This document shows positions 1 to 57,053 of a stretch of DNA of 57,053 bases, piece after piece. This DNA is from Bacillota bacterium. GTDB taxonomy: Bacteria; Bacillota; Clostridia; Christensenellales; UBA1242. The number at the start of each line of letters is the position of its first letter. Position 1 is the first letter of the stretch. Both the position numbers and the translations under genes were made by a program. The notes beneath the pieces were generated by a model, which saw only the letters and a list, made by a program, of their open reading frames with translations, had not been told where the DNA came from and did no database searches. The stretch spans positions 1 to 57,053 of the forward strand of contig WRBO01000011.1 of assembly GCA_009784555.1 (NCBI GenBank). Reading direction: 5' to 3'.

Positions 1-2
1 CT

Positions 3-380
3 CCTGTGGCACCACAACCTATGGCTCCCCAGCCAATGGCACCAAGACCAATGCCTGCACCGCAACCTCCGATGGCTCCGCCGTCGCCTGCCGCGCCACA
101 GTCACCATTTCCACAACCACCGCCACCTCCAATGATGGCTCCGCCAACGCCAACTGCTCCGCCTGTTGCGCCACAGCCTCTGCCTGCACCTGTTCCTCCT
201 CCTGCGCCACCACAACCAATGGCCCCAAGACCAATGCCTGCGCCGCAACCTCCAATGCCTCCACAGTCATCGATGGCTCCGCCGCCAGTTGCTCCGCCAT
301 CACCATTCCCACAATCCCCGTCGATGGCACCACAACCGCCAACGGCTTCTACACCTCCGTCTGGGCCGCCGCAATGGTAA
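3..380 (+). CDS. C-terminal end of a proline-rich protein (partial)
   Basis: The reading frame is open from the left edge, so the start lies outside the window. The visible part is almost only Pro, Ala, Gln, Met and Ser in PxxP-like strings. A segment reading APRPMPAPQPPM occurs twice, about 60 residues apart, and the two DNA copies (about 34-80 and 214-260) differ mainly at third codon positions, so the tail grew by duplication of a unit of about 180 bases. The end is PSGPPQW followed by TAA and a clear terminator. No domain is visible. Proline-rich tails of this kind are usually flexible linkers or docking regions, but the function of the whole protein cannot be judged from this piece. Confidence 0.7.
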   Translation, partial: PVAPQPMAPQPMAPRPMPAPQPPMAPPSPAAPQSPFPQPPPPPMMAPPTPTAPPVAPQPLPAPVPPPAPPQPMAPRPMPAPQPPMPPQSSMAPPPVAPPSPFPQSPSMAPQPPTASTPPSGPPQW

Positions 381-389
381 TGCAACCAA

Positions 390-418
390 AAAAACGAACC
401 GTGTGATGGTTCGTTTTT
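390..418 (+). terminator. Rho-independent terminator after the proline-rich gene
   Basis: The arm AAAAACGAACC (390-400), a seven-base loop and the arm GGTTCGTTTTT (408-418) form a perfect 11-bp hairpin whose 3' arm ends in the U tract. The A/T-rich base means it could also act on the opposite strand, where fabZ ends at 447. Confidence 0.85.
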
Positions 419-446
419 CATTGTAGTTGTGATGTTAGGTAATTGG

Positions 447-899
447 CTAGCCCTTTACCTTTTCGGTGGGTGCCAGGGCAAATGAAAACTCTGCCGCCGC
501 CGCCAACTTGTCCCCGATGAATGTCTTGCCCTCGGCAAATGTAAAGATTCGGTTTTGCCTGGTCATTGTACATTCAAATCGTGCGGTGTCGCCTGGGCGA
601 ACGGGAGAGCGGAACTTGACGTTGTTGAGAGATGTCAAAAATGTCGTGACGTCTTCCGTTTGATTTTCATCGGCAAAAAACACACAGCATGATTGCACCA
701 TCATTTCACATAATATTACCCCTGGAACAACGGGAAAGTCAGGGAAATGGCCGCGCAAAAAAAACTCGTCTCCGCGTACCGTATAATGTGCAATCGCCCG
801 TCTGGTTTCACCGTCATCGACCAATTCCACATCATCGATAAGCAACATGTCATCGCGGTGGGGCAGTAGCTTATGCAATTCCTCTTTTTTGTACTTCAT
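447..899 (-). CDS. fabZ: 3-hydroxyacyl-ACP dehydratase FabZ
   Basis: This 150-residue hot-dog-fold enzyme removes water from 3-hydroxyacyl-ACP in type II fatty acid synthesis, in the cytoplasm. The N-terminal LLPHRDDMLLIDD and the central GHFPDFPVVPGVILCE are family signatures. In the latter His51 and Glu65 are the expected catalytic pair. Length is normal. The ATG at 899 has an AGGAGA ribosome-binding site on the minus strand, and the gene overlaps the end of fabK by 29 bases, so the two are probably co-transcribed and translationally coupled. FabA is the closest alternative, but the sequence is FabZ-like. The product, trans-2-enoyl-ACP, is the substrate of the neighbouring FabK. Confidence 0.92.
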   Translation of the reverse strand: MKYKKEELHKLLPHRDDMLLIDDVELVDDGETRRAIAHYTVRGDEFFLRGHFPDFPVVPGVILCEMMVQSCCVFFADENQTEDVTTFLTSLNNVKFRSPVRPGDTARFECTMTRQNRIFTFAEGKTFIGDKLAAAAEFSFALAPTEKVKG

Positions 900-1809
900 C
901 GAAAATCTCCTCTATTATTTCTTTGCATGTTTGTTCACGCTTTACCATCCCCGCGATTTGACCACAGAGGAAACATCCGCCTTCCTCGTCACCATCTTCT
1001 ACGGCCTTTCGGAATGTGCCCTTTGCCATGTCTTCCAATTCCTCGTTAGAAATGGTTGTATCGTATTCCTTTTGGAAAAAATCACGGCTCATTGTTGTTT
1101 TCAAGCTTCGCACTGGGTGACCCAATCGTTTGCCTGTGACAATTGTGCTGATGTCCTTGGCGTTCAAAACCATTTGTTTGAAATTTGGATGAACCCGACA
1201 TTCGGCGGCGACCAAAAACCGCGTGCCCAATTGTACCGCATCGGCACCAAGCATACGCACGGCCGCAACGCCGCGCCAATCGGCAATTCCACCCGCGGCA
1301 ATGACGGGTATGTCCAAGGCATCAACAACTTGCGGAATTAAACACATCGTCGTGGTTTCACCGACGTGACCGCCTGCCTCCATACCTTCGGCGACGACGG
1401 CGTCGGCACCGCTGCGTTGCATCATTCGGGCCAATGCCACGGATGCGATAACGGGAATGACAATGACGCCTGCCTCTTTCCATTTTTTCATGTATTTGGC
1501 CGGGGAACCCGCACCCGTAGTAACAACCCGCACACCTTCCTCGATAACTATGTCGGCGATTTTGTCGGCATCGGGGTTTACCAACAATACGTTTAACGCG
1601 AATGGTTTCTTTGTTAATTTCTTTGCTTGCTTTACCTGGTCGCGTACCCATTCTGGGGGTGCCATACCCGCACTGATAATCCCTAATCCGCCCGCATTGG
1701 AAACCGCCGCCGCCAATGGCGCATCGGAAATCCATGCCATGGGCCCTTGGAAAATCGGATATTTTATACCCAGCATTTTGCAAATTTTACTATCTTTAAT
1801 CATAATCAT
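871..1809 (-). CDS. fabK: Enoyl-ACP reductase II (FabK-type flavoprotein)
   Basis: This 312-residue TIM-barrel FMN protein of the nitronate monooxygenase superfamily performs the last reduction of each fatty acid elongation cycle. The N-terminal KYPIFQGPMAWISD and the central EGMEAGGHVGETTTM are characteristic of FabK. AAGGIADWRGVAA and LGTRF supply the phosphate-binding part of the barrel. A Cys pair (GGCFLCGQ) sits near the C-terminus. The start is 1809 or the next Met at 1803; I see no strong ribosome-binding site for either. Pairing with fabZ supports FabK over a detoxifying nitronate monooxygenase. FabK-type reductases are common in Bacillota in place of or alongside FabI. Confidence 0.9.
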   Translation of the reverse strand: MIMIKDSKICKMLGIKYPIFQGPMAWISDAPLAAAVSNAGGLGIISAGMAPPEWVRDQVKQAKKLTKKPFALNVLLVNPDADKIADIVIEEGVRVVTTGAGSPAKYMKKWKEAGVIVIPVIASVALARMMQRSGADAVVAEGMEAGGHVGETTTMCLIPQVVDALDIPVIAAGGIADWRGVAAVRMLGADAVQLGTRFLVAAECRVHPNFKQMVLNAKDISTIVTGKRLGHPVRSLKTTMSRDFFQKEYDTTISNEELEDMAKGTFRKAVEDGDEEGGCFLCGQIAGMVKREQTCKEIIEEIFDEVQKRGIA

Positions 1810-1844
1810 ATGCTACCATACATGACTAGGTCATATCAAAGCCT

Positions 1845-1872
1845 TTGCAATATAAAATAGAATAAATATAAA
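1845..1872 (+). promoter_or_regulatory. Possible sigma-A promoter for the YgjV-like gene
   Basis: TTGCAA (1845-1850), a 16-base spacer and TATAAA (1867-1872) lie in the A/T-rich gap between the divergent fabK and the membrane-protein gene. The predicted start near 1879 would give a very short leader holding the TGGAGG site at 1881. Confidence 0.4.
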
Positions 1873-1895
1873 AATAGCTCTGGAGGTTTTTTAAC

Positions 1896-2801
1896 ATGTT
1901 TCTCGGTATGGAGATAAGTGTCGCCTTGCCATGGTTCATCATTGCCCAGGTACTCGGCCTTATCACAATTTTCTTTGATTTTTGGTCTTATCAAATAAAA
2001 GACCAACGAAAGTATTTGCTTGTGTTTTCTATTGGAAGTTTGTTTTGGATGTTGATGTTCATTGCGGTGGGGGCCCAGGTTCCGATAATTTTGGCGGCGG
2101 CCTTTAGTGTATTGCGCGGGATGGTGTTTTGGTGGATTTTTGCAAAAGACACGAAAAAGCGTCGTGTAGGCGGTCGGGTGTTTTTGTACGTTGCCTTGGC
2201 CATTGGATTGGGCGGGGCAATTATCGGCGTCATAAACGCAACGCCAGAAACCCGTTGGTTGCAAATAGTTATGCTGGTAACGGCGTTGTTATTTGTGGTT
2301 GGACAGTATCTGCCGTCCAAACACTATGTTCGTGCGTTTGCAATGCTGTATGCGATTGCCGTGTTGCTGCTTAACACACCTTTGGACACATTTAACCCGA
2401 TGGGCATTTTAATCGAGGTCGCAAAAATCGTATCCATCGTCGTATTCTATGTGTTGTTGGTTCGCAAAGGCTATCTTGTCAAAAAATTAAAAGAGATTAA
2501 ACAAATCATAGCGGACGAGGTCGCAAAAATAACGGCGGACAGCAAAGCCAACGAAGTCGCCACAATCATGCCCCAAGCAAAGTTGGAGCGTATCGTCGCC
2601 AAGATGATTAGATACGAATTGGCGGCGATTGATTACCAGGCCCTTACAAACTTTGATGGAATTGAAAACGAAACGCGTGCGGTGTTGGAAGATATCCAAA
2701 CGGTGGCGGATGTAAAAAATATCTTGGCGACCGCAATACAAATCAAAGCCGAAAAGATGGAACGCCTGCCAAAAGGGGCCAGCATCGAAAAACCGAACTA
2801 G
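1896..2801 (+). CDS. YgjV-like inner membrane protein with a cytoplasmic tail
   Basis: This 301-residue protein has about six or seven hydrophobic segments in its first 190 residues and a charged, mostly helical C-terminal part of about 100 residues. The first helices (FDFWSYQIKDQRKYLL, then SLFWMLMFIAVGA and a helix ending in LRG) resemble the YgjV family, a widespread group of small bacterial membrane proteins of unknown function. The tail starts after LVRKGYLVKKLKEIKQ and is not part of YgjV itself. Start choice: ATG 1896 lies 10 bases after TGGAGG. Function unknown; the family assignment is moderately sure. Confidence 0.6.
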   Translation: MFLGMEISVALPWFIIAQVLGLITIFFDFWSYQIKDQRKYLLVFSIGSLFWMLMFIAVGAQVPIILAAAFSVLRGMVFWWIFAKDTKKRRVGGRVFLYVALAIGLGGAIIGVINATPETRWLQIVMLVTALLFVVGQYLPSKHYVRAFAMLYAIAVLLLNTPLDTFNPMGILIEVAKIVSIVVFYVLLVRKGYLVKKLKEIKQIIADEVAKITADSKANEVATIMPQAKLERIVAKMIRYELAAIDYQALTNFDGIENETRAVLEDIQTVADVKNILATAIQIKAEKMERLPKGASIEKPN

Positions 2802-2810
2802 GGGGCACCA

Positions 2811-2839
2811 TTGACTTTGACCGTGCTAATAACGATAAT
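2811..2839 (+). promoter_or_regulatory. Sigma-A promoter ahead of the flavodoxin region
   Basis: TTGACT (2811-2816), exactly 17 bases, and GATAAT (2834-2839). The predicted transcription start is at or beside the GTG at 2845, five bases after the -10. Confidence 0.5.
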
Positions 2840-2844
2840 ATAAC

Positions 2845-2895
2845 GTGGAAGAAGAATTCTTTGATGTAAATCGGGAATTAGTTGTTATACTCTGA
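2845..2895 (+). CDS. Possible leaderless 16-residue ORF before the flavodoxin gene
   Basis: The ORF starts with GTG at the predicted transcription start and encodes MEEEFFDVNRELVVIL. Its TGA ends one base before the ATG of the flavodoxin gene. If translated, it would couple translation to the next gene by termination and reinitiation. The same DNA also holds an extended -10 (TGTTATACT, ending 2891) that could start a leaderless flavodoxin mRNA directly, so the two readings compete. Supported only by position; it may be spurious. Confidence 0.3.
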   Translation: MEEEFFDVNRELVVIL

Positions 2896-2896
2896 T

Positions 2897-3424
2897 ATGA
2901 AAATTGCAGTAATCTTTGGCACGAAGCACGGAAAAACAAAGCAATATGCGGAATGGATTGCACAAGAGCTAGGTGCCGATTTGCACAACGTCAAAGATAT
3001 AAAGCCAAAAGACATAACCCCATATGATTTTGTCGTTTATGGCGGCGGACTGTATGCGGGCGGTATCCTTGGTGTTAAAATGGTGTCAAAAAATATGCCC
3101 AAAAACCTTGTCGTGTTTACCGTTGGTTTGGCCGACCCGTCAATAACCGATTATTCCGAAATACTTAACAAGAACTTCAATAAAGAACAGTTGGGGCAAA
3201 TAAAGTTTTTTCATTTCAGGGGCGGAGTCGACTACAAGGAATTAAGTATGTTGCACAAAATGATGATGTCTATGGTAAAGAAATCAGCAGAGAAAAAACC
3301 AATAGAAGAACGAACAAGTGACGATATAGCCCTGCTTGAAACATACGGACAAAAAGTCGACTTCCTCGACAAAGAGGTGATTTCGCCACTGGTCAAATAT
3401 GTAATTTGTATCAAATACACATAA
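2897..3424 (+). CDS. Flavodoxin-domain protein (HemG/BilS-like)
   Basis: This 175-residue protein begins MKIAVIFGTKHGKTKQYAEW, the phosphate-binding loop of a flavodoxin fold, followed by DFVVYGGGLYAGGI and NLVVFTVGLADP. It fits the flavodoxin-domain family that includes menaquinone-dependent protoporphyrinogen oxidase and similar FMN reductases. The C-terminal half is Lys/Met-rich and lacks further motifs. I chose ATG 2897 rather than the TTG five codons upstream because the fold starts there and the extended -10 TGTTATACT ends five bases before it, which predicts a leaderless transcript. The substrate is unknown. It ends four bases from the convergent gene at 3429. Confidence 0.75.
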   Translation: MKIAVIFGTKHGKTKQYAEWIAQELGADLHNVKDIKPKDITPYDFVVYGGGLYAGGILGVKMVSKNMPKNLVVFTVGLADPSITDYSEILNKNFNKEQLGQIKFFHFRGGVDYKELSMLHKMMMSMVKKSAEKKPIEERTSDDIALLETYGQKVDFLDKEVISPLVKYVICIKYT

Positions 3425-3428
3425 TGCG

Positions 3429-4100
3429 TTAGTGCGTGCGCTTATCCTTATGCCAGCGAAAGAAAGCAATCGTATACATAACTGCCTCTATGCCTGCGCC
3501 TATTGCAAAAATACTATGTCCATACGATGCACCTTCAACAAAGACTGCCAACATCCAAATTGCAAGCAAGACAAGACTATGAACAATAAAGATAGGGAAT
3601 TGCCATTTTGACACACGATAGGTTAAATATAAACCCGAAAGAAATAATGACAAACTTATTGCATTTAGAATGGCAAGATTGCCATCAAGCAAGAAAAACA
3701 CAACCCATGAAACAATGGCAACAACGATTGCGCCTGCCAAGACAATCGATAATTCACGATTACTTTGCCCACTTTGTATGACTATTTTTTCTACCTTGTG
3801 CGTTCGTTTCCTGTACTTGAAAAGTGCTATTGTGCTTATGATAATGACAACGACCGAAAGAGCAAGTTCGCCATAAAAAAGCATGGCGACACAAAAATAT
3901 ATATATGCTCCATATGCGAGAATATCAAAAATAAGCGCTTGCCATTTTCTGCTGCCATACAAGAAAGACGACCATACAGATAAGACAGTGCTTGACACCG
4001 CAAGCCAATAAATCCAATTTGTCCAGCCACCCATCAACCCTGCAAAAAGTATCAACGCAACGGTTATGATGCTTGCAATTACATACGACCATCTACCCAC
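3429..4100 (-). CDS. Multi-pass membrane protein, PnuC-like
   Basis: This protein of about 223 residues has six or seven hydrophobic helices and short charged loops (KYRKRTHKVEK; a C-terminal RWHKDKRTH). Trp/Tyr-rich helices such as NWIYWLAV and YTIAFFRWHKDKR recall the PnuC family of vitamin B3 nucleoside channels, but I do not see a decisive motif, so this remains a resemblance. The GTG at 4100 follows a perfect extended -10 with a five-base gap and has no ribosome-binding site, which predicts a leaderless mRNA. It is convergent with the flavodoxin gene. Confidence 0.55.
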   Translation of the reverse strand: MGRWSYVIASIITVALILFAGLMGGWTNWIYWLAVSSTVLSVWSSFLYGSRKWQALIFDILAYGAYIYFCVAMLFYGELALSVVVIIISTIALFKYRKRTHKVEKIVIQSGQSNRELSIVLAGAIVVAIVSWVVFFLLDGNLAILNAISLSLFLSGLYLTYRVSKWQFPIFIVHSLVLLAIWMLAVFVEGASYGHSIFAIGAGIEAVMYTIAFFRWHKDKRTH

Positions 4101-4105
4101 AAAAG

Positions 4106-4114
4106 ATTATAGCA
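4106..4114 (-). promoter_or_regulatory. Extended -10 promoter TGCTATAAT
   Basis: Read on the minus strand, TGCTATAAT is followed by CTTTT and then the GTG start at 4100. The transcription start falls on the start codon. No good -35 is seen, as is usual when an extended -10 is present. Confidence 0.65.
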
Positions 4115-4142
4115 TCAATAAACCACAGTTCGACATATTTCT

Positions 4143-4219
4143 TGGTGGGTGTTCACGGACTTGAACCGCGGACCGACCGGTTATGAGCCGGTTGCTCTAA
4201 CCAACTGAGCTAAACACCC
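4143..4219 (-). tRNA. tRNA with CAT anticodon (Met elongator or Ile2)
   Basis: On the minus strand GGGTGTT and AACACCC form a perfect seven-pair acceptor stem, followed by an encoded ACCA end (4143-4146). The D arm reads GCTCAGTTGGTTAGAGC. The anticodon stem is ACCGG/CCGGT with loop CTCATAA, giving anticodon CAT. The T arm carries TTCAAGT. CAT is used by elongator Met tRNA and by Ile2 tRNA, whose C34 is modified by TilS; the sequence alone does not settle which. It does not look like an initiator because its acceptor stem is fully paired. Confidence 0.93.
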
Positions 4220-4276
4220 GTAATAGTGGTTACTTGACCATTTTACATCGTTTTATTATTCCCGTCAATTATCTTA

Positions 4277-4305
4277 TTGACAATGGGATTTTGCGGGCAT
4301 ATAAT
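4277..4305 (+). promoter_or_regulatory. Perfect-consensus sigma-A promoter
   Basis: TTGACA (4277-4282), exactly 17 bases, TATAAT (4300-4305). The predicted start is at 4312, which is the A of an ATG. It is the strongest promoter in the window by consensus and drives the leader of the aspartate operon. Confidence 0.85.
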
Positions 4306-4311
4306 ATCACC

Positions 4312-4419
4312 ATGGACGCAAGCCATATCACAAAAACTTTCGTGGCAACAAATAATAACAATACATTCGGGTTACCGAGTGTATGTTTTCGTGTGGTGGC
4401 AAATAATAATCGCAATTAG
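4312..4419 (+). CDS. Asn-rich leader peptide (35 residues), leaderless
   Basis: The ATG coincides with the predicted transcription start, so no ribosome-binding site is needed. Of the 35 residues eight are Asn: a run of four (codons at 4351-4362), a run of three (4402-4410), and the last residue before TAG. A GTGGCA...AATAATAA direct repeat underlies both runs. The ORF spans the hairpin at 4361-4386 and stops 32 bases before the terminator stem. Downstream are an aspartate-type aminotransferase and PEP carboxylase, which together make aspartate, the precursor of asparagine. Asn codon runs there are what a ribosome-mediated attenuator sensing charged Asn-tRNA would need. That function is inferred; A/T-rich DNA could also produce AAT codons by chance. 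Confidence 0.55.
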   Translation: MDASHITKTFVATNNNNTFGLPSVCFRVVANNNRN

Positions 4420-4497
4420 TTAAATAACACTATCAACGAATAACTTACCTAAACTCTGTAACCCAACTTCACAAAGAACGGGCTACAGAGTTTTTTA
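4361..4497 (+). promoter_or_regulatory. Candidate transcription attenuator of the aspartate operon
   Basis: Three elements compete. Hairpin 1 pairs ATACATTCGG (4361-4370) with CCGAGTGTAT (4375-4384 and adjoining bases). The terminator pairs CTCTGTAACCC (4454-4464) with GGGCTACAGAG (4480-4490). The upstream GGGTTACCGAG (4369-4379) is a near repeat of that terminator 3' arm and can pair with the same CTCTGTAACCC in 10 of 11 positions. So one strand can form either the terminator or an antiterminator, and the antiterminator would also break hairpin 1. This is the logic of a classical attenuator or riboswitch expression platform. Whether the signal is the translating ribosome or a ligand is not known. 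Confidence 0.6.
4452..4496 (+). terminator. Intrinsic terminator before the aminotransferase gene
   Basis: AACTCTGTA (4452-4460) pairs perfectly with TACAGAGTT (4484-4492), extended inward by CCC/GGG, and runs into TTTTTT. It lies between the strong promoter at 4277-4305 and the gene at 4567, so it must be read through for that promoter to express the operon. Confidence 0.8.
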
Positions 4498-4566
4498 AGG
4501 CGGTAAGGACAATTTCATAGGCGGGCTTGCGCACGTGCACATAAAATAATCAAGGAGAAATTCATC

Positions 4567-5712
4567 ATGTTTATATCAAAAAGGGTAAAGGACGTCGCAC
4601 ACAGTATTCCATTTTTCATAAGTGAACAGGCGGCAAAGCTGCGGGCAGAGGGGCGGGACATCTCGCTCTTTGGTGCGGGCGAAACGGGGTTTGAAACACC
4701 CGAATATGTAAAGACGGCGGCAAAGGTGGCAATAGATGCGGGCCACACAAAATACACCGCGATTGCGGGGATATTACCGTTGCGCGAAGCCATTTGTAAA
4801 AAACTGCGCGAAGACAACGGTTTGGAATACACCCCCGACCAAATTGTTGTGTCAAACGGTGCAAAACAAAGTCTTTGGAACATCCTCTACAGTGTCGTCA
4901 ACGAAGGGGACGAAGTCATCGTGATAAAGCCATATTGGCTGACCTATGCCGAGCTAGTTCGCTTGGCTGGCGGGGTTGTGGTAGAGGTTTCGGACACCAA
5001 AGAAATAAAGGCGGCTATAACCGAAAAAACCCGCGTAATCATGTTATGTACCCCAAACAACCCGGATGGAAAGGTAATTCACGAACGGGAACTGCGCGCC
5101 CTGGCAAAAGATTTGGTGGGGTCGGGAATTTGGCTCATCAGTGACGAGATGTACGAAAAACTTATCTATGGCAAAACAAAACACTTTTCAATTGCCCGGG
5201 TTTACGACAAAACAATCACGGTGGGCGGCGTGTCAAAATCAATCGCGATGACCGGGTGGCGTGTTGGATGGACGGCGTGTTGCGCCGAATTTGCGGCAAC
5301 CATGACACGGTTCCAAAGCCACACAACCTGCAGCATCTGTACAATCTCGCAATACGCCGCGCTAGAGGCTCTGTCCAACAAAACCGAGCATGACAAATTC
5401 GTGTCAATGGTTCGCCAATCATTCCAAGAACGCAGGGATTACGTTGTCAAACGATTGCACGGAATAGCTGGGGTCAAATTCCAAGAACCCGAGGGCGCGT
5501 TTTATGCCCTGGTGGATGTAAGTAAATTTGGCGAAGCGTTCGAGATAACGCAACAGTTATTGCAAGAGGCCGATGTCGCCGCCGTTCCGTGCGAAACATT
5601 CGGCGCACCTGGGCACATTCGTTTAAGTTACGCGCAACCAATGGAGGCACTTGAAAAGGGTCTGGACAGAATCGAAGGGTTTTTTGCCCGCAAAATAAAA
5701 GAGGTGAAGTAA
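4567..5712 (+). CDS. PLP-dependent aspartate-type aminotransferase (class I/II)
   Basis: This 381-residue fold-type I aminotransferase has the complete motif set: CTPNNPDGKV around Asn165, ISDEMYE with Asp193, and GGVSKSIAMTGWRVGW, where Lys224 is the PLP lysine and Arg232 contacts the phosphate. HIRLSYA near the C-terminus holds the substrate-carboxylate arginine. In the family this fits aspartate aminotransferase, transferring the amino group from glutamate to oxaloacetate. ATG 4567 follows AAGGAG. The stop overlaps the start of ppc (TAATG), so the two are one operon: PEP carboxylase makes oxaloacetate and this enzyme converts it to aspartate. An aromatic or other aminotransferase is possible from sequence alone; the neighbour favours aspartate. 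Confidence 0.85.
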   Translation: MFISKRVKDVAHSIPFFISEQAAKLRAEGRDISLFGAGETGFETPEYVKTAAKVAIDAGHTKYTAIAGILPLREAICKKLREDNGLEYTPDQIVVSNGAKQSLWNILYSVVNEGDEVIVIKPYWLTYAELVRLAGGVVVEVSDTKEIKAAITEKTRVIMLCTPNNPDGKVIHERELRALAKDLVGSGIWLISDEMYEKLIYGKTKHFSIARVYDKTITVGGVSKSIAMTGWRVGWTACCAEFAATMTRFQSHTTCSICTISQYAALEALSNKTEHDKFVSMVRQSFQERRDYVVKRLHGIAGVKFQEPEGAFYALVDVSKFGEAFEITQQLLQEADVAAVPCETFGAPGHIRLSYAQPMEALEKGLDRIEGFFARKIKEVK

Positions 5713-8399
5713 TGTTATATTTACTAGACAGTCAAAGAGACGAAAAAGACATAAAGACAGCGACAGAGGCATTATATGCCGATGTGGCCCTATTACGTCG
5801 CATGTTGGGCGAAACCATCCGCGAGGTAGAGGGCGAGAAAACATATGAACTGGTCGAGGGATTGCATAAACTGTTCACAAAGTTTTACCACGACAAAGAC
5901 CACGTCGCGATGGAGAAGATTCTGTACGCATTGTCGGATGCGGAAATGACAACGGTGACCAGTGCCGCTGTATATTTTTCAATTCTGGCCAACGTTGCCG
6001 AGGACCATCACCACCTGGGACAATTCCGCCAAAAACAGGTTGCGGGCGAAGCAGGGGGCGAGGGTAGCCTAGAGGGCAGCATCGCATTCGCAAAGAGCCA
6101 CGGTTTCACCGACGAACGCCTGCGTGAATTTTTTGCGTCCGCGTACATCGCACCCGTATTAACGGCTCACCCGACCGAGGTCCAACGGCGCAGCATCCGC
6201 GGGGTTCTGGGTGCGATTTCCACGTTGCTTGAAAAACGTGACCGATTTGCCGAAACCCCCGAAGAACATGCTGAGGTTGAATTGGAACTGCGCACCCAAA
6301 TCCAAACATTATGGAAAACACGTGTTTTGCGCGTGTCGAAACTATCGGTACTGGACGAGGTCGAGAGCGCACTATACTTCTTTGAAAAAACATTCTTTGA
6401 TGCGGTTCCAAAACTGTACAAAGCCGTAGAAGGGGTAATAGGAGAGCAAGAAGGCGAGGCCCCGGCATTCTTACAAATCGCCAGTTGGATTGGCGGCGAC
6501 CGTGACGGCAACCCGTTTGTGGATGCAACGGTGCTGGAGGAAACCTTGGCTCGTCAAGCGGCAAAGGCATTGAAATTTTACCAGACCGAGGTAGGTGCCC
6601 TGTACCACGAACTGTCCGTTTCAACTCCGTTGGATGCCGTTACCCCCGCTTTACGTAAATTGGTAAAGGTTTCACCAGACACCAGTGCCCGTCACGCCGA
6701 CGAACCGTATCGCCTGGCAATGGCAACCGTCATGGAAAGATTGACCGAGGGGTCATACGCAACGGTATCGGATTTCATCGCCGACCTTGTAACAATTCAA
6801 CAATCATTGCGGCACCAGGGATTCAAATTGCTGGCGGCGGGACGATTGGGAAAATTGCTTTGCGCTGTGCGTGTATTTGGTTGGACTTTGGCACCGCTTG
6901 ATTTACGGCAAAACAGTGCCGTACACGAACGGACGGTCGCCGAAATCCTCGAGGCCGCAACCCCAGGCACAATATACTTGGAGCAATGCGAGGGCGGGCG
7001 GGTCAAAATATTGCTACGCGAACTTTGCACCCCGCGGCCCCTGATATCACGCCACGCAAAGTACAGCGAAGAAACGATAAAAGAATTGGCAATCTTTGAT
7101 GCGGCACGTGCGGCACAACTGCGCTATGGTGTCGGCTGTATCAAAACGGCCATTATCTCCATGACACATGGATTATCGGACATTTTGGAACTGGCGGTTC
7201 TTCTAAAGGAATCTGGCTTGGACGTACATATTGTTCCGTTGTTTGAAACGATAAGCGACCTGCGTGCGGCACCGCAAATTATGGAGGCCCTGTTATCATT
7301 CCCGTTCTATCGAGCGCGATTGTCAAAACGCGGCGACGTGCAAGAGGTCATGGTTGGATATTCGGACAGCAACAAAGACGGCGGATATGTCACATCACGA
7401 TGGGAATTATACAGGGCCGAAGCCGCGCTGTCCGAGGTCTTTGCGGGTCACGGGGTTAAATTACGTATCTTCCATGGATGCGGCGGTTCTGTTGGTCGCG
7501 GTGGCGGCCCCAGCTATCGCGCAATCATGGCCCAACCAAAAGGCGTGGTCCAAGGGCAACTGCGCATAACTGAACAGGGCGAGGTCGTCGCGGCAAAATA
7601 CTCATCGCCAGAGGTTGGGCGGCGGCATCTAGAGGTTCTCCTCTCCGCCACATTATCCGCAACCGCACATCCTGCGCATTCTGAACCCGTTGACCCCAAA
7701 CACCTTGAAACCTTTGCCGAGCTATCTGATTATGCCTTTGCTGCCTATCGCGGATTGGTATACGAAACGCCACGGTTCGAGGAATATTTTTGGCAATCAA
7801 CCGTCATATCCGAAATTGCAACATTAAACATCGGTTCACGTCCCGCATCACGGGCACGGGGACAACGGATAGAAGACCTGCGTGCAATCCCATGGGGCTT
7901 TTCGTGGGCGCAATGTCGGGTGATGTTGCCGGGGTGGTATGGCTTTGGCTCTGCGGTTGATGCATATATTGCAAAACACGGCAAACGGGGTCTTGCCACA
8001 TTGCAATCCATGTTTCGCGAATGGGGTGTCTTTACAACCCTTTTGTCCAACATGGAAATGGTACTGGCCAAGGCCAGTATGGAAATCGCCGCGGCATACG
8101 CGGGACTGGTAGAGGACGTAAAATTACGCGAATCAATCTTTCCACGCATCGTTGCGGAATACGAACGCTCGGTCGCACATGTTCTGGCGATAACGGGGCA
8201 ACGGGAGCTATTGGCCCGTTCGCCATCGTTACGGCGTGTTATACTTGACCGCCTACCGTCATTGGACCCGCTAAACCATGTCCAGGTCGAAATGCTGCGC
8301 CGATATCGTGCTGGGGCGGATGGCGCATGCGACCATATCCGTGCGGGGGTTCATGTTTCGATTAACGCAATCGCATCAATGCTACGGAACAGCGGTTAA
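5712..8399 (+). CDS. ppc: Phosphoenolpyruvate carboxylase
   Basis: This 895-residue full-length bacterial-type PEP carboxylase makes oxaloacetate from PEP and bicarbonate. TAHPTEVQRR carries the catalytic His153. Further motifs are VGYSDSNKDGGYVTSRW, FHGCGGSVGRGGGP and the Gln/Arg-rich QGQLRITEQGEVVAAKY. The C-terminus VSINAIASMLRNSG matches the usual end of the family, with the terminal Gly expected in the active site. It shares one base with the aminotransferase stop, so translation is coupled. Together they feed carbon from glycolysis to aspartate and thus to Asn, Thr, Lys/DAP and pyrimidines. Expression probably depends on the attenuator at 4361-4497. Confidence 0.96.
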   Translation: MLYLLDSQRDEKDIKTATEALYADVALLRRMLGETIREVEGEKTYELVEGLHKLFTKFYHDKDHVAMEKILYALSDAEMTTVTSAAVYFSILANVAEDHHHLGQFRQKQVAGEAGGEGSLEGSIAFAKSHGFTDERLREFFASAYIAPVLTAHPTEVQRRSIRGVLGAISTLLEKRDRFAETPEEHAEVELELRTQIQTLWKTRVLRVSKLSVLDEVESALYFFEKTFFDAVPKLYKAVEGVIGEQEGEAPAFLQIASWIGGDRDGNPFVDATVLEETLARQAAKALKFYQTEVGALYHELSVSTPLDAVTPALRKLVKVSPDTSARHADEPYRLAMATVMERLTEGSYATVSDFIADLVTIQQSLRHQGFKLLAAGRLGKLLCAVRVFGWTLAPLDLRQNSAVHERTVAEILEAATPGTIYLEQCEGGRVKILLRELCTPRPLISRHAKYSEETIKELAIFDAARAAQLRYGVGCIKTAIISMTHGLSDILELAVLLKESGLDVHIVPLFETISDLRAAPQIMEALLSFPFYRARLSKRGDVQEVMVGYSDSNKDGGYVTSRWELYRAEAALSEVFAGHGVKLRIFHGCGGSVGRGGGPSYRAIMAQPKGVVQGQLRITEQGEVVAAKYSSPEVGRRHLEVLLSATLSATAHPAHSEPVDPKHLETFAELSDYAFAAYRGLVYETPRFEEYFWQSTVISEIATLNIGSRPASRARGQRIEDLRAIPWGFSWAQCRVMLPGWYGFGSAVDAYIAKHGKRGLATLQSMFREWGVFTTLLSNMEMVLAKASMEIAAAYAGLVEDVKLRESIFPRIVAEYERSVAHVLAITGQRELLARSPSLRRVILDRLPSLDPLNHVQVEMLRRYRAGADGACDHIRAGVHVSINAIASMLRNSG

Positions 8400-8416
8400 G
8401 GGGAGTATCTGGGGAA

Positions 8417-9298
8417 ATGTATTTTTTAATTATTCCTATGGTCTTGGCCTTTGCTGTCGAGAATATTCTTTGGAAACGTAACCGGCTGAAACCGCTGACC
8501 TCTTTAATCGGAAACGCGATTTGGCGATTTGTGTTCGTCATGTCGGTGTTCCTTGTCTTCCTTGCAATTATGGGTGATGGGGTCTTTGACGGCTTGACAT
8601 GGGGTGTTGTTGGTTTAACTTTCACATTACATATATTCGGCGTATCGGCCGTGATGTTATGGGTAAAGACCATGCAAAACCTGTGTGTATCCATTGCCGA
8701 ACCGCTATCGCTATTCCGCATCATTCCATTGACACTCTTGTCTTGGGTGATATTCGGCGGGCGGCTGACGGTGTGGGAGATTTTGCTTGTAACTCTGATA
8801 TTCCTGCTCTGTGGGTCGTTGGGATTTTTCCAGGGACGAACCGAGGCCGACAAAGGCTGCTTCAAAAAAGGGGTGTGCTATATCGCCCTGTGGACATGCT
8901 GTGTCGTGTCAATGGATTTGATAATAAACCACATGTCATATACGGGCGTACACCCAATAACGTTTAGTGCCCTTCGTGCCATCACATTCCTGATGGTGGC
9001 CTCGACCGTGTTCCTGATATTTAAACGGGGCGGGCGGATTACCGCAATCAAAACCGTATTGCGTAACAAAATAATGATTGCAATTGGGGCCATATTCGCG
9101 GTACATAGTATCCTCTTTATCACGTTACTCCTGCACATCGACAACGTAGGCATACTGACGGCTATCGGTGTTGCCTCGGTGCCGCTGGTCGTTCTGTGGG
9201 GTGTTGTATTCATGCGTGACCGATTGCGGTGGTACTCGTTTGTCTTTATTGCGATGATTGTTGCGTGCGTTGCCGCATTAACAATCATAAGTACATAA
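8417..9298 (+). CDS. DMT/EamA-type membrane transporter
   Basis: This 293-residue protein has about ten hydrophobic helices in two repeats of five, with a charged loop (GRTEADKGCFKKG) between the halves, the plan of drug/metabolite transporters of the EamA type. It starts 17 bases after ppc with an AGGGGAG element upstream, so it is probably in the same operon. The substrate cannot be read from the sequence. Its place behind an aspartate-forming pair would suit amino-acid export or import, but that is inference. A glucose/ribose-type DMT porter is an alternative. Confidence 0.7.
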   Translation: MYFLIIPMVLAFAVENILWKRNRLKPLTSLIGNAIWRFVFVMSVFLVFLAIMGDGVFDGLTWGVVGLTFTLHIFGVSAVMLWVKTMQNLCVSIAEPLSLFRIIPLTLLSWVIFGGRLTVWEILLVTLIFLLCGSLGFFQGRTEADKGCFKKGVCYIALWTCCVVSMDLIINHMSYTGVHPITFSALRAITFLMVASTVFLIFKRGGRITAIKTVLRNKIMIAIGAIFAVHSILFITLLLHIDNVGILTAIGVASVPLVVLWGVVFMRDRLRWYSFVFIAMIVACVAALTIIST

Positions 9299-9303
9299 CA
9301 ATG

Positions 9304-9312
9304 TGATATTAT
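9304..9312 (+). promoter_or_regulatory. Extended -10 promoter TGATATTAT
   Basis: TG-A-TATTAT ends six bases before ATG 9319. No matching -35 is evident. It predicts a leaderless mRNA for the patatin-like gene. Confidence 0.6.
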
Positions 9313-9318
9313 ATGGAT

Positions 9319-10098
9319 ATGAAGAAAATTGGATTGGCATTGGGTGCGGGTGGTGCGCGCGGGTTTTGTCACATAGGCGTGATAGAGGTATTGTTGGAAA
9401 ACAACATACCGATTGATGTCGTGACGGGTTGCTCTATGGGTGCGGTTGTCGGCGGCGGATTTGTTGCTGGTGTGTCATGTGAAACCATGCGTGCAATCGC
9501 CAATCAAACAACTAACCGCCGTGTGTTTGATTTTGATATATTCAACATCAAATCAAAGGGCGGGGTTGCCCGCGGTGACCGTGCAATGAAAATCTATAAA
9601 CATTACATAGGCGACAAACTAATCGAGGAATGTGAAATACCGTTCATGTCCATTGCCACCGATTTGCGAAACCGTGAACTATATGAATTCCGCTCGGGAT
9701 ATCTGTGGCGGGCAATACGGGCCAGCATGGCTATCCCTGGGGTTTTCCATCCTGTCGAACACGAAGACCGACTTCTTGTCGATGGCGGTGTATTGAAACG
9801 TATACCAATTCAACAGGCACGCGACCTGGGTGCGGATATCGTGATTGCCGTGGATGCCCTCGGCCCGCCAAAAGAAATGGTTGCGATGTCGGCGCTAAAG
9901 GTCATTGACATGGCCTATCAAATAATTGATTGGAAAACGGCGCAATACGAGGCACGGGATGCCGACATCATGATTGTCCCTGATTTGGGAAACAAATCAT
10001 CATTCAAATTCAAAGACAATGACGCGGCAATAATGGCGGGGCGCGAGGCCGCTGAAAAAATGCTGCCCCAAATCCTTGCGGCTCTGGGACGGAACTGA
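9319..10098 (+). CDS. Patatin-like phospholipase / RssA-type serine hydrolase
   Basis: This 259-residue patatin-domain protein has the glycine-rich oxyanion loop GAGGARGFCHIGV, the nucleophile elbow GCSMGA (Ser39) and the second dyad residue in VDGGVLKRIP (Asp155). These form the Ser-Asp dyad of patatin-like acyl hydrolases; length and order match the bacterial RssA/YlbK group. No signal peptide is present, so it is cytoplasmic, presumably acting at the membrane. I chose ATG 9319: the extended -10 TGATATTAT ends at 9312 and predicts transcription from that ATG. An in-frame ATG at 9313 is too close to the -10. There is no ribosome-binding site. The substrate is unknown. Confidence 0.85.
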   Translation: MKKIGLALGAGGARGFCHIGVIEVLLENNIPIDVVTGCSMGAVVGGGFVAGVSCETMRAIANQTTNRRVFDFDIFNIKSKGGVARGDRAMKIYKHYIGDKLIEECEIPFMSIATDLRNRELYEFRSGYLWRAIRASMAIPGVFHPVEHEDRLLVDGGVLKRIPIQQARDLGADIVIAVDALGPPKEMVAMSALKVIDMAYQIIDWKTAQYEARDADIMIVPDLGNKSSFKFKDNDAAIMAGREAAEKMLPQILAALGRN

Positions 10099-10116
10099 CA
10101 AGGGGCCTAAATCTAC

Positions 10117-10145
10117 TTGGGAATTTGTCGAAATATGCCTATACT
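10117..10145 (+). promoter_or_regulatory. Promoter of the giant surface-protein gene
   Basis: TTGGGA (10117-10122), 17 bases, TATACT (10140-10145). The predicted transcript starts near 10152, inside CAAGG-GAAA-CCTTG (10151-10164), a small hairpin with a GNRA-type GAAA loop at the very 5' end of the mRNA. Such hairpins often stabilise transcripts. Confidence 0.55.
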
Positions 10146-10175
10146 ATTTACAAGGGAAACCTTGGGGGCATACGA

Positions 10176-13100
10176 ATGATAAAAAGAGCACTCATCCTTG
10201 TTGTCGCATTTGCTTTTGTCATGGCCTTGGCTATTGTGCCTGGGGCTTTTAATCGTGTGTCCACGGCATCTGGAATGCCGACAACATCGTGGGCGGATAA
10301 TCGCGTGGACGTTCCATTGGCCGAGGACGGCGTCATCGTCATCCGCACCGCCGCCGAATTTGCGGGCTTTGCCCATTCGGTTAATACGGTAACATTACAT
10401 CGAACCGCTAACGTTCGCTTGGGCGCGGACATAAATTTGTCTGCCCATCTGTGGCGGCCTATCGGTGACGGATATATCTTTGGCGGAACATTCAACGGAA
10501 ACGGCCACACAATCACGGGTTTGAATATATCGGGCACTTCGTCTGCCATTGGGTTGTTTGGGACTATCGGCGATGGTGCGGTCATCGGGGACTTGGTAAT
10601 CGAAAACTCTACCGTCGGCATCGAATCTGGGCCAACGGGATTATCGGCGGGTATTGTTGTTGGTTCGGTTAACCGCGGCAACGCAACGGTGGAAGATATC
10701 ACAATTCGTAATTCGGCCTTGGTCGGCTCGACCCAAGAAATCAGTCAAAGTCTGGGCGGAATAATAGGAGCAGTTTCCTTCAGCGGCACTAACGTCACTA
10801 TGCGCGATATAACGATGGACAATGTTGAAGTTATCAGAGAGCGCGAACCATTAGCCATCGGTGGTGGTTCCATCATGATGGGCGGTACCGTGGGCTTTTT
10901 AGGCAGTAACGCAACCCTAACAATCGAAAACACAGACATAACAAGCGGGGCATTGACCAGTATCGGAAACAACTCGGTAATGATTGGCGGAATGGTCGCG
11001 CAATCATCTGGGTCGGGCTCGGACTTGGTAATACGGAACAGTATCTTCGAGGGAACAATCGATGCACGCGATGGGAACGGTGTCTTGGCTGGCGGTATGG
11101 TTGGATTTTCTTCGGGTGCGGAAATGCGAATAGAGAACAGTCGCACCAACGGCACAATGAACACCTTTGGCGGTAACGGTGAATCCATTATAGGTGGTAT
11201 TGCTGGGGCCATGTCTGGGTCAAATGGATTTGTAATGGAATCCGTATCTAACATGACAATTAACATAAACGAATCAACCACACCAAACGGCGAACGGTTT
11301 ATTGTCGGTGGGAATGTCGGCCGTGTTCAATCTGGGGCAAACCTTGTCATGAATACGGGACATGATGCCTCTGGTCGTCGCCTGGCCTTTGGCGGCTCCA
11401 TTAATGCAACATCATCACCCGCAACGGCAACAAACAGCTACGCTGGCGGTCTGGTGGGCGAGGTTCTGACATCCGCGGTCACAATAATGAACGCGGGGGT
11501 TAATGCCGATATATATACACGGGCAACGAACCTAACACATGTCGGCGGAATTATCGGAGATGTTTGGAATTCAAATGTAACCCTCACCGACATTACGGTC
11601 GTACCTGGGGTGGACGCCCAAACAACTGGCCACCTCCGTGTTGGCGGTGCGGTTGGTAATGCCGTCCTGACGGTTTCAAATATGATTGGCATCGACGGTG
11701 TACATATACAACCGGGAACAATGCGCGCTTGGTCTACGGGTGGAACGGGCATTAACCAAATTTTGGGCGCGTTGGTAGGGCACCAGGTCGGGGGCCTAAT
11801 AACCATCGCTGGCACAACTGTTACTTCGTCTTTCCTTATGAACAACGCGCCCAGCATCATCCGCGTCGGTTTCTCGGTCGGCTCGGTCCAAGGCGGTGGC
11901 ATAACATCAATCGGCGTGGTGGGAACATTTACGGGTAACCGAACCTTGGGAGTGGTTAATTCCGACAACACACCGCCCGAGGCAACGAACATGGTCGGCC
12001 ACCGTGATACAGGGACCCAGGTCTTTATTCTCCCATTCGTTCCGCGCACATTGCGTGCGCCAACTAACTTGGCGGTCACACCATTGGGGCTTCTGACTTG
12101 GTGGGCATCGCCCCAGGCCCATGAATACCAAATCCGTGTAAACGGGACAGAGGTCGGACGTATATCGGGGGCGGTGCGGGAATTTAACTTGGCCACAATC
12201 GAAAACCCTCCGCCATATGGCGACCACTCGGTCACCGTAATTGCAATGGGGCCCGAGGGTGCGGGAACCAACTCGCCCGAGAGTACGGCCGCAACATGGA
12301 CGCGACTGCCGCCGCCATTGGCAACACCTGGGATACCAACCATTTCGGTCAATATGCTGACATGGCCGCCTGTCTTTGGTGCCGCGGGCTTTCGTATATA
12401 TATAAGCCACAACCAAGGCGAGTTCACATTGCGCGGACATTCAATATCCGCGGCAATCCCACTATCCGAATTGAACCCTGGGCTGGCGGTCGGCGAGAAC
12501 CGTATTCGCATCGTGGCAAACGGTGTCGCGGGCGTATCGTCTGACTCTGCCCCTGGCCCGCATTTAACACACATAATTGACCCACAACCATTCGCAACCC
12601 CCGTCATAACAATTGATGGTGGCACAATATCCTGGCAAGACATCCCGAACACGGGCGGGTTCCGTGTCTATGTCGACCGCGGGGCATCGGAGTGGGAGGC
12701 CCTGCACACCGTCTCTGCCGAACACCGCTCGTTCAATCTTAACGACCTAAACCCGCGCCTGCCGATTGGATACCATACGATTTCCGTTATCGCCGCGGGC
12801 ATTGATGGCGGAAACCTGGATTCCCAGAGAAGCAACACCGTCGAATTCCACTCGGTCGCCGTTGACTTGGCCGCGCCAACTGGATTGGTTGTTAATGGTA
12901 ATAACTTGTCATGGTCGCATGTACCGAATGCGGCGGGTTATCACATCTACACACACCAAAACGGCATAGACCTGCGACGTACACAAAATCCAATCCAAGG
13001 AACTGGAACGGACACGCGCACCTTTAACTTGGCAACCCTCGGCCTCGCGCCTGGCGTCTATACCATCCGTATCCGTGCAATGGGCGGGGGCAGCATCGAA

Positions 13101-14777
13101 TGGAACGACTCGGCCTTAAGTCACATTGACGGCCCATCATTCACCGTGACGGGGCCTCTCGCGGCGCCGGTTGGCTTGACAATAACGGGGGGAGGCATCC
13201 TTTCCTGGACACACGTACTCGGCGCAACTGGATACCATATCTATGTTCGCATTGGCGGGGTGGACATCCGCCAAACAACCGCGCCCGTAACGGGGGGGGG
13301 CAGTCCAACTCGCACCTTCAACATGTCCGAATTTACCATCCCCGTCGGCACGTTCCATGTCAGGGTTCTTGCCACCAGTACCGCTCACTATCTCACCGAC
13401 TCTCCATTAAGCGACCTGAACACCGCCCCCTTGTTGGTCATTACACCCGCAACGCCTGACCCTGTACCTCTCTTGGCTCCCGCCAACGTTGTGCGTGTTG
13501 ACAACTTCTTGCGTTGGACACATGTCGTCAATGCCGATGCGTATCACATTTACACGCGCCAGGGCAATATCGACACCCGTCGCACCATCGAACCAATTAC
13601 TGGCGGAACCTCACCAACACGCGAATTTAACCTCTGGTATCTGGGCCTGGAACCTGGGTTCTATATCCTGCGGGTCAGAGCCGTCAGCAACTCTCCCCTC
13701 TGGCTCCCGTCACCATTAACTAACTTAAACTTTGCACCCAGCTGGACGGTCGACGAAACCACAATGCCGCCCGACCCAACACCACTACCAACACCAACAG
13801 GAGTAGCAATCAGTGGCAGTATCCTCAGCTGGACTCACGTACCCACCGCAACTGGATACTTCATCTACACGCGCCAAGGCCTTGTTGACTTACGCCGTAC
13901 CCCTAATCCGATTGCGTTAACGGGCGGCACTACACGCTTCTTTGACCTGACAACATTGGATTTACCAATCGGAACACATAACGTACGCGTGCGCGCAACA
14001 ACCACTTCCATTCTATGGTTGGACTCGGCATTAAGCATCGACGGCATTCAATTCCATGTACAAGGAATTGTGGAACCGCAACCAATCCCCGCACCAACTG
14101 GATTGGTGCTAAACCAAAACACGGGGATAATGTCATGGAACCCTGTCACGGGCGCCACGGGGTATCGGGTCTACGCAAATACGGGGAACGAGGGCTTTCG
14201 TGAAATCCATCGCATGTCTGGAACATGGATGACATCTATGAACCTGAATAATATTTCTACGCCATTGGGTGACGGTATACACATAATCCGTGTTGTGGCG
14301 GTCGGACAACCGGGGATAAGTCTGGACTCGGCCCCCAGCAACACCGTAACATTCACAATCGGTGTGGGTGTAACCCCTCTGCCTCTGTCTGCGCCGACTA
14401 ATGTCACGGTTAACCAGGGTACTGGCCTCCTATCATGGTCGTCGGTACACGGCGCAACTCACTACCGAATTTATGTGGGCGGGGTATACCGCCAAACAAT
14501 CCCCAGCACCTATACATCATTCAACATAAACAACTTCAACACATCACTGGAACCTGGCACCCACAACATCACAATCGTTGCGGGCGGGGCAACAGGGGTC
14601 AGTTTGGATTCACCGCACAGTCCATCTGTCATCTTCACCGTTGCGGGCGCGCCTCCTGCTGGCGGCGGCTCTAACGCGGCGATAGTCATTTCTGTCATCA
14701 TCGGGATACTGGCCGCTGGCGGTGTCGCGGCATTCATATTTCTGAAACAACGCAAACGTTCAAACAACCAAGACTAA
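10176..14777 (+). CDS. Giant secreted, membrane-anchored GLUG/Fn3-like surface protein
   Basis: This protein of about 1533 residues starts MIKRALILVVAFAFVMALAI, a signal peptide, then GRP-type segments such as ADINLSAHLWRPIGDG, FNGNGHTITGLNIS and GGIIGAVSF. These are GLUG-like beta repeats that probably form a beta-helix over the first 600 residues. Then come nine repeats of about 90-100 residues, each beginning like LAAPTGLVVNGNNLSWSHV and containing GYHIYTRQG and an arginine-rich VRVRA strand, which look like Fn3-type beta sandwiches (about 12040-14640). After PPAGGGS a single helix (AIVISVIIGILAAGGVAAF) and KQRKRSNNQD anchor it in the membrane. There is no LPXTG motif. An adhesin or carbohydrate-binding role is likely but inferred. 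ATG 10176 was chosen because the signal peptide begins there. Confidence 0.85.
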   Translation: MIKRALILVVAFAFVMALAIVPGAFNRVSTASGMPTTSWADNRVDVPLAEDGVIVIRTAAEFAGFAHSVNTVTLHRTANVRLGADINLSAHLWRPIGDGYIFGGTFNGNGHTITGLNISGTSSAIGLFGTIGDGAVIGDLVIENSTVGIESGPTGLSAGIVVGSVNRGNATVEDITIRNSALVGSTQEISQSLGGIIGAVSFSGTNVTMRDITMDNVEVIREREPLAIGGGSIMMGGTVGFLGSNATLTIENTDITSGALTSIGNNSVMIGGMVAQSSGSGSDLVIRNSIFEGTIDARDGNGVLAGGMVGFSSGAEMRIENSRTNGTMNTFGGNGESIIGGIAGAMSGSNGFVMESVSNMTININESTTPNGERFIVGGNVGRVQSGANLVMNTGHDASGRRLAFGGSINATSSPATATNSYAGGLVGEVLTSAVTIMNAGVNADIYTRATNLTHVGGIIGDVWNSNVTLTDITVVPGVDAQTTGHLRVGGAVGNAVLTVSNMIGIDGVHIQPGTMRAWSTGGTGINQILGALVGHQVGGLITIAGTTVTSSFLMNNAPSIIRVGFSVGSVQGGGITSIGVVGTFTGNRTLGVVNSDNTPPEATNMVGHRDTGTQVFILPFVPRTLRAPTNLAVTPLGLLTWWASPQAHEYQIRVNGTEVGRISGAVREFNLATIENPPPYGDHSVTVIAMGPEGAGTNSPESTAATWTRLPPPLATPGIPTISVNMLTWPPVFGAAGFRIYISHNQGEFTLRGHSISAAIPLSELNPGLAVGENRIRIVANGVAGVSSDSAPGPHLTHIIDPQPFATPVITIDGGTISWQDIPNTGGFRVYVDRGASEWEALHTVSAEHRSFNLNDLNPRLPIGYHTISVIAAGIDGGNLDSQRSNTVEFHSVAVDLAAPTGLVVNGNNLSWSHVPNAAGYHIYTHQNGIDLRRTQNPIQGTGTDTRTFNLATLGLAPGVYTIRIRAMGGGSIEWNDSALSHIDGPSFTVTGPLAAPVGLTITGGGILSWTHVLGATGYHIYVRIGGVDIRQTTAPVTGGGSPTRTFNMSEFTIPVGTFHVRVLATSTAHYLTDSPLSDLNTAPLLVITPATPDPVPLLAPANVVRVDNFLRWTHVVNADAYHIYTRQGNIDTRRTIEPITGGTSPTREFNLWYLGLEPGFYILRVRAVSNSPLWLPSPLTNLNFAPSWTVDETTMPPDPTPLPTPTGVAISGSILSWTHVPTATGYFIYTRQGLVDLRRTPNPIALTGGTTRFFDLTTLDLPIGTHNVRVRATTTSILWLDSALSIDGIQFHVQGIVEPQPIPAPTGLVLNQNTGIMSWNPVTGATGYRVYANTGNEGFREIHRMSGTWMTSMNLNNISTPLGDGIHIIRVVAVGQPGISLDSAPSNTVTFTIGVGVTPLPLSAPTNVTVNQGTGLLSWSSVHGATHYRIYVGGVYRQTIPSTYTSFNINNFNTSLEPGTHNITIVAGGATGVSLDSPHSPSVIFTVAGAPPAGGGSNAAIVISVIIGILAAGGVAAFIFLKQRKRSNNQD
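12040..14640 (+). repeat. Nine tandem Fn3-like coding repeats
   Basis: Nine copies share the pattern [AP]P-x(5-9)-[LI]-[ST]-W-x(3)-[PVA]-x-A-x-x-Y-x-[IV]-Y. The fourth to seventh copies are most alike (YHIYTHQNGIDLRRT, YHIYVRIGGVDIRQT, YHIYTRQGNIDTRRT, YFIYTRQGLVDLRRT), so those were duplicated most recently. Confidence 0.75.
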
Positions 14778-14796
14778 TGCCACACAAATCAAACCC

Positions 14797-14826
14797 TTGA
14801 CACACATGCGGATGATTTGATAAATT
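14797..14826 (+). promoter_or_regulatory. Promoter of the cysteine-synthase leader
   Basis: TTGACA (14797-14802) and an extended -10 TGATAAATT (TAAATT at 14821-14826, spacer 18). The predicted start is on or next to the ATG at 14833. Confidence 0.65.
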
Positions 14827-14832
14827 CGTGTA

Positions 14833-14898
14833 ATGAACAGGCAAATGAAAAGACTAATTGAATTGCTTGGCGGGGTACACACAACTTCGTGCATCTAA
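14833..14898 (+). CDS. 21-residue leaderless leader ORF before the cysteine-synthase gene
   Basis: The ATG lies at the predicted transcription start. The ORF reads MNRQMKRLIELLGGV then HTTSCI and TAA. The only Cys codon (14890-14892) is the last but one. The stop codon (14896-14898) lies inside the 5' arm of a 9-bp hairpin whose 3' arm touches the Shine-Dalgarno of the next gene. A ribosome paused at the Cys codon or terminating there would open the hairpin. Leaderless Cys-containing leader ORFs controlling cysteine genes are known from mycobacteria (established knowledge). With only one Cys codon the case here is suggestive, not proven. Confidence 0.5.
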   Translation: MNRQMKRLIELLGGVHTTSCI

Positions 14899-14930
14899 CC
14901 AACGATAAATCTAAAATTGGTTAGAAGGGG
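14894..14930 (+). promoter_or_regulatory. Hairpin abutting the ribosome-binding site of the cysteine-synthase gene
   Basis: TCTAACCAA (14894-14902) pairs perfectly with TTGGTTAGA (14917-14925) around a 14-base loop. The Shine-Dalgarno AAGGGG follows at 14925-14930, eight bases before ATG 14939. There is no U tract, so this is a translational rather than a transcriptional element. Confidence 0.6.
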
Positions 14931-14938
14931 CGAATAAT

Positions 14939-15847
14939 ATGATACACGAAAACATTTTGGCGGCGGTCGGTGAAACACCGATTGTTGCACTTGATAAACT
15001 TTGTGCGCGGCACAATATTGACGGTCGAATCTTGGCAAAGATAGAATTTCTGTCACCTGGCTTTTCCAAAAAAGACCGTATTGCAAAATACATGATTGAA
15101 TGTGCGGAAAAATCTGGACGGCTGAAACCTGGCCAAACGGTAATAGAGGCCACCAGCGGCAATACTGGCATCGCCCTCGCCATGGTTTGTGCCGTGCGCG
15201 GATATCCGTTCGTCGCGGTCATGAGCGACGGGAACAGCATCGAACGAATCAAAATGATGGAAAACTTCGGCGCGACCGTGGATTTGGTTCCACGAACGGG
15301 CAAACCTGGCCAGGTCTCTGGCGAAGACCTTAAACGGGTCGCCGCACGGTTCGATATACTGGCGGACGAACTGGGTGCGTTTCGGGTCGGTCAATTCACA
15401 AACGCCGAAAACTTGGATACCCACCACATCCACACCGCGAACGAAATCATCCGCGATGCGGGCGACTTCGATGCCTTTTGTGACTTTGTGGGAACGGGCG
15501 GCACGTTCGAGGGCGTTGCCAAACGCCTGCGCGAACATAACCCAAACATCAAATGCCTGCGTGTCATGCCGGCACAAAAGACACACAGTATCCAGGGCGG
15601 CGGCTATTTCCACGATGTCCCATTCAAATGCGATACTCGTTGTGACGGTGAAATTGCCGTTGAATGTCGCGATGGGGCATACTGGCGACGTGAATTGGCG
15701 ACAATCTGCGGAATTGCGGGTGGACTGTCTACGGGTGCAAACTTGGCTGCTGCGGTGCAATGGCTACGCGAAAATCCTGGCAAAACAATTGTCATGTTGG
15801 TTAATGACAGCTACCTAAACTATCTGTCAACGCACACGCACTCTTGA
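14939..15847 (+). CDS. Cysteine synthase family PLP enzyme
   Basis: This 302-residue fold-type II PLP enzyme follows the O-acetylserine sulfhydrylase plan. LSPGFSKKDRIAKYM contains the PLP lysine Lys45 (KDR context), TSGNTGIALA (72-81) grips the substrate and phosphate, and FVGTGGTFEGVAKRLRE is the glycine-rich phosphate cup. GGLSTGANLAAAV is the C-terminal family motif. The usual PGGSVKDR is changed to PGFSKKDR, so its substrate may differ; cystathionine beta-synthase or an O-phosphoserine-type enzyme are alternatives. ATG 14939 follows AAGGGG. Control by the leader ORF and hairpin upstream is likely. pdxS, which makes the PLP cofactor, follows on the same strand. Confidence 0.8.
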   Translation: MIHENILAAVGETPIVALDKLCARHNIDGRILAKIEFLSPGFSKKDRIAKYMIECAEKSGRLKPGQTVIEATSGNTGIALAMVCAVRGYPFVAVMSDGNSIERIKMMENFGATVDLVPRTGKPGQVSGEDLKRVAARFDILADELGAFRVGQFTNAENLDTHHIHTANEIIRDAGDFDAFCDFVGTGGTFEGVAKRLREHNPNIKCLRVMPAQKTHSIQGGGYFHDVPFKCDTRCDGEIAVECRDGAYWRRELATICGIAGGLSTGANLAAAVQWLRENPGKTIVMLVNDSYLNYLSTHTHS

Positions 15848-15900
15848 CATGAACGCCGCAATCGGCGAAACTATACATAACACAAACGGAGGGAACCAAA

Positions 15901-16773
15901 ATGGTTAAACTTGATAAACAAATTCTGGACATGAACAACGGATTTCGTGGCGGTGTAATCATGGACGTCGTGAACGTCGCCGAGGCCAAAATAGCCGAGG
16001 CCGCGGGCGCGGTCGCCGTAATGGCACTGGAAAGGGTGCCCAGTGACATTCGCCGTGACGGCGGCGTGGCCCGTATGTCCGACCCCCAAATGATAGCCGA
16101 AATCCAGGCGGCGGTAAAAATCCCCGTCATGGCAAAGGTTCGTATCGGTCACTTTGTCGAGGCACAAATTCTCGAATCACTGGCCGTCCAATACATTGAC
16201 GAGTCCGAGGTTCTAACCCCCGCGGACGACCAATTCCACATCGACAAATCAAAATTCAAAACCGCGTTCGTGTGCGGCGCAACAAACCTGGGCGAGGCCC
16301 TGCGCCGTATTAACGAGGGTGCGGCAATGATACGAACAAAAGGCGAGGCGGGCACGGGCAACGTGATAGAGGCCGTTCGTCATTGGCGCAAAATTACTGA
16401 CGAAATTAACTCGTTGAAAACGGAAAAAGACATCGCCAAACGCGCGGCGGAAATGCGCGTTCCCGTCAAACTGGTTGAATGGGTGCGCGACAACGGGCGA
16501 CTGCCTGTTGTTACATTCGTTGCGGGTGGCGTTGCAACCCCTGCCGATGCGGCAATGATGATGCAAATGGGTGCCGAAGGCGTATTCGTAGGCAGTGGAA
16601 TTTTCAAATCCAGCGACCCAAAGGCACGTGCCGAGGCAATCGTTCGGGCCGTCAAAAATTACAACAACCCAAAAATCATCACCGATGCTTCGCGAGGTTT
16701 GGGAACATGTATGCCCAGTTTGGAAATTTCGCAAATCCCCGAAGGACAAATCTTTGCAAAACGCGGGATATAG
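15901..16773 (+). CDS. pdxS: Pyridoxal 5'-phosphate synthase lyase subunit PdxS
   Basis: This 290-residue TIM-barrel subunit assembles PLP from ribose 5-phosphate, glyceraldehyde 3-phosphate and ammonia. It is highly conserved: [46 protein letters not shown] (Lys79, forms the sugar imine) and [11 protein letters not shown] (Lys147, second imine). The start has GGAGGG upstream. The glutaminase partner PdxT is usually the next gene, but here a transglycosylase follows and pdxT is absent from the window. PdxS must then use a PdxT encoded elsewhere or free ammonia. It lies 53 bases after the PLP-dependent cysteine-synthase gene. Confidence 0.97.
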
Positions 16774-16807
16774 GCTTAACTCGGCATATAGTTGCACACA
16801 ATAGTAC

Positions 16808-17356
16808 ATGGCAAAAAAAATCCTTGCCCTGTCCTTGGTCTTTATTTTTATATCTGTTGGGATATTCGCGGTGTTGCTCACCGTGGTTTTCCCATTGCCA
16901 TCAAAATACAGGGATGAAATCAACTCCGCCGCACGTCGCTTTGATATCGAACCTGATTTGATTGCGGCCATCATACGGGCCGAGAGCGGTTTTCGCGCGG
17001 ATGCAGTTAGTCCCCGCGGGGCGGTCGGCCTGATGCAGTTAATGCCCGCAACCGCACGGTATATCGGCGAAAAGGTCGGATTTGCGGACGCGCACGAGAG
17101 CGTGCATATACCAAGTTTCAACATCACCCTCGGCACGGCCTACCTGCGATATCTGTTCGATAAATTCGGTGACTTGCAAACCGTGCTGATTGCCTATAAC
17201 GCGGGCGAGGGACGGGTATCAAACTGGCTAACCATGAATGACTTTTCGACTACGCGTGATGGGCGGGCGGTGTTGCGAACATCCCCATATCCCGAAACCA
17301 ATGCGTATGTGCGGCGGGTGATGCGTGGACGCTCGTGGTACCGATGGCGAATATAA
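16808..17356 (+). CDS. Membrane-anchored lytic transglycosylase (SLT domain)
   Basis: This 182-residue protein has an N-terminal signal anchor (residues 4-30) followed directly by an SLT/goose-lysozyme-like domain. AAIIRAESGF contains the catalytic Glu59, GLMQLMP (74-80) is the second family motif, and LIAYNAGEGRV the third. It would cleave the glycan strands of peptidoglycan on the outer face of the membrane without water, forming anhydromuramyl ends. It is short because it has no other domain, as in the YjbJ-like enzymes of Bacillota. No Shine-Dalgarno is seen; CACAAT ends five bases before the ATG, so a leaderless transcript is possible here too. Confidence 0.9.
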   Translation: MAKKILALSLVFIFISVGIFAVLLTVVFPLPSKYRDEINSAARRFDIEPDLIAAIIRAESGFRADAVSPRGAVGLMQLMPATARYIGEKVGFADAHESVHIPSFNITLGTAYLRYLFDKFGDLQTVLIAYNAGEGRVSNWLTMNDFSTTRDGRAVLRTSPYPETNAYVRRVMRGRSWYRWRI

Positions 17357-17357
17357 C

Positions 17358-17388
17358 TTGACTACTATGCCCTATATGGGAGTATAAT
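17358..17388 (+). promoter_or_regulatory. Promoter of the rseP leader
   Basis: TTGACT (17358-17363) and TATAAT (17383-17388) with a 19-base spacer. The predicted start is within two or three bases of ATG 17397. Confidence 0.5.
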
Positions 17389-17396
17389 TGGGTACT

Positions 17397-17474
17397 ATGA
17401 CTAGTGAGCAAGGCGAACGTGTATTAATTAACTTTAATGTCCAAGGTTCTCCCGAAGGGAGGTTCTTATGTTGA
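17397..17474 (+). CDS. 25-residue leaderless ORF overlapping the start of rseP
   Basis: It starts at the predicted transcription start and reads MTSEQGERVLINFNVQGSPE followed by GRFLC and TGA. It passes through the CTCCC-GAA-GGGAG hairpin and ends inside the first codons of rseP (TGATG at 17472-17476). Translating it would unfold the hairpin and deliver ribosomes to the rseP start. There is no homologue I recognise, so its reality rests on position. Confidence 0.4.
   Translation: MTSEQGERVLINFNVQGSPEGRFLC
17449..17462 (+). promoter_or_regulatory. Hairpin sequestering the rseP ribosome-binding site
   Basis: CTCCC (17449-17453), loop GAA and GGGAG (17457-17461) form a compact hairpin. GGGAGG (17457-17462) is the Shine-Dalgarno of rseP, so initiation should need the hairpin to open, for example by ribosomes reading the short ORF at 17397. 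Confidence 0.5.
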
Positions 17475-18670
17475 TGACCATTGTGTATATTTTTTTGGCG
17501 ATACTAATTCTGATGTTCATGATTACCGTTCATGAACTGGGACACTATCTGGCGGGCAAGTGGCTGGGCTTTCGTATTAACGAATTTTCCATTGGTTTTG
17601 GCAAGGCCCTGTATAAACGCCAGTCCAAGAAAACGGGCGAGGTTTTTGCAATCCGTATGATACCCCTGGGCGGATATTGTGCGTTCGAGGGCGAGGACGC
17701 CGCGGGTTCTGGCGGTCACGACGCGGGTAAATCCGAGGTTCGCGAGCGCGAGGACGAAGGCACCCTAGAGGAAAATGCATACGCCAAGCACGAGGACAAA
17801 AAGCGCGAGGACGAGTTCCCAGATGCAAAGGGCGTTCCATTTAACCAGGCACCGCCATGGAAGCGGTTGATTGTATTATTCAGCGGCGGTTTCGCAAACT
17901 TTATCTGTGCGATTATTTTTTGCGTTGTGTTGATGATGGTGTTCGGATATTACCAAGGGGTAGGATTCGGCAGTATCAGCGACAACAGTCCCAATGCCCC
18001 GGGCGAGGGTGTTGCCGTACATGAACGTTTGATGGAGGGGGATATCCTGGTCGGTATCGACGGCGAGCGATTTACGTTGCTAAATGGTTTCAGCCAAGTC
18101 ATGGGTCGCATCAATGTCCCGCGCGGTGAAACGCGCGAGGTTGAATTTACCGTTTTGCGCAACGACCAAGAGCGAACTATTGTCGGGTACGTAATACATG
18201 ACCAAGTTCGTAATGCCGACGGCGACCTGGAATGGCGTATAATGATTGGGGTTTATCATGCCGAATCGGTGTACCTGCGCGAGGGATTTTTCAGTGCGCT
18301 TTGGCGTGGTTTCTTGTTCAGTTTTGAATTGGCGTGGGTTATACTTGAATTCCTGTGGATGCTGATAACTGGGCAGTTGGGATTATCGGGTATTGGTGGC
18401 CCTGGGGCAACGATAAGTGTCATTTCCGAGGCCGTTGGAAACAACCTGATTAATATCCTATTGTTGGTGCCATTGATAAGTGTCAACTTGGCGGTGTTTA
18501 ACCTGTTGCCTATACCTGCCCTTGATGGTGCGCGTATGGTGTTTGTTGGGATTGAATGGGCGCGCGGGAAACCGGTCAACCCAGAAATCGAGGGGCGCAT
18601 TCACCTCGTCGGCCTGTTGCTCTTATTTACCCTTGTCATATTGGCCGACCTCAATTGGTTCTTCTTCTGA
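17468..18670 (+). CDS. rseP: Site-2 intramembrane protease RseP/RasP (M50)
   Basis: This 400-residue zinc metalloprotease cuts transmembrane substrates such as anti-sigma factors and signal peptide remnants. VHELGHYLAG at residues 21-30 supplies the HExxH zinc ligands His22 and His26 with Glu23. NLLPIPALDGARM near the C-terminus supplies the third ligand, Asp. Between them is a PDZ domain (GEGVAVHERLMEGDILVGID). Oddly, about 50 very charged residues (GGHDAGKSEVREREDEGTLE and onward) separate GGYCAFEGED from PFNQAPPWKR, larger than usual. The start is ATG 17468 or ATG 17474; the latter overlaps the upstream ORF stop as TGATG. Confidence 0.93.
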   Translation: MLMTIVYIFLAILILMFMITVHELGHYLAGKWLGFRINEFSIGFGKALYKRQSKKTGEVFAIRMIPLGGYCAFEGEDAAGSGGHDAGKSEVREREDEGTLEENAYAKHEDKKREDEFPDAKGVPFNQAPPWKRLIVLFSGGFANFICAIIFCVVLMMVFGYYQGVGFGSISDNSPNAPGEGVAVHERLMEGDILVGIDGERFTLLNGFSQVMGRINVPRGETREVEFTVLRNDQERTIVGYVIHDQVRNADGDLEWRIMIGVYHAESVYLREGFFSALWRGFLFSFELAWVILEFLWMLITGQLGLSGIGGPGATISVISEAVGNNLINILLLVPLISVNLAVFNLLPIPALDGARMVFVGIEWARGKPVNPEIEGRIHLVGLLLLFTLVILADLNWFFF

Positions 18671-18691
18671 CGAAAAATATTTAATTTGGGT

Positions 18692-18746
18692 AAAATCCCT
18701 TGGGGGGGGTTATTACTTTTGAAATTTCTGTTGGGGGGGGTTTTTC
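18692..18746 (+). repeat. Dispersed G8-tract repeat, copy A
   Basis: The first 30 bases (18692-18721) are identical to 46360-46389. The unit is AAAATCCCTT, eight G, TTATTACTTTTG, about 11 variable bases, a second eight-G tract and a T run. It lies in the gap between rseP and dinB, whose 3' ends face each other. The rest of this gap (18747-18853) holds only a small CAAAGG/CCTTTG hairpin near 18778-18798. Confidence 0.7.
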
Positions 18747-18853
18747 CAAGGAGCCGCGAGGTGTAATATTCAGTTGTCAAAGGTAGCCGACGCCTTTGCA
18801 GTTTATGGTAACACGAGGTTTTTGTATGTAAAGGGGGTCACTGACATTTTTTG

Positions 18854-20110
18854 TCATTCTTCTTCGGTTTCTTTTTCCTCGTCGTATTTATCCAATACCT
18901 CGAAATCCAATCCAACTTGGGAACCCATTAGGGTCCCGAATGCCAATTTCTCGGTTCCATGCTTAATGCGAATTTTGTCGAACAGGGCCGAAAATTTGGA
19001 CAGGGTATCCTCGGCCTCGGTCATATGGAACATGTCCAGTTGCGTTGGACAAACACCCTCGATTAAATTTGACACGGCAACACGCAACCCGCGGACGGGT
19101 CGAATATTCACATTTGTACCCCACAGGCGGTCAAACACATGCATCGCCGATTCGGTTATGGTTTGTTGGTTGCTGGTTGGAATTGCTATTGATTCCTGGG
19201 CCCCGCACCATGCCAGGTTCGCATCGCGTATAGACAGGGACACGGTACGGCCGCGCAGGCACTTTTTGCGCAGGCGGGTTGCGACCTCTTCGGCCAGGAT
19301 ATATATCAACTGGAAAATCTCGGCCCGTGTTGTCATGTCGCGGGGCACGGTTGTGCCGTTGCCGACACTCTTGACCGTGTCCGCGGCCGTTGCGGGGGAT
19401 ACGGGGTCGGTGTCCATACCCGCGGCCATATGGACAAGTTTATATGCGGTGATGCCGAACCGTGCCGAGAGCAAGTCCGCATCCACCCGCGACAAATCGC
19501 CGATGGTGTGTACGTTCAATTGGTTAAGGGTTTTCAACGTGCGCCGCCCGACAAACAACATGTCGGACACGGGCAGAGGGAATATCACATCGCGGTAATT
19601 GTCGCGGGTGATGACGGTCACGGCGTCGGGCTTTTTAATATCACTGCCCAATTTTGCATATGTTTTGTTCCACGACACGCCAACGGAAATGGTCAGACCC
19701 AATTCATCCCGCACCGTTTGACGAATTTTGTCGGCGATTTCGGGGCCGCTGCCGAATAGTTTTTGCGAGCCCGTTACGTCCAACCATGCCTCGTCAATGC
19801 CAAACGGTTCAATCAGGTCGGTGAAACGGTAATATATCTCGCGAACGCGGCGGGAATAGTGACTGTACAAATTGTGTTGGGGTTTGATGATTTTGATGCC
19901 CGGACACTTTTGTTCGGCCATCCACACCGCGTCGCCCGTACGAACCCCTGCCTTTTTCGCGCGTTCGCATTTTGCCAGGACGATTCCCTTGCGAACCTCG
20001 GGGTCGCCGCACACCGCAACGGCGTGTTCGCGTAATGACGGGTCCAAAATAATCTCTACCGAGGCAAAGAAGTTATTCAGGTCACAATGCAAAATCACGC
20101 GGTCGTTCAC
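18854..20110 (-). CDS. dinB: DNA polymerase IV (Y family, DinB)
   Basis: This 418-residue translesion polymerase carries CDLNNFFASVE at residues 9-19 (Asp10, metal ligand, with the FF steric gate) and GIDEAWLDVTG (Asp106, Glu107). VGVSWNKTYAKLGSDIKKPD follows, and VGRRTLKTLNQLNVHTIGDL is the helix-hairpin-helix of the thumb. The C-terminal little-finger domain is complete. It ends in an acidic DEEKETEEE tail without an obvious clamp-binding motif. The reading frame extends further upstream, but the family start matches GTG 20110 (M-N-D-R-V-I). The -10 TATACT ends six bases before that GTG, predicting a leaderless mRNA. It is divergent from galU, and no LexA box was recognised. Confidence 0.93.
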   Translation of the reverse strand: MNDRVILHCDLNNFFASVEIILDPSLREHAVAVCGDPEVRKGIVLAKCERAKKAGVRTGDAVWMAEQKCPGIKIIKPQHNLYSHYSRRVREIYYRFTDLIEPFGIDEAWLDVTGSQKLFGSGPEIADKIRQTVRDELGLTISVGVSWNKTYAKLGSDIKKPDAVTVITRDNYRDVIFPLPVSDMLFVGRRTLKTLNQLNVHTIGDLSRVDADLLSARFGITAYKLVHMAAGMDTDPVSPATAADTVKSVGNGTTVPRDMTTRAEIFQLIYILAEEVATRLRKKCLRGRTVSLSIRDANLAWCGAQESIAIPTSNQQTITESAMHVFDRLWGTNVNIRPVRGLRVAVSNLIEGVCPTQLDMFHMTEAEDTLSKFSALFDKIRIKHGTEKLAFGTLMGSQVGLDFEVLDKYDEEKETEEE

Positions 20111-20115
20111 AGTTC

Positions 20116-20122
20116 TAGTATA
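20116..20122. promoter_or_regulatory. Shared -10 element of the divergent dinB and galU genes
   Basis: The 9-mer CTAGTATAG (20115-20123) reads TAGTAT on the plus strand, towards galU, and TATACT on the minus strand, towards dinB. The two -10 hexamers overlap by five bases, so the polymerases must exclude each other. For dinB the predicted start is the GTG at 20110. Confidence 0.5.
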
Positions 20123-20140
20123 GCCGAAATAAAAAAGGAT

Positions 20141-20809
20141 ATGGATAACAAAGTTAGAAAAGCGGTGATTTGTTGTGGCGGGATGGCTACGCGATTTTTG
20201 CCGATGTCGCGAGGCGTGCCAAAGGAGATGTTGCCAATATGGGACAGGCCCGCCATCCATTACATCGTGGACGAATTGGTCGCGGCGGGGATAGGGGAGG
20301 TTTTGTTTTTAATCGGTCATGGGCGCGAGTCATTGATTAGGTACTTTGACGGGTTTACCGATGTCGACATTTTTTATCGCACCGTGCCGAAACCGTTGGG
20401 CCCCGCGGATAACATCATGCACGCGCGGTCGTGGGTGGGGGAAGATGATTTTATCGTTGCATATTGTGATGATGTGTTCAGTGATGGCAATCCGACGATG
20501 GAATTGTTGACCATTGACGCGCCCGCGATTTCGGTGTGTTCGGTGCCGTGGGCGGACGCGCACAAATACGGTGTTGTGGTTGACGGGCGAATTATTGAAA
20601 AACCCGCCGAGCCAAAATCCAACATGGTTGCGTGTGGGCGGTATTTGTTAACGCCCGTGGTATTTGATTTAATTGCGGATGACAAATGCATGGTGTCGGT
20701 TTTGAATAAACTTTCGTTCAAAACATTTGAAACCAAGGCCAAGAGATTCGATATCGGCGGGCCAAGGGGATTGTTCGAGGTTAATCAGTTCGTCAGTCGG
20801 TCCAAATGA
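20141..20809 (+). CDS. Sugar nucleotidyltransferase, GalU-like
   Basis: This protein of about 222 residues has a nucleotidyltransferase fold like UTP-glucose-1-phosphate uridylyltransferase. RKAVICCGGMATRFLPMSRG is the nucleotide loop, followed by VPKEMLPIWDRPAIHYIVDE and KPLGPADNIMHARS. YCDDVF holds the metal-binding aspartate. FDIGGPRGLFEVNQF matches the end of GalU. It is shorter than GalU (about 290) and has CGGMATR instead of GAGLGTR, so it may use a different sugar phosphate. UDP-glucose for cell-envelope glycans is the likeliest product. ATG 20141 gives the correct N-terminus; AAGGA sits only one base before it, so initiation is unusual. The last 25 bases overlap the convergent recO. 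Confidence 0.75.
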   Translation: MDNKVRKAVICCGGMATRFLPMSRGVPKEMLPIWDRPAIHYIVDELVAAGIGEVLFLIGHGRESLIRYFDGFTDVDIFYRTVPKPLGPADNIMHARSWVGEDDFIVAYCDDVFSDGNPTMELLTIDAPAISVCSVPWADAHKYGVVVDGRIIEKPAEPKSNMVACGRYLLTPVVFDLIADDKCMVSVLNKLSFKTFETKAKRFDIGGPRGLFEVNQFVSRSK

Positions 20810-21390
20810 GGAATTGCAAAATCCATGTTGACCATGAATGCGTGGGCGATTTCGCGGATGATGTTGCGTGCCTCGGTCAATCCGATTTCAACATCGTCTA
20901 GGTTTTCGGTTTCGTAAAATTCCGCCAGTTTGTCCGCGTGTGGGCTTTCCTCCAATCCGTAACCCATATTGACCAACAGGTGTGAATAGAAGTGAATAAA
21001 TATCTTGAAGCAACTGACCGACGAATTTCCAAGCAAGTTTAATGTTACGATGGTGTCCAGGAAGATTTGGTGATGGTCTTCGTGATATTCGCGCATTAAT
21101 TTTGCCAATGTTTCGGCGATGGATGATGCCAGGTAAAATCGGTTCAAATCGGCGGCGATTCCCATCCCGCCTTGTAATATATGTGCGGTCATAACGCGTG
21201 CGCCCGTTATTGTAAATTCGCAGACGTTGAACAACTGCAGTGCGCCCTTTAACTTTGCCGTGGGTTTTTGCGCGCCCGTTGCGTATACGATGCGGATACC
21301 CTCGTTTGAAAACAGGGTCAGGCGCAAATCATGTTCTTTGTGTTTATTCGCCGCGACAATTATGGCGGTCAGCTTTTCGACAGGTTTCAT
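20785..21390 (-). CDS. recO: DNA repair protein RecO
   Basis: This 201-residue protein begins with the RecO OB-fold: KLTAIIVAANKHKEHDLRLT, then LFSNEGIRIVYATGAQKPTA and KLKGALQLFNVCEF. An all-helical C-terminal part follows, including SSIAETLAKLMREYHED. RecO loads RecA and anneals single strands with RecR. The Cys4 zinc finger of many RecO proteins is missing, and the protein is somewhat short. Placement next to yqzL, a known neighbour in Bacillus, supports the call. I prefer ATG 21390 to upstream starts because KPVEKLTAI is the natural N-terminus, and the extended -10 TGCGATATT ends six bases before it (leaderless). The 3' end overlaps galU. Confidence 0.8.
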   Translation of the reverse strand: MKPVEKLTAIIVAANKHKEHDLRLTLFSNEGIRIVYATGAQKPTAKLKGALQLFNVCEFTITGARVMTAHILQGGMGIAADLNRFYLASSIAETLAKLMREYHEDHHQIFLDTIVTLNLLGNSSVSCFKIFIHFYSHLLVNMGYGLEESPHADKLAEFYETENLDDVEIGLTEARNIIREIAHAFMVNMDFAIPHLDRLTN

Positions 21391-21436
21391 CATAATAATA
21401 TCGCATAGAATTCGCCCCAACCGCAAATAAATAGAT

Positions 21437-21538
21437 ATGGAAAAAGAAATGACAACCGAATTGGCGTGGAAACTTTTCGAGAAGACGGGCGAAATCGGAT
21501 ACTTTAACTTATACGTTGCGTTAGGCGGAAAAAACTGA
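21437..21538 (+). CDS. yqzL: YqzL-like small protein
   Basis: This 33-residue product reads [20 protein letters not shown] followed by [13 protein letters not shown]. YqzL family proteins are about 45 residues with the same W-[KR]-x-F-x-x-T-G-x-I-x-x-[YF] pattern and sit beside recO in Bacillus. The function is unknown. Here the gene is divergent from recO, whereas in Bacillus both are on one strand, so a local inversion has occurred. The two starts are 46 bases apart. No Shine-Dalgarno is visible. Confidence 0.7.
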
Positions 21539-21544
21539 TAGACT
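21516..21544 (+). promoter_or_regulatory. Promoter for lepA inside the end of yqzL
   Basis: TTGCGT (21516-21521), 17 bases, extended -10 TGATAGACT (TAGACT at 21539-21544). The lepA GTG lies eight bases after the -10, so the mRNA would be leaderless or nearly so. Confidence 0.45.
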
Positions 21545-21552
21545 CTGCCATA

Positions 21553-23349
21553 GTGAAAAATCGGCAGGATTTAATCAGGAACTTTTGCATTGTGGCGCAC
21601 ATCGACCATGGGAAATCGACCTTGGCCGACCGTCTTTTGGAATATACGAATACCGTGGCAAAGCGCAGTATGCAGGCCCAGTTATTGGACAGCATGGACA
21701 TAGAGCGCGAGCGGGGGATAACGATAAAGTTAACCCCTACGCGCATGTTTTATGAACACGAGGGCGAGGTGTATACCCTGAACCTGATTGACACCCCGGG
21801 GCATGTGGACTTTACGTACGAAGTCAGTCGCAGTTTGAAAGCATGCGAGGGTGCAATTTTGATTGTTGACGCGGCCCAGGGGGTCGAGGCCCAGACATTG
21901 GCGAACGCGTATTTGGCATTGGATAATCAGCTGGAGGTCATTCCGGTTATTAACAAAATCGACCTGCCCCAGGCAAGGCCGGAGGAAGTTCGTGCCGAGA
22001 TAGAACAGGTAATTGGCCTGGGTGCGGGGTTGGCACCGTTAATATCCGCAAAGGAAGGGATAAACATAGCCGAGGTATTGGAACAGGTTGTTACGTTGTT
22101 GCCATCGCCAAATGGGGACGAGGGTGCGCCGTTGAAATCGCTTGTTTTTGATTGCTTTTATGATAATTATAAGGGCAGCATATGCTTCGTCCGTATCGTT
22201 GATGGTACGGTACGGGCGGGTGACCGTATTCGTTTCATGGCAACGGGCAAAGAATTTGATGTTGTTGATGTTGGAATCTTTTCGCCAAAGATGGAATCGG
22301 TTTCCGTGTTGCGTGCGGGTGATGTTGGATATATCACCGCATCGATTAAAACGGTTAGTGAAATCAAGGTGGGCGACACGATAACGTTGGCGACGAACCC
22401 AGCCAAAGAGCCGTTACCAGGATACAAAGAAGTAAAGCCAGTTGTGTTCAGCGGATTGTTCCCCGTGGATGGTGACCGTTACGGCGATTTGAAAGACGCG
22501 TTGGACAAATTGAAATTGAACGATGCCAGTTTGGAATTTTCGCCCGAAGTGTCCCAGGCCCTGGGCTTTGGGTTCCGTGTGGGTTTCTTGGGATTGTTGC
22601 ATATGGAGATTATTACGGAACGGTTAGAGCGGGAGTTTAACCTTGACCTGATAACCACCGCACCGTCCGTGTCATATAACGTGCACAAGACGGACGGAAA
22701 TATCTTGGAAATTTCCAACCCATCCAATTTACCAAAGCCAGTAGAGATTGATTTTATCGAGGAACCGTACGTGTCTCTGGCGATTTTTACGCCGCCCGAG
22801 TACGTTGGGCCGTTGATGGAGTTGTCCAATAACAAACGCGGCGAATTCATTGACATGCAGTACCTGGATGCCAATCGGGTCAAGTTGAGTTACCTGATAC
22901 CCTTGAACGAGATTGTTTATGACTTTTTTGACCAATTAAAGAGTCGGTCGCGCGGATACGCCAGTTTGGATTACGAACCCCACGGCATGGTCAAGAGTAA
23001 GTTGGTCAAATTGGATATATTGTTAAATGGACAAATATGTGATGCGTTGTCGTTGATTGTGCATACCGACCGTGCATATGAAAAAGGCAAAGGCATCGCC
23101 GAGAAATTAAAAGACGTCATCCCACGCCAAATGTTCGAGGTTCCAATCCAAGCCGCAATAGGCGGCAAGGTCGTTGCCCGTGAAACCGTAAAGGCAATGC
23201 GAAAGGATGTTTTGGCCAAATGTTATGGTGGGGATATATCGCGAAAGCGTAAATTGTTGGAAAAACAAAAAGAGGGAAAAAAGAAAATGCGGATGTTGGG
23301 TAACGTTGAATTACCGTCCGAGGCATTTATATCTATCCTGAAAACCTAG
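21553..23349 (+). CDS. lepA: Elongation factor 4 (LepA)
   Basis: This 598-residue ribosome-binding GTPase starts [20 protein letters not shown], the usual LepA N-terminus. AHIDHGKST is the P-loop, RERGITIK is switch I, DTPGHVDF is G3, NKID is G4. The C-terminal LepA-specific domain ends [17 protein letters not shown]. It back-translocates or remodels stalled ribosomes. The length is standard. The GTG start has no Shine-Dalgarno. hemW follows 17 bases later, the usual Bacillota order. Confidence 0.97.
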
Positions 23350-23366
23350 GTGAGAGGAGAAAATTG

Positions 23367-24560
23367 ATGAAGCCAAAACCGTTGTCGCTGTATTTACATA
23401 TCCCGTTTTGTACAAAAAAGTGTGACTATTGTGACTTTGTTTCCTTTGACGATAAGTGCAGTCAAATTGATTCATACATAGATGCATTGTGCAATGAAAT
23501 AAAATCTTATCGTGAACGATGTACGGGCCATGTTGTCGGCACGATTTTTGTCGGTGGCGGAACCCCATCGTTACTGGACACAAAACAAATTGACCGATTG
23601 TTCCGCGCGATTCGCGATGCCTTTGTTATCGAGGACGATGCCGAAATCACAATTGAATGTAATCCATCATCCATAACCGCGGCAAAATTAACGACGTACA
23701 AACGGGTTGGAATTAATAGGATAAGTTTAGGTATCCAAAGCTATGATACCTTTGAATTAAAAACCCTGGGCCGTGCACAAACGACCGAGTCGGTTTTTCG
23801 GGCCTTGGCACGGATTAATGACGCGGGATTCGATAATGTCAGTATCGATTTGATTTACAACATCCCATTACCGCGCGAGGTCGCATTAAGTGGTATGCGG
23901 CGAAACATCAGTTACGAGGTCGGGTATATATTTCACAAGGCCCCATTTATCAAACACGTTTCGGCGTACGCATTAATCCCCGAGGACGATACCCCAATGA
24001 TGGAGCGTTTGGATTACGAAGAATTGTTGGAATTGGACGAAGACAGCGCAATTAACGAGGAATTGGATTTGTACAATGCAATACATGCCCAGGGTCTGCG
24101 CCGTTACGAGGTTTCAAATTGGGCACGCCCAGGGTACGAATCCCGCCACAACAAAATGTATTGGGCGGCCGATGCGGAATATCTGGGTTTGGGTTTGAAT
24201 GCGTCGGGGTTGTTTAATGACGAGCGTTACACAAACACCGATGATTTGGGAATGTACCTGTTAAACCCGAACAAGGTTATTAAACAAGAGGTTCGTCCGC
24301 GCGACCGTGTTGTTAACGAGATTATTATGCTGGGGTTACGTACCAAGTATGGAATTGACCTGCGTAAATTGGAGCGGTATGGTGTGGATTTGGTTCGTGA
24401 AAAGACAAAGGAAATCATGCAACTGCGCGAGCATAAACTGCTCACCATTACCAAAAACAAAATAAAGGCAACGACGGACGGGATGTACATATTGAACATG
24501 TTGATTGAAATGCTGACTTTTGACAAAGAGGCGTTTGAAAGCAACGGAGCGGAGGAGTAG
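23367..24560 (+). CDS. hemW: Radical SAM heme chaperone HemW
   Basis: This 397-residue protein, formerly called oxygen-independent coproporphyrinogen oxidase-like, starts MKPKPLSLYLHIPFCTKKCD. The cluster ligands CxxxCxxC are Cys15, Cys19 and Cys22. IFVGGGTPSLL and INRISLGIQSYD are family motifs, and YEVSNWARPGYESRHN is the HemW-specific region. HemW inserts heme into target proteins. It lacks the extra N-terminal residues of true HemN. ATG 23367 follows GAGAGGAGA, a classic ribosome-binding site, in contrast to the leaderless neighbours, because it sits inside the lepA operon. Confidence 0.93.
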   Translation: MKPKPLSLYLHIPFCTKKCDYCDFVSFDDKCSQIDSYIDALCNEIKSYRERCTGHVVGTIFVGGGTPSLLDTKQIDRLFRAIRDAFVIEDDAEITIECNPSSITAAKLTTYKRVGINRISLGIQSYDTFELKTLGRAQTTESVFRALARINDAGFDNVSIDLIYNIPLPREVALSGMRRNISYEVGYIFHKAPFIKHVSAYALIPEDDTPMMERLDYEELLELDEDSAINEELDLYNAIHAQGLRRYEVSNWARPGYESRHNKMYWAADAEYLGLGLNASGLFNDERYTNTDDLGMYLLNPNKVIKQEVRPRDRVVNEIIMLGLRTKYGIDLRKLERYGVDLVREKTKEIMQLREHKLLTITKNKIKATTDGMYILNMLIEMLTFDKEAFESNGAEE

Positions 24561-24587
24561 GTAATTATTATGTTACCGCCTTTTTTG
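24558..24587 (+). terminator. Weak terminator candidate after hemW
   Basis: GGTAA and TTACC pair around an eight-base loop, followed by GCC and a T6 run. The stem is short. It would separate lepA-hemW from the promoter of the Asp23-like gene. Confidence 0.4.
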
Positions 24588-24620
24588 GTGCAATTCCTTG
24601 CATTCACATTATCATCGGGG

Positions 24621-24626
24621 TATAAT
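24621..24626 (+). promoter_or_regulatory. -10 element TATAAT of the asp23-like gene
   Basis: A perfect TATAAT ends seven bases before ATG 24634, so transcription starts at the start codon. Two overlapping -35 candidates upstream are weak. Confidence 0.6.
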
Positions 24627-24633
24627 ATAGGGT

Positions 24634-24924
24634 ATGGCAACGCGTACGACCAATCTTTACGGTAAAATTACCGTTACAAACCGTGCGATTCGCGCCGTGG
24701 CAAATGCCGCGTTGCGTGAGTGTTATGGTGTCGCCGGTGGTCGCGTCAGTTTCATAGATGTCGAAGAAAATAAAATCAGAATGGTTATCCGATTGATATT
24801 GAAATACGGCGTTACGCCTGAGGCAATATGCGAATCGGTGCGCAGCCAAATCCGTTATAATGTCGAAAACTTTGCCGGGGCGTCCGTCGTTGAATTAAAC
24901 ACGTTTGTCGTCGGCATTAAATAG
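24634..24924 (+). CDS. Asp23/Gls24 (YloU-like) family protein
   Basis: This 96-residue protein has the short YloU pattern: YGKITVTNRAIRAVANAA, then VEENKIRMVIRLILKYGV and RYNVENFAGASVVELNTFVV. The family forms membrane-associated scaffolds linked to envelope stress. Pairing with the YloV/FakA gene 22 bases downstream is conserved in Bacillota (yloU-yloV). The function in detail is not known. A perfect TATAAT seven bases before the ATG and no ribosome-binding site predict a leaderless mRNA. Confidence 0.85.
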   Translation: MATRTTNLYGKITVTNRAIRAVANAALRECYGVAGGRVSFIDVEENKIRMVIRLILKYGVTPEAICESVRSQIRYNVENFAGASVVELNTFVVGIK

Positions 24925-24946
24925 AGTAATTTCAAAGGTGATATAA

Positions 24947-26653
24947 ATGCAGAAGAATATAAATGGCGTGATGCTGAAGAAAATGATATCGGTTGGTTTT
25001 GCCTGTTTGGATGAAAAGAAAGATTACGTAGACAGTTTGAACGTCTTTCCGGTTCCCGACGGCGATACGGGTATTAATATGGCCAGCACACTGCGAAGTG
25101 TCATTCGCGAGGTCGAGGGCGCGCCGTCCAACGAATTGCCAATAATTGCCCAGGCGGTTTCGCGCGGCGGGTTAAAGGGCGCGCGGGGGAACAGTGGGGT
25201 TATCCTGTCACAAATCCTGAAGGGTATGATGGCCGAGCTGGCCAAGCCGGTAGACACCCAAGTTGTCGGCAAAATGGCCCGAAAAGTTGCGAACGCAATA
25301 ACGGGGAACGAGAGTTCGGGTAAACCCCTGACCGATGTTACAACAAAACACTTTGCACGGGCGTTGGACAACGGGTCAAAGGTCGCATACAGTGCCGTTA
25401 CCGTACCGAAAGAGGGAACAATCCTGACCGTTATTCGTGTAATGGCCGAGGAGAGCAAAAAGATTGCACGGTCAGAGGCGGATTTTGTCGAATTTTTCAA
25501 AAAGTTGTTGGCCGTGGGTGAAAACATCCTGGCCCAAACGCCAGAAATGTTGCCAGTATTGAAAAAGGCGGGGGTAGTAGACAGTGGCGGTCGCGGATTG
25601 TTGATTTTCTTTGGCGGGATGTTGTCGGCCCTGGACGGAACTATCGAGGTTGCGCACAATTTTGAATCGGACGGCAAGTTAAGTACGGGCGGCATTGACG
25701 GCGAGGGTATCGAGGAAATCGACATTGAATTCGCGTACTGTACCGAATTTAACATCACCAACATGAACAAAAAAACCACTATGGCCGCGGTTGATATGTT
25801 GCGGGAAAAATACGTGCGCATGGGCGACAGTGTCGTTTGTGTCGGCGATTTGGAAATGTTAAAGGTTCACATTCACACAAATGACCCGGGCGAGGCAATC
25901 ACGGCGGCCCTGCAATTGGGTGAAATTATCAACCTGAAGGTCGATAATATGTTGCAACAATCCCGTGACCTGTTTGCCGCGCGTGACATAGAAATGAAAG
26001 ACCAAGGCATCGTTGCGGTTGCGGCGGGCGAGGGAATTGTCACGGTGTTCAAAGACCTGGGGGTTGATTTCGTTATTCGCGGCGGTCAAACAATGAACCC
26101 CAGTGCCGAGGACATCGCAAAGGCATGTGACCGCGTACATGCGAAAACGGTCTTTGTGTTCCCGAACAACAAAAACATTATCTTGGCGGCGCGTCATGCC
26201 CAAGACCTTTGCAAGAAAAACCTTATCATAATCCCAACCAAGAGTGTTAACGAGGGTATCGCGGCATGTATAGCATTTGCAAGTGAAGCCAGCATCGAGG
26301 AAAACACCGAGAGCTTTCACACCGCCGCAACCGCGGTCAAGAGCGGTTCGGTGACATACGCGGTTCGTTCGACAAAGTTAGACAGGTTTTCTATCAAAGA
26401 GGGCGAGGTTCTGGGCCTGGATTCAAAAACCGTTGTCGCAAAGGGTGCGAACATTCCCGATGTTACAACAAAGGTTGTCGAGAAATTGGTCGACAAAGAA
26501 AGCACCAGCGTCATGTTGTTTTATGGCGAGGGTATCAAGGAAAAGGATGCAAACGCCCTGCATGATAAACTGATGGCAAAGTATCCCGAGTTGGATATCA
26601 GCATCATCGACGGGGGCCAGCCAGTTTATTATTACCTGATAAGCGTAGAGTAA
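24947..26653 (+). CDS. DAK-domain kinase, YloV/FakA-like
   Basis: This 568-residue protein joins an N-terminal DhaL-type domain to a central domain and a C-terminal YloV/DegV-like part. LNVFPVPDGDTGINM (Asp38, Asp40) binds Mg-ATP and KGARGNSGVILSQ is the second nucleotide loop. VHIHTNDPGEAI marks the middle domain. In Staphylococcus FakA phosphorylates fatty acids held by FakB proteins so that exogenous fatty acids can enter phospholipid synthesis. No fakB (DegV) is in the window. It starts after AAAGGTGAT. It forms an operon with the Asp23-like gene and ends at a strong terminator. Confidence 0.9.
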   Translation: MQKNINGVMLKKMISVGFACLDEKKDYVDSLNVFPVPDGDTGINMASTLRSVIREVEGAPSNELPIIAQAVSRGGLKGARGNSGVILSQILKGMMAELAKPVDTQVVGKMARKVANAITGNESSGKPLTDVTTKHFARALDNGSKVAYSAVTVPKEGTILTVIRVMAEESKKIARSEADFVEFFKKLLAVGENILAQTPEMLPVLKKAGVVDSGGRGLLIFFGGMLSALDGTIEVAHNFESDGKLSTGGIDGEGIEEIDIEFAYCTEFNITNMNKKTTMAAVDMLREKYVRMGDSVVCVGDLEMLKVHIHTNDPGEAITAALQLGEIINLKVDNMLQQSRDLFAARDIEMKDQGIVAVAAGEGIVTVFKDLGVDFVIRGGQTMNPSAEDIAKACDRVHAKTVFVFPNNKNIILAARHAQDLCKKNLIIIPTKSVNEGIAACIAFASEASIEENTESFHTAATAVKSGSVTYAVRSTKLDRFSIKEGEVLGLDSKTVVAKGANIPDVTTKVVEKLVDKESTSVMLFYGEGIKEKDANALHDKLMAKYPELDISIIDGGQPVYYYLISVE

Positions 26654-26662
26654 TTTTTTGTC

Positions 26663-26690
26663 GAATCGGTCATTGGCCGATTCTTTTTTT
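26663..26690 (+). terminator. Rho-independent terminator after fakA
   Basis: GAATCGG (26663-26669) pairs with CCGATTC (26677-26683), followed by a T7 run. It isolates the asp23-fakA operon from the murE cluster. Confidence 0.85.
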
Positions 26691-26703
26691 CGTACGCATT
26701 GAC

Positions 26704-28206
26704 ATGAACGAAGTGAATGACAGAGTTAGTCAGGATGGTATGCAATGCATTGTCGCCGCAGGCAAGAAAACTTTGCGTGAATTGTTGCTGGGGTTGGATG
26801 TGACGGTGCGGTCGGTGGATTTGGGGACGGGCGTTTCGCACCTGGTTCATCACAGTGCCGAATGCACGGCGGGGAGTTTGTTTTTCGCCGTGCCCGGGAC
26901 AACGGTGAATGGGGCGATGTATATCGCAAATGCATTGGCAAACGGTGCGGTTGCGGTGGTGTGCGAGGACGAGATGGATTTCAAAATCCCGCATATCGTG
27001 GTCCCGAACGTGCGAACGGCAATGAGCGAAATCGCAAAAACATTTTATGACAATGCATGTGACAAAATGGATATCGTCGGGATAACGGGTACAAACGGCA
27101 AAACAACAACGGCCAATATGATTTACCATGTAATGCGGGCCAGGGGAATTGGTGTTGGCGTAATCGGAACATTGGGGGCAAAGGCATGGGACGGAAACAC
27201 CGAAACCGTTATGGAGTGTAAATTAACAACCCCCGACCCAATCGAATTGCATAAGACATTTCATCGGATGGTTGCAATGGGTGTGCGAACAGCAGTAATG
27301 GAGTGCAGTGCCCACGCAATCCATTTACGTAAATTGGTCGGCATTAATTTTCGTGTGGGTATCTTTACCAATTTAAGCATGGACCACTTGGATTTTTTTG
27401 GAACATACCGCAAATACGCGGACACGAAAGTCAATTGGTTTGCCGACCCGCAAATCAAAACATCGATAATTAATATTGATGATATCGAGGGTACAAAAAT
27501 CAAATCAAAGCGGATTGTAAAATACTCGCTGGGCGATGTGACCGAGTTGAAACTTTTGCCACAACGGTCGCGATTTCGATTGGGAGGGGTTAAATTTGAA
27601 ATTCCCGCATCGGGACGGTTTAATGTTTATAACGCGCTGGCGGTGATTGCGTGTTGCCGTGAATTGGGTATTGCGTTGCGCGATATTGCGCGCGGGTTTG
27701 CGGTATTGCCAACCGTGCCCGGGCGGTTCAATGTTATTAATGTCGGGGACGCGTGCGCGGTCGTGGATTTCGCCCACACGCCCGACGCATTATCAAAAAT
27801 CATCGAATCATGTCGCGAATTGTTGAACGATGGCGGGCGGTTGATTACCGTGTTCGGTTGCGGCGGAAATCGTGACATGGGCAAACGGCCAATTATGGGA
27901 ACGGTATCTGCTCGCCACTCGGACTTTACCGTTATAACATCCGACAATCCGCGAATGGAATCGCCGCGGTCAATCGCCCTGCAAATTCTGGCGGGTGTCA
28001 AAATCCACACCGACAAATATCACATGGAAATCGACCGCACGGCCGCAATCAATTATGCCCTGGATATGGCGCGGGCGGGGGACATCGTTTTAATCGCGGG
28101 CAAGGGGGCCGAGGATTACCTGGACATCGGCGGCCGAAAAACCCCCTACAGTGATTATGCGGTGATTGATGCATGGAAGGCGACAAAAATCGGCAAGATA
28201 AGTTAA
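26704..28206 (+). CDS. murE: UDP-MurNAc-tripeptide synthetase MurE (meso-DAP type)
   Basis: This 500-residue Mur ligase adds the third amino acid to UDP-MurNAc-dipeptide. VGITGTNGKTTTANM (Lys133) is the ATP loop. TSDNPRMESP contains DNPR, which selects meso-diaminopimelate. GRFNVYNALAVIA and AGKGAEDY are further family motifs. Residues 1-20, MNEVNDRVSQDGMQCIVAAG, precede the normal start of the family (TLRELLLGL) and closely match the N-terminal extension of RpsF in this window. The usual DSR motif of domain 1 is altered to HHSAE. No Shine-Dalgarno or good -10 is visible for ATG 26704, so the start is uncertain; TTG at about 26770 would give the family start. Confidence 0.9.
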   Translation: MNEVNDRVSQDGMQCIVAAGKKTLRELLLGLDVTVRSVDLGTGVSHLVHHSAECTAGSLFFAVPGTTVNGAMYIANALANGAVAVVCEDEMDFKIPHIVVPNVRTAMSEIAKTFYDNACDKMDIVGITGTNGKTTTANMIYHVMRARGIGVGVIGTLGAKAWDGNTETVMECKLTTPDPIELHKTFHRMVAMGVRTAVMECSAHAIHLRKLVGINFRVGIFTNLSMDHLDFFGTYRKYADTKVNWFADPQIKTSIINIDDIEGTKIKSKRIVKYSLGDVTELKLLPQRSRFRLGGVKFEIPASGRFNVYNALAVIACCRELGIALRDIARGFAVLPTVPGRFNVINVGDACAVVDFAHTPDALSKIIESCRELLNDGGRLITVFGCGGNRDMGKRPIMGTVSARHSDFTVITSDNPRMESPRSIALQILAGVKIHTDKYHMEIDRTAAINYALDMARAGDIVLIAGKGAEDYLDIGGRKTPYSDYAVIDAWKATKIGKIS

Positions 28207-28219
28207 AGAGGTGGCGGGT

Positions 28220-29200
28220 GTGAGTCTTGAATTGGCTATTGTTTATTTCTTGGCATCTTTTGGGGTTGCGGCAATGGCCGCGCCGTTTATAATCGGATTT
28301 TTGCGCCGTATGCGCGCGGGCCAAGAAATTTTGAAATACGTCGAAATGCACAAGTCCAAGGGCGGAACCCCCACCATGGGCGGAATCATCTTTATCCTGC
28401 CCGTTATATTGTTCGCACCCCTGTTCATTCGGTGGGGAACGCCCTTTGCCTTGGTCGCATTGATTGGGTCGGTTGGGTATGGGTTGCTGGGGTTCTTGGA
28501 CGATTTCATCAAGGTCAAAACAAAAAACAACATGGGTTTGCGTGCCTATCAAAAAATCATTGGCCAGGGGGGTATCGCAATCCTGGTCGCCGTGTTTTAT
28601 ACCATGGTCAACCCCGAGGGGCGAATTTTAATCCCATTTTTTAACGTATGGTGGGATATCGGATTTTTTATTGCGCCCTTGGTTTTCTTTATAATGATTG
28701 CAACAACCAACAGCGTCAACCTGACCGATGGCTTGGACGGTTTGGCGGGAATGGTGACGGTTGTGTTTTTGGTGTTTATTGTAATCTTGTCGCATTTTGT
28801 CGATGGCATTGCCAATATCCCTGAATCGGCGGAACTGGGGCAATTGTCTATGATAATTATAGGCGGTCTCTGTGGATTCCTTCTCTTTAATGCAAATCGG
28901 GCGCGGGTTTTCATGGGCGACACGGGCAGTTTATTTTTGGGCGGCTTTGTTGCGATGGTGTCTATTTTTAACTTTATGGGTCTGTTCATCCTTGTCTTGG
29001 GTGTGATGTACGTCGTCAGTACAGCCAGTGTCATTATCCAAGTCCTGTATTTCAAAAAAACGGGCGGCAAGCGTGTTTTCCTGATGACACCTTTTCATCA
29101 TCATCTGGAACATCGGGGTTGGGCCGAGGCACGGATAGTATGGCTCTATACAATTATTACAATAATCGCGGGCGCGGGGTTGGTATTGTCCTTTGTGTAA
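28220..29200 (+). CDS. mraY: Phospho-N-acetylmuramoyl-pentapeptide transferase MraY
   Basis: This 326-residue, ten-helix membrane enzyme moves phospho-MurNAc-pentapeptide to undecaprenyl phosphate, forming lipid I. GGTPTMGGIIFI, LGFLDDFIKV, NLTDGLDGLAG and FMGDTGSLFLGG carry the catalytic aspartates, and PFHHHLEHRGW is the third signature. I chose GTG 28220 because GAGGTGG lies at the right distance; GTG 28211 is in frame but overlaps that site. murE precedes by 13 bases and murD follows by 17. murF, usually between murE and mraY, is absent. Confidence 0.96.
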   Translation: MSLELAIVYFLASFGVAAMAAPFIIGFLRRMRAGQEILKYVEMHKSKGGTPTMGGIIFILPVILFAPLFIRWGTPFALVALIGSVGYGLLGFLDDFIKVKTKNNMGLRAYQKIIGQGGIAILVAVFYTMVNPEGRILIPFFNVWWDIGFFIAPLVFFIMIATTNSVNLTDGLDGLAGMVTVVFLVFIVILSHFVDGIANIPESAELGQLSMIIIGGLCGFLLFNANRARVFMGDTGSLFLGGFVAMVSIFNFMGLFILVLGVMYVVSTASVIIQVLYFKKTGGKRVFLMTPFHHHLEHRGWAEARIVWLYTIITIIAGAGLVLSFV

Positions 29201-29217
29201 ACGAATACACATAGGGC

Positions 29218-30489
29218 ATGAATTTCAAAGACAAACGGGCGTTGGTAATCGGCGGGGGGAGGAGTGGTATCGCGGCGCGTGATTTCCTAATCGCACGCGG
29301 CGCAACCGTACGTGTGTATGATGATACCGTAGATACGGTCGAGGCCTTTGACGGGCGCGAGTATGATATAGCAGTCATCAGTCCGGGCGTGCCAATAACC
29401 CACCCCTTGGCGGTAAAGTACAAGGATATATTAACCAGCGAGTTTGCATTGGGCCTGGCCGCCAAACACAAGCGCATCATAGCCATCACGGGAACAAACG
29501 GCAAGACCACCGTTGTCAACATGATTGCAAATGCCCTTGGCGACCGTGGGGTATTGTGCGGGAATTGCGGAATCCCCGTAACGTCGGTGGGTGACCAGTT
29601 GCGAAAGAAAACAGCAGTAGCAGAGGTCAGCAGCTTTATGCTGGAATCCCCCGGTTACTTCCGCCCCAACATCGCGGTGATATTGAACATCACCCAAGAC
29701 CACCTTGACCGACACGGGACGATGGAACAATACATCGCGGAAAAAAACAAAATTGCCACCCACCAAAAACGCCGCGACAAATTGGTGTTGAACTTTGATT
29801 GTCCCAACACGCGCAAACTGGTCGAAGGGAAATCGCAACAAATATATTGGTTTTCCAAAACCGCACGTGTTCGCGGCGCATATGTCGAGGACGGTCATGT
29901 AATGTGGAACGCACGTGGGCGGGCGGTGCAATTATTTCACCTGCGCGAATTTGCATGGATTAAAAATCCGCATGATGTTGCAAATTTGTTGGCGTGTGTT
30001 GTTGTGTGTATGCTCCTTGGTGTCGGTAAAAAAAACATATTAAATATAGGAAATATCAATGAACACAGAATCCAACACATCGTAACGAAAAATGACATAG
30101 CATTCTATAACGACAGCAAAGCCACAAACATCGGCGCGACATTATCCGCGCTTTCGTCTTTTTCATGCCCCGTGAATTTGTTGGTTGGGGGAATGGCAAA
30201 GGGCCAGGACTTTCGTACCCTCTTTGAACAAATGCCGAAACAGGTGTCGCGTGTGTTTGTGTTTGGTCACGCACGGGCCGATATCTTGGCGGCGGCCACG
30301 GCCGTTGATTATGACCACGTGGAATCCTGCGCGGATATGGCAACGGCATTGGGGAACGCAATCACACACGGCACATCACCAAAGGCAGTGGTCTTAAGTC
30401 CCGCCTGTGCCAGCATGGATGAATTCCGCGATTACGCCCACAGGGGGGAAGAGTTCATTAAATTGGTAGGTCTGTATGCTGAAATTTGA
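29218..30489 (+). CDS. murD: UDP-MurNAc-alanine--D-glutamate ligase MurD
   Basis: This 423-residue Mur ligase has an N-terminal Rossmann-like domain (ALVIGGGRSGIAARDFL), a central ATP loop AITGTNGKTTVVN (around residues 89-100) and NITQDHLDRHGTMEQY. The C-terminal domain contains FYNDSKATNIGAT and LLVGGMAKGQDF, typical of MurD. It adds D-Glu to UDP-MurNAc-L-Ala. The stop lies inside the first codons of ftsW (14-base overlap), so the two are coupled. Confidence 0.95.
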   Translation: MNFKDKRALVIGGGRSGIAARDFLIARGATVRVYDDTVDTVEAFDGREYDIAVISPGVPITHPLAVKYKDILTSEFALGLAAKHKRIIAITGTNGKTTVVNMIANALGDRGVLCGNCGIPVTSVGDQLRKKTAVAEVSSFMLESPGYFRPNIAVILNITQDHLDRHGTMEQYIAEKNKIATHQKRRDKLVLNFDCPNTRKLVEGKSQQIYWFSKTARVRGAYVEDGHVMWNARGRAVQLFHLREFAWIKNPHDVANLLACVVVCMLLGVGKKNILNIGNINEHRIQHIVTKNDIAFYNDSKATNIGATLSALSSFSCPVNLLVGGMAKGQDFRTLFEQMPKQVSRVFVFGHARADILAAATAVDYDHVESCADMATALGNAITHGTSPKAVVLSPACASMDEFRDYAHRGEEFIKLVGLYAEI

Positions 30490-31684
30490 TGAACCAAAGG
30501 TCAAAAAGAAAAAACGGGCAAGGGTACAACGGGAAAGGGTTTTTGATTACGAAAAAACCCTGCTGCGAATCCAGAGGCTTAAACCCAAATACCTGAACCT
30601 GGGGCTATTGGTCCCCGTTTTGGCGGTGTCAATCTTTGGCGTGATGATGGTGTATTCCGCGTCATGGTATAACGCGGACTTTTATTTCAATGACCGATTT
30701 CATTTCTTTCGGCGGCAATTAATTGGATTGGTGTTGGGCATTTTGATGATTGCACTTACCTATCACCTTGACCATCAAATATACCGCCGACGTGCGTGGC
30801 TGATATTCGGCGGGGCGGTTGTATTGCTGTTGCTGGTCTTTGTGCCGGGGTTGGGGATTGAACGGTTGGGCGCGCAAAGATGGATTGGCATAGGCGGCTT
30901 TACGATGCAGCCAAGCGAGGTCGCAAAATTCGCGTTCGTTATATTCGCGGCATATATTGCATCTAAAAAGAACGACCAACTAACCAAAGGTCAATTCGTC
31001 ACCATATTGGGGGCGGGCGGGGTGTTTTGCGGGTTGATATTAATGCAACCCAACCTGTCCATCGTCATGACCTTGGGCGCGACTATGATAACCTGCCTGT
31101 TTTTATTCGGTGCAAAGTTAAAACACATCGGCATTTTGATGATTCCCGTATTGATTGCCGTACCCGCAATGTTGGTTGCCGAACCATATCGTATCCGCCG
31201 ACTGGTCGCTTTTGTCGACCCATGGGCCACACCGCGGGCCGAGGGATTTCAACTTATCCAAAGCCTCTTTGCACTTGGCAATGGGGGCCTGTTCGGTCGG
31301 GGTTGGTTAAACAGCACCCAAAAATACATGTTCCTGCCGTTCTCGGAATCCGACTTTATCTTTTCAATAATCGGCGAGGAATTCGGTCTGGTTGGGGCCG
31401 TGCTGTTCATCTTGACTCTTGGCATTATCGTTCGGCAGATATTTCGGATAGGGTTCAACGCACGTGACCTGTTTGGCCGTTACCTGTGCTTTGGTATCGG
31501 AACGATAATATTCATGCAATCGGCAATCAATATTGCGGTTGTGACGGGCTCTATCCCACCGACGGGCCTGCCATTACCGTTCGTCAGCTTCGGTGGAACC
31601 AGTCTGGCTGTGTTCATGGCGGGGATTGGCATCGTCCTGAACATAGATAAACAGAACAAGAAGAGTAGCATCAACATACCCTAG
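30476..31684 (+). CDS. ftsW: SEDS peptidoglycan polymerase FtsW
   Basis: This 402-residue SEDS glycosyltransferase has a basic cytoplasmic N-terminus (KVKKKKRARVQRERV) and ten helices. MMVYSASW, GAQRWIGIGGFTMQPSE, FLPFSESDFIFSIIGEE and GLPLPFVSFGGTS are FtsW/RodA signatures; the catalytic Asp is in the SESDF loop. The dcw location favours FtsW over RodA. It should polymerise septal glycan from lipid II with a class B PBP. murG, which usually follows, is missing; murA starts four bases later. Confidence 0.94.
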   Translation: MLKFDEPKVKKKKRARVQRERVFDYEKTLLRIQRLKPKYLNLGLLVPVLAVSIFGVMMVYSASWYNADFYFNDRFHFFRRQLIGLVLGILMIALTYHLDHQIYRRRAWLIFGGAVVLLLLVFVPGLGIERLGAQRWIGIGGFTMQPSEVAKFAFVIFAAYIASKKNDQLTKGQFVTILGAGGVFCGLILMQPNLSIVMTLGATMITCLFLFGAKLKHIGILMIPVLIAVPAMLVAEPYRIRRLVAFVDPWATPRAEGFQLIQSLFALGNGGLFGRGWLNSTQKYMFLPFSESDFIFSIIGEEFGLVGAVLFILTLGIIVRQIFRIGFNARDLFGRYLCFGIGTIIFMQSAINIAVVTGSIPPTGLPLPFVSFGGTSLAVFMAGIGIVLNIDKQNKKSSINIP

Positions 31685-31687
31685 AAC

Positions 31688-32948
31688 ATGGGAAAGAGGA
31701 TAAAGATAGAGGGCGGCAAACCCCTCTTTGGACGGGTAAAATTGCAAAGCGGCAAGAACGCGTGCTTGCCTATTTTGGCGGCCGTAATATTGACCGAGGG
31801 TGTCACGGTCATACGCAAAGTGCCACGGATTTCGGACATTGAAAACTTGTTGCTGATGCTGTCTGGTCTTGGGATATGTGTTGAATGGCGGGACGGCGAT
31901 GTGCATTTGGACACGACGGGAATATTTTACAATGAAATCAATCCCGAAATCGCGCGCAAAATTCGCGGTTCAATATTTGTCTTGGGGTCGATGGTGGGAC
32001 GATTCAAACGGGCCAGCATGCCTTTGCCAGGTGGGTGCAGCATCGGGGCACGGCCAATTGACTTACATATAGAAGGGTTGCGAACCATAGGCGTAAAAAT
32101 AAAGGAAACGGCATGCAGGGTAGACTGTGCCGCCGCCCGTCGTGCGGATGGTGTCGTGTATCTGGATTTCCCATCGGTGGGCGCGACCGAGAACCTGATA
32201 CTGGCATCTGTCCTTGGCCGCCATGTCACCAAAATCGTCAATGCCGCGCGCGAACCGGAAATTGTCGATTTATGTAATTTCTTGCGTGCGTGCGGGGCAT
32301 GTATATCGGGCGACGGTACGGATGTGATTGCCGTACATGGCGTATCAAAATTAACGGGCGCGAATTACACGCCAATCCCCGACAGGATAAACACGGCCAG
32401 CTATATGTTGGCGGTCGCCGCGGTGGGCGGGGATGTAACGTTGGAATGTGCGCCCCGAACACAACATGAACTTGGTACAAAAACTGGTGCGGGCGGGGGT
32501 TGATGTTCGTGTGGGTGTGAACACAATGCGCGTTGTTTCCAGCCGCCAAACACGTATGCGGGTTCCGTCCATCCAAACGGCATCATACCCGGGCTTCTCG
32601 ACGGATGTCCAGAGTCAATACGCCGTCCTAGCGATGATGGGCCGCGGGCGCACAACTATCACCGAAAATCTCTTTGAAGACCGTTTCAAATACGTGGACG
32701 AGCTACGGAAACTGGGCGCGCGAATATGCGTTCGTGGCCGTACGGCGGTCATCGTGGGAACGCAAAAACTATCTTCGGAACCAATCCAATTATTTTCACA
32801 CGACCTGCGCGGTGCCGTCGCGCTTGTTATCGCGGGCCTTGTTGCCGACGGGCAATGTATTGTTGAAAATGCCGAACTGGCATCCCGCGGGCACGAGGAC
32901 ATTGTGCGCGACTTTGCGCAACTTGGTGCGGATATAACATGGATGTAA
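31688..32948 (+). pseudogene. murA: UDP-GlcNAc 1-carboxyvinyltransferase MurA split by a +1 frameshift
   Basis: Two frames together make one normal MurA of about 419 residues. Frame 1 (31688-32503) has SGKNACLPIL (Lys23), LPGGCSIGARP with the catalytic Cys117 and PDRINTASYMLAVAAVGGD. It should continue as ECAPEHNMNLVQKLVRAG, but that continues one base further on, in the frame from 32448 to 32948, with YPGFSTDVQSQ, TITENLFEDRFKYVDELRKL and DLRGAVALVIAGL. The shift lies in GCGCCCCGAAC, at four C (32453-32456), so one C is extra. Causes may be a sequencing indel, true inactivation, or programmed +1 slippage on CCC-C. Both halves are otherwise well preserved, which argues against old decay. Confidence 0.85.
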
Positions 32949-32952
32949 ACGT

Positions 32953-32982
32953 TTGACGATTTGGCGGTTTGCGCGGTACTAT
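32953..32982 (+). promoter_or_regulatory. Possible promoter for the ftsQ-like gene
   Basis: TTGACG (32953-32958) and TACTAT (32977-32982) with an 18-base spacer. The start would be near 32989, only five bases before ATG 32994. Confidence 0.4.
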
Positions 32983-32993
32983 AGAACAGGTAT

Positions 32994-33875
32994 ATGGCGA
33001 ACCGAAGATTATTGATTGTCTTAATCGTGTTCATCGCCGTCGCGGGTTTGGCAATCGCGGGCGGCAGTATCTTTCGTGTCCGCACGATAGAAGTCCGCTT
33101 TACAAACACCTTGGATTACATTGGCGAGCCCAACAGGACGGCCGTTCAAAACAGCCTCGCCACGTCCATAGCCTTTCAACACGGGAGGAGCAGTCTCTTC
33201 GGCGTCGACCGAACACGCATCCGCACAACGATAGAGGCCGAGGATTTCCGTGTCCGCGTAACAAATATAGAGGTTCGTTTTCCAAATATCATCAGGGTCA
33301 GTGTCCGTGAAAGATACCCCGTATTTGAATATCGTATCGACAACCGCAGGCTAATATTTGACAGTCAACTTCGTTACGTCGTCCCCGGCAACCAAATTCC
33401 AACCAACCGAAATATCATCGACATAACGGGGCAACTGGGTGCAACGCCCGAATACCTCTCGACCCTGATGCCTGGGGATTTCTTCTTTGACATATTGGGG
33501 CCCGCGGATACCGAGGTCGCCCTTCGCGCCCGCCGCCTTGTTGAAATTGCCGACCTGTTTTGGGCCCGCAATAATTACGAAGACAGTATCAACCACCTCT
33601 TTTACTCTATCGAATTTCCATTCCTCTCGGCCGCATGGGCCAATACCGAAGACATGTTCCTGACCCGACGGGGCAGTGGCGGCGGACCAACCAACACGTT
33701 CATTTGGATTCGCGGCATAACACACGAGGGCGACTTTCGCCGAATGTTAACCTCGGTATGGGATGTGTTGGAAAACCGCATGACCCATTACCCGGGCCTG
33801 TACGAGGTTCGTATCCAAGCGCACAACAATCGGGTTGCGGTCATGCACGACCCGAATTGGACGCCGGAAAGGTAG
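32994..33875 (+). CDS. FtsQ/DivIB-like cell division protein
   Basis: This 293-residue protein has one N-terminal membrane helix (LLIVLIVFIAVAGLAIAGGS) and an extracytoplasmic POTRA-like stretch. FRVRTIEVRFTN, DRTRIRTTIEAEDFRV, NIEVRFPNIIRVSVRERYP and FEYR are in the order seen in FtsQ/DivIB. The family tethers FtsL/DivIC in the divisome. The C-terminal 130 residues are weakly conserved. Its position between murA and the ftsA-like gene supports the call. There is no clear Shine-Dalgarno; the promoter at 32953-32982 would place transcription almost at the start codon. Confidence 0.8.
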   Translation: MANRRLLIVLIVFIAVAGLAIAGGSIFRVRTIEVRFTNTLDYIGEPNRTAVQNSLATSIAFQHGRSSLFGVDRTRIRTTIEAEDFRVRVTNIEVRFPNIIRVSVRERYPVFEYRIDNRRLIFDSQLRYVVPGNQIPTNRNIIDITGQLGATPEYLSTLMPGDFFFDILGPADTEVALRARRLVEIADLFWARNNYEDSINHLFYSIEFPFLSAAWANTEDMFLTRRGSGGGPTNTFIWIRGITHEGDFRRMLTSVWDVLENRMTHYPGLYEVRIQAHNNRVAVMHDPNWTPER

Positions 33876-33881
33876 GGAATT

Positions 33882-34949
33882 ATGAGAGACGAATTTGCGA
33901 TATTACATTTTGATGGGTCGAAAATGGCGATGGCGGTCGGAACACGCGTTGGCGCGAATTTTTCAATAAAGCGTCAAGCCAATCTGGATTATAGTGGCAT
34001 TCTCGACGGCGAATTTGTCGAACCTGCCGAAATGCCTGGCCTCCTTGCACAACTAACCAAAAAGGTCACGGGCCAACTACGAACAACCACCCTTACTATC
34101 GAGGTTCCCGCAATGTTCTGCCGTGTTTTCGTCGACACGATAACCGACACATTTGAACGCCCACGTCGGGTAACAAAACGGGATATCGACCGCGTGATGA
34201 AACGCCCAAACGAACACCTGGCCGAGGCCGCGGGAATGGTACCCGTGCACATGGACATAATGTACTGGCAACTGGATGGTGCGCGTCCGCAATTAAACCC
34301 CGACGGCGCAACCGCAACCGAACTGTTTGCAAAACGCAGTGTCATCTTCGCCCTTGAATCATTTGTTTCAATCATCCGCAACGCCCTGGTGGGCTTGCCT
34401 TTTACCGATGTCGAATTTGTACCTGCGCCCCTGTCACGTGCGTTATATTTAATTGACGAGGAATCCCGCGACGCGGGTTGCCGCATGCTACATTGCGACA
34501 TGTTCTCGACCACCGTGGTGTCGGTGGCGGGGGACAACCTGTCGGCTATTCACACCGTGCCGTTGGGCATGGCGCATGTGGCGAACGACCTTTGTGTCGT
34601 ATTGGAATGTGACTATCCCGTTGCGCGCGGTCTAATGGGCGCGCTTATGTTAAATCTAACCCCCTCCGATGGGGATGAATTGGACATTGCGGGCGAACGT
34701 TTTGATACACAATTGGTCGGCGACATCGTCCGTGCCCGTCTGTCCGAAATCGCCGAAGGTATCCTTGATGCCACGGGCGATGGCAAAATGTACATCTGTG
34801 GCGGCGGAATATCCGCAATCCGCGGCGGCCGTGATTTCCTTTCACGTGAACTGAACATCCCCCTTGTTCAAACCTTTTGCCCGCGCACCGCAATGGCGGA
34901 TGCCGAAGACCCCGCAATCCACGCCATCCTCAAACGCTTCCGAGGGTGA
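33882..34949 (+). CDS. Divergent FtsA-like actin-family protein
   Basis: This 355-residue protein has ASKHA features. An SHS2-like insert lies around residues 60-130 (LTIEVPAMFCRVFVDTIT, TKRDIDRVMKRPNEHL), as in FtsA and PilM. The usual phosphate motif is degraded to LHCDMFSTTVVSVAGDNL. IHTVPLGMAHVANDL and YICGGGISAIRGG match the connect-1 and adenosine motifs. A C-terminal amphipathic tail as in standard FtsA is not evident. The position after ftsQ makes FtsA likely. There is no ftsZ after it; rplS follows. Start: GGTAGGG upstream of ATG 33882, six bases after the ftsQ-like gene, so same operon. Confidence 0.72.
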   Translation: MRDEFAILHFDGSKMAMAVGTRVGANFSIKRQANLDYSGILDGEFVEPAEMPGLLAQLTKKVTGQLRTTTLTIEVPAMFCRVFVDTITDTFERPRRVTKRDIDRVMKRPNEHLAEAAGMVPVHMDIMYWQLDGARPQLNPDGATATELFAKRSVIFALESFVSIIRNALVGLPFTDVEFVPAPLSRALYLIDEESRDAGCRMLHCDMFSTTVVSVAGDNLSAIHTVPLGMAHVANDLCVVLECDYPVARGLMGALMLNLTPSDGDELDIAGERFDTQLVGDIVRARLSEIAEGILDATGDGKMYICGGGISAIRGGRDFLSRELNIPLVQTFCPRTAMADAEDPAIHAILKRFRG

Positions 34950-34964
34950 TTGTTGAAATTGTGC

Positions 34965-34993
34965 TTGCCAAATCTATGCCAATGTTGTATAGT
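34965..34993 (+). promoter_or_regulatory. Sigma-A promoter of rplS
   Basis: TTGCCA (34965-34970), 17 bases, TATAGT (34988-34993). The predicted leader is about 29 bases and contains GTGGAG before ATG 35029. Confidence 0.7.
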
Positions 34994-35028
34994 GGTGGGT
35001 ACGTAATAATTAATGTGGAGATTTTAAC

Positions 35029-35493
35029 ATGAATTTGGTCGAGCTTATCGAAAAGGAACAAATTACACGGGAACCGTTCCCGTTTAATGTGGGTGACACC
35101 GTCAAGGTTCACTTCAAAATTGTCGAGGGGAACAAAGAACGTATCCAGGTTTTCGAGGGTCTCGTAATCGCACGCCGCAACGGTGGAATTCGTGAAACAT
35201 TCACGGTACGCAAAATTAGCTTCGGTGTCGGGGTAGAACGAACCTTCCCGGTCCACAGTCCACGTATCGACAAAATAGAAGTAATCCGTCATGGTGATGT
35301 TCGCCGTGCGAAACTTTATTACATCCGCGACCTGACGGGAAAGGCCGCTACACGTGTCAAAGAAAAACAACGCGTAGTTCCCGCCAAAACCGAAAAGGCA
35401 CCAACTAAAAAGGCACCAGTCAAAAAGGCCGCCGCACCAAAAGCCGAAAAAGTTGAAAAGACCGAGGAAGTAACAACTCCCGCCGCTGAATAA
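35029..35493 (+). CDS. rplS: 50S ribosomal protein L19
   Basis: This 154-residue protein has the L19 core: [20 protein letters not shown], then [40 protein letters not shown] and [20 protein letters not shown]. The core of about 115 residues is followed by an unusual C-terminal tail of about 40 residues rich in Lys, Ala, Pro and Glu. Such tails are seen in some bacterial ribosomal proteins and are probably disordered. It is a single-gene unit with its own promoter and terminator. Confidence 0.97.
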
Positions 35494-35501
35494 TACGAAC
35501 A

Positions 35502-35527
35502 AAAGGGGCCCGTACGGGCCTTTTTTT
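35502..35527 (+). terminator. Rho-independent terminator after rplS
   Basis: AAAAGGGGCCCGTAC and its complement form a perfect palindromic hairpin centred on GGCCCGTACGGGCC, followed by a T7 run. Confidence 0.9.
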
Positions 35528-35615
35528 ACTATTGTTTTGCATATCCCCAAGCACAAAGCGGCAATTGTTTTTGATATGGGAAATTTATAAAATGATAGTT
35601 GGAGGAGATTTTAAT

Positions 35616-36335
35616 ATGGACAGAAACAATATCGATTACTACCTTGGAATGTATGGAATACGGGAAACTGGAAACGATGCCGATGACATGCGCGCAATCA
35701 TGGGCGCGGCGGGCGACCCAGGTGTATTAAATGAAATGAGTGCGGGCTTGGTAAACATGGGCGCGGCACGTGATGTCGCCGACCTGCCAAACGATTCCGA
35801 GAACTGGAATCTTATGCTGAACGGTTTGTCGGAAAAGGCTCTGCCAATGGTTCCAACCTTGGCAACGGCGGTAGAGGCTGACTACATCGCAAAATCAAAC
35901 AAACTGGACGGGGTATATATGGCCAGTCGTAATATCGCCGACGCTGCGGCCGATGCAACCCTGGCCCAGGTTCACGATTTCGCAACTTCCGAGGCGGTCT
36001 ACTTCGGTCGTATGCGGGGCGACGGCGACCTTGCACCTGCTGCACCTATATTCGGTAACGATGCGGGTGTTGCGGCACGTGTCCAAACAAACTTGGTTGC
36101 CGCCGACCGTGCGTCTGGATTGATGGGTGAAATCGAAAACACCCCCGTGAAGAATGGGGTATACGAGGGCGTCAGCAAATTAAAGGCAAGCGACATGAGT
36201 CACGAATTCCGCAAAGATGCAATGTTTGCACATCAACTAGAGGCCGAAAACTACGCCCAACAAAAAGACGTAATGGGAACAATCAACCAATACATCGCGG
36301 AAAACGTTAAAAAAGACACAACCAACCGTAACTAA
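35616..36335 (+). CDS. Uncharacterised 239-residue protein
   Basis: I do not recognise this protein. It starts MDRNNIDYYLGMYGIRETGN and is soluble, with no signal peptide or membrane helix. It is rich in Ala, Met, Asn and Asp and predicted mostly helical, with stretches such as NLMLNGLSEKALPMVPTLAT and SRNIADAAADATLAQVHDFA. ATG 35616 follows GGAGGAG at ideal spacing, one of the best ribosome-binding sites in the non-phage part. An upstream in-frame start was rejected for that reason. TTGTTT...TATAAA motifs upstream suggest a promoter near 35570-35592. It is monocistronic between rplS and the CoaE-CoaD fusion. A highly expressed structural or packing protein is possible but unproven. Confidence 0.7.
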   Translation: MDRNNIDYYLGMYGIRETGNDADDMRAIMGAAGDPGVLNEMSAGLVNMGAARDVADLPNDSENWNLMLNGLSEKALPMVPTLATAVEADYIAKSNKLDGVYMASRNIADAAADATLAQVHDFATSEAVYFGRMRGDGDLAPAAPIFGNDAGVAARVQTNLVAADRASGLMGEIENTPVKNGVYEGVSKLKASDMSHEFRKDAMFAHQLEAENYAQQKDVMGTINQYIAENVKKDTTNRN

Positions 36336-36337
36336 TA

Positions 36338-36346
36338 TGTTAATAT
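36338..36346 (+). promoter_or_regulatory. Extended -10 promoter TGTTAATAT
   Basis: TG-T-TAATAT ends six bases before ATG 36353. The same nonamer and the same gap occur before nrdR on the other strand. Confidence 0.6.
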
Positions 36347-36352
36347 AACCCT

Positions 36353-37309
36353 ATGGAAATCATCGGGGTAACGGGGTTAAGTGGGGTTGGCAAAACCGAA
36401 TACTGCCGTCGTCTGGCATCGGACGGCGGCTTTTTTGTGTGCGAGGTCGATAAACTCGTCTACGCAACCCTCGACAACCCCGACTTCATAACACGGGCCC
36501 AAAAACTGTTAAACGCAACATGGTCAAATCGGCGGGAATTGGGCGAAATCGTCTTTTCAAAACCGCGGGAAACTATCGACCAATATAACTTGCTGATTTG
36601 GTCATATGTCGAGCCGCAAATCGACACCGCAATTGAATTGGCCCGAACCAACGGCACGGGCATCCTAATCGAATACCTCTTTTTGAATATTACAAAATTC
36701 TGGGACATGTGTACAAAACGGGTTTTGGTTACGCGCGCGGACGGGGAACGTAAACGGGCGGCGGCACGGCGTGATTCCGTATCAATCGAATATATCGAAA
36801 AACGTGACGCGGCATTCCCATTTGTTTTTGACGAGGCTGACTTTGACGAGGTCATCAGGGTAGAACACCGCACAACCGCCTTTTTCGCGGGTTCCTTTGA
36901 CCCGTTCACAAACGGTCACTTGGCCGTGGCGCGTGCGGCGTTGGAACTGTACGATGACCTGGTAATCGGCATAGGCATAAACCCAAACAAGACACGAGCA
37001 TTCGACCGTGACAAAATGCGTGCGGCAATCCATGAAACCATAGACACCAAATGCATCATATATGACGGAATGACGGGGGATGCGGCACGCGAACATGGGG
37101 CGGCTATCCTTGTTCGCGGCCGTGGCAACGATGAATACGAACAAACAATGGCAAAATTCAACCGCGAAAACTTCGACCTTGACACCGTTTTCTTTGAAAC
37201 GGGAATGGACATTTGCTCCTCCAAAATCAAAAAAATGGCACGTGACGAAATCCTGGGCCTTGTTCCGCCCCCTGTGCTAAAATTGATGTATGGAAATACG
37301 GCTGATTAA
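36353..37309 (+). CDS. Fused dephospho-CoA kinase / phosphopantetheine adenylyltransferase (CoaE-CoaD)
   Basis: This 318-residue protein contains two steps of CoA synthesis. Residues 1 to about 165 resemble dephospho-CoA kinase: IIGVTGLSGVGKTEYC is the P-loop, RRELGEIVFSKPRETIDQYN and RDSVSIEYIEKRDAAF match the CoA-binding and lid regions. Residues from about 168 on are phosphopantetheine adenylyltransferase: FFAGSFDPFTNGHLAVARAA with the T/HxGH motif, GIGINPNKTRAFD, VRGRGNDEYE and SSKIKKMARDEILGLVPPPV. Animal CoA synthase also fuses these activities but in the reverse order. The kinase half is divergent, so its activity needs a test. A leaderless start is predicted. It overlaps the next gene by 20 bases. 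Confidence 0.82.
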   Translation: MEIIGVTGLSGVGKTEYCRRLASDGGFFVCEVDKLVYATLDNPDFITRAQKLLNATWSNRRELGEIVFSKPRETIDQYNLLIWSYVEPQIDTAIELARTNGTGILIEYLFLNITKFWDMCTKRVLVTRADGERKRAAARRDSVSIEYIEKRDAAFPFVFDEADFDEVIRVEHRTTAFFAGSFDPFTNGHLAVARAALELYDDLVIGIGINPNKTRAFDRDKMRAAIHETIDTKCIIYDGMTGDAAREHGAAILVRGRGNDEYEQTMAKFNRENFDLDTVFFETGMDICSSKIKKMARDEILGLVPPPVLKLMYGNTAD

Positions 37310-37715
37310 AACATCCGACGATGAATATCGCGGTGAACTGGAACTACGGGACAGGATTCTTCGCAAACCCCTCGGCCTAAACCTCTACGACACCCTCGGC
37401 GATGAATCGGGATACTTTCACATCGTCGCCATGGATGCGGATGACGTCATCGGGTGCCTGGTACTGGTTCCCGTCGATCCAAACACCATCCAAATGAAAC
37501 AGGTCGCGGTGGATGACAAAACCCAAGGCCGAGGCATCGGCAAACGGTTGGTCACCTACGCCGAACAATTCGCCAAAACCACGGGCTTCCAAAAGATGGT
37601 TCTGGACTCACGGCTAACGGCCCTACCATTCTACGAACGACAGGGTTACCGGGCCGTGGGAGAGCAGTTTCTCACGGTCGGTCTACCACATTTACGCATG
37701 GAAAAGGACTTGTAA
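37290..37715 (+). CDS. GNAT family N-acetyltransferase
   Basis: This 141-residue protein has the GNAT core: VIGCLVLVPVDPNTIQMKQV, then AVDDKTQGRGIGKRLVTYAE (the Q/RxxGxG/A acetyl-CoA loop) and FYERQGYRAVGEQFL. It resembles ElaA/YitI-type acyltransferases; the acceptor is unknown. It starts inside the end of the CoaE-CoaD gene. The extended -10 TGCTAAAAT (37275-37283) ends six bases before ATG 37290, so it also has its own leaderless promoter. Adjacency to CoA synthesis may be chance. Confidence 0.85.
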   Translation: MEIRLIKTSDDEYRGELELRDRILRKPLGLNLYDTLGDESGYFHIVAMDADDVIGCLVLVPVDPNTIQMKQVAVDDKTQGRGIGKRLVTYAEQFAKTTGFQKMVLDSRLTALPFYERQGYRAVGEQFLTVGLPHLRMEKDL

Positions 37716-37745
37716 TTCAACATCCCATGTGATAATTTATCGGTA

Positions 37746-38252
37746 ATGGAAATCGTATACCCACATGATGAGTATATTGATTGGCTCCGCCATGCGGATT
37801 ATAACGTTTATAAAAACCAGGGTGAACGCCCTTACATAGAATTGCCAAAGTTTGCGGGTCACGATTACATCGGCCCGCTTTCTAAATCTAACTACAATCT
37901 CAAACGCTCTTTGCGCCCGGGGGTTCTCCCACTCGACGGGGGAAAACTGGGTTACCTGGTCTTGATGGCCCAAATCCCAATCATCGGACAACAAAATTGT
38001 GACCCCCTTGACTGGGACTTGGTCGACGACGATGAATACGAACTCCTATCCCGCCAATTCGATTGGTTTGCAAAAGACAAAAACATCAACCGTGTTCGCG
38101 ACAAAACATTTGCTTTCCGCGAACAATACAGACGCAAGCAACTGCCCATCGAAACCAAACGCCGCTCGGTGAACTTTGGCGTGGTCGAAAACCAGGCAAA
38201 ACTTTTTCCCAAAAAACTGTTGACAAACGATACTATGCAACGTATAGTATAG
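37746..38252 (+). CDS. ToxN/AbiQ family endoribonuclease (type III toxin)
   Basis: This 168-residue protein matches the ToxN/AbiQ plan. An N-terminal DEYIDWLRHADYNVYKN is followed by RPYIELPKFAGHDYIGPLSK, GKLGYLVLMAQIPI and a helix DEYELLSRQFDWFAKDKNIN that ends near RKQLP. In ToxN the PLS/T region and nearby Lys/Tyr residues form the RNase site; PLSKS is kept here. The family is normally inhibited by a tandem-repeat RNA encoded just upstream, but the 30 bases between the GNAT gene and this ATG hold no repeats. The extended -10 TGATAATTT ends seven bases before the ATG (leaderless). padR follows within two bases. It could be an orphan, or a domesticated RNase. Confidence 0.78.
   Translation: MEIVYPHDEYIDWLRHADYNVYKNQGERPYIELPKFAGHDYIGPLSKSNYNLKRSLRPGVLPLDGGKLGYLVLMAQIPIIGQQNCDPLDWDLVDDDEYELLSRQFDWFAKDKNINRVRDKTFAFREQYRRKQLPIETKRRSVNFGVVENQAKLFPKKLLTNDTMQRIV
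38220..38250 (+). promoter_or_regulatory. padR promoter with overlapping palindromic operator
   Basis: TTGACA (38220-38225), 17 bases, TATAGT (38243-38248): near-consensus sigma-A. ATACTAT (38230-38236) and ATAGTAT (38244-38250) are perfect inverted repeats with seven bases between them and cover the spacer and -10. A repressor bound here would block RNA polymerase, so autoregulation by PadR is likely. Confidence 0.7.
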
Positions 38253-38253
38253 T

Positions 38254-38562
38254 GTGAAACACAATATGTTAGACATGTGTGTCCTGGCGGTTCTGAACCG
38301 CGGGGACAGCTACGGGTGGCAGGTCATCAAGGACCTCGGCGATGTAATGGAGGTCAGTGAAAGCACCCTCTATCCCGTCTTGAGGCGGCTCGAAGCAGGG
38401 AACAGTGTCCGCACCTACGAAGAACCCCACAACGGCCGATTGCGAAAATACTTCCACATCACGAACATCGGAAAACAACGCCTGCGCGACTTCCAATCGG
38501 AATACGGGGCAATCGAAAAAATATACAGATTCATCTTGGATTCAATACGGGAGGGCAAATGA
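38254..38562 (+). CDS. PadR family transcriptional regulator
   Basis: This 102-residue winged-helix regulator starts MKHNMLDMCVLAVLNRGDSY, followed by GWQVIKDLGDVMEVSESTLY, PVLRRLEAGNSVRTY and NGRLRKYFHITNIGKQRL, a complete PadR N-terminal domain with a short C-terminal helix. The GTG at 38254 is five bases after the -10, so the mRNA is predicted leaderless. It overlaps the next gene (ATGA). PadR-HAAS-DUF4097 is a recurrent Bacillota module, probably an envelope stress response; the ligand is unknown. Confidence 0.93.
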   Translation: MKHNMLDMCVLAVLNRGDSYGWQVIKDLGDVMEVSESTLYPVLRRLEAGNSVRTYEEPHNGRLRKYFHITNIGKQRLRDFQSEYGAIEKIYRFILDSIREGK

Positions 38563-39110
38563 CAACGAAAAAAGAATTCCTAATACGGCTGCTGGACGAA
38601 ACGGGCGACACACACCTGGTCGCGTACTATGACGAATTAATAAGTGACCGTGTAGAGGCAGGCGAGTCCGAGTCGGACGTAATAAAAACCCTAGACATAA
38701 AACGGGTCGTCCGCAACAGCGAATTTGAAACCGCGCGCATCGACCTGGAAACCGAAACCCGTGACAAACGCGGCGGACGGGGCTGGGTGGTTCTGCTGAT
38801 GCTCTTTTCCGCACCTGTCACAATCCCACTCGCGTTCGCACTCCTGATAACACTAATATCCCTGTTCGCGGTCGCTATCGGTATGGTGGGCGGCGCGGCT
38901 GGCGGCCTGGTAATGGGCGGCCTGGGCATCGTCGAAATGATAAGGATAAGCGAACCAATAGGCCTAATTTTATTAAGCAGCGGTCTCTACCTAATCGGCC
39001 TTGTAATAATTGCGGTTCTGGGTGTCTGGATAGGCCGCTTGCTAATCCGTCTATACGGCTGGATTGTCGTCAACTTTTTCCGAATCGGTAAAAACAGGAG
39101 GAACGCATAA
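38559..39110 (+). CDS. HAAS (DUF1700) domain membrane protein
   Basis: This 183-residue protein has a cytoplasmic HAAS-type region (KKEFLIRLLDETGDTHLVAY, YDELISDRVEAGESESDVIK) and three or four hydrophobic helices rich in Gly and Ile. HAAS domains occur in proteins encoded after PadR regulators and are thought to transmit signals to them or to anchor partners. It overlaps padR by four bases and abuts the DUF4097 gene, so all three are one operon. Confidence 0.85.
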   Translation: MTTKKEFLIRLLDETGDTHLVAYYDELISDRVEAGESESDVIKTLDIKRVVRNSEFETARIDLETETRDKRGGRGWVVLLMLFSAPVTIPLAFALLITLISLFAVAIGMVGGAAGGLVMGGLGIVEMIRISEPIGLILLSSGLYLIGLVIIAVLGVWIGRLLIRLYGWIVVNFFRIGKNRRNA

Positions 39111-39830
39111 ATGAAGAGATTCAAAATAATCTGCTGGGTACTAATCGCCGCTGGCCTCGGCCTGGCAATCGCGGGCATGGGCGTGTACGGATTTGACTTC
39201 AATGCAATGGCGGCGGATTTCCGCGGCGAACATCATTTTGTGGTCGGTTACGCCACCCCCGAAACAACCCCAACCTCCGTCCGCATAAACATTCGGTCGC
39301 AAAACGTCATCGTCCGCACGGGGGATGACTTCCGTATCGACTATCACATGAACGTACACTATTCCACCGTCACAAACCGTATGGATGGGGACGAATGGGT
39401 ATTTGAAAAATCACGCCGCTGGGCATTCTCATTGTTCGATGCCCAACCATCCCACACATGGCGCGTATACGTAACCATCCCCGCCAACTTCAATGGGCCA
39501 CTGGTGCTGGATAACAGGAGCGGCAACATGGATATCGAGGGCCTCACCCTGGAAAATCTAACGGTAAACGGGCGCAGTGGTAACATAAGTATCCGCAACA
39601 CAACTGTCAGGAATCTTACAATAGATAACAGGAGTGGCAACGTCAACGCAAACATCAACACATGGGAACCAAACTGGACGGTTGCGAACTATCGCATAGA
39701 CACAACAACGCGCAGTGGCCTCGTGCGCCTCAACGGTAATCGGGTCGGCTCGGGTGTCCAATCCAACGGCACGGACGGAAATATCCGCATAACGAACAGG
39801 AGTGGCAATATAAACTTGCGATTAACCTAA
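39111..39830 (+). CDS. DUF4097 family membrane-anchored beta-helix protein
   Basis: This 239-residue protein has an N-terminal anchor (IICWVLIAAGLGLAIAGMGV) and an extracytoplasmic beta-rich domain. The C-terminal half repeats the turn RSGN about every 20 residues: DNRSGNMDIEG, NGRSGNISIRN, DNRSGNVNANI, TNRSGNINLRL. These match the Ser-Gly-Asn/Asp rungs of DUF4097 (adhesin-like) proteins. ATG 39111 has AGGAGG upstream. It is the last gene of the PadR operon; its role is probably at the envelope but unknown. Confidence 0.85.
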   Translation: MKRFKIICWVLIAAGLGLAIAGMGVYGFDFNAMAADFRGEHHFVVGYATPETTPTSVRINIRSQNVIVRTGDDFRIDYHMNVHYSTVTNRMDGDEWVFEKSRRWAFSLFDAQPSHTWRVYVTIPANFNGPLVLDNRSGNMDIEGLTLENLTVNGRSGNISIRNTTVRNLTIDNRSGNVNANINTWEPNWTVANYRIDTTTRSGLVRLNGNRVGSGVQSNGTDGNIRITNRSGNINLRLT

Positions 39831-39844
39831 TTCGATGGTAAAAT
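39816..39844 (+). promoter_or_regulatory. Promoter of ppa
   Basis: TTGCGA (39816-39821), 17 bases, extended -10 TGGTAAAAT (TAAAAT at 39839-39844). The leader is about 29 bases and carries AAAGGAG before ATG 39880. Confidence 0.65.
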
Positions 39845-39879
39845 GGTTCCACACCATTTAACCAAAGGAGTTTATAATA

Positions 39880-40422
39880 ATGAACCTGTGGCATGACTTT
39901 GACGAAAAAAAAATCCAACCGTCTGAATTCCACGTTATCACCGAAATCGAACGCGACACAAAGGTAAAATACGAAATTGACAAAGACACGGGCCTGCTAA
40001 AACTGGACCGTGTTTTGTCGACATCGCTCCGCTTCCCGGGCAACTACGGCTTCATGCCAAAGACGTTGTCAGAGGACGGCGACCCCCTCGATGTATTCAT
40101 CATCATGCACGAAACGGTAAAGCCAATGACTATGGTCAAATGTGCACCAATAGGTTATATAGAAATGATTGATAATGACGAGGCCGACGAAAAAATCCTG
40201 GCCGTCCCATTGTACAAGGGCAGTTACTTTGCCCAATTCACGGACATCAATGAAATCCCACAAAATTTCATTAACGAGGTCGTTCATTTCCTCCGCGTGT
40301 ACAAAGACCTGGAAAAAGACAACCGCGTCGAAATCCGCGGCGTTCACAACCGCGCGGCCGCCGAAAAAATCATCATCGACGCAAAGGCCCGCTACAACCG
40401 CGCCTTCCCAAAAAAGAGATAA
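39880..40422 (+). CDS. ppa: Inorganic pyrophosphatase (family I)
   Basis: This 180-residue soluble pyrophosphatase splits PPi to phosphate and pulls biosynthetic reactions forward. YEIDKDTGLLKLDRVL and FPGNYGFMPKT are the substrate-binding strands. EDGDPLDVFII is the metal-binding D-x-D-P-x-D-like motif, and MIDNDEADEKILAVP supplies the last aspartates. Length and order are normal. It starts after AAAGGAG and ends shortly before the rpsF promoter. Confidence 0.96.
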   Translation: MNLWHDFDEKKIQPSEFHVITEIERDTKVKYEIDKDTGLLKLDRVLSTSLRFPGNYGFMPKTLSEDGDPLDVFIIMHETVKPMTMVKCAPIGYIEMIDNDEADEKILAVPLYKGSYFAQFTDINEIPQNFINEVVHFLRVYKDLEKDNRVEIRGVHNRAAAEKIIIDAKARYNRAFPKKR

Positions 40423-40441
40423 CAAAAATGTCAGTCGACAG

Positions 40442-40471
40442 TTGACATGGACAACCCACGAATGATATCAT
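40442..40471 (+). promoter_or_regulatory. Promoter of the rpsF-ssb-rpsR operon
   Basis: TTGACA (40442-40447), 18 bases, extended -10 TGATATCAT (TATCAT at 40466-40471). The predicted start is at or beside ATG 40477, which is in frame with rpsF. Confidence 0.7.
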
Positions 40472-40486
40472 GTGACATGGCCTTTC

Positions 40487-40505
40487 GCAGAAGGAAAACT
40501 TCTGC
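40487..40505 (+). promoter_or_regulatory. Leader hairpin of rpsF
   Basis: GCAGAAG and CTTCTGC pair perfectly around GAAAA, and CCG follows directly (CTGCCG). In many bacteria the S6-S18 complex binds a CCG-containing hairpin in the rpsF leader to regulate its own operon. This hairpin is a candidate for that, but the exact consensus could not be confirmed. Confidence 0.4.
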
Positions 40506-40548
40506 CGCGTTCAATCTGGAACGAAAGCCCAAGGGAGGAAAAAAAAGT

Positions 40549-40989
40549 ATGAACAAAGTGAATGACGTCACGAGCAAGTCAGGTACTCAAAGCATTGCCG
40601 CCGCAGGCAGAAATTACGAGTGCATGATGATTATCGGCAGCAACGTCGCCGAGGACAAGCGGGGAGAGCTTGTAAAACGCTTCCAAAAAATGGCGGGCTC
40701 AAACGTCATGGTCGAAAAAATGGGTGTACGGAAATTCTCCGTGCCAATCAATTACCGCAAAGAGGGCTTCTATGTCCTGCTACACTTCGCGGCGGCACCT
40801 GACAAGGTCGCTGAAATGACCGCGGCAATGAACATCACCGACGGCGTCGAACGCTTTATGTTCGTTGAAAAAGACGAAAAAATGTTGGCGGCTGATGCTG
40901 AACGTCGCGCACGCCGTGCGGCCGCACGCGCGGAACGCATGGGTAACGAAGAAGGCAAAGCAACACCTGTCGCAGAAACAAAGGAGTAA
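40549..40989 (+). CDS. rpsF: 30S ribosomal protein S6 with an N-terminal extension
   Basis: This 146-residue S6 has the family core starting RNYECMMIIGSNVAEDKRGE, with FSVPINYRKEGFYVLLHFAA and a charged Ala/Arg/Glu tail after DEKMLAADAERR. The core is preceded by 20 extra residues, MNKVNDVTSKSGTQSIAAAG, 12 of which match the first 20 residues of MurE in this window. ATG 40549 has AAGGGAGG at good spacing. An in-frame ATG at 40477 lies at the predicted transcription start and would add 24 basic residues (MAFRRRKTS...), so two S6 forms are possible. It forms the usual operon with ssb and rpsR. Confidence 0.92.
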   Translation: MNKVNDVTSKSGTQSIAAAGRNYECMMIIGSNVAEDKRGELVKRFQKMAGSNVMVEKMGVRKFSVPINYRKEGFYVLLHFAAAPDKVAEMTAAMNITDGVERFMFVEKDEKMLAADAERRARRAAARAERMGNEEGKATPVAETKE

Positions 40990-40992
40990 TAT

Positions 40993-41394
40993 ATGAACCG
41001 TATAGTAATTATAGGAAACTTGACCCGCGACCCCGAACTCCGCCAAATTAACACAGGGGCCAGCGTCTGCAGCTTCAGTGTCGCCGTAAACCGCAAATTC
41101 CCAAACAGCGACGGCAGCCGTAACGTAGACTACTTCAACGTATCGGCATGGCGTCAACTTGGCGAAAACTGCCACAAGTTTCTTAAAAAAGGCCGAAAAG
41201 TAGCCGTCAGCGGCGAACTCCAAGTCCGTCAATACGACGACAAAGACGGCGTAAAACGTACGGCCGTTGACATCAACGCCGACGAGGTAGAGTTCCTGTC
41301 ACCACGCGGTGCCGAAGAAGGCGCAGACATGAGCGACAGCGGCCCAACCGACGGCGGAATGGCACCTGTTGCCGACGACAACCTTCCATTCTAA
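40993..41394 (+). CDS. ssb: Single-stranded DNA-binding protein
   Basis: This 133-residue SSB has an OB fold beginning [33 protein letters not shown] and [20 protein letters not shown], then [20 protein letters not shown]. An acidic disordered tail ends ADDNLPF, the tip that binds repair and replication partners. It is slightly short because the linker is short. It starts three bases after rpsF, with GGAG upstream, in the conserved rpsF-ssb-rpsR order. Confidence 0.97.
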
Positions 41395-41444
41395 CCAGGC
41401 GAGGGCCTGGACCCAATATTGAAAACAATTTTAAGGAGTATCTC

Positions 41445-41699
41445 ATGAGTGAAGAAATACAACAAACACAAACAAACGAAGACCGTCCATTTGTAAAAAA
41501 AGCCCCACGGCCTAAAAAGCGTCCATGCCCATTCTGTATGAGCAAGAGTGTCTATATTGACTATAAGGATGGTCGATTGACAAAATACGCAACCGAAAAA
41601 GGCAAAATCATCTCACGCCGTCAAACTGGCCTGTGTGCAAAACACCAACGCGAACTCACCGTCGCCGTAAAACGCGCCCGCAACATGGCACTTATCTAG
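41445..41699 (+). CDS. rpsR: 30S ribosomal protein S18 (zinc-binding type)
   Basis: This 84-residue S18 has [19 protein letters not shown] with a CxxC pair and [20 protein letters not shown] with a further Cys and His, so it is the C+ form that holds zinc. The C-terminal RARNMALI is typical. AAGGAG lies eight bases before ATG 41445. It closes the operon; no terminator follows directly. The repeat and hairpins of the next 240 bases come first, and a terminator is at 41893. Confidence 0.96.
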
Positions 41700-41702
41700 A
41701 AA

Positions 41703-41748
41703 AACCCCCCCCAACAAAAAACGCAAAAGTAAAAACCCCCCCCAGGCC
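41703..41748 (-). repeat. Dispersed G8-tract repeat, copy C
   Basis: Read on the minus strand it gives CCTGGGGGGGG, TTTTTACTTTTGCG, TTTTTTGTT, eight G and TTTT. It shares the TTACTTTTGCGTTTTTT core and two G tracts with copy B at 46360 and is a more distant match to copy A at 18692. Confidence 0.6.
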
Positions 41749-41754
41749 TACGGC

Positions 41755-41821
41755 TTCGGACCAATCGAAAATTCTTCGAATTTTGTCCGAACTTTCCCTA
41801 AATCCGTACGCTCTGCGTACA
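41755..41821 (+). other. Structured intergenic RNA/DNA hairpins between rpsR and murC
   Basis: TTCGGAC (41755-41761) pairs with GTCCGAA (41785-41791), and inside it AAAATTC (41768-41774) pairs with GAATTTT (41778-41784) around TTC. A third hairpin, GTACGC-TCT-GCGTAC, follows at about 41806-41820. No U tract follows, so this is not a terminator. It may be part of the repeat family or an RNA-processing signal. Confidence 0.5.
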
Positions 41822-41892
41822 TGTATGACACGTGGTCCGAAGTTGGTTAGGGTTACGAGCCAAAACTATACGAATGAATCCCTGACAAACAC

Positions 41893-41918
41893 AAAAGAGG
41901 TTCCTAATGCCTCTTTTT
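41893..41918 (+). terminator. Terminator of the rpsF operon
   Basis: AAAAGAGG (41893-41900) pairs with CCTCTTTT (41910-41917) around a nine-base loop, inside a T6 run. It lies directly before the murC promoter. Confidence 0.8.
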
Positions 41919-41941
41919 TCGTCCCCCGCATATGATGAGCT

Positions 41942-43168
41942 ATGGATTACATACACTTTGTCGGGATAGGCGGGATTTCGATGTCGGCCTTGGCCGAAAT
42001 AATGCGCACACGGGGAAAAAAGGTCAGCGGCAGTGACATTTCAATAAACGGTCACGCCACCGAAAACATCCCCCCCGATGCGGATACGGTCGTCATCAAC
42101 GGCGCAATCTCCGACGACAACCCCGAATTGGTTGCCGCCCGCGAACGCGGCCTGCGCATCGTTCGGCGAGAGGAACTGCTGGCCCTGGTTGCCCGCGAAT
42201 ACCGCAACGTAATCGCGGTAGCTGGTGCCCACGGAAAGAGTACCACCACGGCCATGATTGCCTCAATCTTCATAGCAGCAGGCCTAAATCCAACCGTTCA
42301 CAATGGGGCCCGAGCGTTAAGCGAGGACACGACGCCGCAAACACTCTCTGATGATGCATTGCCGCCACAGGCATTGGGTGGGCCGGGGAACTTGGTCATC
42401 GGCGGTGACGAATTCTTTATCACCGAGGCATGCGAGTTTCGCCGCAGTTTCCTGGCACTGCACCCAATGGTATCGGTCATTACGAACATCGACACCGACC
42501 ATATGGATTGCTATCGTGACTTGGATGATGTGATTGCGACATATCAACAATTCGCCGACCAAAGTAACGTTGTGGTCACAAACGAACCCATCAAACATCC
42601 CAAAGTGCTCGAATACACAAAAGTCGATTTCCCCTTGGGAATTCCGGGCGAACACAATCGCGAAAACGCAGGGGCCGCCGCCGCGGTCGCGCGCCACTTC
42701 GGCATCGGGGAAGATATAATACGCCATGCTCTTGCATCATTTGACGGGATATCGCGGCGGTTTGAATTACTGGGGGGTATTGATGGTGCGGATATCATAA
42801 CCGATTACGCCCACCACCCACGCGGGATTGCGGCAACCCTAAAAATGATTGACGGATTATATCCCCGCACCTTAATTGTTTACCAGCCGCACACATACAG
42901 TCGAACCAAGCATCTGTTCACGGACTTCACCGACGTATTCCATGATGTGGATGTTGTGTTTTACAAAACATACAGCGCGCGCGAAAATCCAATAGCAGGC
43001 GGTCGCGCCGAGGACATCGCAATGGCCACGGGAAAAGATTGCCTCCTGTCCGAACGCCACTTGCGTAATTACATTTGTTGTGCGGCGTGTGAATACGATG
43101 CGATTATTTTTATGGGGGCGGGGGATATTGACGACATTGCACGCAGAATTGTTAATCAACCCATGTGA
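41942..43168 (+). CDS. murC: UDP-MurNAc--L-alanine ligase MurC
   Basis: This 408-residue Mur ligase begins MDYIHFVGIGGISMSALAEI, the UDP-binding Rossmann loop. AVAGAHGKSTTTAM is the ATP loop, TEACEFRRSFLAL, NIDTDHMDCY and FPLGIPGEHNRENA follow, and the C-terminal domain has DYAHHPRGIAATL and YQPHTYSRTKHLF. These are all MurC-specific. It is separated from the murE-murD cluster by 9 kb. TATGAT ends five bases before the ATG, with no Shine-Dalgarno, so a leaderless mRNA is likely. Its last 17 bases overlap the convergent nitroreductase gene. Confidence 0.95.
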   Translation: MDYIHFVGIGGISMSALAEIMRTRGKKVSGSDISINGHATENIPPDADTVVINGAISDDNPELVAARERGLRIVRREELLALVAREYRNVIAVAGAHGKSTTTAMIASIFIAAGLNPTVHNGARALSEDTTPQTLSDDALPPQALGGPGNLVIGGDEFFITEACEFRRSFLALHPMVSVITNIDTDHMDCYRDLDDVIATYQQFADQSNVVVTNEPIKHPKVLEYTKVDFPLGIPGEHNRENAGAAAAVARHFGIGEDIIRHALASFDGISRRFELLGGIDGADIITDYAHHPRGIAATLKMIDGLYPRTLIVYQPHTYSRTKHLFTDFTDVFHDVDVVFYKTYSARENPIAGGRAEDIAMATGKDCLLSERHLRNYICCAACEYDAIIFMGAGDIDDIARRIVNQPM

Positions 43169-43667
43169 CCTTTGCTTCGTCATAAAAGCCGCGCCCACCA
43201 AAATCTTCGGCGGGTTCACCAATTGCAATTATGCAAAATGGAACCTTATCGGGTGACAGATTCAAAATTCGGCGCGTTTGCTCCATATATTCCGTAACGG
43301 GATGCAGGCCACACCAGCAAGTTCCAAGTCCCAACTCGGTTGCCGCAAGCAGGATATTCTGTGTTGCGGCTCCGCAATCATGTTGCCACATTCCTTCGCC
43401 TGATTTACCGCTTTGGGTGTCAGGCAAAGCACACACAACAATGGCGGCGGCTGCGGTTTTTAACATCTTTGCAAAGCTGTGGAACTCGACGAACTTATCC
43501 AGTACTTTGCGGTTGCGTATGACTGTAAACTCCCATGGACGGGTGTTACATGCGGACGGTGCGTGCATTGCTGCTTCTAATATTTGTTTCAGTTGCGCGT
43601 CTGTGACGGTGCCGTTTGGGTTGTATCGGCGGATGCTTTTTCGTTTTTTAATTATTTCTGTTACCAT
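43152..43667 (-). CDS. Nitroreductase family FMN oxidoreductase
   Basis: This 171-residue protein has the nitroreductase pattern: IIKKRKSIRRYNPN, MHAPSACNTRPWEFTVI, AATQNILLAATELGLGTCWC and FCIIAIGEPAEDF. It would use FMN and NAD(P)H; the substrate is unknown. The reading frame continues upstream, but MVTEIIKKRKSIRRY is the natural start. TACAAT ends six bases before ATG 43667, which predicts a leaderless mRNA. It overlaps murC tail to tail and is divergent from rpmE. Confidence 0.9.
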   Translation of the reverse strand: MVTEIIKKRKSIRRYNPNGTVTDAQLKQILEAAMHAPSACNTRPWEFTVIRNRKVLDKFVEFHSFAKMLKTAAAAIVVCALPDTQSGKSGEGMWQHDCGAATQNILLAATELGLGTCWCGLHPVTEYMEQTRRILNLSPDKVPFCIIAIGEPAEDFGGRGFYDEAKVTWVD

Positions 43668-43699
43668 GATTGTATTGTACACCACATTTGGAAATTGCG

Positions 43700-43728
43700 T
43701 TGACAATTTATGGTTGTTAGAGTAGAAT
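43700..43728 (+). promoter_or_regulatory. Sigma-A promoter of rpmE
   Basis: TTGACA (43700-43705), exactly 17 bases, TAGAAT (43723-43728). ATG 43736 is seven bases after the -10, so the mRNA should be leaderless; the AAGGGG directly before the ATG is too close to serve as a Shine-Dalgarno. Confidence 0.8.
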
Positions 43729-43735
43729 AAGGGGT

Positions 43736-43948
43736 ATGAAAAAAGATATTCACCCAAAAGTAAAAGAAGCAGAATTTGTATGTGCATGCGGTGCGCGTAT
43801 GATGAATGAAACAACAAAGAACGAAACAGAGGTCAAGATAGATATCTGTAGTGTTTGTCACCCATTCTTTACGGGCAAGCAAAAGCTTGTTGACACCGCA
43901 GGACGTGTTGACAAGTTTAACAAGCGTTACGCAACGGCAAAGAAGTAA
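43736..43948 (+). CDS. rpmE: 50S ribosomal protein L31
   Basis: This 70-residue L31 starts MKKDIHPKVKEAEFVCACGA. CAC plus ICSVCHPFFTGKQK give the Cys ligands of the zinc-binding form, and GRVDKFNKRY is typical. It is encoded just before prmC and prfA, a conserved Bacillota order. A near-consensus promoter places transcription at the start codon. Confidence 0.97.
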   Translation: MKKDIHPKVKEAEFVCACGARMMNETTKNETEVKIDICSVCHPFFTGKQKLVDTAGRVDKFNKRYATAKK

Positions 43949-43953
43949 GCCAC

Positions 43954-44745
43954 GTGAAGGTTTCAGAATTAAGAAAATTGTTTATTGACAAGAACCTCTT
44001 GACCGAGGTTCTTTCATATGTTTTGGGTATTTCGCGTTCCGATGTATTCAAGTTGAATGAAGTAGATGTAAAGACCGCAAAGCGAGTTAAGAGAATTGCC
44101 AAGAAGGTTAACCGAGGTGTTCCTTTGGCGTATGTGTCGGGCGGGGTGTGGTTTTATGATTTGCCGATTATGGTTAATCGTCATGTATTGTGTCCGCGTC
44201 ATGATACAGAGATTTTGGTTTACGAGGTGTTGCAGAGATTGCGTGGCGGTGAACAGGTGTTAGACCTTTGTACGGGTAGTGGTTGTATTGCCATCGCCAT
44301 CGCAAAGAATTCGGATGCAAGAGTGTTTGCGACAGATATATCAAAGAAGGCCGTAGAGGTTGCGAGGAAGAACGCGGTCATGAATGAGGTTGTTGTCAGT
44401 TTTGATTGTGGTGATTTGTTAGACGGTCAGGGTGTATATGATGTGATTGTTTCAAATCCGCCATATGTGCGACCGCCAGAGATAGGGGCGCATGATGTGG
44501 GTGTGTTTTATGAACCGCGCATTGCCTTTGATGGTGGGCCGGATGGATTGTGGTTTTATCGCCGAATTGTGGCGGATGCGCATAGACACTTGCGCGCGGA
44601 TGGGTTTTTGGCCATGGAAATTGGTTATGACCAAGCGGAGGATGTAAGGAACTTGCTTGCATCCCATAATTGGTGTAACATAGAGATTATCAAGGATTTG
44701 GCCAGCCGTGACCGTGTGGTCATCGCAAAGAGGGGTAGTGAGTGA
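43954..44745 (+). CDS. prmC: Release factor glutamine methyltransferase PrmC
   Basis: This 263-residue SAM-dependent enzyme methylates the GGQ glutamine of release factors. PLAYVSGGVWFYDLPIMVNR is the PrmC N-domain junction. VLDLCTGSGCIAIAIAKNSD is the SAM loop and VSNPPYVRPPE the NPPY catalytic motif. It starts with GTG 43954, five bases after rpmE, and its last four bases overlap prfA, which encodes its substrate RF1. Confidence 0.94.
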   Translation: MKVSELRKLFIDKNLLTEVLSYVLGISRSDVFKLNEVDVKTAKRVKRIAKKVNRGVPLAYVSGGVWFYDLPIMVNRHVLCPRHDTEILVYEVLQRLRGGEQVLDLCTGSGCIAIAIAKNSDARVFATDISKKAVEVARKNAVMNEVVVSFDCGDLLDGQGVYDVIVSNPPYVRPPEIGAHDVGVFYEPRIAFDGGPDGLWFYRRIVADAHRHLRADGFLAMEIGYDQAEDVRNLLASHNWCNIEIIKDLASRDRVVIAKRGSE

Positions 44746-45803
44746 ACGAGAAGCTTAATGGAATTTATGCGGAGTACAATCAATTGTTAGAGCAGCTGCA
44801 GGATGAGGCGGTGATTTCAGATTACGAGGAGTATCAGAAGTTGGCCAAGCGTCAGAGTAAGTTGCAACCGACCGCAGATGCGTATGAGCGGTACATGGCA
44901 TTGGAGAAGGCAATTGCGGCAACGAAGTTGATGTTACGGGCCGAGAAGGATGCCGAGATGGTCGAATTGGCCAAGATGGAGATTTCGGAGAACGAGGCAG
45001 GGTTAGAGCGTGTGCGAGAGGAGTTGTTGATGTTGCTTATCCCTCGTGATGAGCGTGATGACGGCAACGTCATTATGGAGATTAGGCCAGCCGCGGGTGG
45101 TGATGAGGCGGGGTTGTTTGCGGCGGGGTTGTTGCGGATGTATACGATGTATTCGAGTTCGGCGGGGTTTCGTGTCGAGATTAACGATTTGGAAGAGAGC
45201 GAGATTGGTGGATTGAAGACCGCGACGATTACGATTAGTGGTGATGGTGTATTTGGGAAGTTGAAGTATGAGAGCGGTGTTCACAGGGTGCAACGTGTTC
45301 CAGAGACGGAAACGCAAGGGCGTATTCACACGTCGACCGCGACCGTGGCGGTATTGCCAGAGGCGGTATCGGTGGATGTTAAGATTGAGGATAAGGATTT
45401 GCGGATAGACGTGTATCGTTCCAGCGGTGCAGGTGGTCAGCACGTGAACAAGACCGAGAGTGCCGTTAGGATTACGCATATTCCGACGAACATTGTTGTT
45501 GCGTGTCAGGATGGCAGGAGTCAGATTAAGAATAGAGAGAAGGCGATGCAGATTTTGCAGGTGAAGTTGGCCGACCATTACCAGACCCAGGAAGATGAGA
45601 AGTACGCGGCGGAGAGGAAGAACCAAGTGGGGACGGGTGACAGGAGTGAGCGGATACGGACGTATAACTTTCCGCAGGGGCGGGTGACAGACCATCGGAT
45701 TGGTAAGTCGTTATTCAATATCACCGCGTTTATGAATGGTGAGATTGAGGAGATGGTCGAGGCGTTAATCTTGGAGGGGAAGAAAGCAGCCCAGGGTGGC
45801 TGA
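44742..45803 (+). CDS. prfA: Peptide chain release factor 1
   Basis: This 353-residue RF1 has SSGAGGQHVNKTESAVRITH with the GGQ loop, EIRPAAGGDEAGLFAAGLLR and VHRVQRVPETETQGRIHTST. RIRTYNFPQGRVTDHRI closes the domain. It reads UAA and UAG stops. The GTG start overlaps prmC (GTGA). The end faces nrdR, 24 bases away, with no clear terminator between them. Confidence 0.97.
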   Translation: MNEKLNGIYAEYNQLLEQLQDEAVISDYEEYQKLAKRQSKLQPTADAYERYMALEKAIAATKLMLRAEKDAEMVELAKMEISENEAGLERVREELLMLLIPRDERDDGNVIMEIRPAAGGDEAGLFAAGLLRMYTMYSSSAGFRVEINDLEESEIGGLKTATITISGDGVFGKLKYESGVHRVQRVPETETQGRIHTSTATVAVLPEAVSVDVKIEDKDLRIDVYRSSGAGGQHVNKTESAVRITHIPTNIVVACQDGRSQIKNREKAMQILQVKLADHYQTQEDEKYAAERKNQVGTGDRSERIRTYNFPQGRVTDHRIGKSLFNITAFMNGEIEEMVEALILEGKKAAQGG

Positions 45804-45827
45804 CTCTCTTTTGTGATTGTTCATTGG

Positions 45828-46301
45828 TTAGGATACTTTTGTTGAGGCGCCTTCGTCTTCGAGGCCTTTTACGAATTCAAGGAATGTTGAGACGTCTTTG
45901 AATTGGCGGTAGACGGCGGCGAAGCGCACGTAGGCGATTTCGTCGATTGCCTTTATCTCGTGCATGATTAGGTCGCCGATTCGTACAGAGGAGACTTCTT
46001 GGTCGAGGTAGCCCGATAGGGTTTTTTCGATGTTGTTGACGATTTGGTCGATTTGTTCGATGCCGACGGGGCGTTTTTCGCAGGCCTTTTGAATTCCGCG
46101 TTTGATTTTTTGCGGGTTGAAGGATTCGCGGCTGCCGTCTTTTTTTATTACCAGGATTGGGATGAGTTCCACCGTTTCGTAGCTGGTGAAGCGTTTTCCG
46201 CATTTTAGGCATTCGCGGCGGCGGCGGATGCTGTTGCCTACTTCGTTAATACGGCTGTCTACGACTTTGTTGTCGGGGTTTCCACAAAACATACATTTCA
46301 T
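45828..46301 (-). CDS. nrdR: Transcriptional repressor NrdR
   Basis: This 157-residue protein starts MKCMFCGNPDNKVVDSR, with CLKCGKRFTSYE completing the Cys4 zinc ribbon, followed by an ATP-cone (LVIKKDGSRESFNPQKIKRG). NrdR senses ATP/dATP and represses ribonucleotide reductase genes. The extended -10 TGTTAATAT ends six bases before ATG 46301 on the minus strand, so a leaderless mRNA is predicted, with the same nonamer as the CoaE-CoaD gene. No NrdR box was searched for systematically. Confidence 0.96.
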   Translation of the reverse strand: MKCMFCGNPDNKVVDSRINEVGNSIRRRRECLKCGKRFTSYETVELIPILVIKKDGSRESFNPQKIKRGIQKACEKRPVGIEQIDQIVNNIEKTLSGYLDQEVSSVRIGDLIMHEIKAIDEIAYVRFAAVYRQFKDVSTFLEFVKGLEDEGASTKVS

Positions 46302-46359
46302 AGAGATATATTAACACAACATATGGTAGTTGGCAACAGATATGAGCGCAATTTCCCCG

Positions 46360-46415
46360 AAAATCCCTTGGGGGGGGTTATTACTTTTGCGTTTTTTACT
46401 GGCGGGGGTTTTGCT
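46360..46415 (+). repeat. Dispersed G8-tract repeat, copy B
   Basis: The first 30 bases match 18692-18721 exactly. The unit continues CGTTTTTTACTGGC, five G and TTTTGCTGGG. It is in the gap between nrdR and the large secreted-protein gene. Confidence 0.7.
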
Positions 46416-46437
46416 GGGAAAACTGCGCTTTGGTCTT

Positions 46438-46540
46438 GTTTCGGCCAAAAGGCCGAAACGTTCGACTTTTCGCTTGTTTTCCCTACGCCCGACCCCAGAC
46501 GCTCGCAAGCGTAGCTTGCTCGGGGTCGACTTTTTATTTT
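46438..46540 (+). other. Two strong hairpins next to repeat copy B
   Basis: GTTTCGGCC (46438-46446) pairs perfectly with GGCCGAAAC (46451-46459). Then CGACCCC (46490-46496) pairs with GGGGTCG (46522-46528) around an inner ACGCT/AGCGT hairpin, followed by ACTTTTTATTTT. The second looks like a plus-strand terminator, although no plus-strand gene is seen upstream. The remaining bases up to 46708 hold TTGACC/TACCCT and TATTAT motifs on the minus strand that could start a long nrdR transcript. Confidence 0.5.
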
Positions 46541-46708
46541 GCGACACGTTGACACTGTCCTCCCACGTTACTGTAACATGCGAAAAGTTGTTGTTCCCTC
46601 GTCGGCCCTTGTGCGTATGTATCCCGAGCAATATAATATCCTCCCTTGTGCCTTTAGGGTAGCATGGGATTTTTGGGGGTCAAGGGGTGGACTGACACTT
46701 TTGTATGA

Positions 46709-49492
46709 TTAGGCCATGGCGCGTTTTTTGCGGAAGTGTTTGATGGTGAAGAACGCGGCGGCGACGACACCGACACCAGCGATGATTATCCCGATTAGTT
46801 GCCAGGTTGTTAGGGTGTCCGTGACGATGAAGCGGGTTTCGACGTAGCCGTGGCGGATGCCCATGTCGGGGTCCTCGAAATTAATTCGGGTGAAGGGGCG
46901 GCTCCTGTCTAGGCGCCCGATTACGCGGATTTGTTGGCGGTGGAGGAGGGTTATGTCGACCTGGGGGTTGGCACCGAGTGGGTCGAAATAGACCTGGGCA
47001 AATTCGTAGCCAGATGGCAGGATTATGCGTGCGTTAGGGGAGAGGATGATTGTGGATGGCGGTTCGTCGAAGTAGATGATGTGGCCGGTATAGACGAAGC
47101 CCGCGTATAGGCCGGCGGTGTTGGGGTTGCCGTTTTCGTCGACGCGGATTTCAAAGAATTCCCATCCCGTTGGTTGGCGGCCATCGGGCACAGTGATGCG
47201 GCGGATAATTGAGAGTCCGCCAGCGTCGTTGATTGCGCGGCGGTCGAGTTCAGAGCCGACCGTTATGCCCCAGCCGACGGGCGAGTTCATTGGTGTGGAT
47301 GTTGGGTAGCGGAAGATGAGAACCCCGCCCACGATGACACGGCCCGTGTTTGTTGTGTTGTTTGTGGCGGTGCCGAAGATATTTTGGGTTGTTGAGTATG
47401 TTGTGTGTGTTAGGAATTTGCGGTTGATGTAGCCGACGCTGCTGCCTACCCTTACATACGCGTAGGGGAAATCCACACCATTGCCGATGGCGCGTGGTGT
47501 GATGATTTGGACGATTGTGCCAGGCGCGACCTCTCCCAATGGGTTTACGGATGCGGGGAATTCAAAGAGTTGAGGGGCTTGGCTGTGAATTGTTTCCACC
47601 GCCATGAATAGTGGGTTGGATTCGGATGGGGCGAGGATTGGGCCAGGCCTAGTATAGTCGTAGTGTTGCCATGCGTGCGGGTAGCGGAGGCCCCAGACGG
47701 CGGTGTCATCGGATGATGTCAGGGCGAGCGATTCGACGGCGTGGCGGAGGCCAATCCAGTACAGGGTGTTGTTTAGGCGGTCGAACGAGAGGGAGGGGTT
47801 GCCGCCGAACGATGCGTTAGGGATGTCGGTGCGTGTTCCCGTGTGGTGGAAGAATGCGCCGTTGTTCGAGTTGTCGGTGCCGATGACGATTGGGTTGCCG
47901 AGTGTGTCCACGGTGATGTCGCGGATGGTAGCGGCGGTGGGGAGAGTCAGGGCGGTGTGCGTCCATGTTGTCATGTTCACGGCGACGTGGTTGTTGTTGG
48001 TGTTGCCGATGCGGACGTTGATGAAGAACATAGTGTTGGTTAGTGGGGCGATGGCGGCGCGGGTTAGGGGGGTTATTGCGAAGCCGATGTTTTGTGGGAT
48101 GAATAGGCCGTTGCGGAAAATCCAGATGGTTTCGTTGCGGATGGCGTCGAGTGCAAAGATTTCGTGTGTGGCGGGGTTGGCGGTTAATTGGACGATGTTG
48201 CCAAAGCGGCCACCGTCAGATGTGTGGGTTATTATGCCTCCGACACGTTCGGCGTCGAGGTCGAAACGTTGTATACGGTTTTCGCGGTCGTAGATGAACA
48301 CCAACCCCCTGTTATCGAATGCCATTGCGTCAACATTGGCGGCGTTACCGCCCGCGCCGTGCATGATGAATGGGGCGGGGATGATGTCGCTGTTACGATT
48401 TACGCGCTTTATCGAGTCGGAGTAGTCGGCGACCAGGAACTCGGACGGGCCAATTAGGGTCATTGCGGTTGGGCGGTTGAGGAAGCCCTGGTCCTGGCCC
48501 CTGTGGCCCACCGCAATCGAATCGAATATCAGTGCGCCGTTGACGACGCGGTACATGTCGATACTGCGCTTGTGCCAATCAATCACCAGCACATTGCCGA
48601 CGGGGTCGACGGTTAGGGTGATTGGTTCGTAGCTTAAACGCATTTGAAAATCCACCGTTAGGGTTGGTTGGATGACGGAGTAGGCCGAGCGAGCGAGGTC
48701 GAGGTAGACGATGCTGCGGTCACTTATAAACACGAACCCTCCACCAATATAGGTGAGGTCGCGGACACGGAAGAAGTGGCGGTCGGTGTTGATTTCGATG
48801 TGGGTGTCGCCGCCGTCGCGTTGGCCGTAGATGAAGAAGTTTTCTCCGTGGGAGAGGGGACTGCTTGCATGAAGGTGAATTTGGCCAGCGTTATCCGTTG
48901 TTATTCCCATGATGGATTGGCGTGGGTCCATTTGGCCGGTGGGGTTCATCTCGGTTCGGTCGGCGGGGTTTGATGCGTTGATGATGTGGTAGGCGTAGGT
49001 ATTGCCCGATGTGTAGAGGACGCGAAAGTTTGTGCCCGTCAGCCATGTTGTTGATATGGAGGAGGGATTGTTAAATCCCGCGGAGAACGGGATTAGGGCG
49101 GGGGTGAAGTCGATAGTGCCCTCTCGCGCGGTTTGGGTTGGGAATGTTAGGTAGCCGTTCCACCAGAAGATAAAGAGGTGTGTGTGGGATACGTGGATGT
49201 CGAGGGGCATGCCCAATGCGGTTGGGATTTGGATTGGCGGGGTTACGTCGGCTATGGTTTCGCGGTCGATTATGTGCAGGTGGACGATGTGTGTTTGGTT
49301 GATGACGTAGAGGAATCCACCGTCGGCGGCCAAGAGTCGCGGCGATGAGATGTAGTTGTAGGGAACGCCAGGCTGGATAACCGTTTCCGTGTTTCGGGCG
49401 GCCGAGAGGCCCGTGATGCCCGTGACACCACCCCAAAACAATGCCACCGATAACATGACACCAAACAACAGGACGAAAGACCGCTTCATCAT
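46709..49492 (-). CDS. Large secreted, membrane-anchored beta-propeller-like protein
   Basis: This 927-residue protein has a signal peptide (KRSFVLLFGVMLSVALFWGG), then repeated segments of about 45-60 residues with patterns such as LLAADGGFLYVINQTH, VDPVGNVLVIDWHKRSIDMY and AMAFDNRGLVFIYDRENRIQ. These look like NHL-type blades, probably one or two propellers over residues 30-650. Then come SH3b-like pieces (YVRVGSSVGYINRKFL) and, at the end, one helix (IGIIIAGVGVVAAAFFTI) with KHFRKKRAMA. The plan (signal peptide, repeats, helix, basic tail) matches the protein at 10176, so both may belong to one surface system. A leaderless start is predicted (TGCTATGGT, six bases before ATG 49492). The ligand is unknown. 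Confidence 0.8.
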   Translation of the reverse strand: MMKRSFVLLFGVMLSVALFWGGVTGITGLSAARNTETVIQPGVPYNYISSPRLLAADGGFLYVINQTHIVHLHIIDRETIADVTPPIQIPTALGMPLDIHVSHTHLFIFWWNGYLTFPTQTAREGTIDFTPALIPFSAGFNNPSSISTTWLTGTNFRVLYTSGNTYAYHIINASNPADRTEMNPTGQMDPRQSIMGITTDNAGQIHLHASSPLSHGENFFIYGQRDGGDTHIEINTDRHFFRVRDLTYIGGGFVFISDRSIVYLDLARSAYSVIQPTLTVDFQMRLSYEPITLTVDPVGNVLVIDWHKRSIDMYRVVNGALIFDSIAVGHRGQDQGFLNRPTAMTLIGPSEFLVADYSDSIKRVNRNSDIIPAPFIMHGAGGNAANVDAMAFDNRGLVFIYDRENRIQRFDLDAERVGGIITHTSDGGRFGNIVQLTANPATHEIFALDAIRNETIWIFRNGLFIPQNIGFAITPLTRAAIAPLTNTMFFINVRIGNTNNNHVAVNMTTWTHTALTLPTAATIRDITVDTLGNPIVIGTDNSNNGAFFHHTGTRTDIPNASFGGNPSLSFDRLNNTLYWIGLRHAVESLALTSSDDTAVWGLRYPHAWQHYDYTRPGPILAPSESNPLFMAVETIHSQAPQLFEFPASVNPLGEVAPGTIVQIITPRAIGNGVDFPYAYVRVGSSVGYINRKFLTHTTYSTTQNIFGTATNNTTNTGRVIVGGVLIFRYPTSTPMNSPVGWGITVGSELDRRAINDAGGLSIIRRITVPDGRQPTGWEFFEIRVDENGNPNTAGLYAGFVYTGHIIYFDEPPSTIILSPNARIILPSGYEFAQVYFDPLGANPQVDITLLHRQQIRVIGRLDRSRPFTRINFEDPDMGIRHGYVETRFIVTDTLTTWQLIGIIIAGVGVVAAAFFTIKHFRKKRAMA

Positions 49493-49794
49493 AGTTTAAC
49501 CATAGCACATAGGTTGGTAATCTCAAATTGATTTAGTGGTACGCGGTGGGGGGGCGTGCTGCTTTTTTTTCCGCAAAAAAAGTAGCGCAAAAAAACGGAC
49601 GAAAGGGGAGGGCCCCAAGGGGGAGGGGATGGCTTTGGTTTGGGAGATGCCTGGTATGGGGGGATTGGTTAGGGTGCGCGAGGTTTCCATTAGGGTTTGA
49701 TGAAATTACAAGCGTAACCGTTTTTTGTTTGGTGGTTGGGGGTTTGTTGTGTTAGTACTAATTTAGTATAATTAAAAATTTTGCGGAGGTGGTT
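49493..49794. other. Intergenic region with a T8/A7 near-palindrome and G-rich stretch
   Basis: It contains a GGTGGGGGGGCG run, a GCTGC-T8-CCGC-A7-GTAGC inverted repeat (about 49557-49585), a GGGCCCCAAGGGGGAGGGG stretch, and at the right end the promoter of the next gene. I find no convincing gene; a 69-codon open frame from 49546 has low-complexity composition and no initiation signal. The inverted repeat could act as a terminator on either strand. Confidence 0.5.
49744..49772 (+). promoter_or_regulatory. Promoter of the small zinc-ribbon gene
   Basis: TTGTTG (49744-49749), 17 bases, TATAAT (49767-49772). The palindrome TAGTACTA lies between the two boxes and could be an operator. Confidence 0.55.
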
Positions 49795-50142
49795 ATGGGG
49801 TTGTTTGGTGGCGGGAAACGTGTTGAGGTATGTTCCAAGTGCGGCAAGAAGACCCTGACCATGAAAGGGAAAGTGCCGTATGAATTAGATGATTTTTTGG
49901 GTATGACGCGAGGGCAGATAGCGGATATAATGGATGTTTTATTGATGCGAGATAATACTGACCGAATAAATCTTAATAACACCCAACGAAGAGAGTTAAC
50001 GGAGTTAAGTGCTTTCTCTACCGCCCACCAGAAACCTGGCGAATGTACTATTTTAACCGTAGATATGATGAAAAAATTCAAAGCCGACATGGCGGGAAAA
50101 TTAGCCGCCGAGCAATCGCAAAGGACAAAGCCGTTGTTTTAG
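49795..50142 (+). CDS. Small uncharacterised protein with a CxxC zinc-ribbon start
   Basis: This 115-residue protein starts MGLFGGGKRVEVCSKCGKKT. One CxxC pair is seen early; a second pair is absent, so it is either half a zinc ribbon or uses other ligands. The rest is polar and helical (DFLGMTRGQIADIMDVLLMR, VDMMKKFKADMAGKLAAEQS). I chose ATG 49795 after GCGGAGG; GTG 49789 is in frame. The start resembles proteins beginning MGLFGKKK with a short C-x-x-C module, but I cannot name a family. It may be the first gene of the phage region or a host gene next to it. Confidence 0.6.
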   Translation: MGLFGGGKRVEVCSKCGKKTLTMKGKVPYELDDFLGMTRGQIADIMDVLLMRDNTDRINLNNTQRRELTELSAFSTAHQKPGECTILTVDMMKKFKADMAGKLAAEQSQRTKPLF

Positions 50143-50160
50143 GTTTTTGAGGATAACATA

Positions 50161-50388
50161 ATGTTAAGTGAAGAAATAAGGATTGTTGGGACGCGCACGC
50201 ATGTTGTAACCGATGGGCGGGGCGAGGGAGAGAATGGCAAGTGGGAAGAAAAAACGGGATGCCGTGATAATTTCACGTATGAAAAGTTTATCGAATTGAT
50301 AAGCCGTGACCCGCGCAGTTGGCCCGTCATCAGGCATATTTGGAACGGGAGAAGGCGCGTAGGGTGTTTAATAGTGAAGTTTGAGTAG
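50161..50388 (+). CDS. Small uncharacterised protein
   Basis: This 75-residue polar product starts MLSEEIRIVGTRTHVVTDGR. It is charged, with NFTYEKFIELISRDPRSW in the middle and no recognisable motif. ATG 50161 has GAGGA eight bases upstream and lies 18 bases after the zinc-ribbon gene, so it is in the same operon. A strong terminator follows three bases after its stop, which supports it being real. Confidence 0.55.
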   Translation: MLSEEIRIVGTRTHVVTDGRGEGENGKWEEKTGCRDNFTYEKFIELISRDPRSWPVIRHIWNGRRRVGCLIVKFE

Positions 50389-50390
50389 AC

Positions 50391-50414
50391 CCCCGAGGGG
50401 GGTTCTTTTTTTGT
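50391..50414 (+). terminator. Rho-independent terminator
   Basis: ACCCCC (50391-50396) pairs with GGGGGT (50400-50405) around a three-base loop, followed by TC and a T7 run. It separates the two small genes from the phage head operon. Confidence 0.85.
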
Positions 50415-50464
50415 GATAATTTTGGGGTTGTGAAAAAACATAGCAAATTTTGTCAGTAACGTAC

Positions 50465-50492
50465 TTGTATAGTTTTGGTTTGGAATTATACT
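50465..50492 (+). promoter_or_regulatory. Possible promoter of the phage head operon
   Basis: TTGTAT (50465-50470), 16 bases, TATACT (50487-50492), about 300 bases before the terminase start. The transcript would run antisense over the small minus-strand ORF at 50511-50732. Confidence 0.4.
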
Positions 50493-50510
50493 GGGGGTGA
50501 AAACGAAAGA

Positions 50511-50732
50511 TTAGAGTTCCGGGTCGTCGTAGTCGTCGAAGGGTTCGGGGTATGTTGGGTTACTGTAGGGGGCCCGTGGTTTGCGCGTCGGGGATTTGCG
50601 ACGGCGTGTCCGGGGTTTTGATTTTGGTTCGTCGTTGGATGGGCGCAGGAACCAGGATGGGCGAATTGGAAAGAACGCAAAGAGAACCAGTGCGGAGATT
50701 AGGAGGATGCTGACCAATATTACGATTGCCAT
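50511..50732 (-). CDS. Possible small single-pass membrane protein
   Basis: This 73-residue product starts MAIVILVSILLISALVLFAF, one strong membrane helix, followed by a basic Pro/Arg-rich stretch (PKSKPRTRRRKSPTRKPRAP) and an acidic end (EPFDDYDDPEL). The composition is plausible for a protein rather than random, but the only initiation signal is AAGG ten bases before the ATG. It would be divergent from the terminase gene. It could be a host gene at the prophage edge or a spurious frame. Confidence 0.4.
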   Translation of the reverse strand: MAIVILVSILLISALVLFAFFPIRPSWFLRPSNDEPKSKPRTRRRKSPTRKPRAPYSNPTYPEPFDDYDDPEL

Positions 50733-50788
50733 GTACAAAAGACCTTAACAAATGGTGGAGTGCGAAATTTGTAAAAGGAGGTCGAACC

Positions 50789-52180
50789 ATGTCGGGAAGT
50801 AAGGTTTTAGGTGTCACGGAATTGTCGAAAGTTCAGTCAGAGAGTTTTCGGCGTTTGCGGTATCCGTATTATACGTACAATCGCGGGGCAAAGCGGCATT
50901 ACAAGCAGATGGCTTTTCATGCCGACCAATCGGCATCCCGTTGGGTGTTTGGCGGGAACCGTACGGGCAAGACCGAGTGTGGGGCCATGGAAGCGGTTTG
51001 GTGGGCGTTGGGGACACATCCGCACCGAGAGATAGAGGGCGACACCGAGGGATGGGTTGTGAGTTTGTCATATGCCGTTGGGCGTGATGTTGCACAGGCC
51101 AAGGTGTTGAAGTACCTGCCGCCGCATTTGATTGTTGACGTAGTTATGCGAAGTGGCAAGAAAGATAATCCGTCGGCGGGGGTGATTGATTTTATTGCCG
51201 TTCGTAACAAGTTTGGCGGTGTATCAAAGATTGGGTTCAAGTCATGTGACCAGGGGCGCGAGAAGTTCCAGGGCACGGGGTTGGATTGGGTATGGTTTGA
51301 CGAGGAGCCGCCGCAGGATGTTTATGAGGAGTGTTTGTTGCGGACGTTGGACAAGGGCGGAGTTGTATGGGGGACGATGACACCGTTAAAGGGACGGACG
51401 TGGTTGTATGAGCGGATTTATTTGGGCCAGGGTGTTACGACGTCCGTACACCAGATGAGTTGGGAGGATAATCCTTTTTTGGTGAAGTCGGAAGTTTCGC
51501 GCATGGAAAAAGAGCTTTCCCGTGATGCGTTGGAGTCGCGGAAGTTTGGGAATTTTTCCGAGGGTGAGGGAATGGTCTTTTCCGAGTTGTCGGACGAGAA
51601 TGTTATTGACCCGATTCCGATTGACGAGGATTGGCAGGTGGTGTGTGCGATTGACCCCGGGTATGTACATCCAACGGCCGCCGTGTTTGTGGCGCGGGCG
51701 GGTGAGAATTATTACGTCATTGATGATTACAGCGTTGCGGGCAAGCAGGTTGAAGAACATGCGCGGGCGTTGCAGCCCATCATCGCAGAGCATAATGCCG
51801 CCGTGGTGATAGATAGTGCCGCGGGGCAGAGGAACCTGAATGGCCCTAATGTAATTTTACAGTTCCAGCAAAACGGTGTGGATGTACGCCCCGTGGCAAG
51901 GAGCGGTGTTATCGAGGGGTTGATGGGGGTGAAGTCGTTGCTCTGTAACAGTGATGGCGTACGGCGGTTGTTTGTCTTTCGCAGTTGTGTTCATTTGTTG
52001 CGCGAGATGCGGATGTATTATTGGGGCGCGGATGAGAGGCCGACAAAGCGCAATGACCATTGTATTGATGCGTTGCGTTATGCCTTGGCCGAAATTACCA
52101 AGGAGCAGCCACGGGCCAGTCCAAGTTGTATTGAGAGGAACAAAAAATTACTAATTAAAAGGAACAAGACATGGACGTAA
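50789..52180 (+). CDS. Phage terminase large subunit
   Basis: This 463-residue DNA-packaging motor has an ATPase half with Walker A in WVFGGNRTGKTECGAME, Walker B in LDWVWFDEEPP, and VWGTMTPLKGRTWLYE as coupling motif. The nuclease half has three acidic motifs: CAIDPGYVHPTAAVF, AAVVIDSAAGQ and KRNDHCIDALRYAL. It cuts and pumps phage DNA into the prohead through the portal. ATG 50789 follows AAAGGAGG; an upstream in-frame start is rejected. No small terminase subunit is recognised upstream. The end overlaps the next small gene by ten bases. Confidence 0.94.
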   Translation: MSGSKVLGVTELSKVQSESFRRLRYPYYTYNRGAKRHYKQMAFHADQSASRWVFGGNRTGKTECGAMEAVWWALGTHPHREIEGDTEGWVVSLSYAVGRDVAQAKVLKYLPPHLIVDVVMRSGKKDNPSAGVIDFIAVRNKFGGVSKIGFKSCDQGREKFQGTGLDWVWFDEEPPQDVYEECLLRTLDKGGVVWGTMTPLKGRTWLYERIYLGQGVTTSVHQMSWEDNPFLVKSEVSRMEKELSRDALESRKFGNFSEGEGMVFSELSDENVIDPIPIDEDWQVVCAIDPGYVHPTAAVFVARAGENYYVIDDYSVAGKQVEEHARALQPIIAEHNAAVVIDSAAGQRNLNGPNVILQFQQNGVDVRPVARSGVIEGLMGVKSLLCNSDGVRRLFVFRSCVHLLREMRMYYWGADERPTKRNDHCIDALRYALAEITKEQPRASPSCIERNKKLLIKRNKTWT

Positions 52181-52341
52181 AGAAACAAGAGCAAAAGTCC
52201 ACACAGCCAAAGTGGAATCCAATTAAAAGATTGATGAGCCAAACAAAGGTAGTGGACAAGTACGTGTATATGACGAAAGAGGAGTTAGTAGTTGAATGTG
52301 AAAAAGTTTTGGAGGAGTTAAAGGAGGCGGAACATGCGTGA
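52171..52341 (+). CDS. Small phage protein between terminase and portal
   Basis: This 56-residue product starts MDVKKQEQKSTQPKWNPIKR and continues with a helical MTKEELVVECEKVLEELKEA. It is highly charged with no domain I recognise. AAAAGGAAC precedes the ATG. Its start lies inside the end of the terminase gene and its last eight bases overlap the portal start, so the three are translationally coupled. Small genes of this kind are common here in phages. Confidence 0.65.
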   Translation: MDVKKQEQKSTQPKWNPIKRLMSQTKVVDKYVYMTKEELVVECEKVLEELKEAEHA

Positions 52342-53530
52342 GCATTTGTACAAATTACCAAAGAAGATTACAAAAGCAGAGAGCAGTAAGAGCAAAATGG
52401 AGAAGGAGTTGGTCAAGGTGATAAAGGCCGAGTTTGAAGACCGCAAGTACAAGCGGCGGAGTCAGGAGTTGCAATGGCGGTTGAATTTAGATTTTTATCA
52501 GGGGCGGCAGAATAACTTGCTGACGAATTTTGATACCGTTGCAACAATCGGCAAGCAGTACGCGTGGCAGAAGAACGATTCGTTCAACCATATTGCCCCA
52601 ATTATCGAGGGGCGTATGGCACGCGTTATGGCGGCGACCGAGGAGGGCGAGATTTCCGCGTCATTGCGAGAGCAGGCCATTATGTGGTCCGAGGTTTGCG
52701 GGACGGCGTTTTACAAAGTTTGGTGGAATCCAAACGGCGGGCGTACCGTTGGGGTTATACAATCGGATGGCGGTGAAGAAAAAATCACCGAGGGAGATGT
52801 GCAGGTTAGTGTTGTTTCCCCGTTCGAGATTTACCCAGACAATATGGTAGCGGGTGATGTGCCAGAGGTTTCAAATATTATTCATGCGCGTGGCGAGGTT
52901 ATCGAGTGGTATGAACGGCCATCCGCCAAGTATCCGAACGGACGGTTGGTTATTATCGAGGGTGAGAAGATTTCGCATGACGCGGAGCTGCCTTTTGTTA
53001 ATGAAATAAACGGCGTGCGGGGGTTGCCATTTGTGCGTCAGACATCCGAGGCCATGGTTGGACAGTTTTTCGGTCGCTCGGTCGTCGAGCGTGCCATTGC
53101 GGTCCAACGTGCCTATAACACCGTAAAGAATCGCAAGGTGGAATTTTTGAACCGAATGGCGTGCGGGGTTTTGGCGGTAGAGGAAGGCAGTGTAGATATC
53201 GAGGCATTGGAAACGGACGGATTGGCTCCAGGGAAAATCATCGTATATCGAAATGGCACGACCCCGCCAAAGTTTATGGATGTGGGAACATTGCCGTCCG
53301 AGTTGGAGCGCGAGGAGGAGAGGTTGCTTGCCGAATTTGAACTTATCAGCGGTTCGGGCGAGATAACGCGCAGTGCGGGAGGTCATGTGTCCGGGGTTGC
53401 GTTGGGGTTATTGGCCGAACAAGACCGCATTCGTATGACCCGTACCGTAGAGTCGGCGCGCAGGGCATGTGCAAAAGTTGTTGAACAGAGGAATTACATA
53501 GTAAATCAATTTAAGGGAGAGATTCAATAA
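52334..53530 (+). CDS. Phage portal protein
   Basis: This 398-residue protein fits a compact portal. The N-terminal helix RWLNLDFYQGRQNN-like region (QWRLNLDFYQGRQNNLLTNF) is followed by FNHIAPIIEGRMARVMA, VCGTAFYKVWWNPN and VVSPFEIYPDNM, a pattern typical of portals. Later GQFFGRSVVERAIAVQRAYN is the clip/stem region and a C-terminal helix-rich part follows. The dodecameric portal ring is the DNA gate and binds the terminase. ATG 52334 has AAAGGAGG upstream. The stop overlaps the next start (TAATG). It is shorter than P22 or SPP1 portals. Confidence 0.85.
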   Translation: MREHLYKLPKKITKAESSKSKMEKELVKVIKAEFEDRKYKRRSQELQWRLNLDFYQGRQNNLLTNFDTVATIGKQYAWQKNDSFNHIAPIIEGRMARVMAATEEGEISASLREQAIMWSEVCGTAFYKVWWNPNGGRTVGVIQSDGGEEKITEGDVQVSVVSPFEIYPDNMVAGDVPEVSNIIHARGEVIEWYERPSAKYPNGRLVIIEGEKISHDAELPFVNEINGVRGLPFVRQTSEAMVGQFFGRSVVERAIAVQRAYNTVKNRKVEFLNRMACGVLAVEEGSVDIEALETDGLAPGKIIVYRNGTTPPKFMDVGTLPSELEREEERLLAEFELISGSGEITRSAGGHVSGVALGLLAEQDRIRMTRTVESARRACAKVVEQRNYIVNQFKGEIQ

Positions 53531-53964
53531 TGGAAGAAATCGAAATTGTGAACGTGGAACAATCCGTGGCCCCACAGATGGATAACGGTCAGAACGACCG
53601 CCCAGAAGTGGCAGATACCGTGGACTCCGCCGATATTATTGTTGAAGTCGAAAAAAAGGAGGACGAGAAGTATGGCGATTTTCAATCCGTGGAAGAAGTT
53701 TACAAAGCTTATGAAAATCTTCGCCGAGCGTTTTCACAAAAAACGCAAGAGCTAGCCAAATTACGCGAATCCATCAAAACACCAGAGGAGATCTTGAAGG
53801 CCTATTTAGAGGGCTTGGCCACCAGCAACAAATCCGTCCCAGCCGTTATCGGCAATGCGCCGTCTGCCCCCTCGGCGATAGACGGGGCGCGAACGATGAG
53901 CCAGGCCACCCGCGAGGCACAAAGTTTATTTCAATCTAAAGATAGAGCCCCTAGTAGTTATTAG
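53530..53964 (+). CDS. Probable capsid scaffolding protein
   Basis: This 144-residue protein is acidic (MEEIEIVNVEQSVAPQMDNG start, VEKKEDEKYGDF) with a central coiled coil (YKAYENLRRAFSQKTQELAK) and a Ser/Ala-rich C-terminus ending in a short basic helix. This composition and its place between portal and major capsid are typical of phage scaffolding proteins, which guide prohead assembly. The sequence itself gives no family motif. The ATG overlaps the portal stop, with AAGGGAGAG upstream. Confidence 0.65.
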   Translation: MEEIEIVNVEQSVAPQMDNGQNDRPEVADTVDSADIIVEVEKKEDEKYGDFQSVEEVYKAYENLRRAFSQKTQELAKLRESIKTPEEILKAYLEGLATSNKSVPAVIGNAPSAPSAIDGARTMSQATREAQSLFQSKDRAPSSY

Positions 53965-53965
53965 A

Positions 53966-53999
53966 GTTTAGAGATTAGAGCCTAGGGTTTAGAGATTAG
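53966..53999 (+). repeat. 13-base direct repeat before the capsid gene
   Basis: GTTTAGAGATTAG occurs at 53966-53978 and 53987-53999, 21 bases apart, with AGCCTAGG between. It lies in the 52-base gap between the scaffold-like and capsid genes. Confidence 0.7.
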
Positions 54000-54016
54000 T
54001 TATAAGGAGAAGTAGT

Positions 54017-55231
54017 ATGATTACGATTAACACCGCCGAATCGGCCCTGAAGAACATTTATTTGGAGACAGTTACAAATGACCTGAACACAAAGACAAAC
54101 CCATTTTTGACGATGATTGCCGCGAACACAAAGACGGTTGCGGGAAAAGATGCAAAGGCATCCGTGCGCTTTGGCGGAGAGGATGCGGTTGCCGCGGGAA
54201 CCGAGGACGGCCCATTGCCATCAAGCGTAAATGCGCGTCAGGCGGATATCGAGGTGCCGCTTAAGAACCTTTATGGTTCGTTCCAAATCACCGACAAGGC
54301 AATCAAGGCAGCACAGAACAGCCCGGGTGCGTTTGCGAGTTTGTTGGGCGGAGAGATGACGAATTTGGTGTCCACCGCACAAAACAACATGAACCGCATG
54401 TTGTACGGTAACGGTCGCCAGTTGATTGGTTTCACAACACAATTCAACCACAACGGTTTGACATTGGACCGTCGGTTTTGGGACCGTTTGCCACAGCATT
54501 CCGAATTCGATGCCTTTACCGCCGCGGGAGAGCAGTTGAACACCAATGGCCCGTTGCGCATTACCACCGCGGTTGGTGGCGGGATGCGTGTGTTCGCGAC
54601 CCTGGGCAGTGGATGGATGACAAAGCACGACCGTGTGTACCTGTACACCCCAGCCGCCGTTGACCCGCGTTTGGAAATGAACGGTATTGACAGTGTCTTT
54701 ACGCGTGGAGAGATGTATAACTTGAAGACATCCGAGTATCCGGAAATCCTGCCTTTTGTTATGGAGGACACCACAAGTAGTCTGAACATAATGAACGAGG
54801 ACACGGTCATTGACTTTTTCGACCAATTGGAGGAGCGTGCAAACGGCCAAGCCACCGACATCATTATGACCACACCTATGGTTCGCAAGGCGTTGTTTGA
54901 AAATCTGCGCGACACACGTAACAACATTGACGTTGCCGAATTGGCGGGCGGGTTCCGTGGCTTTACATTCAACGGTGTTCCATTGTATGCCGACAACCGC
55001 GCAATGGGCGGGTCGTTGTACGCATTGAACAGCGGGTCGTTTGCGATGCACCAGTTGTGTGATTGGACATGGTTAGAAGGCGAGGACGGAAGTATCCTGC
55101 GACCGCAAAACGGCAAGCCGGTTTATTCCGCGTCGTTGGTCAAGTATGCCGACCTGGTTTGTGAGAAGCCGTTCTTGCAAGGCAAGTTGACGGGCTTTCA
55201 CACCAATGCATGGCGAGTGGCAGGTGTGTAG
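54017..55231 (+). CDS. Phage major capsid protein (HK97-type fold)
   Basis: This 404-residue protein starts MITINTAESALKNIYLETVT and has the order expected of a capsid protein without a long delta domain. An N-arm is followed by PLKNLYGSFQITDKAIKAAQ, MTNLVSTAQNNMNRMLYGNG (spine helix), DTVIDFFDQLEERANGQATD and an A-domain IIMTTPMVRKALFENLRDTR. It ends KYADLVCEKPFLQGKLTGF. The place after portal and scaffold supports the call. AAGGAGAAG precedes ATG 54017. The fold family is inferred from position and pattern, not from a motif unique to it. Confidence 0.85.
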   Translation: MITINTAESALKNIYLETVTNDLNTKTNPFLTMIAANTKTVAGKDAKASVRFGGEDAVAAGTEDGPLPSSVNARQADIEVPLKNLYGSFQITDKAIKAAQNSPGAFASLLGGEMTNLVSTAQNNMNRMLYGNGRQLIGFTTQFNHNGLTLDRRFWDRLPQHSEFDAFTAAGEQLNTNGPLRITTAVGGGMRVFATLGSGWMTKHDRVYLYTPAAVDPRLEMNGIDSVFTRGEMYNLKTSEYPEILPFVMEDTTSSLNIMNEDTVIDFFDQLEERANGQATDIIMTTPMVRKALFENLRDTRNNIDVAELAGGFRGFTFNGVPLYADNRAMGGSLYALNSGSFAMHQLCDWTWLEGEDGSILRPQNGKPVYSASLVKYADLVCEKPFLQGKLTGFHTNAWRVAGV

Positions 55232-55263
55232 GCTGTCGCATAGAGAAGGAGGAAGTTAATTAG

Positions 55264-55635
55264 ATGGAAGAAGTAACCAGTGACCTGTTTGATATTGCGA
55301 TGCGATTGCGCGATATTGATGATTCATATCGGGTGTTTTATAACGGGCGGTGCGAGCGGTTCGAGGTGCATAATGCAACGCGGCCGACGGTATTGACGAT
55401 GCAGTTCGTTGTTCCGTATGACGTGTTGGATGAACGTACGATTTTGCATGCACGCCGCACGCGAAAGGACAACGCGGCCGAAATCGAAAATGAAATCGAT
55501 CTACATAATCGCGAGTTAGAGCGCAGTGCCCAAAACGCCATGGATGAACAGTTGCGCCGTTTGAACGACATGATGCATTACGCACATCGGGCGGGTCACG
55601 AGGTTACCTTTCAAAAATCCAGAGAATGGATTTGA
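55264..55635 (+). CDS. Phage structural protein, unknown
   Basis: This 123-residue product starts MEEVTSDLFDIAMRLRDIDD, followed by a beta strand region (RVFYNGRCERFEVHN) and a long amphipathic helix (IENEIDLHNRELERSAQNAM). GAAGGAGGAAG precedes the ATG by 12 bases. It sits between capsid and the connector-type gene. Phage genes at this place often encode decoration or head-completion proteins, but I do not recognise a family. Confidence 0.6.
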   Translation: MEEVTSDLFDIAMRLRDIDDSYRVFYNGRCERFEVHNATRPTVLTMQFVVPYDVLDERTILHARRTRKDNAAEIENEIDLHNRELERSAQNAMDEQLRRLNDMMHYAHRAGHEVTFQKSREWI

Positions 55636-55646
55636 GGAGAAGATTT

Positions 55647-56186
55647 ATGACAATCAAACAAATCATAAAGAATTGCGGCGTGATTTTGGGATTGGATGAT
55701 GTGGCGAATGGCAGCGGGATGAATTGGGATGTGTTGTTGCGGTGTGCGTCTTTGGTTGTTGCCAACATTGCGGCAAAGCATGTAGCGTTGCAAACGACCG
55801 AGGTTCATTCACCATTGGGGCACAGGGTAAACCTAGCGGCATTAGCGCAACCATTGGTCAGCGTTGTTTCGGTAACGCGTGCCGGGCGCAATGTTTCATT
55901 TGGACTGCATTTGGACCATATTGCCGTTGCACCGCCGTCATCCCCGCACGAGATTGGTGTTCCCGTAACAATCACGTACACGTACATGCCAAAGATTAAA
56001 ACGGGGGCGGAACGTAATCCCTTTGATTTGCCGCCCGCGGTGTTGGAATACGGAATTTTGGCCGAGTATGCCTTTATAAATGGTATGACATCCGAGGCAT
56101 TGGTATGGAACCAAAAGATGTCCGACATCATGTTTGATGCAAAGCGGATAACGGGGCGGACAAAGACAATGCCGAGTGCGTTTTAG
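55647..56186 (+). CDS. Probable head-tail connector/adaptor protein
   Basis: This 179-residue product starts MTIKQIIKNCGVILGLDDVA. A middle part rich in strands (PLVSVVSVTRAGRNVSFGLH, TITYTYMPKIKTGAERNPFD) and the helix AVLEYGILAEYAFINGMTSE recall the adaptor (gp6- or gp4-like) proteins that complete the portal vertex. The family is not certain. GAGGAGAAG before ATG 55647 and the natural start decide against the upstream in-frame ATG. Confidence 0.55.
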   Translation: MTIKQIIKNCGVILGLDDVANGSGMNWDVLLRCASLVVANIAAKHVALQTTEVHSPLGHRVNLAALAQPLVSVVSVTRAGRNVSFGLHLDHIAVAPPSSPHEIGVPVTITYTYMPKIKTGAERNPFDLPPAVLEYGILAEYAFINGMTSEALVWNQKMSDIMFDAKRITGRTKTMPSAF

Positions 56187-56200
56187 GAGGAGGGGTTTTT

Positions 56201-57053
56201 ATGTTAAATAACCTGGATTTAATTCCTACACGCTCGGTAACGTTTTTGCCCGCCAGTATGATTGTGTCCACCGTAAACGCACGGCCGTTGCGCCATCGTA
56301 TATATGGGGCGCACAATGTTGGGTTTCGTGTTACGCGGACGCACCTGCGCGGCCCTGACACAACCATGACGGGGAACTTTGCGGCCGAGGATAATATCCT
56401 GTACCGCAGTCACCAATTTGGCAATGCACCGTTAGATGTTTCGTGGTTCAATCACGAGAGGACAAGAGATATGGCCAGCCGCCGATTTCAATTATCACCC
56501 GACGGCCGTCAGATTAATTTCACCGCGCCCCATACGGCGAATTTTACAACGGGCGATGGATTGTCGGGTACGATTGCGATTGATGTCGATGGGATAGGTA
56601 TTGCGACGGGTTTGGAAATATTGGGCGGTAAGTTGTTGGTGGTGTGTCGGTTTGGGTTTTTATTGTTGGACCCCCTGTATGACCCCGCCGAATTTCGTAT
56701 ACAGACATACGCACACAGTCCGAGTGAAATCATTTCCAACACGGCAAAGGTGTTGGGTGATTCGGTGTTCTTTGCAACATGGGATGGATTGTGCGAATGT
56801 ATGCCGGGCGGGCGTATACGGCGGTTGGATATTGATATTCCATTGACCCAGGCGTGGTTGGCAGCGCGGACGTTGAATGGGCGGTATTGTTTGTTATTTG
56901 AACGGGGGCGGATGTTGTTGATTGAGCGGTTTCATGACAGTCACTTTTTCCTGGCTGCCCCACAATTGGGCGAACCGCGAGTTTGGCAAAGCGGCGAGTT
57001 CCAATTGGGATACGGTGCAGGGCGACAGTTCATGAAACAAATTCGCATACGCA
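56201..57053 (+). CDS. Phage structural protein, partial at the right edge
   Basis: The frame runs open from ATG 56201 for 284 codons to the window edge. TAGGAGGAGGGG lies upstream. It starts MLNNLDLIPTRSVTFLPASM and contains LEILGGKLLVVCRFGFLLLD, DGLCECMPGGRIRRLDIDIP and FERGRMLLIERFHDSHFFLA, which look like beta-strand repeats. It may be a stopper or tail-hub type protein. No firm family can be named from the visible part. Confidence 0.6.
   Translation, partial: MLNNLDLIPTRSVTFLPASMIVSTVNARPLRHRIYGAHNVGFRVTRTHLRGPDTTMTGNFAAEDNILYRSHQFGNAPLDVSWFNHERTRDMASRRFQLSPDGRQINFTAPHTANFTTGDGLSGTIAIDVDGIGIATGLEILGGKLLVVCRFGFLLLDPLYDPAEFRIQTYAHSPSEIISNTAKVLGDSVFFATWDGLCECMPGGRIRRLDIDIPLTQAWLAARTLNGRYCLLFERGRMLLIERFHDSHFFLAAPQLGEPRVWQSGEFQLGYGAGRQFMKQIRIR

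Follow-up and report, generated by a model that had tools for sequence, protein, structure and literature searches.

Leaderless leader peptides are known from several bacterial lineages. The trpL peptide of Sinorhizobium meliloti is one (PMC7298713), and in Streptomyces lividans leuL, trpL, ilvL and metL, the last located before metNIQ, belong to the same type (PMC8079986). For mycobacteria, polycysteine leaderless sORFs were reported (Canestrari et al., 2020, as cited in PMC9094748). In bacilli, His leader peptides occur in place of T-boxes before hisS paralogues (Naville and Gautheret, 2010; PMC2965389). A first-pass annotation of the DNA considered here knew of no described leader peptide of this kind that is itself leaderless. 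In view of Sinorhizobium, Streptomyces and mycobacteria, leaderless leader peptides as such are not new. The same annotation knew of no described Asn leader peptide for a ppc-aminotransferase operon. Here we agree: no Asn leader peptide was found in the open-access literature searched, which is no proof of absence, nor in the papers on leaderless leaders in Actinobacteria, S. meliloti and mycobacteria.

The window, i.e., the whole stretch of 57,053 nucleotides which was analysed, belongs to a genome (G000) with an assembly of 1.12 Mb that is 88% complete. Ahead of an aminotransferase-ppc-EamA operon on the plus strand it carries what we confidently consider a transcription attenuator of the trp/his type, operated by the ribosome and specific for Asn-tRNA(Asn), one of a homologous family. 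The promoter consists of TTGACA (4277-4282), a spacer of 17 nt and TATAAT (4300-4305), and matches the consensus in 12 of 12 positions, exactly as had been claimed. A TTGACA box is present in all 13 leaders examined in detail. Directly upstream of the promoter, on the opposite strand, resides a tRNA-Met (CAT) gene (4143-4219, minus strand). Only six bases separate TATAAT from the ATG at 4312. The significance of this spacing was assessed in about 1.1 Mb of G000, where 955 predicted genes were searched for -10-like hexamers upstream of their start codons. The hexamers peak 5-8 nt ahead of the start codons, with 63 at a gap of 6 against a background of about 10. Thus, leaderless mRNAs are common in G000, and the gap of the Asn leader equals the genome-wide mode, in line with the earlier proposal that the ATG coincides with the predicted start. 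The transcript would accordingly begin at or next to the leader AUG. Elsewhere in the window (24621-24640) a TATAAT is followed after 7 nt by the ATG of a 96-aa ORF, apparently another leaderless gene.

The leader ORF (4312-4419, plus strand; stop TAG at 4417-4419) comprises 35 codons with the predicted translation MDASHITKTFVATNNNNTFGLPSVCFRVVANNNRN. It is devoid of a Shine-Dalgarno sequence; the first structural gene possesses one, AAGGAGAAA, which together with its spacer occupies 4552-4566. The first 25 nt of the leader ORF are identical in G003, a genome of the same genus. The eight Asn codons in runs which had been noted earlier are indeed there, at 4351-4362, 4402-4410 and 4414-4416. 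At a genomic Asn content of 5.0% the chance of at least eight Asn in 34 residues is 2e-4. Four of these codons form a first control block (4351-4362). The second block is AAT AAT AAT CGC AAT (4402-4416). Asn codons recur at that place in five of the six Asn leaders; control codons thus cluster once more some 33 nt downstream of where the core (described below) starts, a position that is kept in the Asn leaders and also in Cys.

The RNA has alternative folds. Segment 3, CTCTGTAACCC (4454-4464), is according to pairing, folding and covariation both the 5' arm of a terminator and the 3' strand of an antiterminator, and as it is common to both the two structures are mutually exclusive. The competing structures of the first-pass annotation were recovered: the pairing of CTCTGTAACCC with GGGCTACAGAG (4480-4490) extends over 10 of 11 positions, as does that with GGGTTACCGAG (4369-4379). 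The intrinsic terminator (4451-4497) has a hairpin at about 4451-4493 and a U run at 4491-4496; region 4440-4500 folds with -19.9 kcal/mol (z -5.1 versus shuffles) and the leader 4313-4500 with -49.6 kcal/mol (z -5.2 versus shuffles). Segment 2, the antiterminator 5' strand GGGTTACCG (4369-4377), is supported by covariation. It lies in a core of 12 nt, TCGGGTTACCGA (4367-4378), and the same 12-mer is found at three places of G000 and also in G002 and G003. Folding further predicts a hairpin 1:2 within the ORF, ATACATTCGG-GTTA-CCGAGTGTAT (4361-4384, 10 bp, GUUA loop), which was absent from the earlier annotation. Segment 2 is located in the loop and 3' arm of this hairpin, which competes with the antiterminator.

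The search for relatives upstream of ppc and aminotransferase genes, as proposed in the first-pass annotation, yielded nothing. Among 99 relatives ppc is present only in G002, in a different context and without an attenuator; there (L085:9951) it apparently has its own promoter, and an aspartate aminotransferase is located about 8 kb upstream. Related aminotransferases in named genomes were too distant for a comparison. Because operon synteny was uninformative, the related leaders were found instead by a DNA search of the family, using the Asn leader region and then the 12-nt core as a lead. This search returned a leader ORF in G003 (76%, E 5.5e-11) and the central hairpin elsewhere in G000 and in G002. 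The core then led to 20 further leaders of the same design, distributed over five genomes of the genus and one of a neighbouring genus (G021); the genomes are incomplete assemblies. The common design consists of a leaderless or near-leaderless short ORF whose codon cluster lies immediately 5' of the core, of a distal strand which pairs with the core, and of a terminator. Core 12-mers from other genera of the family (L103-L106) were rejected; they are inside genes or part of ordinary terminators.

The genus contains six Asn leaders with conserved Asn codons; that of G003 encodes MDASHITKIQVVNVNNNAIGLPRADFCVKINT. A scan of G000 for near-leaderless short ORFs followed by terminators produced about eleven leaders, nine of which share the core, after leader-like ORFs over tRNA genes had been discarded. 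Besides the Asn leader of the window these are His MNCTNWLGFHHHHFTSGTRM, Phe MDCIKRLGFFFGFTTGYPA, Tyr MNGTKRLGFAYHYITSGYRM, Leu/Val/Ile MNCTKKNYGLVLIIVTSGYRL, Met MKQIAFIAKGATVMMMHSGYRM, Lys MNNLATEICLVTKGKGKGKKKLSGYRE, Trp MKLAVKGLFWRWHIDSGYRTVY and Cys MITTFRNNVAISCCTTFGSPCVGFSVGSCACSS; the Trp, Tyr and Leu/Ile/Val assignments are based on few codons each and should be read as provisional. The Met leader ORF of G002 ends in IVMMMHSGYRM. The Arg MKTQVGIKLNARRASKRRT and Pro MKYNVANNPVPPMPTSRCLFLRA leaders have no core, though their folds suggest alternative pairings of their own. One may ask whether all this could be a play of chance, i.e., a spurious Asn-rich ORF ahead of an ordinary attenuator or terminator, as a run of three identical residues occurs in 3.2% of random 8-residue windows. 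Yet runs of at least three within the 8 codons 5' of the core are found in 15 of 22 leaders, a figure whose binomial significance is overstated because the leaders are kin, and the control-codon runs use synonymous codons. The comparison refutes this explanation, the genus having six Asn leaders as well as leaders that match in the same way for further amino acids, and we attach practically no probability to it.

The antiterminator pairing is supported by covariation. The 21 leaders were aligned by MAFFT without structural information, and nine pairs were evaluated between the strands GGGUUACCG (core) and CGGUAACCC (distal). The antiterminator pairing is kept in 88.8% of the cells. Double changes occur in 12 cells at five of the nine pairs, e.g., GGGAUAUCG/CGGUAUCCC in Lys and CGGUUAUCG/CGGUAACCG in Tyr leaders; none of 500 shuffles reaches this, although such counts overstate independence since the leaders are related. 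The covariation score is 0.253 compared to at most 0.081 in controls with a slid partner. The check for covariation that the first-pass annotation had called for is hence answered positively for the antiterminator. In the leaders which were folded, the distal strand and the terminator's 5' arm overlap. Further, the core is read in two frames, as SGYR or as FGLP, and the Asn and Met leaders differ in this respect, so that it is the RNA which is conserved here.

A core conserved across amino-acid types far beyond the needs of pairing might also indicate that ribosome-mediated attenuation is supplemented by a trans-acting protein which binds GGGUUACCG/CGGUAACCC. We regard this as rather unlikely. 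The core tolerates many paired substitutions, and recent duplication, the simplest account of the core similarity across amino acids, would explain the likeness, as with the four tandem leaders on contig C10.

A different picture would emerge if the hairpins were a riboswitch that senses asparagine or aspartate directly, the ORF being incidental, an alternative which the first-pass annotation had left open. Such a riboswitch would agree with the strong competing folds and with the 12-nt core, which is conserved independently of the reading frame. The same core, however, serves Asn, Met, Lys, His, Phe and other operons, which a single ligand pocket could not do; the codon cluster changes with the gene. 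Apart from the terminator and a single helix, the leaders show no conserved fold, and none of the Rfam families fits: the known leader families (Trp, His, Leu, Thr and others) gave only chance matches with E >3 in 4230-4600. A riboswitch is therefore very improbable.

To judge from sequence models, the control codon usually fits the gene behind the leader. Asn leaders precede asnA in G002 (TIGR00669, 301.1 versus a cut-off of 292.8) and an aspartate--tRNA(Asn) ligase in G001 (NF003483, 440.5 versus 353). A Lys leader precedes dapB in G004 (TIGR00036, 144.1 versus 122). The Pro leader, without the shared core, is followed by proB (TIGR01027, 253.7 versus 186) with Aldedh and P5CR domains (proA/proC) downstream. 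Met leaders are located directly ahead of metQNI in two species (G000, G002) and, in another genus (G021), ahead of metA, here below the cut-offs of the models. Other Asn leaders are followed by an EamA transporter (G002), a protein with an aminoacyl-tRNA-editing domain (G001) and an ATP-grasp-like gene (G003). Transporters are frequent. In G002 a Lys leader precedes an APC permease. In G000 Cys is paired with an SDF-family symporter, a family which includes cystine importers, Trp with an APC permease, and Lys and Arg each with an SBP_bac_3 ABC transporter. The His, Phe, Tyr and Leu/Ile/Val leaders of G000 each stand before one of four tandem PF04392 binding lipoproteins. In this region (L112, contig C10, 2175-10000, minus strand) the four PF04392 genes are followed by one permease of the branched-chain type and one ATPase; the four lipoproteins are predicted to be substrate-specific receptors which share one transporter. 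The match of codon and gene is not universal: no function is assigned to the genes behind the His and Tyr/Phe leaders of G002 or to the ATP-grasp-like gene of G003, and the same applies to genes behind the later weak model matches. In G002 (L189, contig C2) a frame change in the assembly disrupts the gene behind a His leader; the ORF after it resembles, by eye, a DapF-type epimerase.

How could the Asn codons control the switch? The first-pass annotation did not work out the fit of a stalled ribosome to the antiterminator. We modelled it at equilibrium with a fixed footprint, the ribosome covering at most 12 nt past the first base of the codon in its A site. The computed geometry works for the first Asn run: with 4351-4362 in the A site the pairing 2:3 has a probability of 1.0, and afterwards, when the strand is covered, of 0. 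When a control codon occupies the A site, the value is 0.99-1.0 in 11 of 11 leaders modelled; for His it is 0.52 at the first codon. In 11 leaders the last control codon starts 8-14 nt ahead of the core. In trp the stop codon is positioned at segment 2, and the same is true for most sister leaders here: in seven it is located exactly 4 nt past segment 2, so that a terminating ribosome covers segment 2, as in trp. The Asn and Cys leader ORFs extend 30-39 nt further; in these, hairpin 1:2 would have to do the job of the terminating ribosome. The second Asn block has no role in the stall model. In the model the full-length Asn leader prefers the terminator at equilibrium, even when a ribosome occupies the Asn codons. 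This means that the choice must be a kinetic one, taken while the 3' arm at about 4480-4493 has yet to be transcribed. Asn RNA that is released and untranslated likewise prefers 2:3 (0.74) as long as the 3' arm has not been made.

We propose the following mechanism. RNA polymerase would start at or next to the leader AUG, and ribosomes would engage the transcript at its leaderless end. Under a shortage of charged Asn-tRNA, a ribosome is expected to stall with an Asn codon of 4351-4362 in its A site, cover the 5' arm of the hairpin 4361-4384 and leave GGGUUACCG (4369-4377) free. This strand could then pair with CUGUAACCC (4456-4464) before the 3' arm of the terminator exists, and transcription would read through into the operon. 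With ample Asn-tRNA the ribosome would advance over segment 2, hairpin 1:2 would re-form behind it, and the terminator (4451-4497) would stop transcription. The stalling and the switch itself we infer; the claim of an Asn-responsive attenuator which the first-pass annotation had made is strongly supported by the six Asn leaders, the matching sister leaders and the covarying antiterminator.

The operon under this putative control starts with a class I/II aminotransferase (4567-5712, plus strand), for which the closest NCBIfam model is aspartate aminotransferase NF041091, below its cut-off. It continues on the same strand with phosphoenolpyruvate carboxylase (5712-8399; 1022 bits, cut-off 815), an EamA-like transporter (8417-9298) and a patatin-like phospholipase (9313-10098), which is probably the last gene. 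A homologue of the EamA-like transporter, 66% identical, is located directly behind another Asn leader in G002. Beyond the operon, 10125-14777 contains a 1550-aa ORF in which the sole domain match is a weak GH85 C-terminal one. Why should Asn codons govern the formation of aspartate? The single enzyme of the AspRS/AsnRS group in G000 is an aspartate--tRNA(Asn) ligase (473 bits versus a cut-off of 353), and GatB is present as well. In the assembly, 88% complete, AsnRS and AsnA were not found, nor was a convincing AsnB, for which there was only a marginal, partial Asn_synthase match. Judging from this gene content, G000 probably makes Asn-tRNA from aspartate, which would be the tie of the operon to aspartate. 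If Asn-tRNA is made from Asp-tRNA(Asn), presumably via GatCAB, empty Asn codons report a shortage of aspartate, the very compound the operon makes.

The distribution of the family is narrow. A covariance model (R1) run against 306 genomes of the family detected all five of the genus and G021, and otherwise chance matches; among 396 genomes of the order it detected G000 and two weak matches. A second model (R2) gave the same picture. Among the weak matches are G503 and G681; those in G040, G023 and G027 look like chance and were set aside. A covariance-model search for T-boxes (RF00230) found none in the window, the five genomes of the genus, G021 and G007. The nine further genera of the family that were tested all carry T-boxes (1-6 each), as do all eight of the order's other families tested (2-20) and the control genomes from Clostridia and Tissierellia (8-29). 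In sister genera, 16 T-box loci were inspected, and they precede genes that look like aminoacyl-tRNA synthetases (by sequence pheS, thrS, tyrS, valS and serS). A replacement of T-boxes by leaders gene for gene was considered and dropped: pheS and valS of G000 have neither. Given an order that uses T-boxes and regulated genes of the T-box type, one might suspect a T-box-like element which reads uncharged tRNA directly. RF00230 matches are missing in the window and the genus, and specificity follows translated codon clusters and not a single specifier codon; such an element is exceedingly improbable here.

The evidence is best accommodated by a homologous family of translated attenuators in which scaffold and core would have been retained and the codon cluster exchanged (Asn, Met, Lys, His, Phe, Tyr, Trp, Cys, Leu/Ile/Val). 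It is likely, if less certain than the Asn attenuator as such, that one ancestral leaderless attenuator was copied and re-specified for at least nine amino-acid classes in a lineage which lost its T-boxes, that the outcome is modular like a T-box but operates via a translated peptide, and that each leader reports on the substrate of the transporter which follows it. Leader-peptide attenuation would then constitute a modular, homologous, genome-wide system exactly where T-boxes are expected. Since the control codons name an amino acid, the family predicts substrates of unassigned transporters, i.e., the four tandem ABC binding lipoproteins, two SBP_bac_3 transporters, an APC permease, an SDF symporter and an EamA protein. 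It may also provide a natural series for studying how attenuator specificity changes, and a clear case of leaderless translation in regulation.

With the trp, his, leu and thr attenuators of Proteobacteria the leaders share an ORF with control codons, mutually exclusive hairpins 1:2, 2:3 and 3:4, and an intrinsic terminator; they differ by the lack of a Shine-Dalgarno sequence, one RNA scaffold for many amino acids, and the Asn version. The leaderless leaders of Actinobacteria and S. meliloti have a leaderless or AUG-first short ORF with control codons before matching genes, including Met-MetNIQ and Cys, and the present leaders are predicted to be alike in this; here the lineage is another one, and a covarying core is common to nine of the eleven leaders of one genome. 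The His leaders of bacilli (PMC2965389) are also leader peptides in a T-box lineage, yet are restricted to hisS paralogues, whereas here transporters and biosynthesis genes for about eleven amino-acid classes are involved in a genus without T-boxes. The T-box (RF00230) itself is similarly modular, with one scaffold, specificity set by codon identity, and sensing of tRNA charging; in the leaders a peptide is translated instead of tRNA being bound directly, and there is no sequence match. The principle is therefore already known, and what is new is the Asn specificity, the shared, re-specifiable scaffold and the scale of the regulon in a T-box-bearing order.
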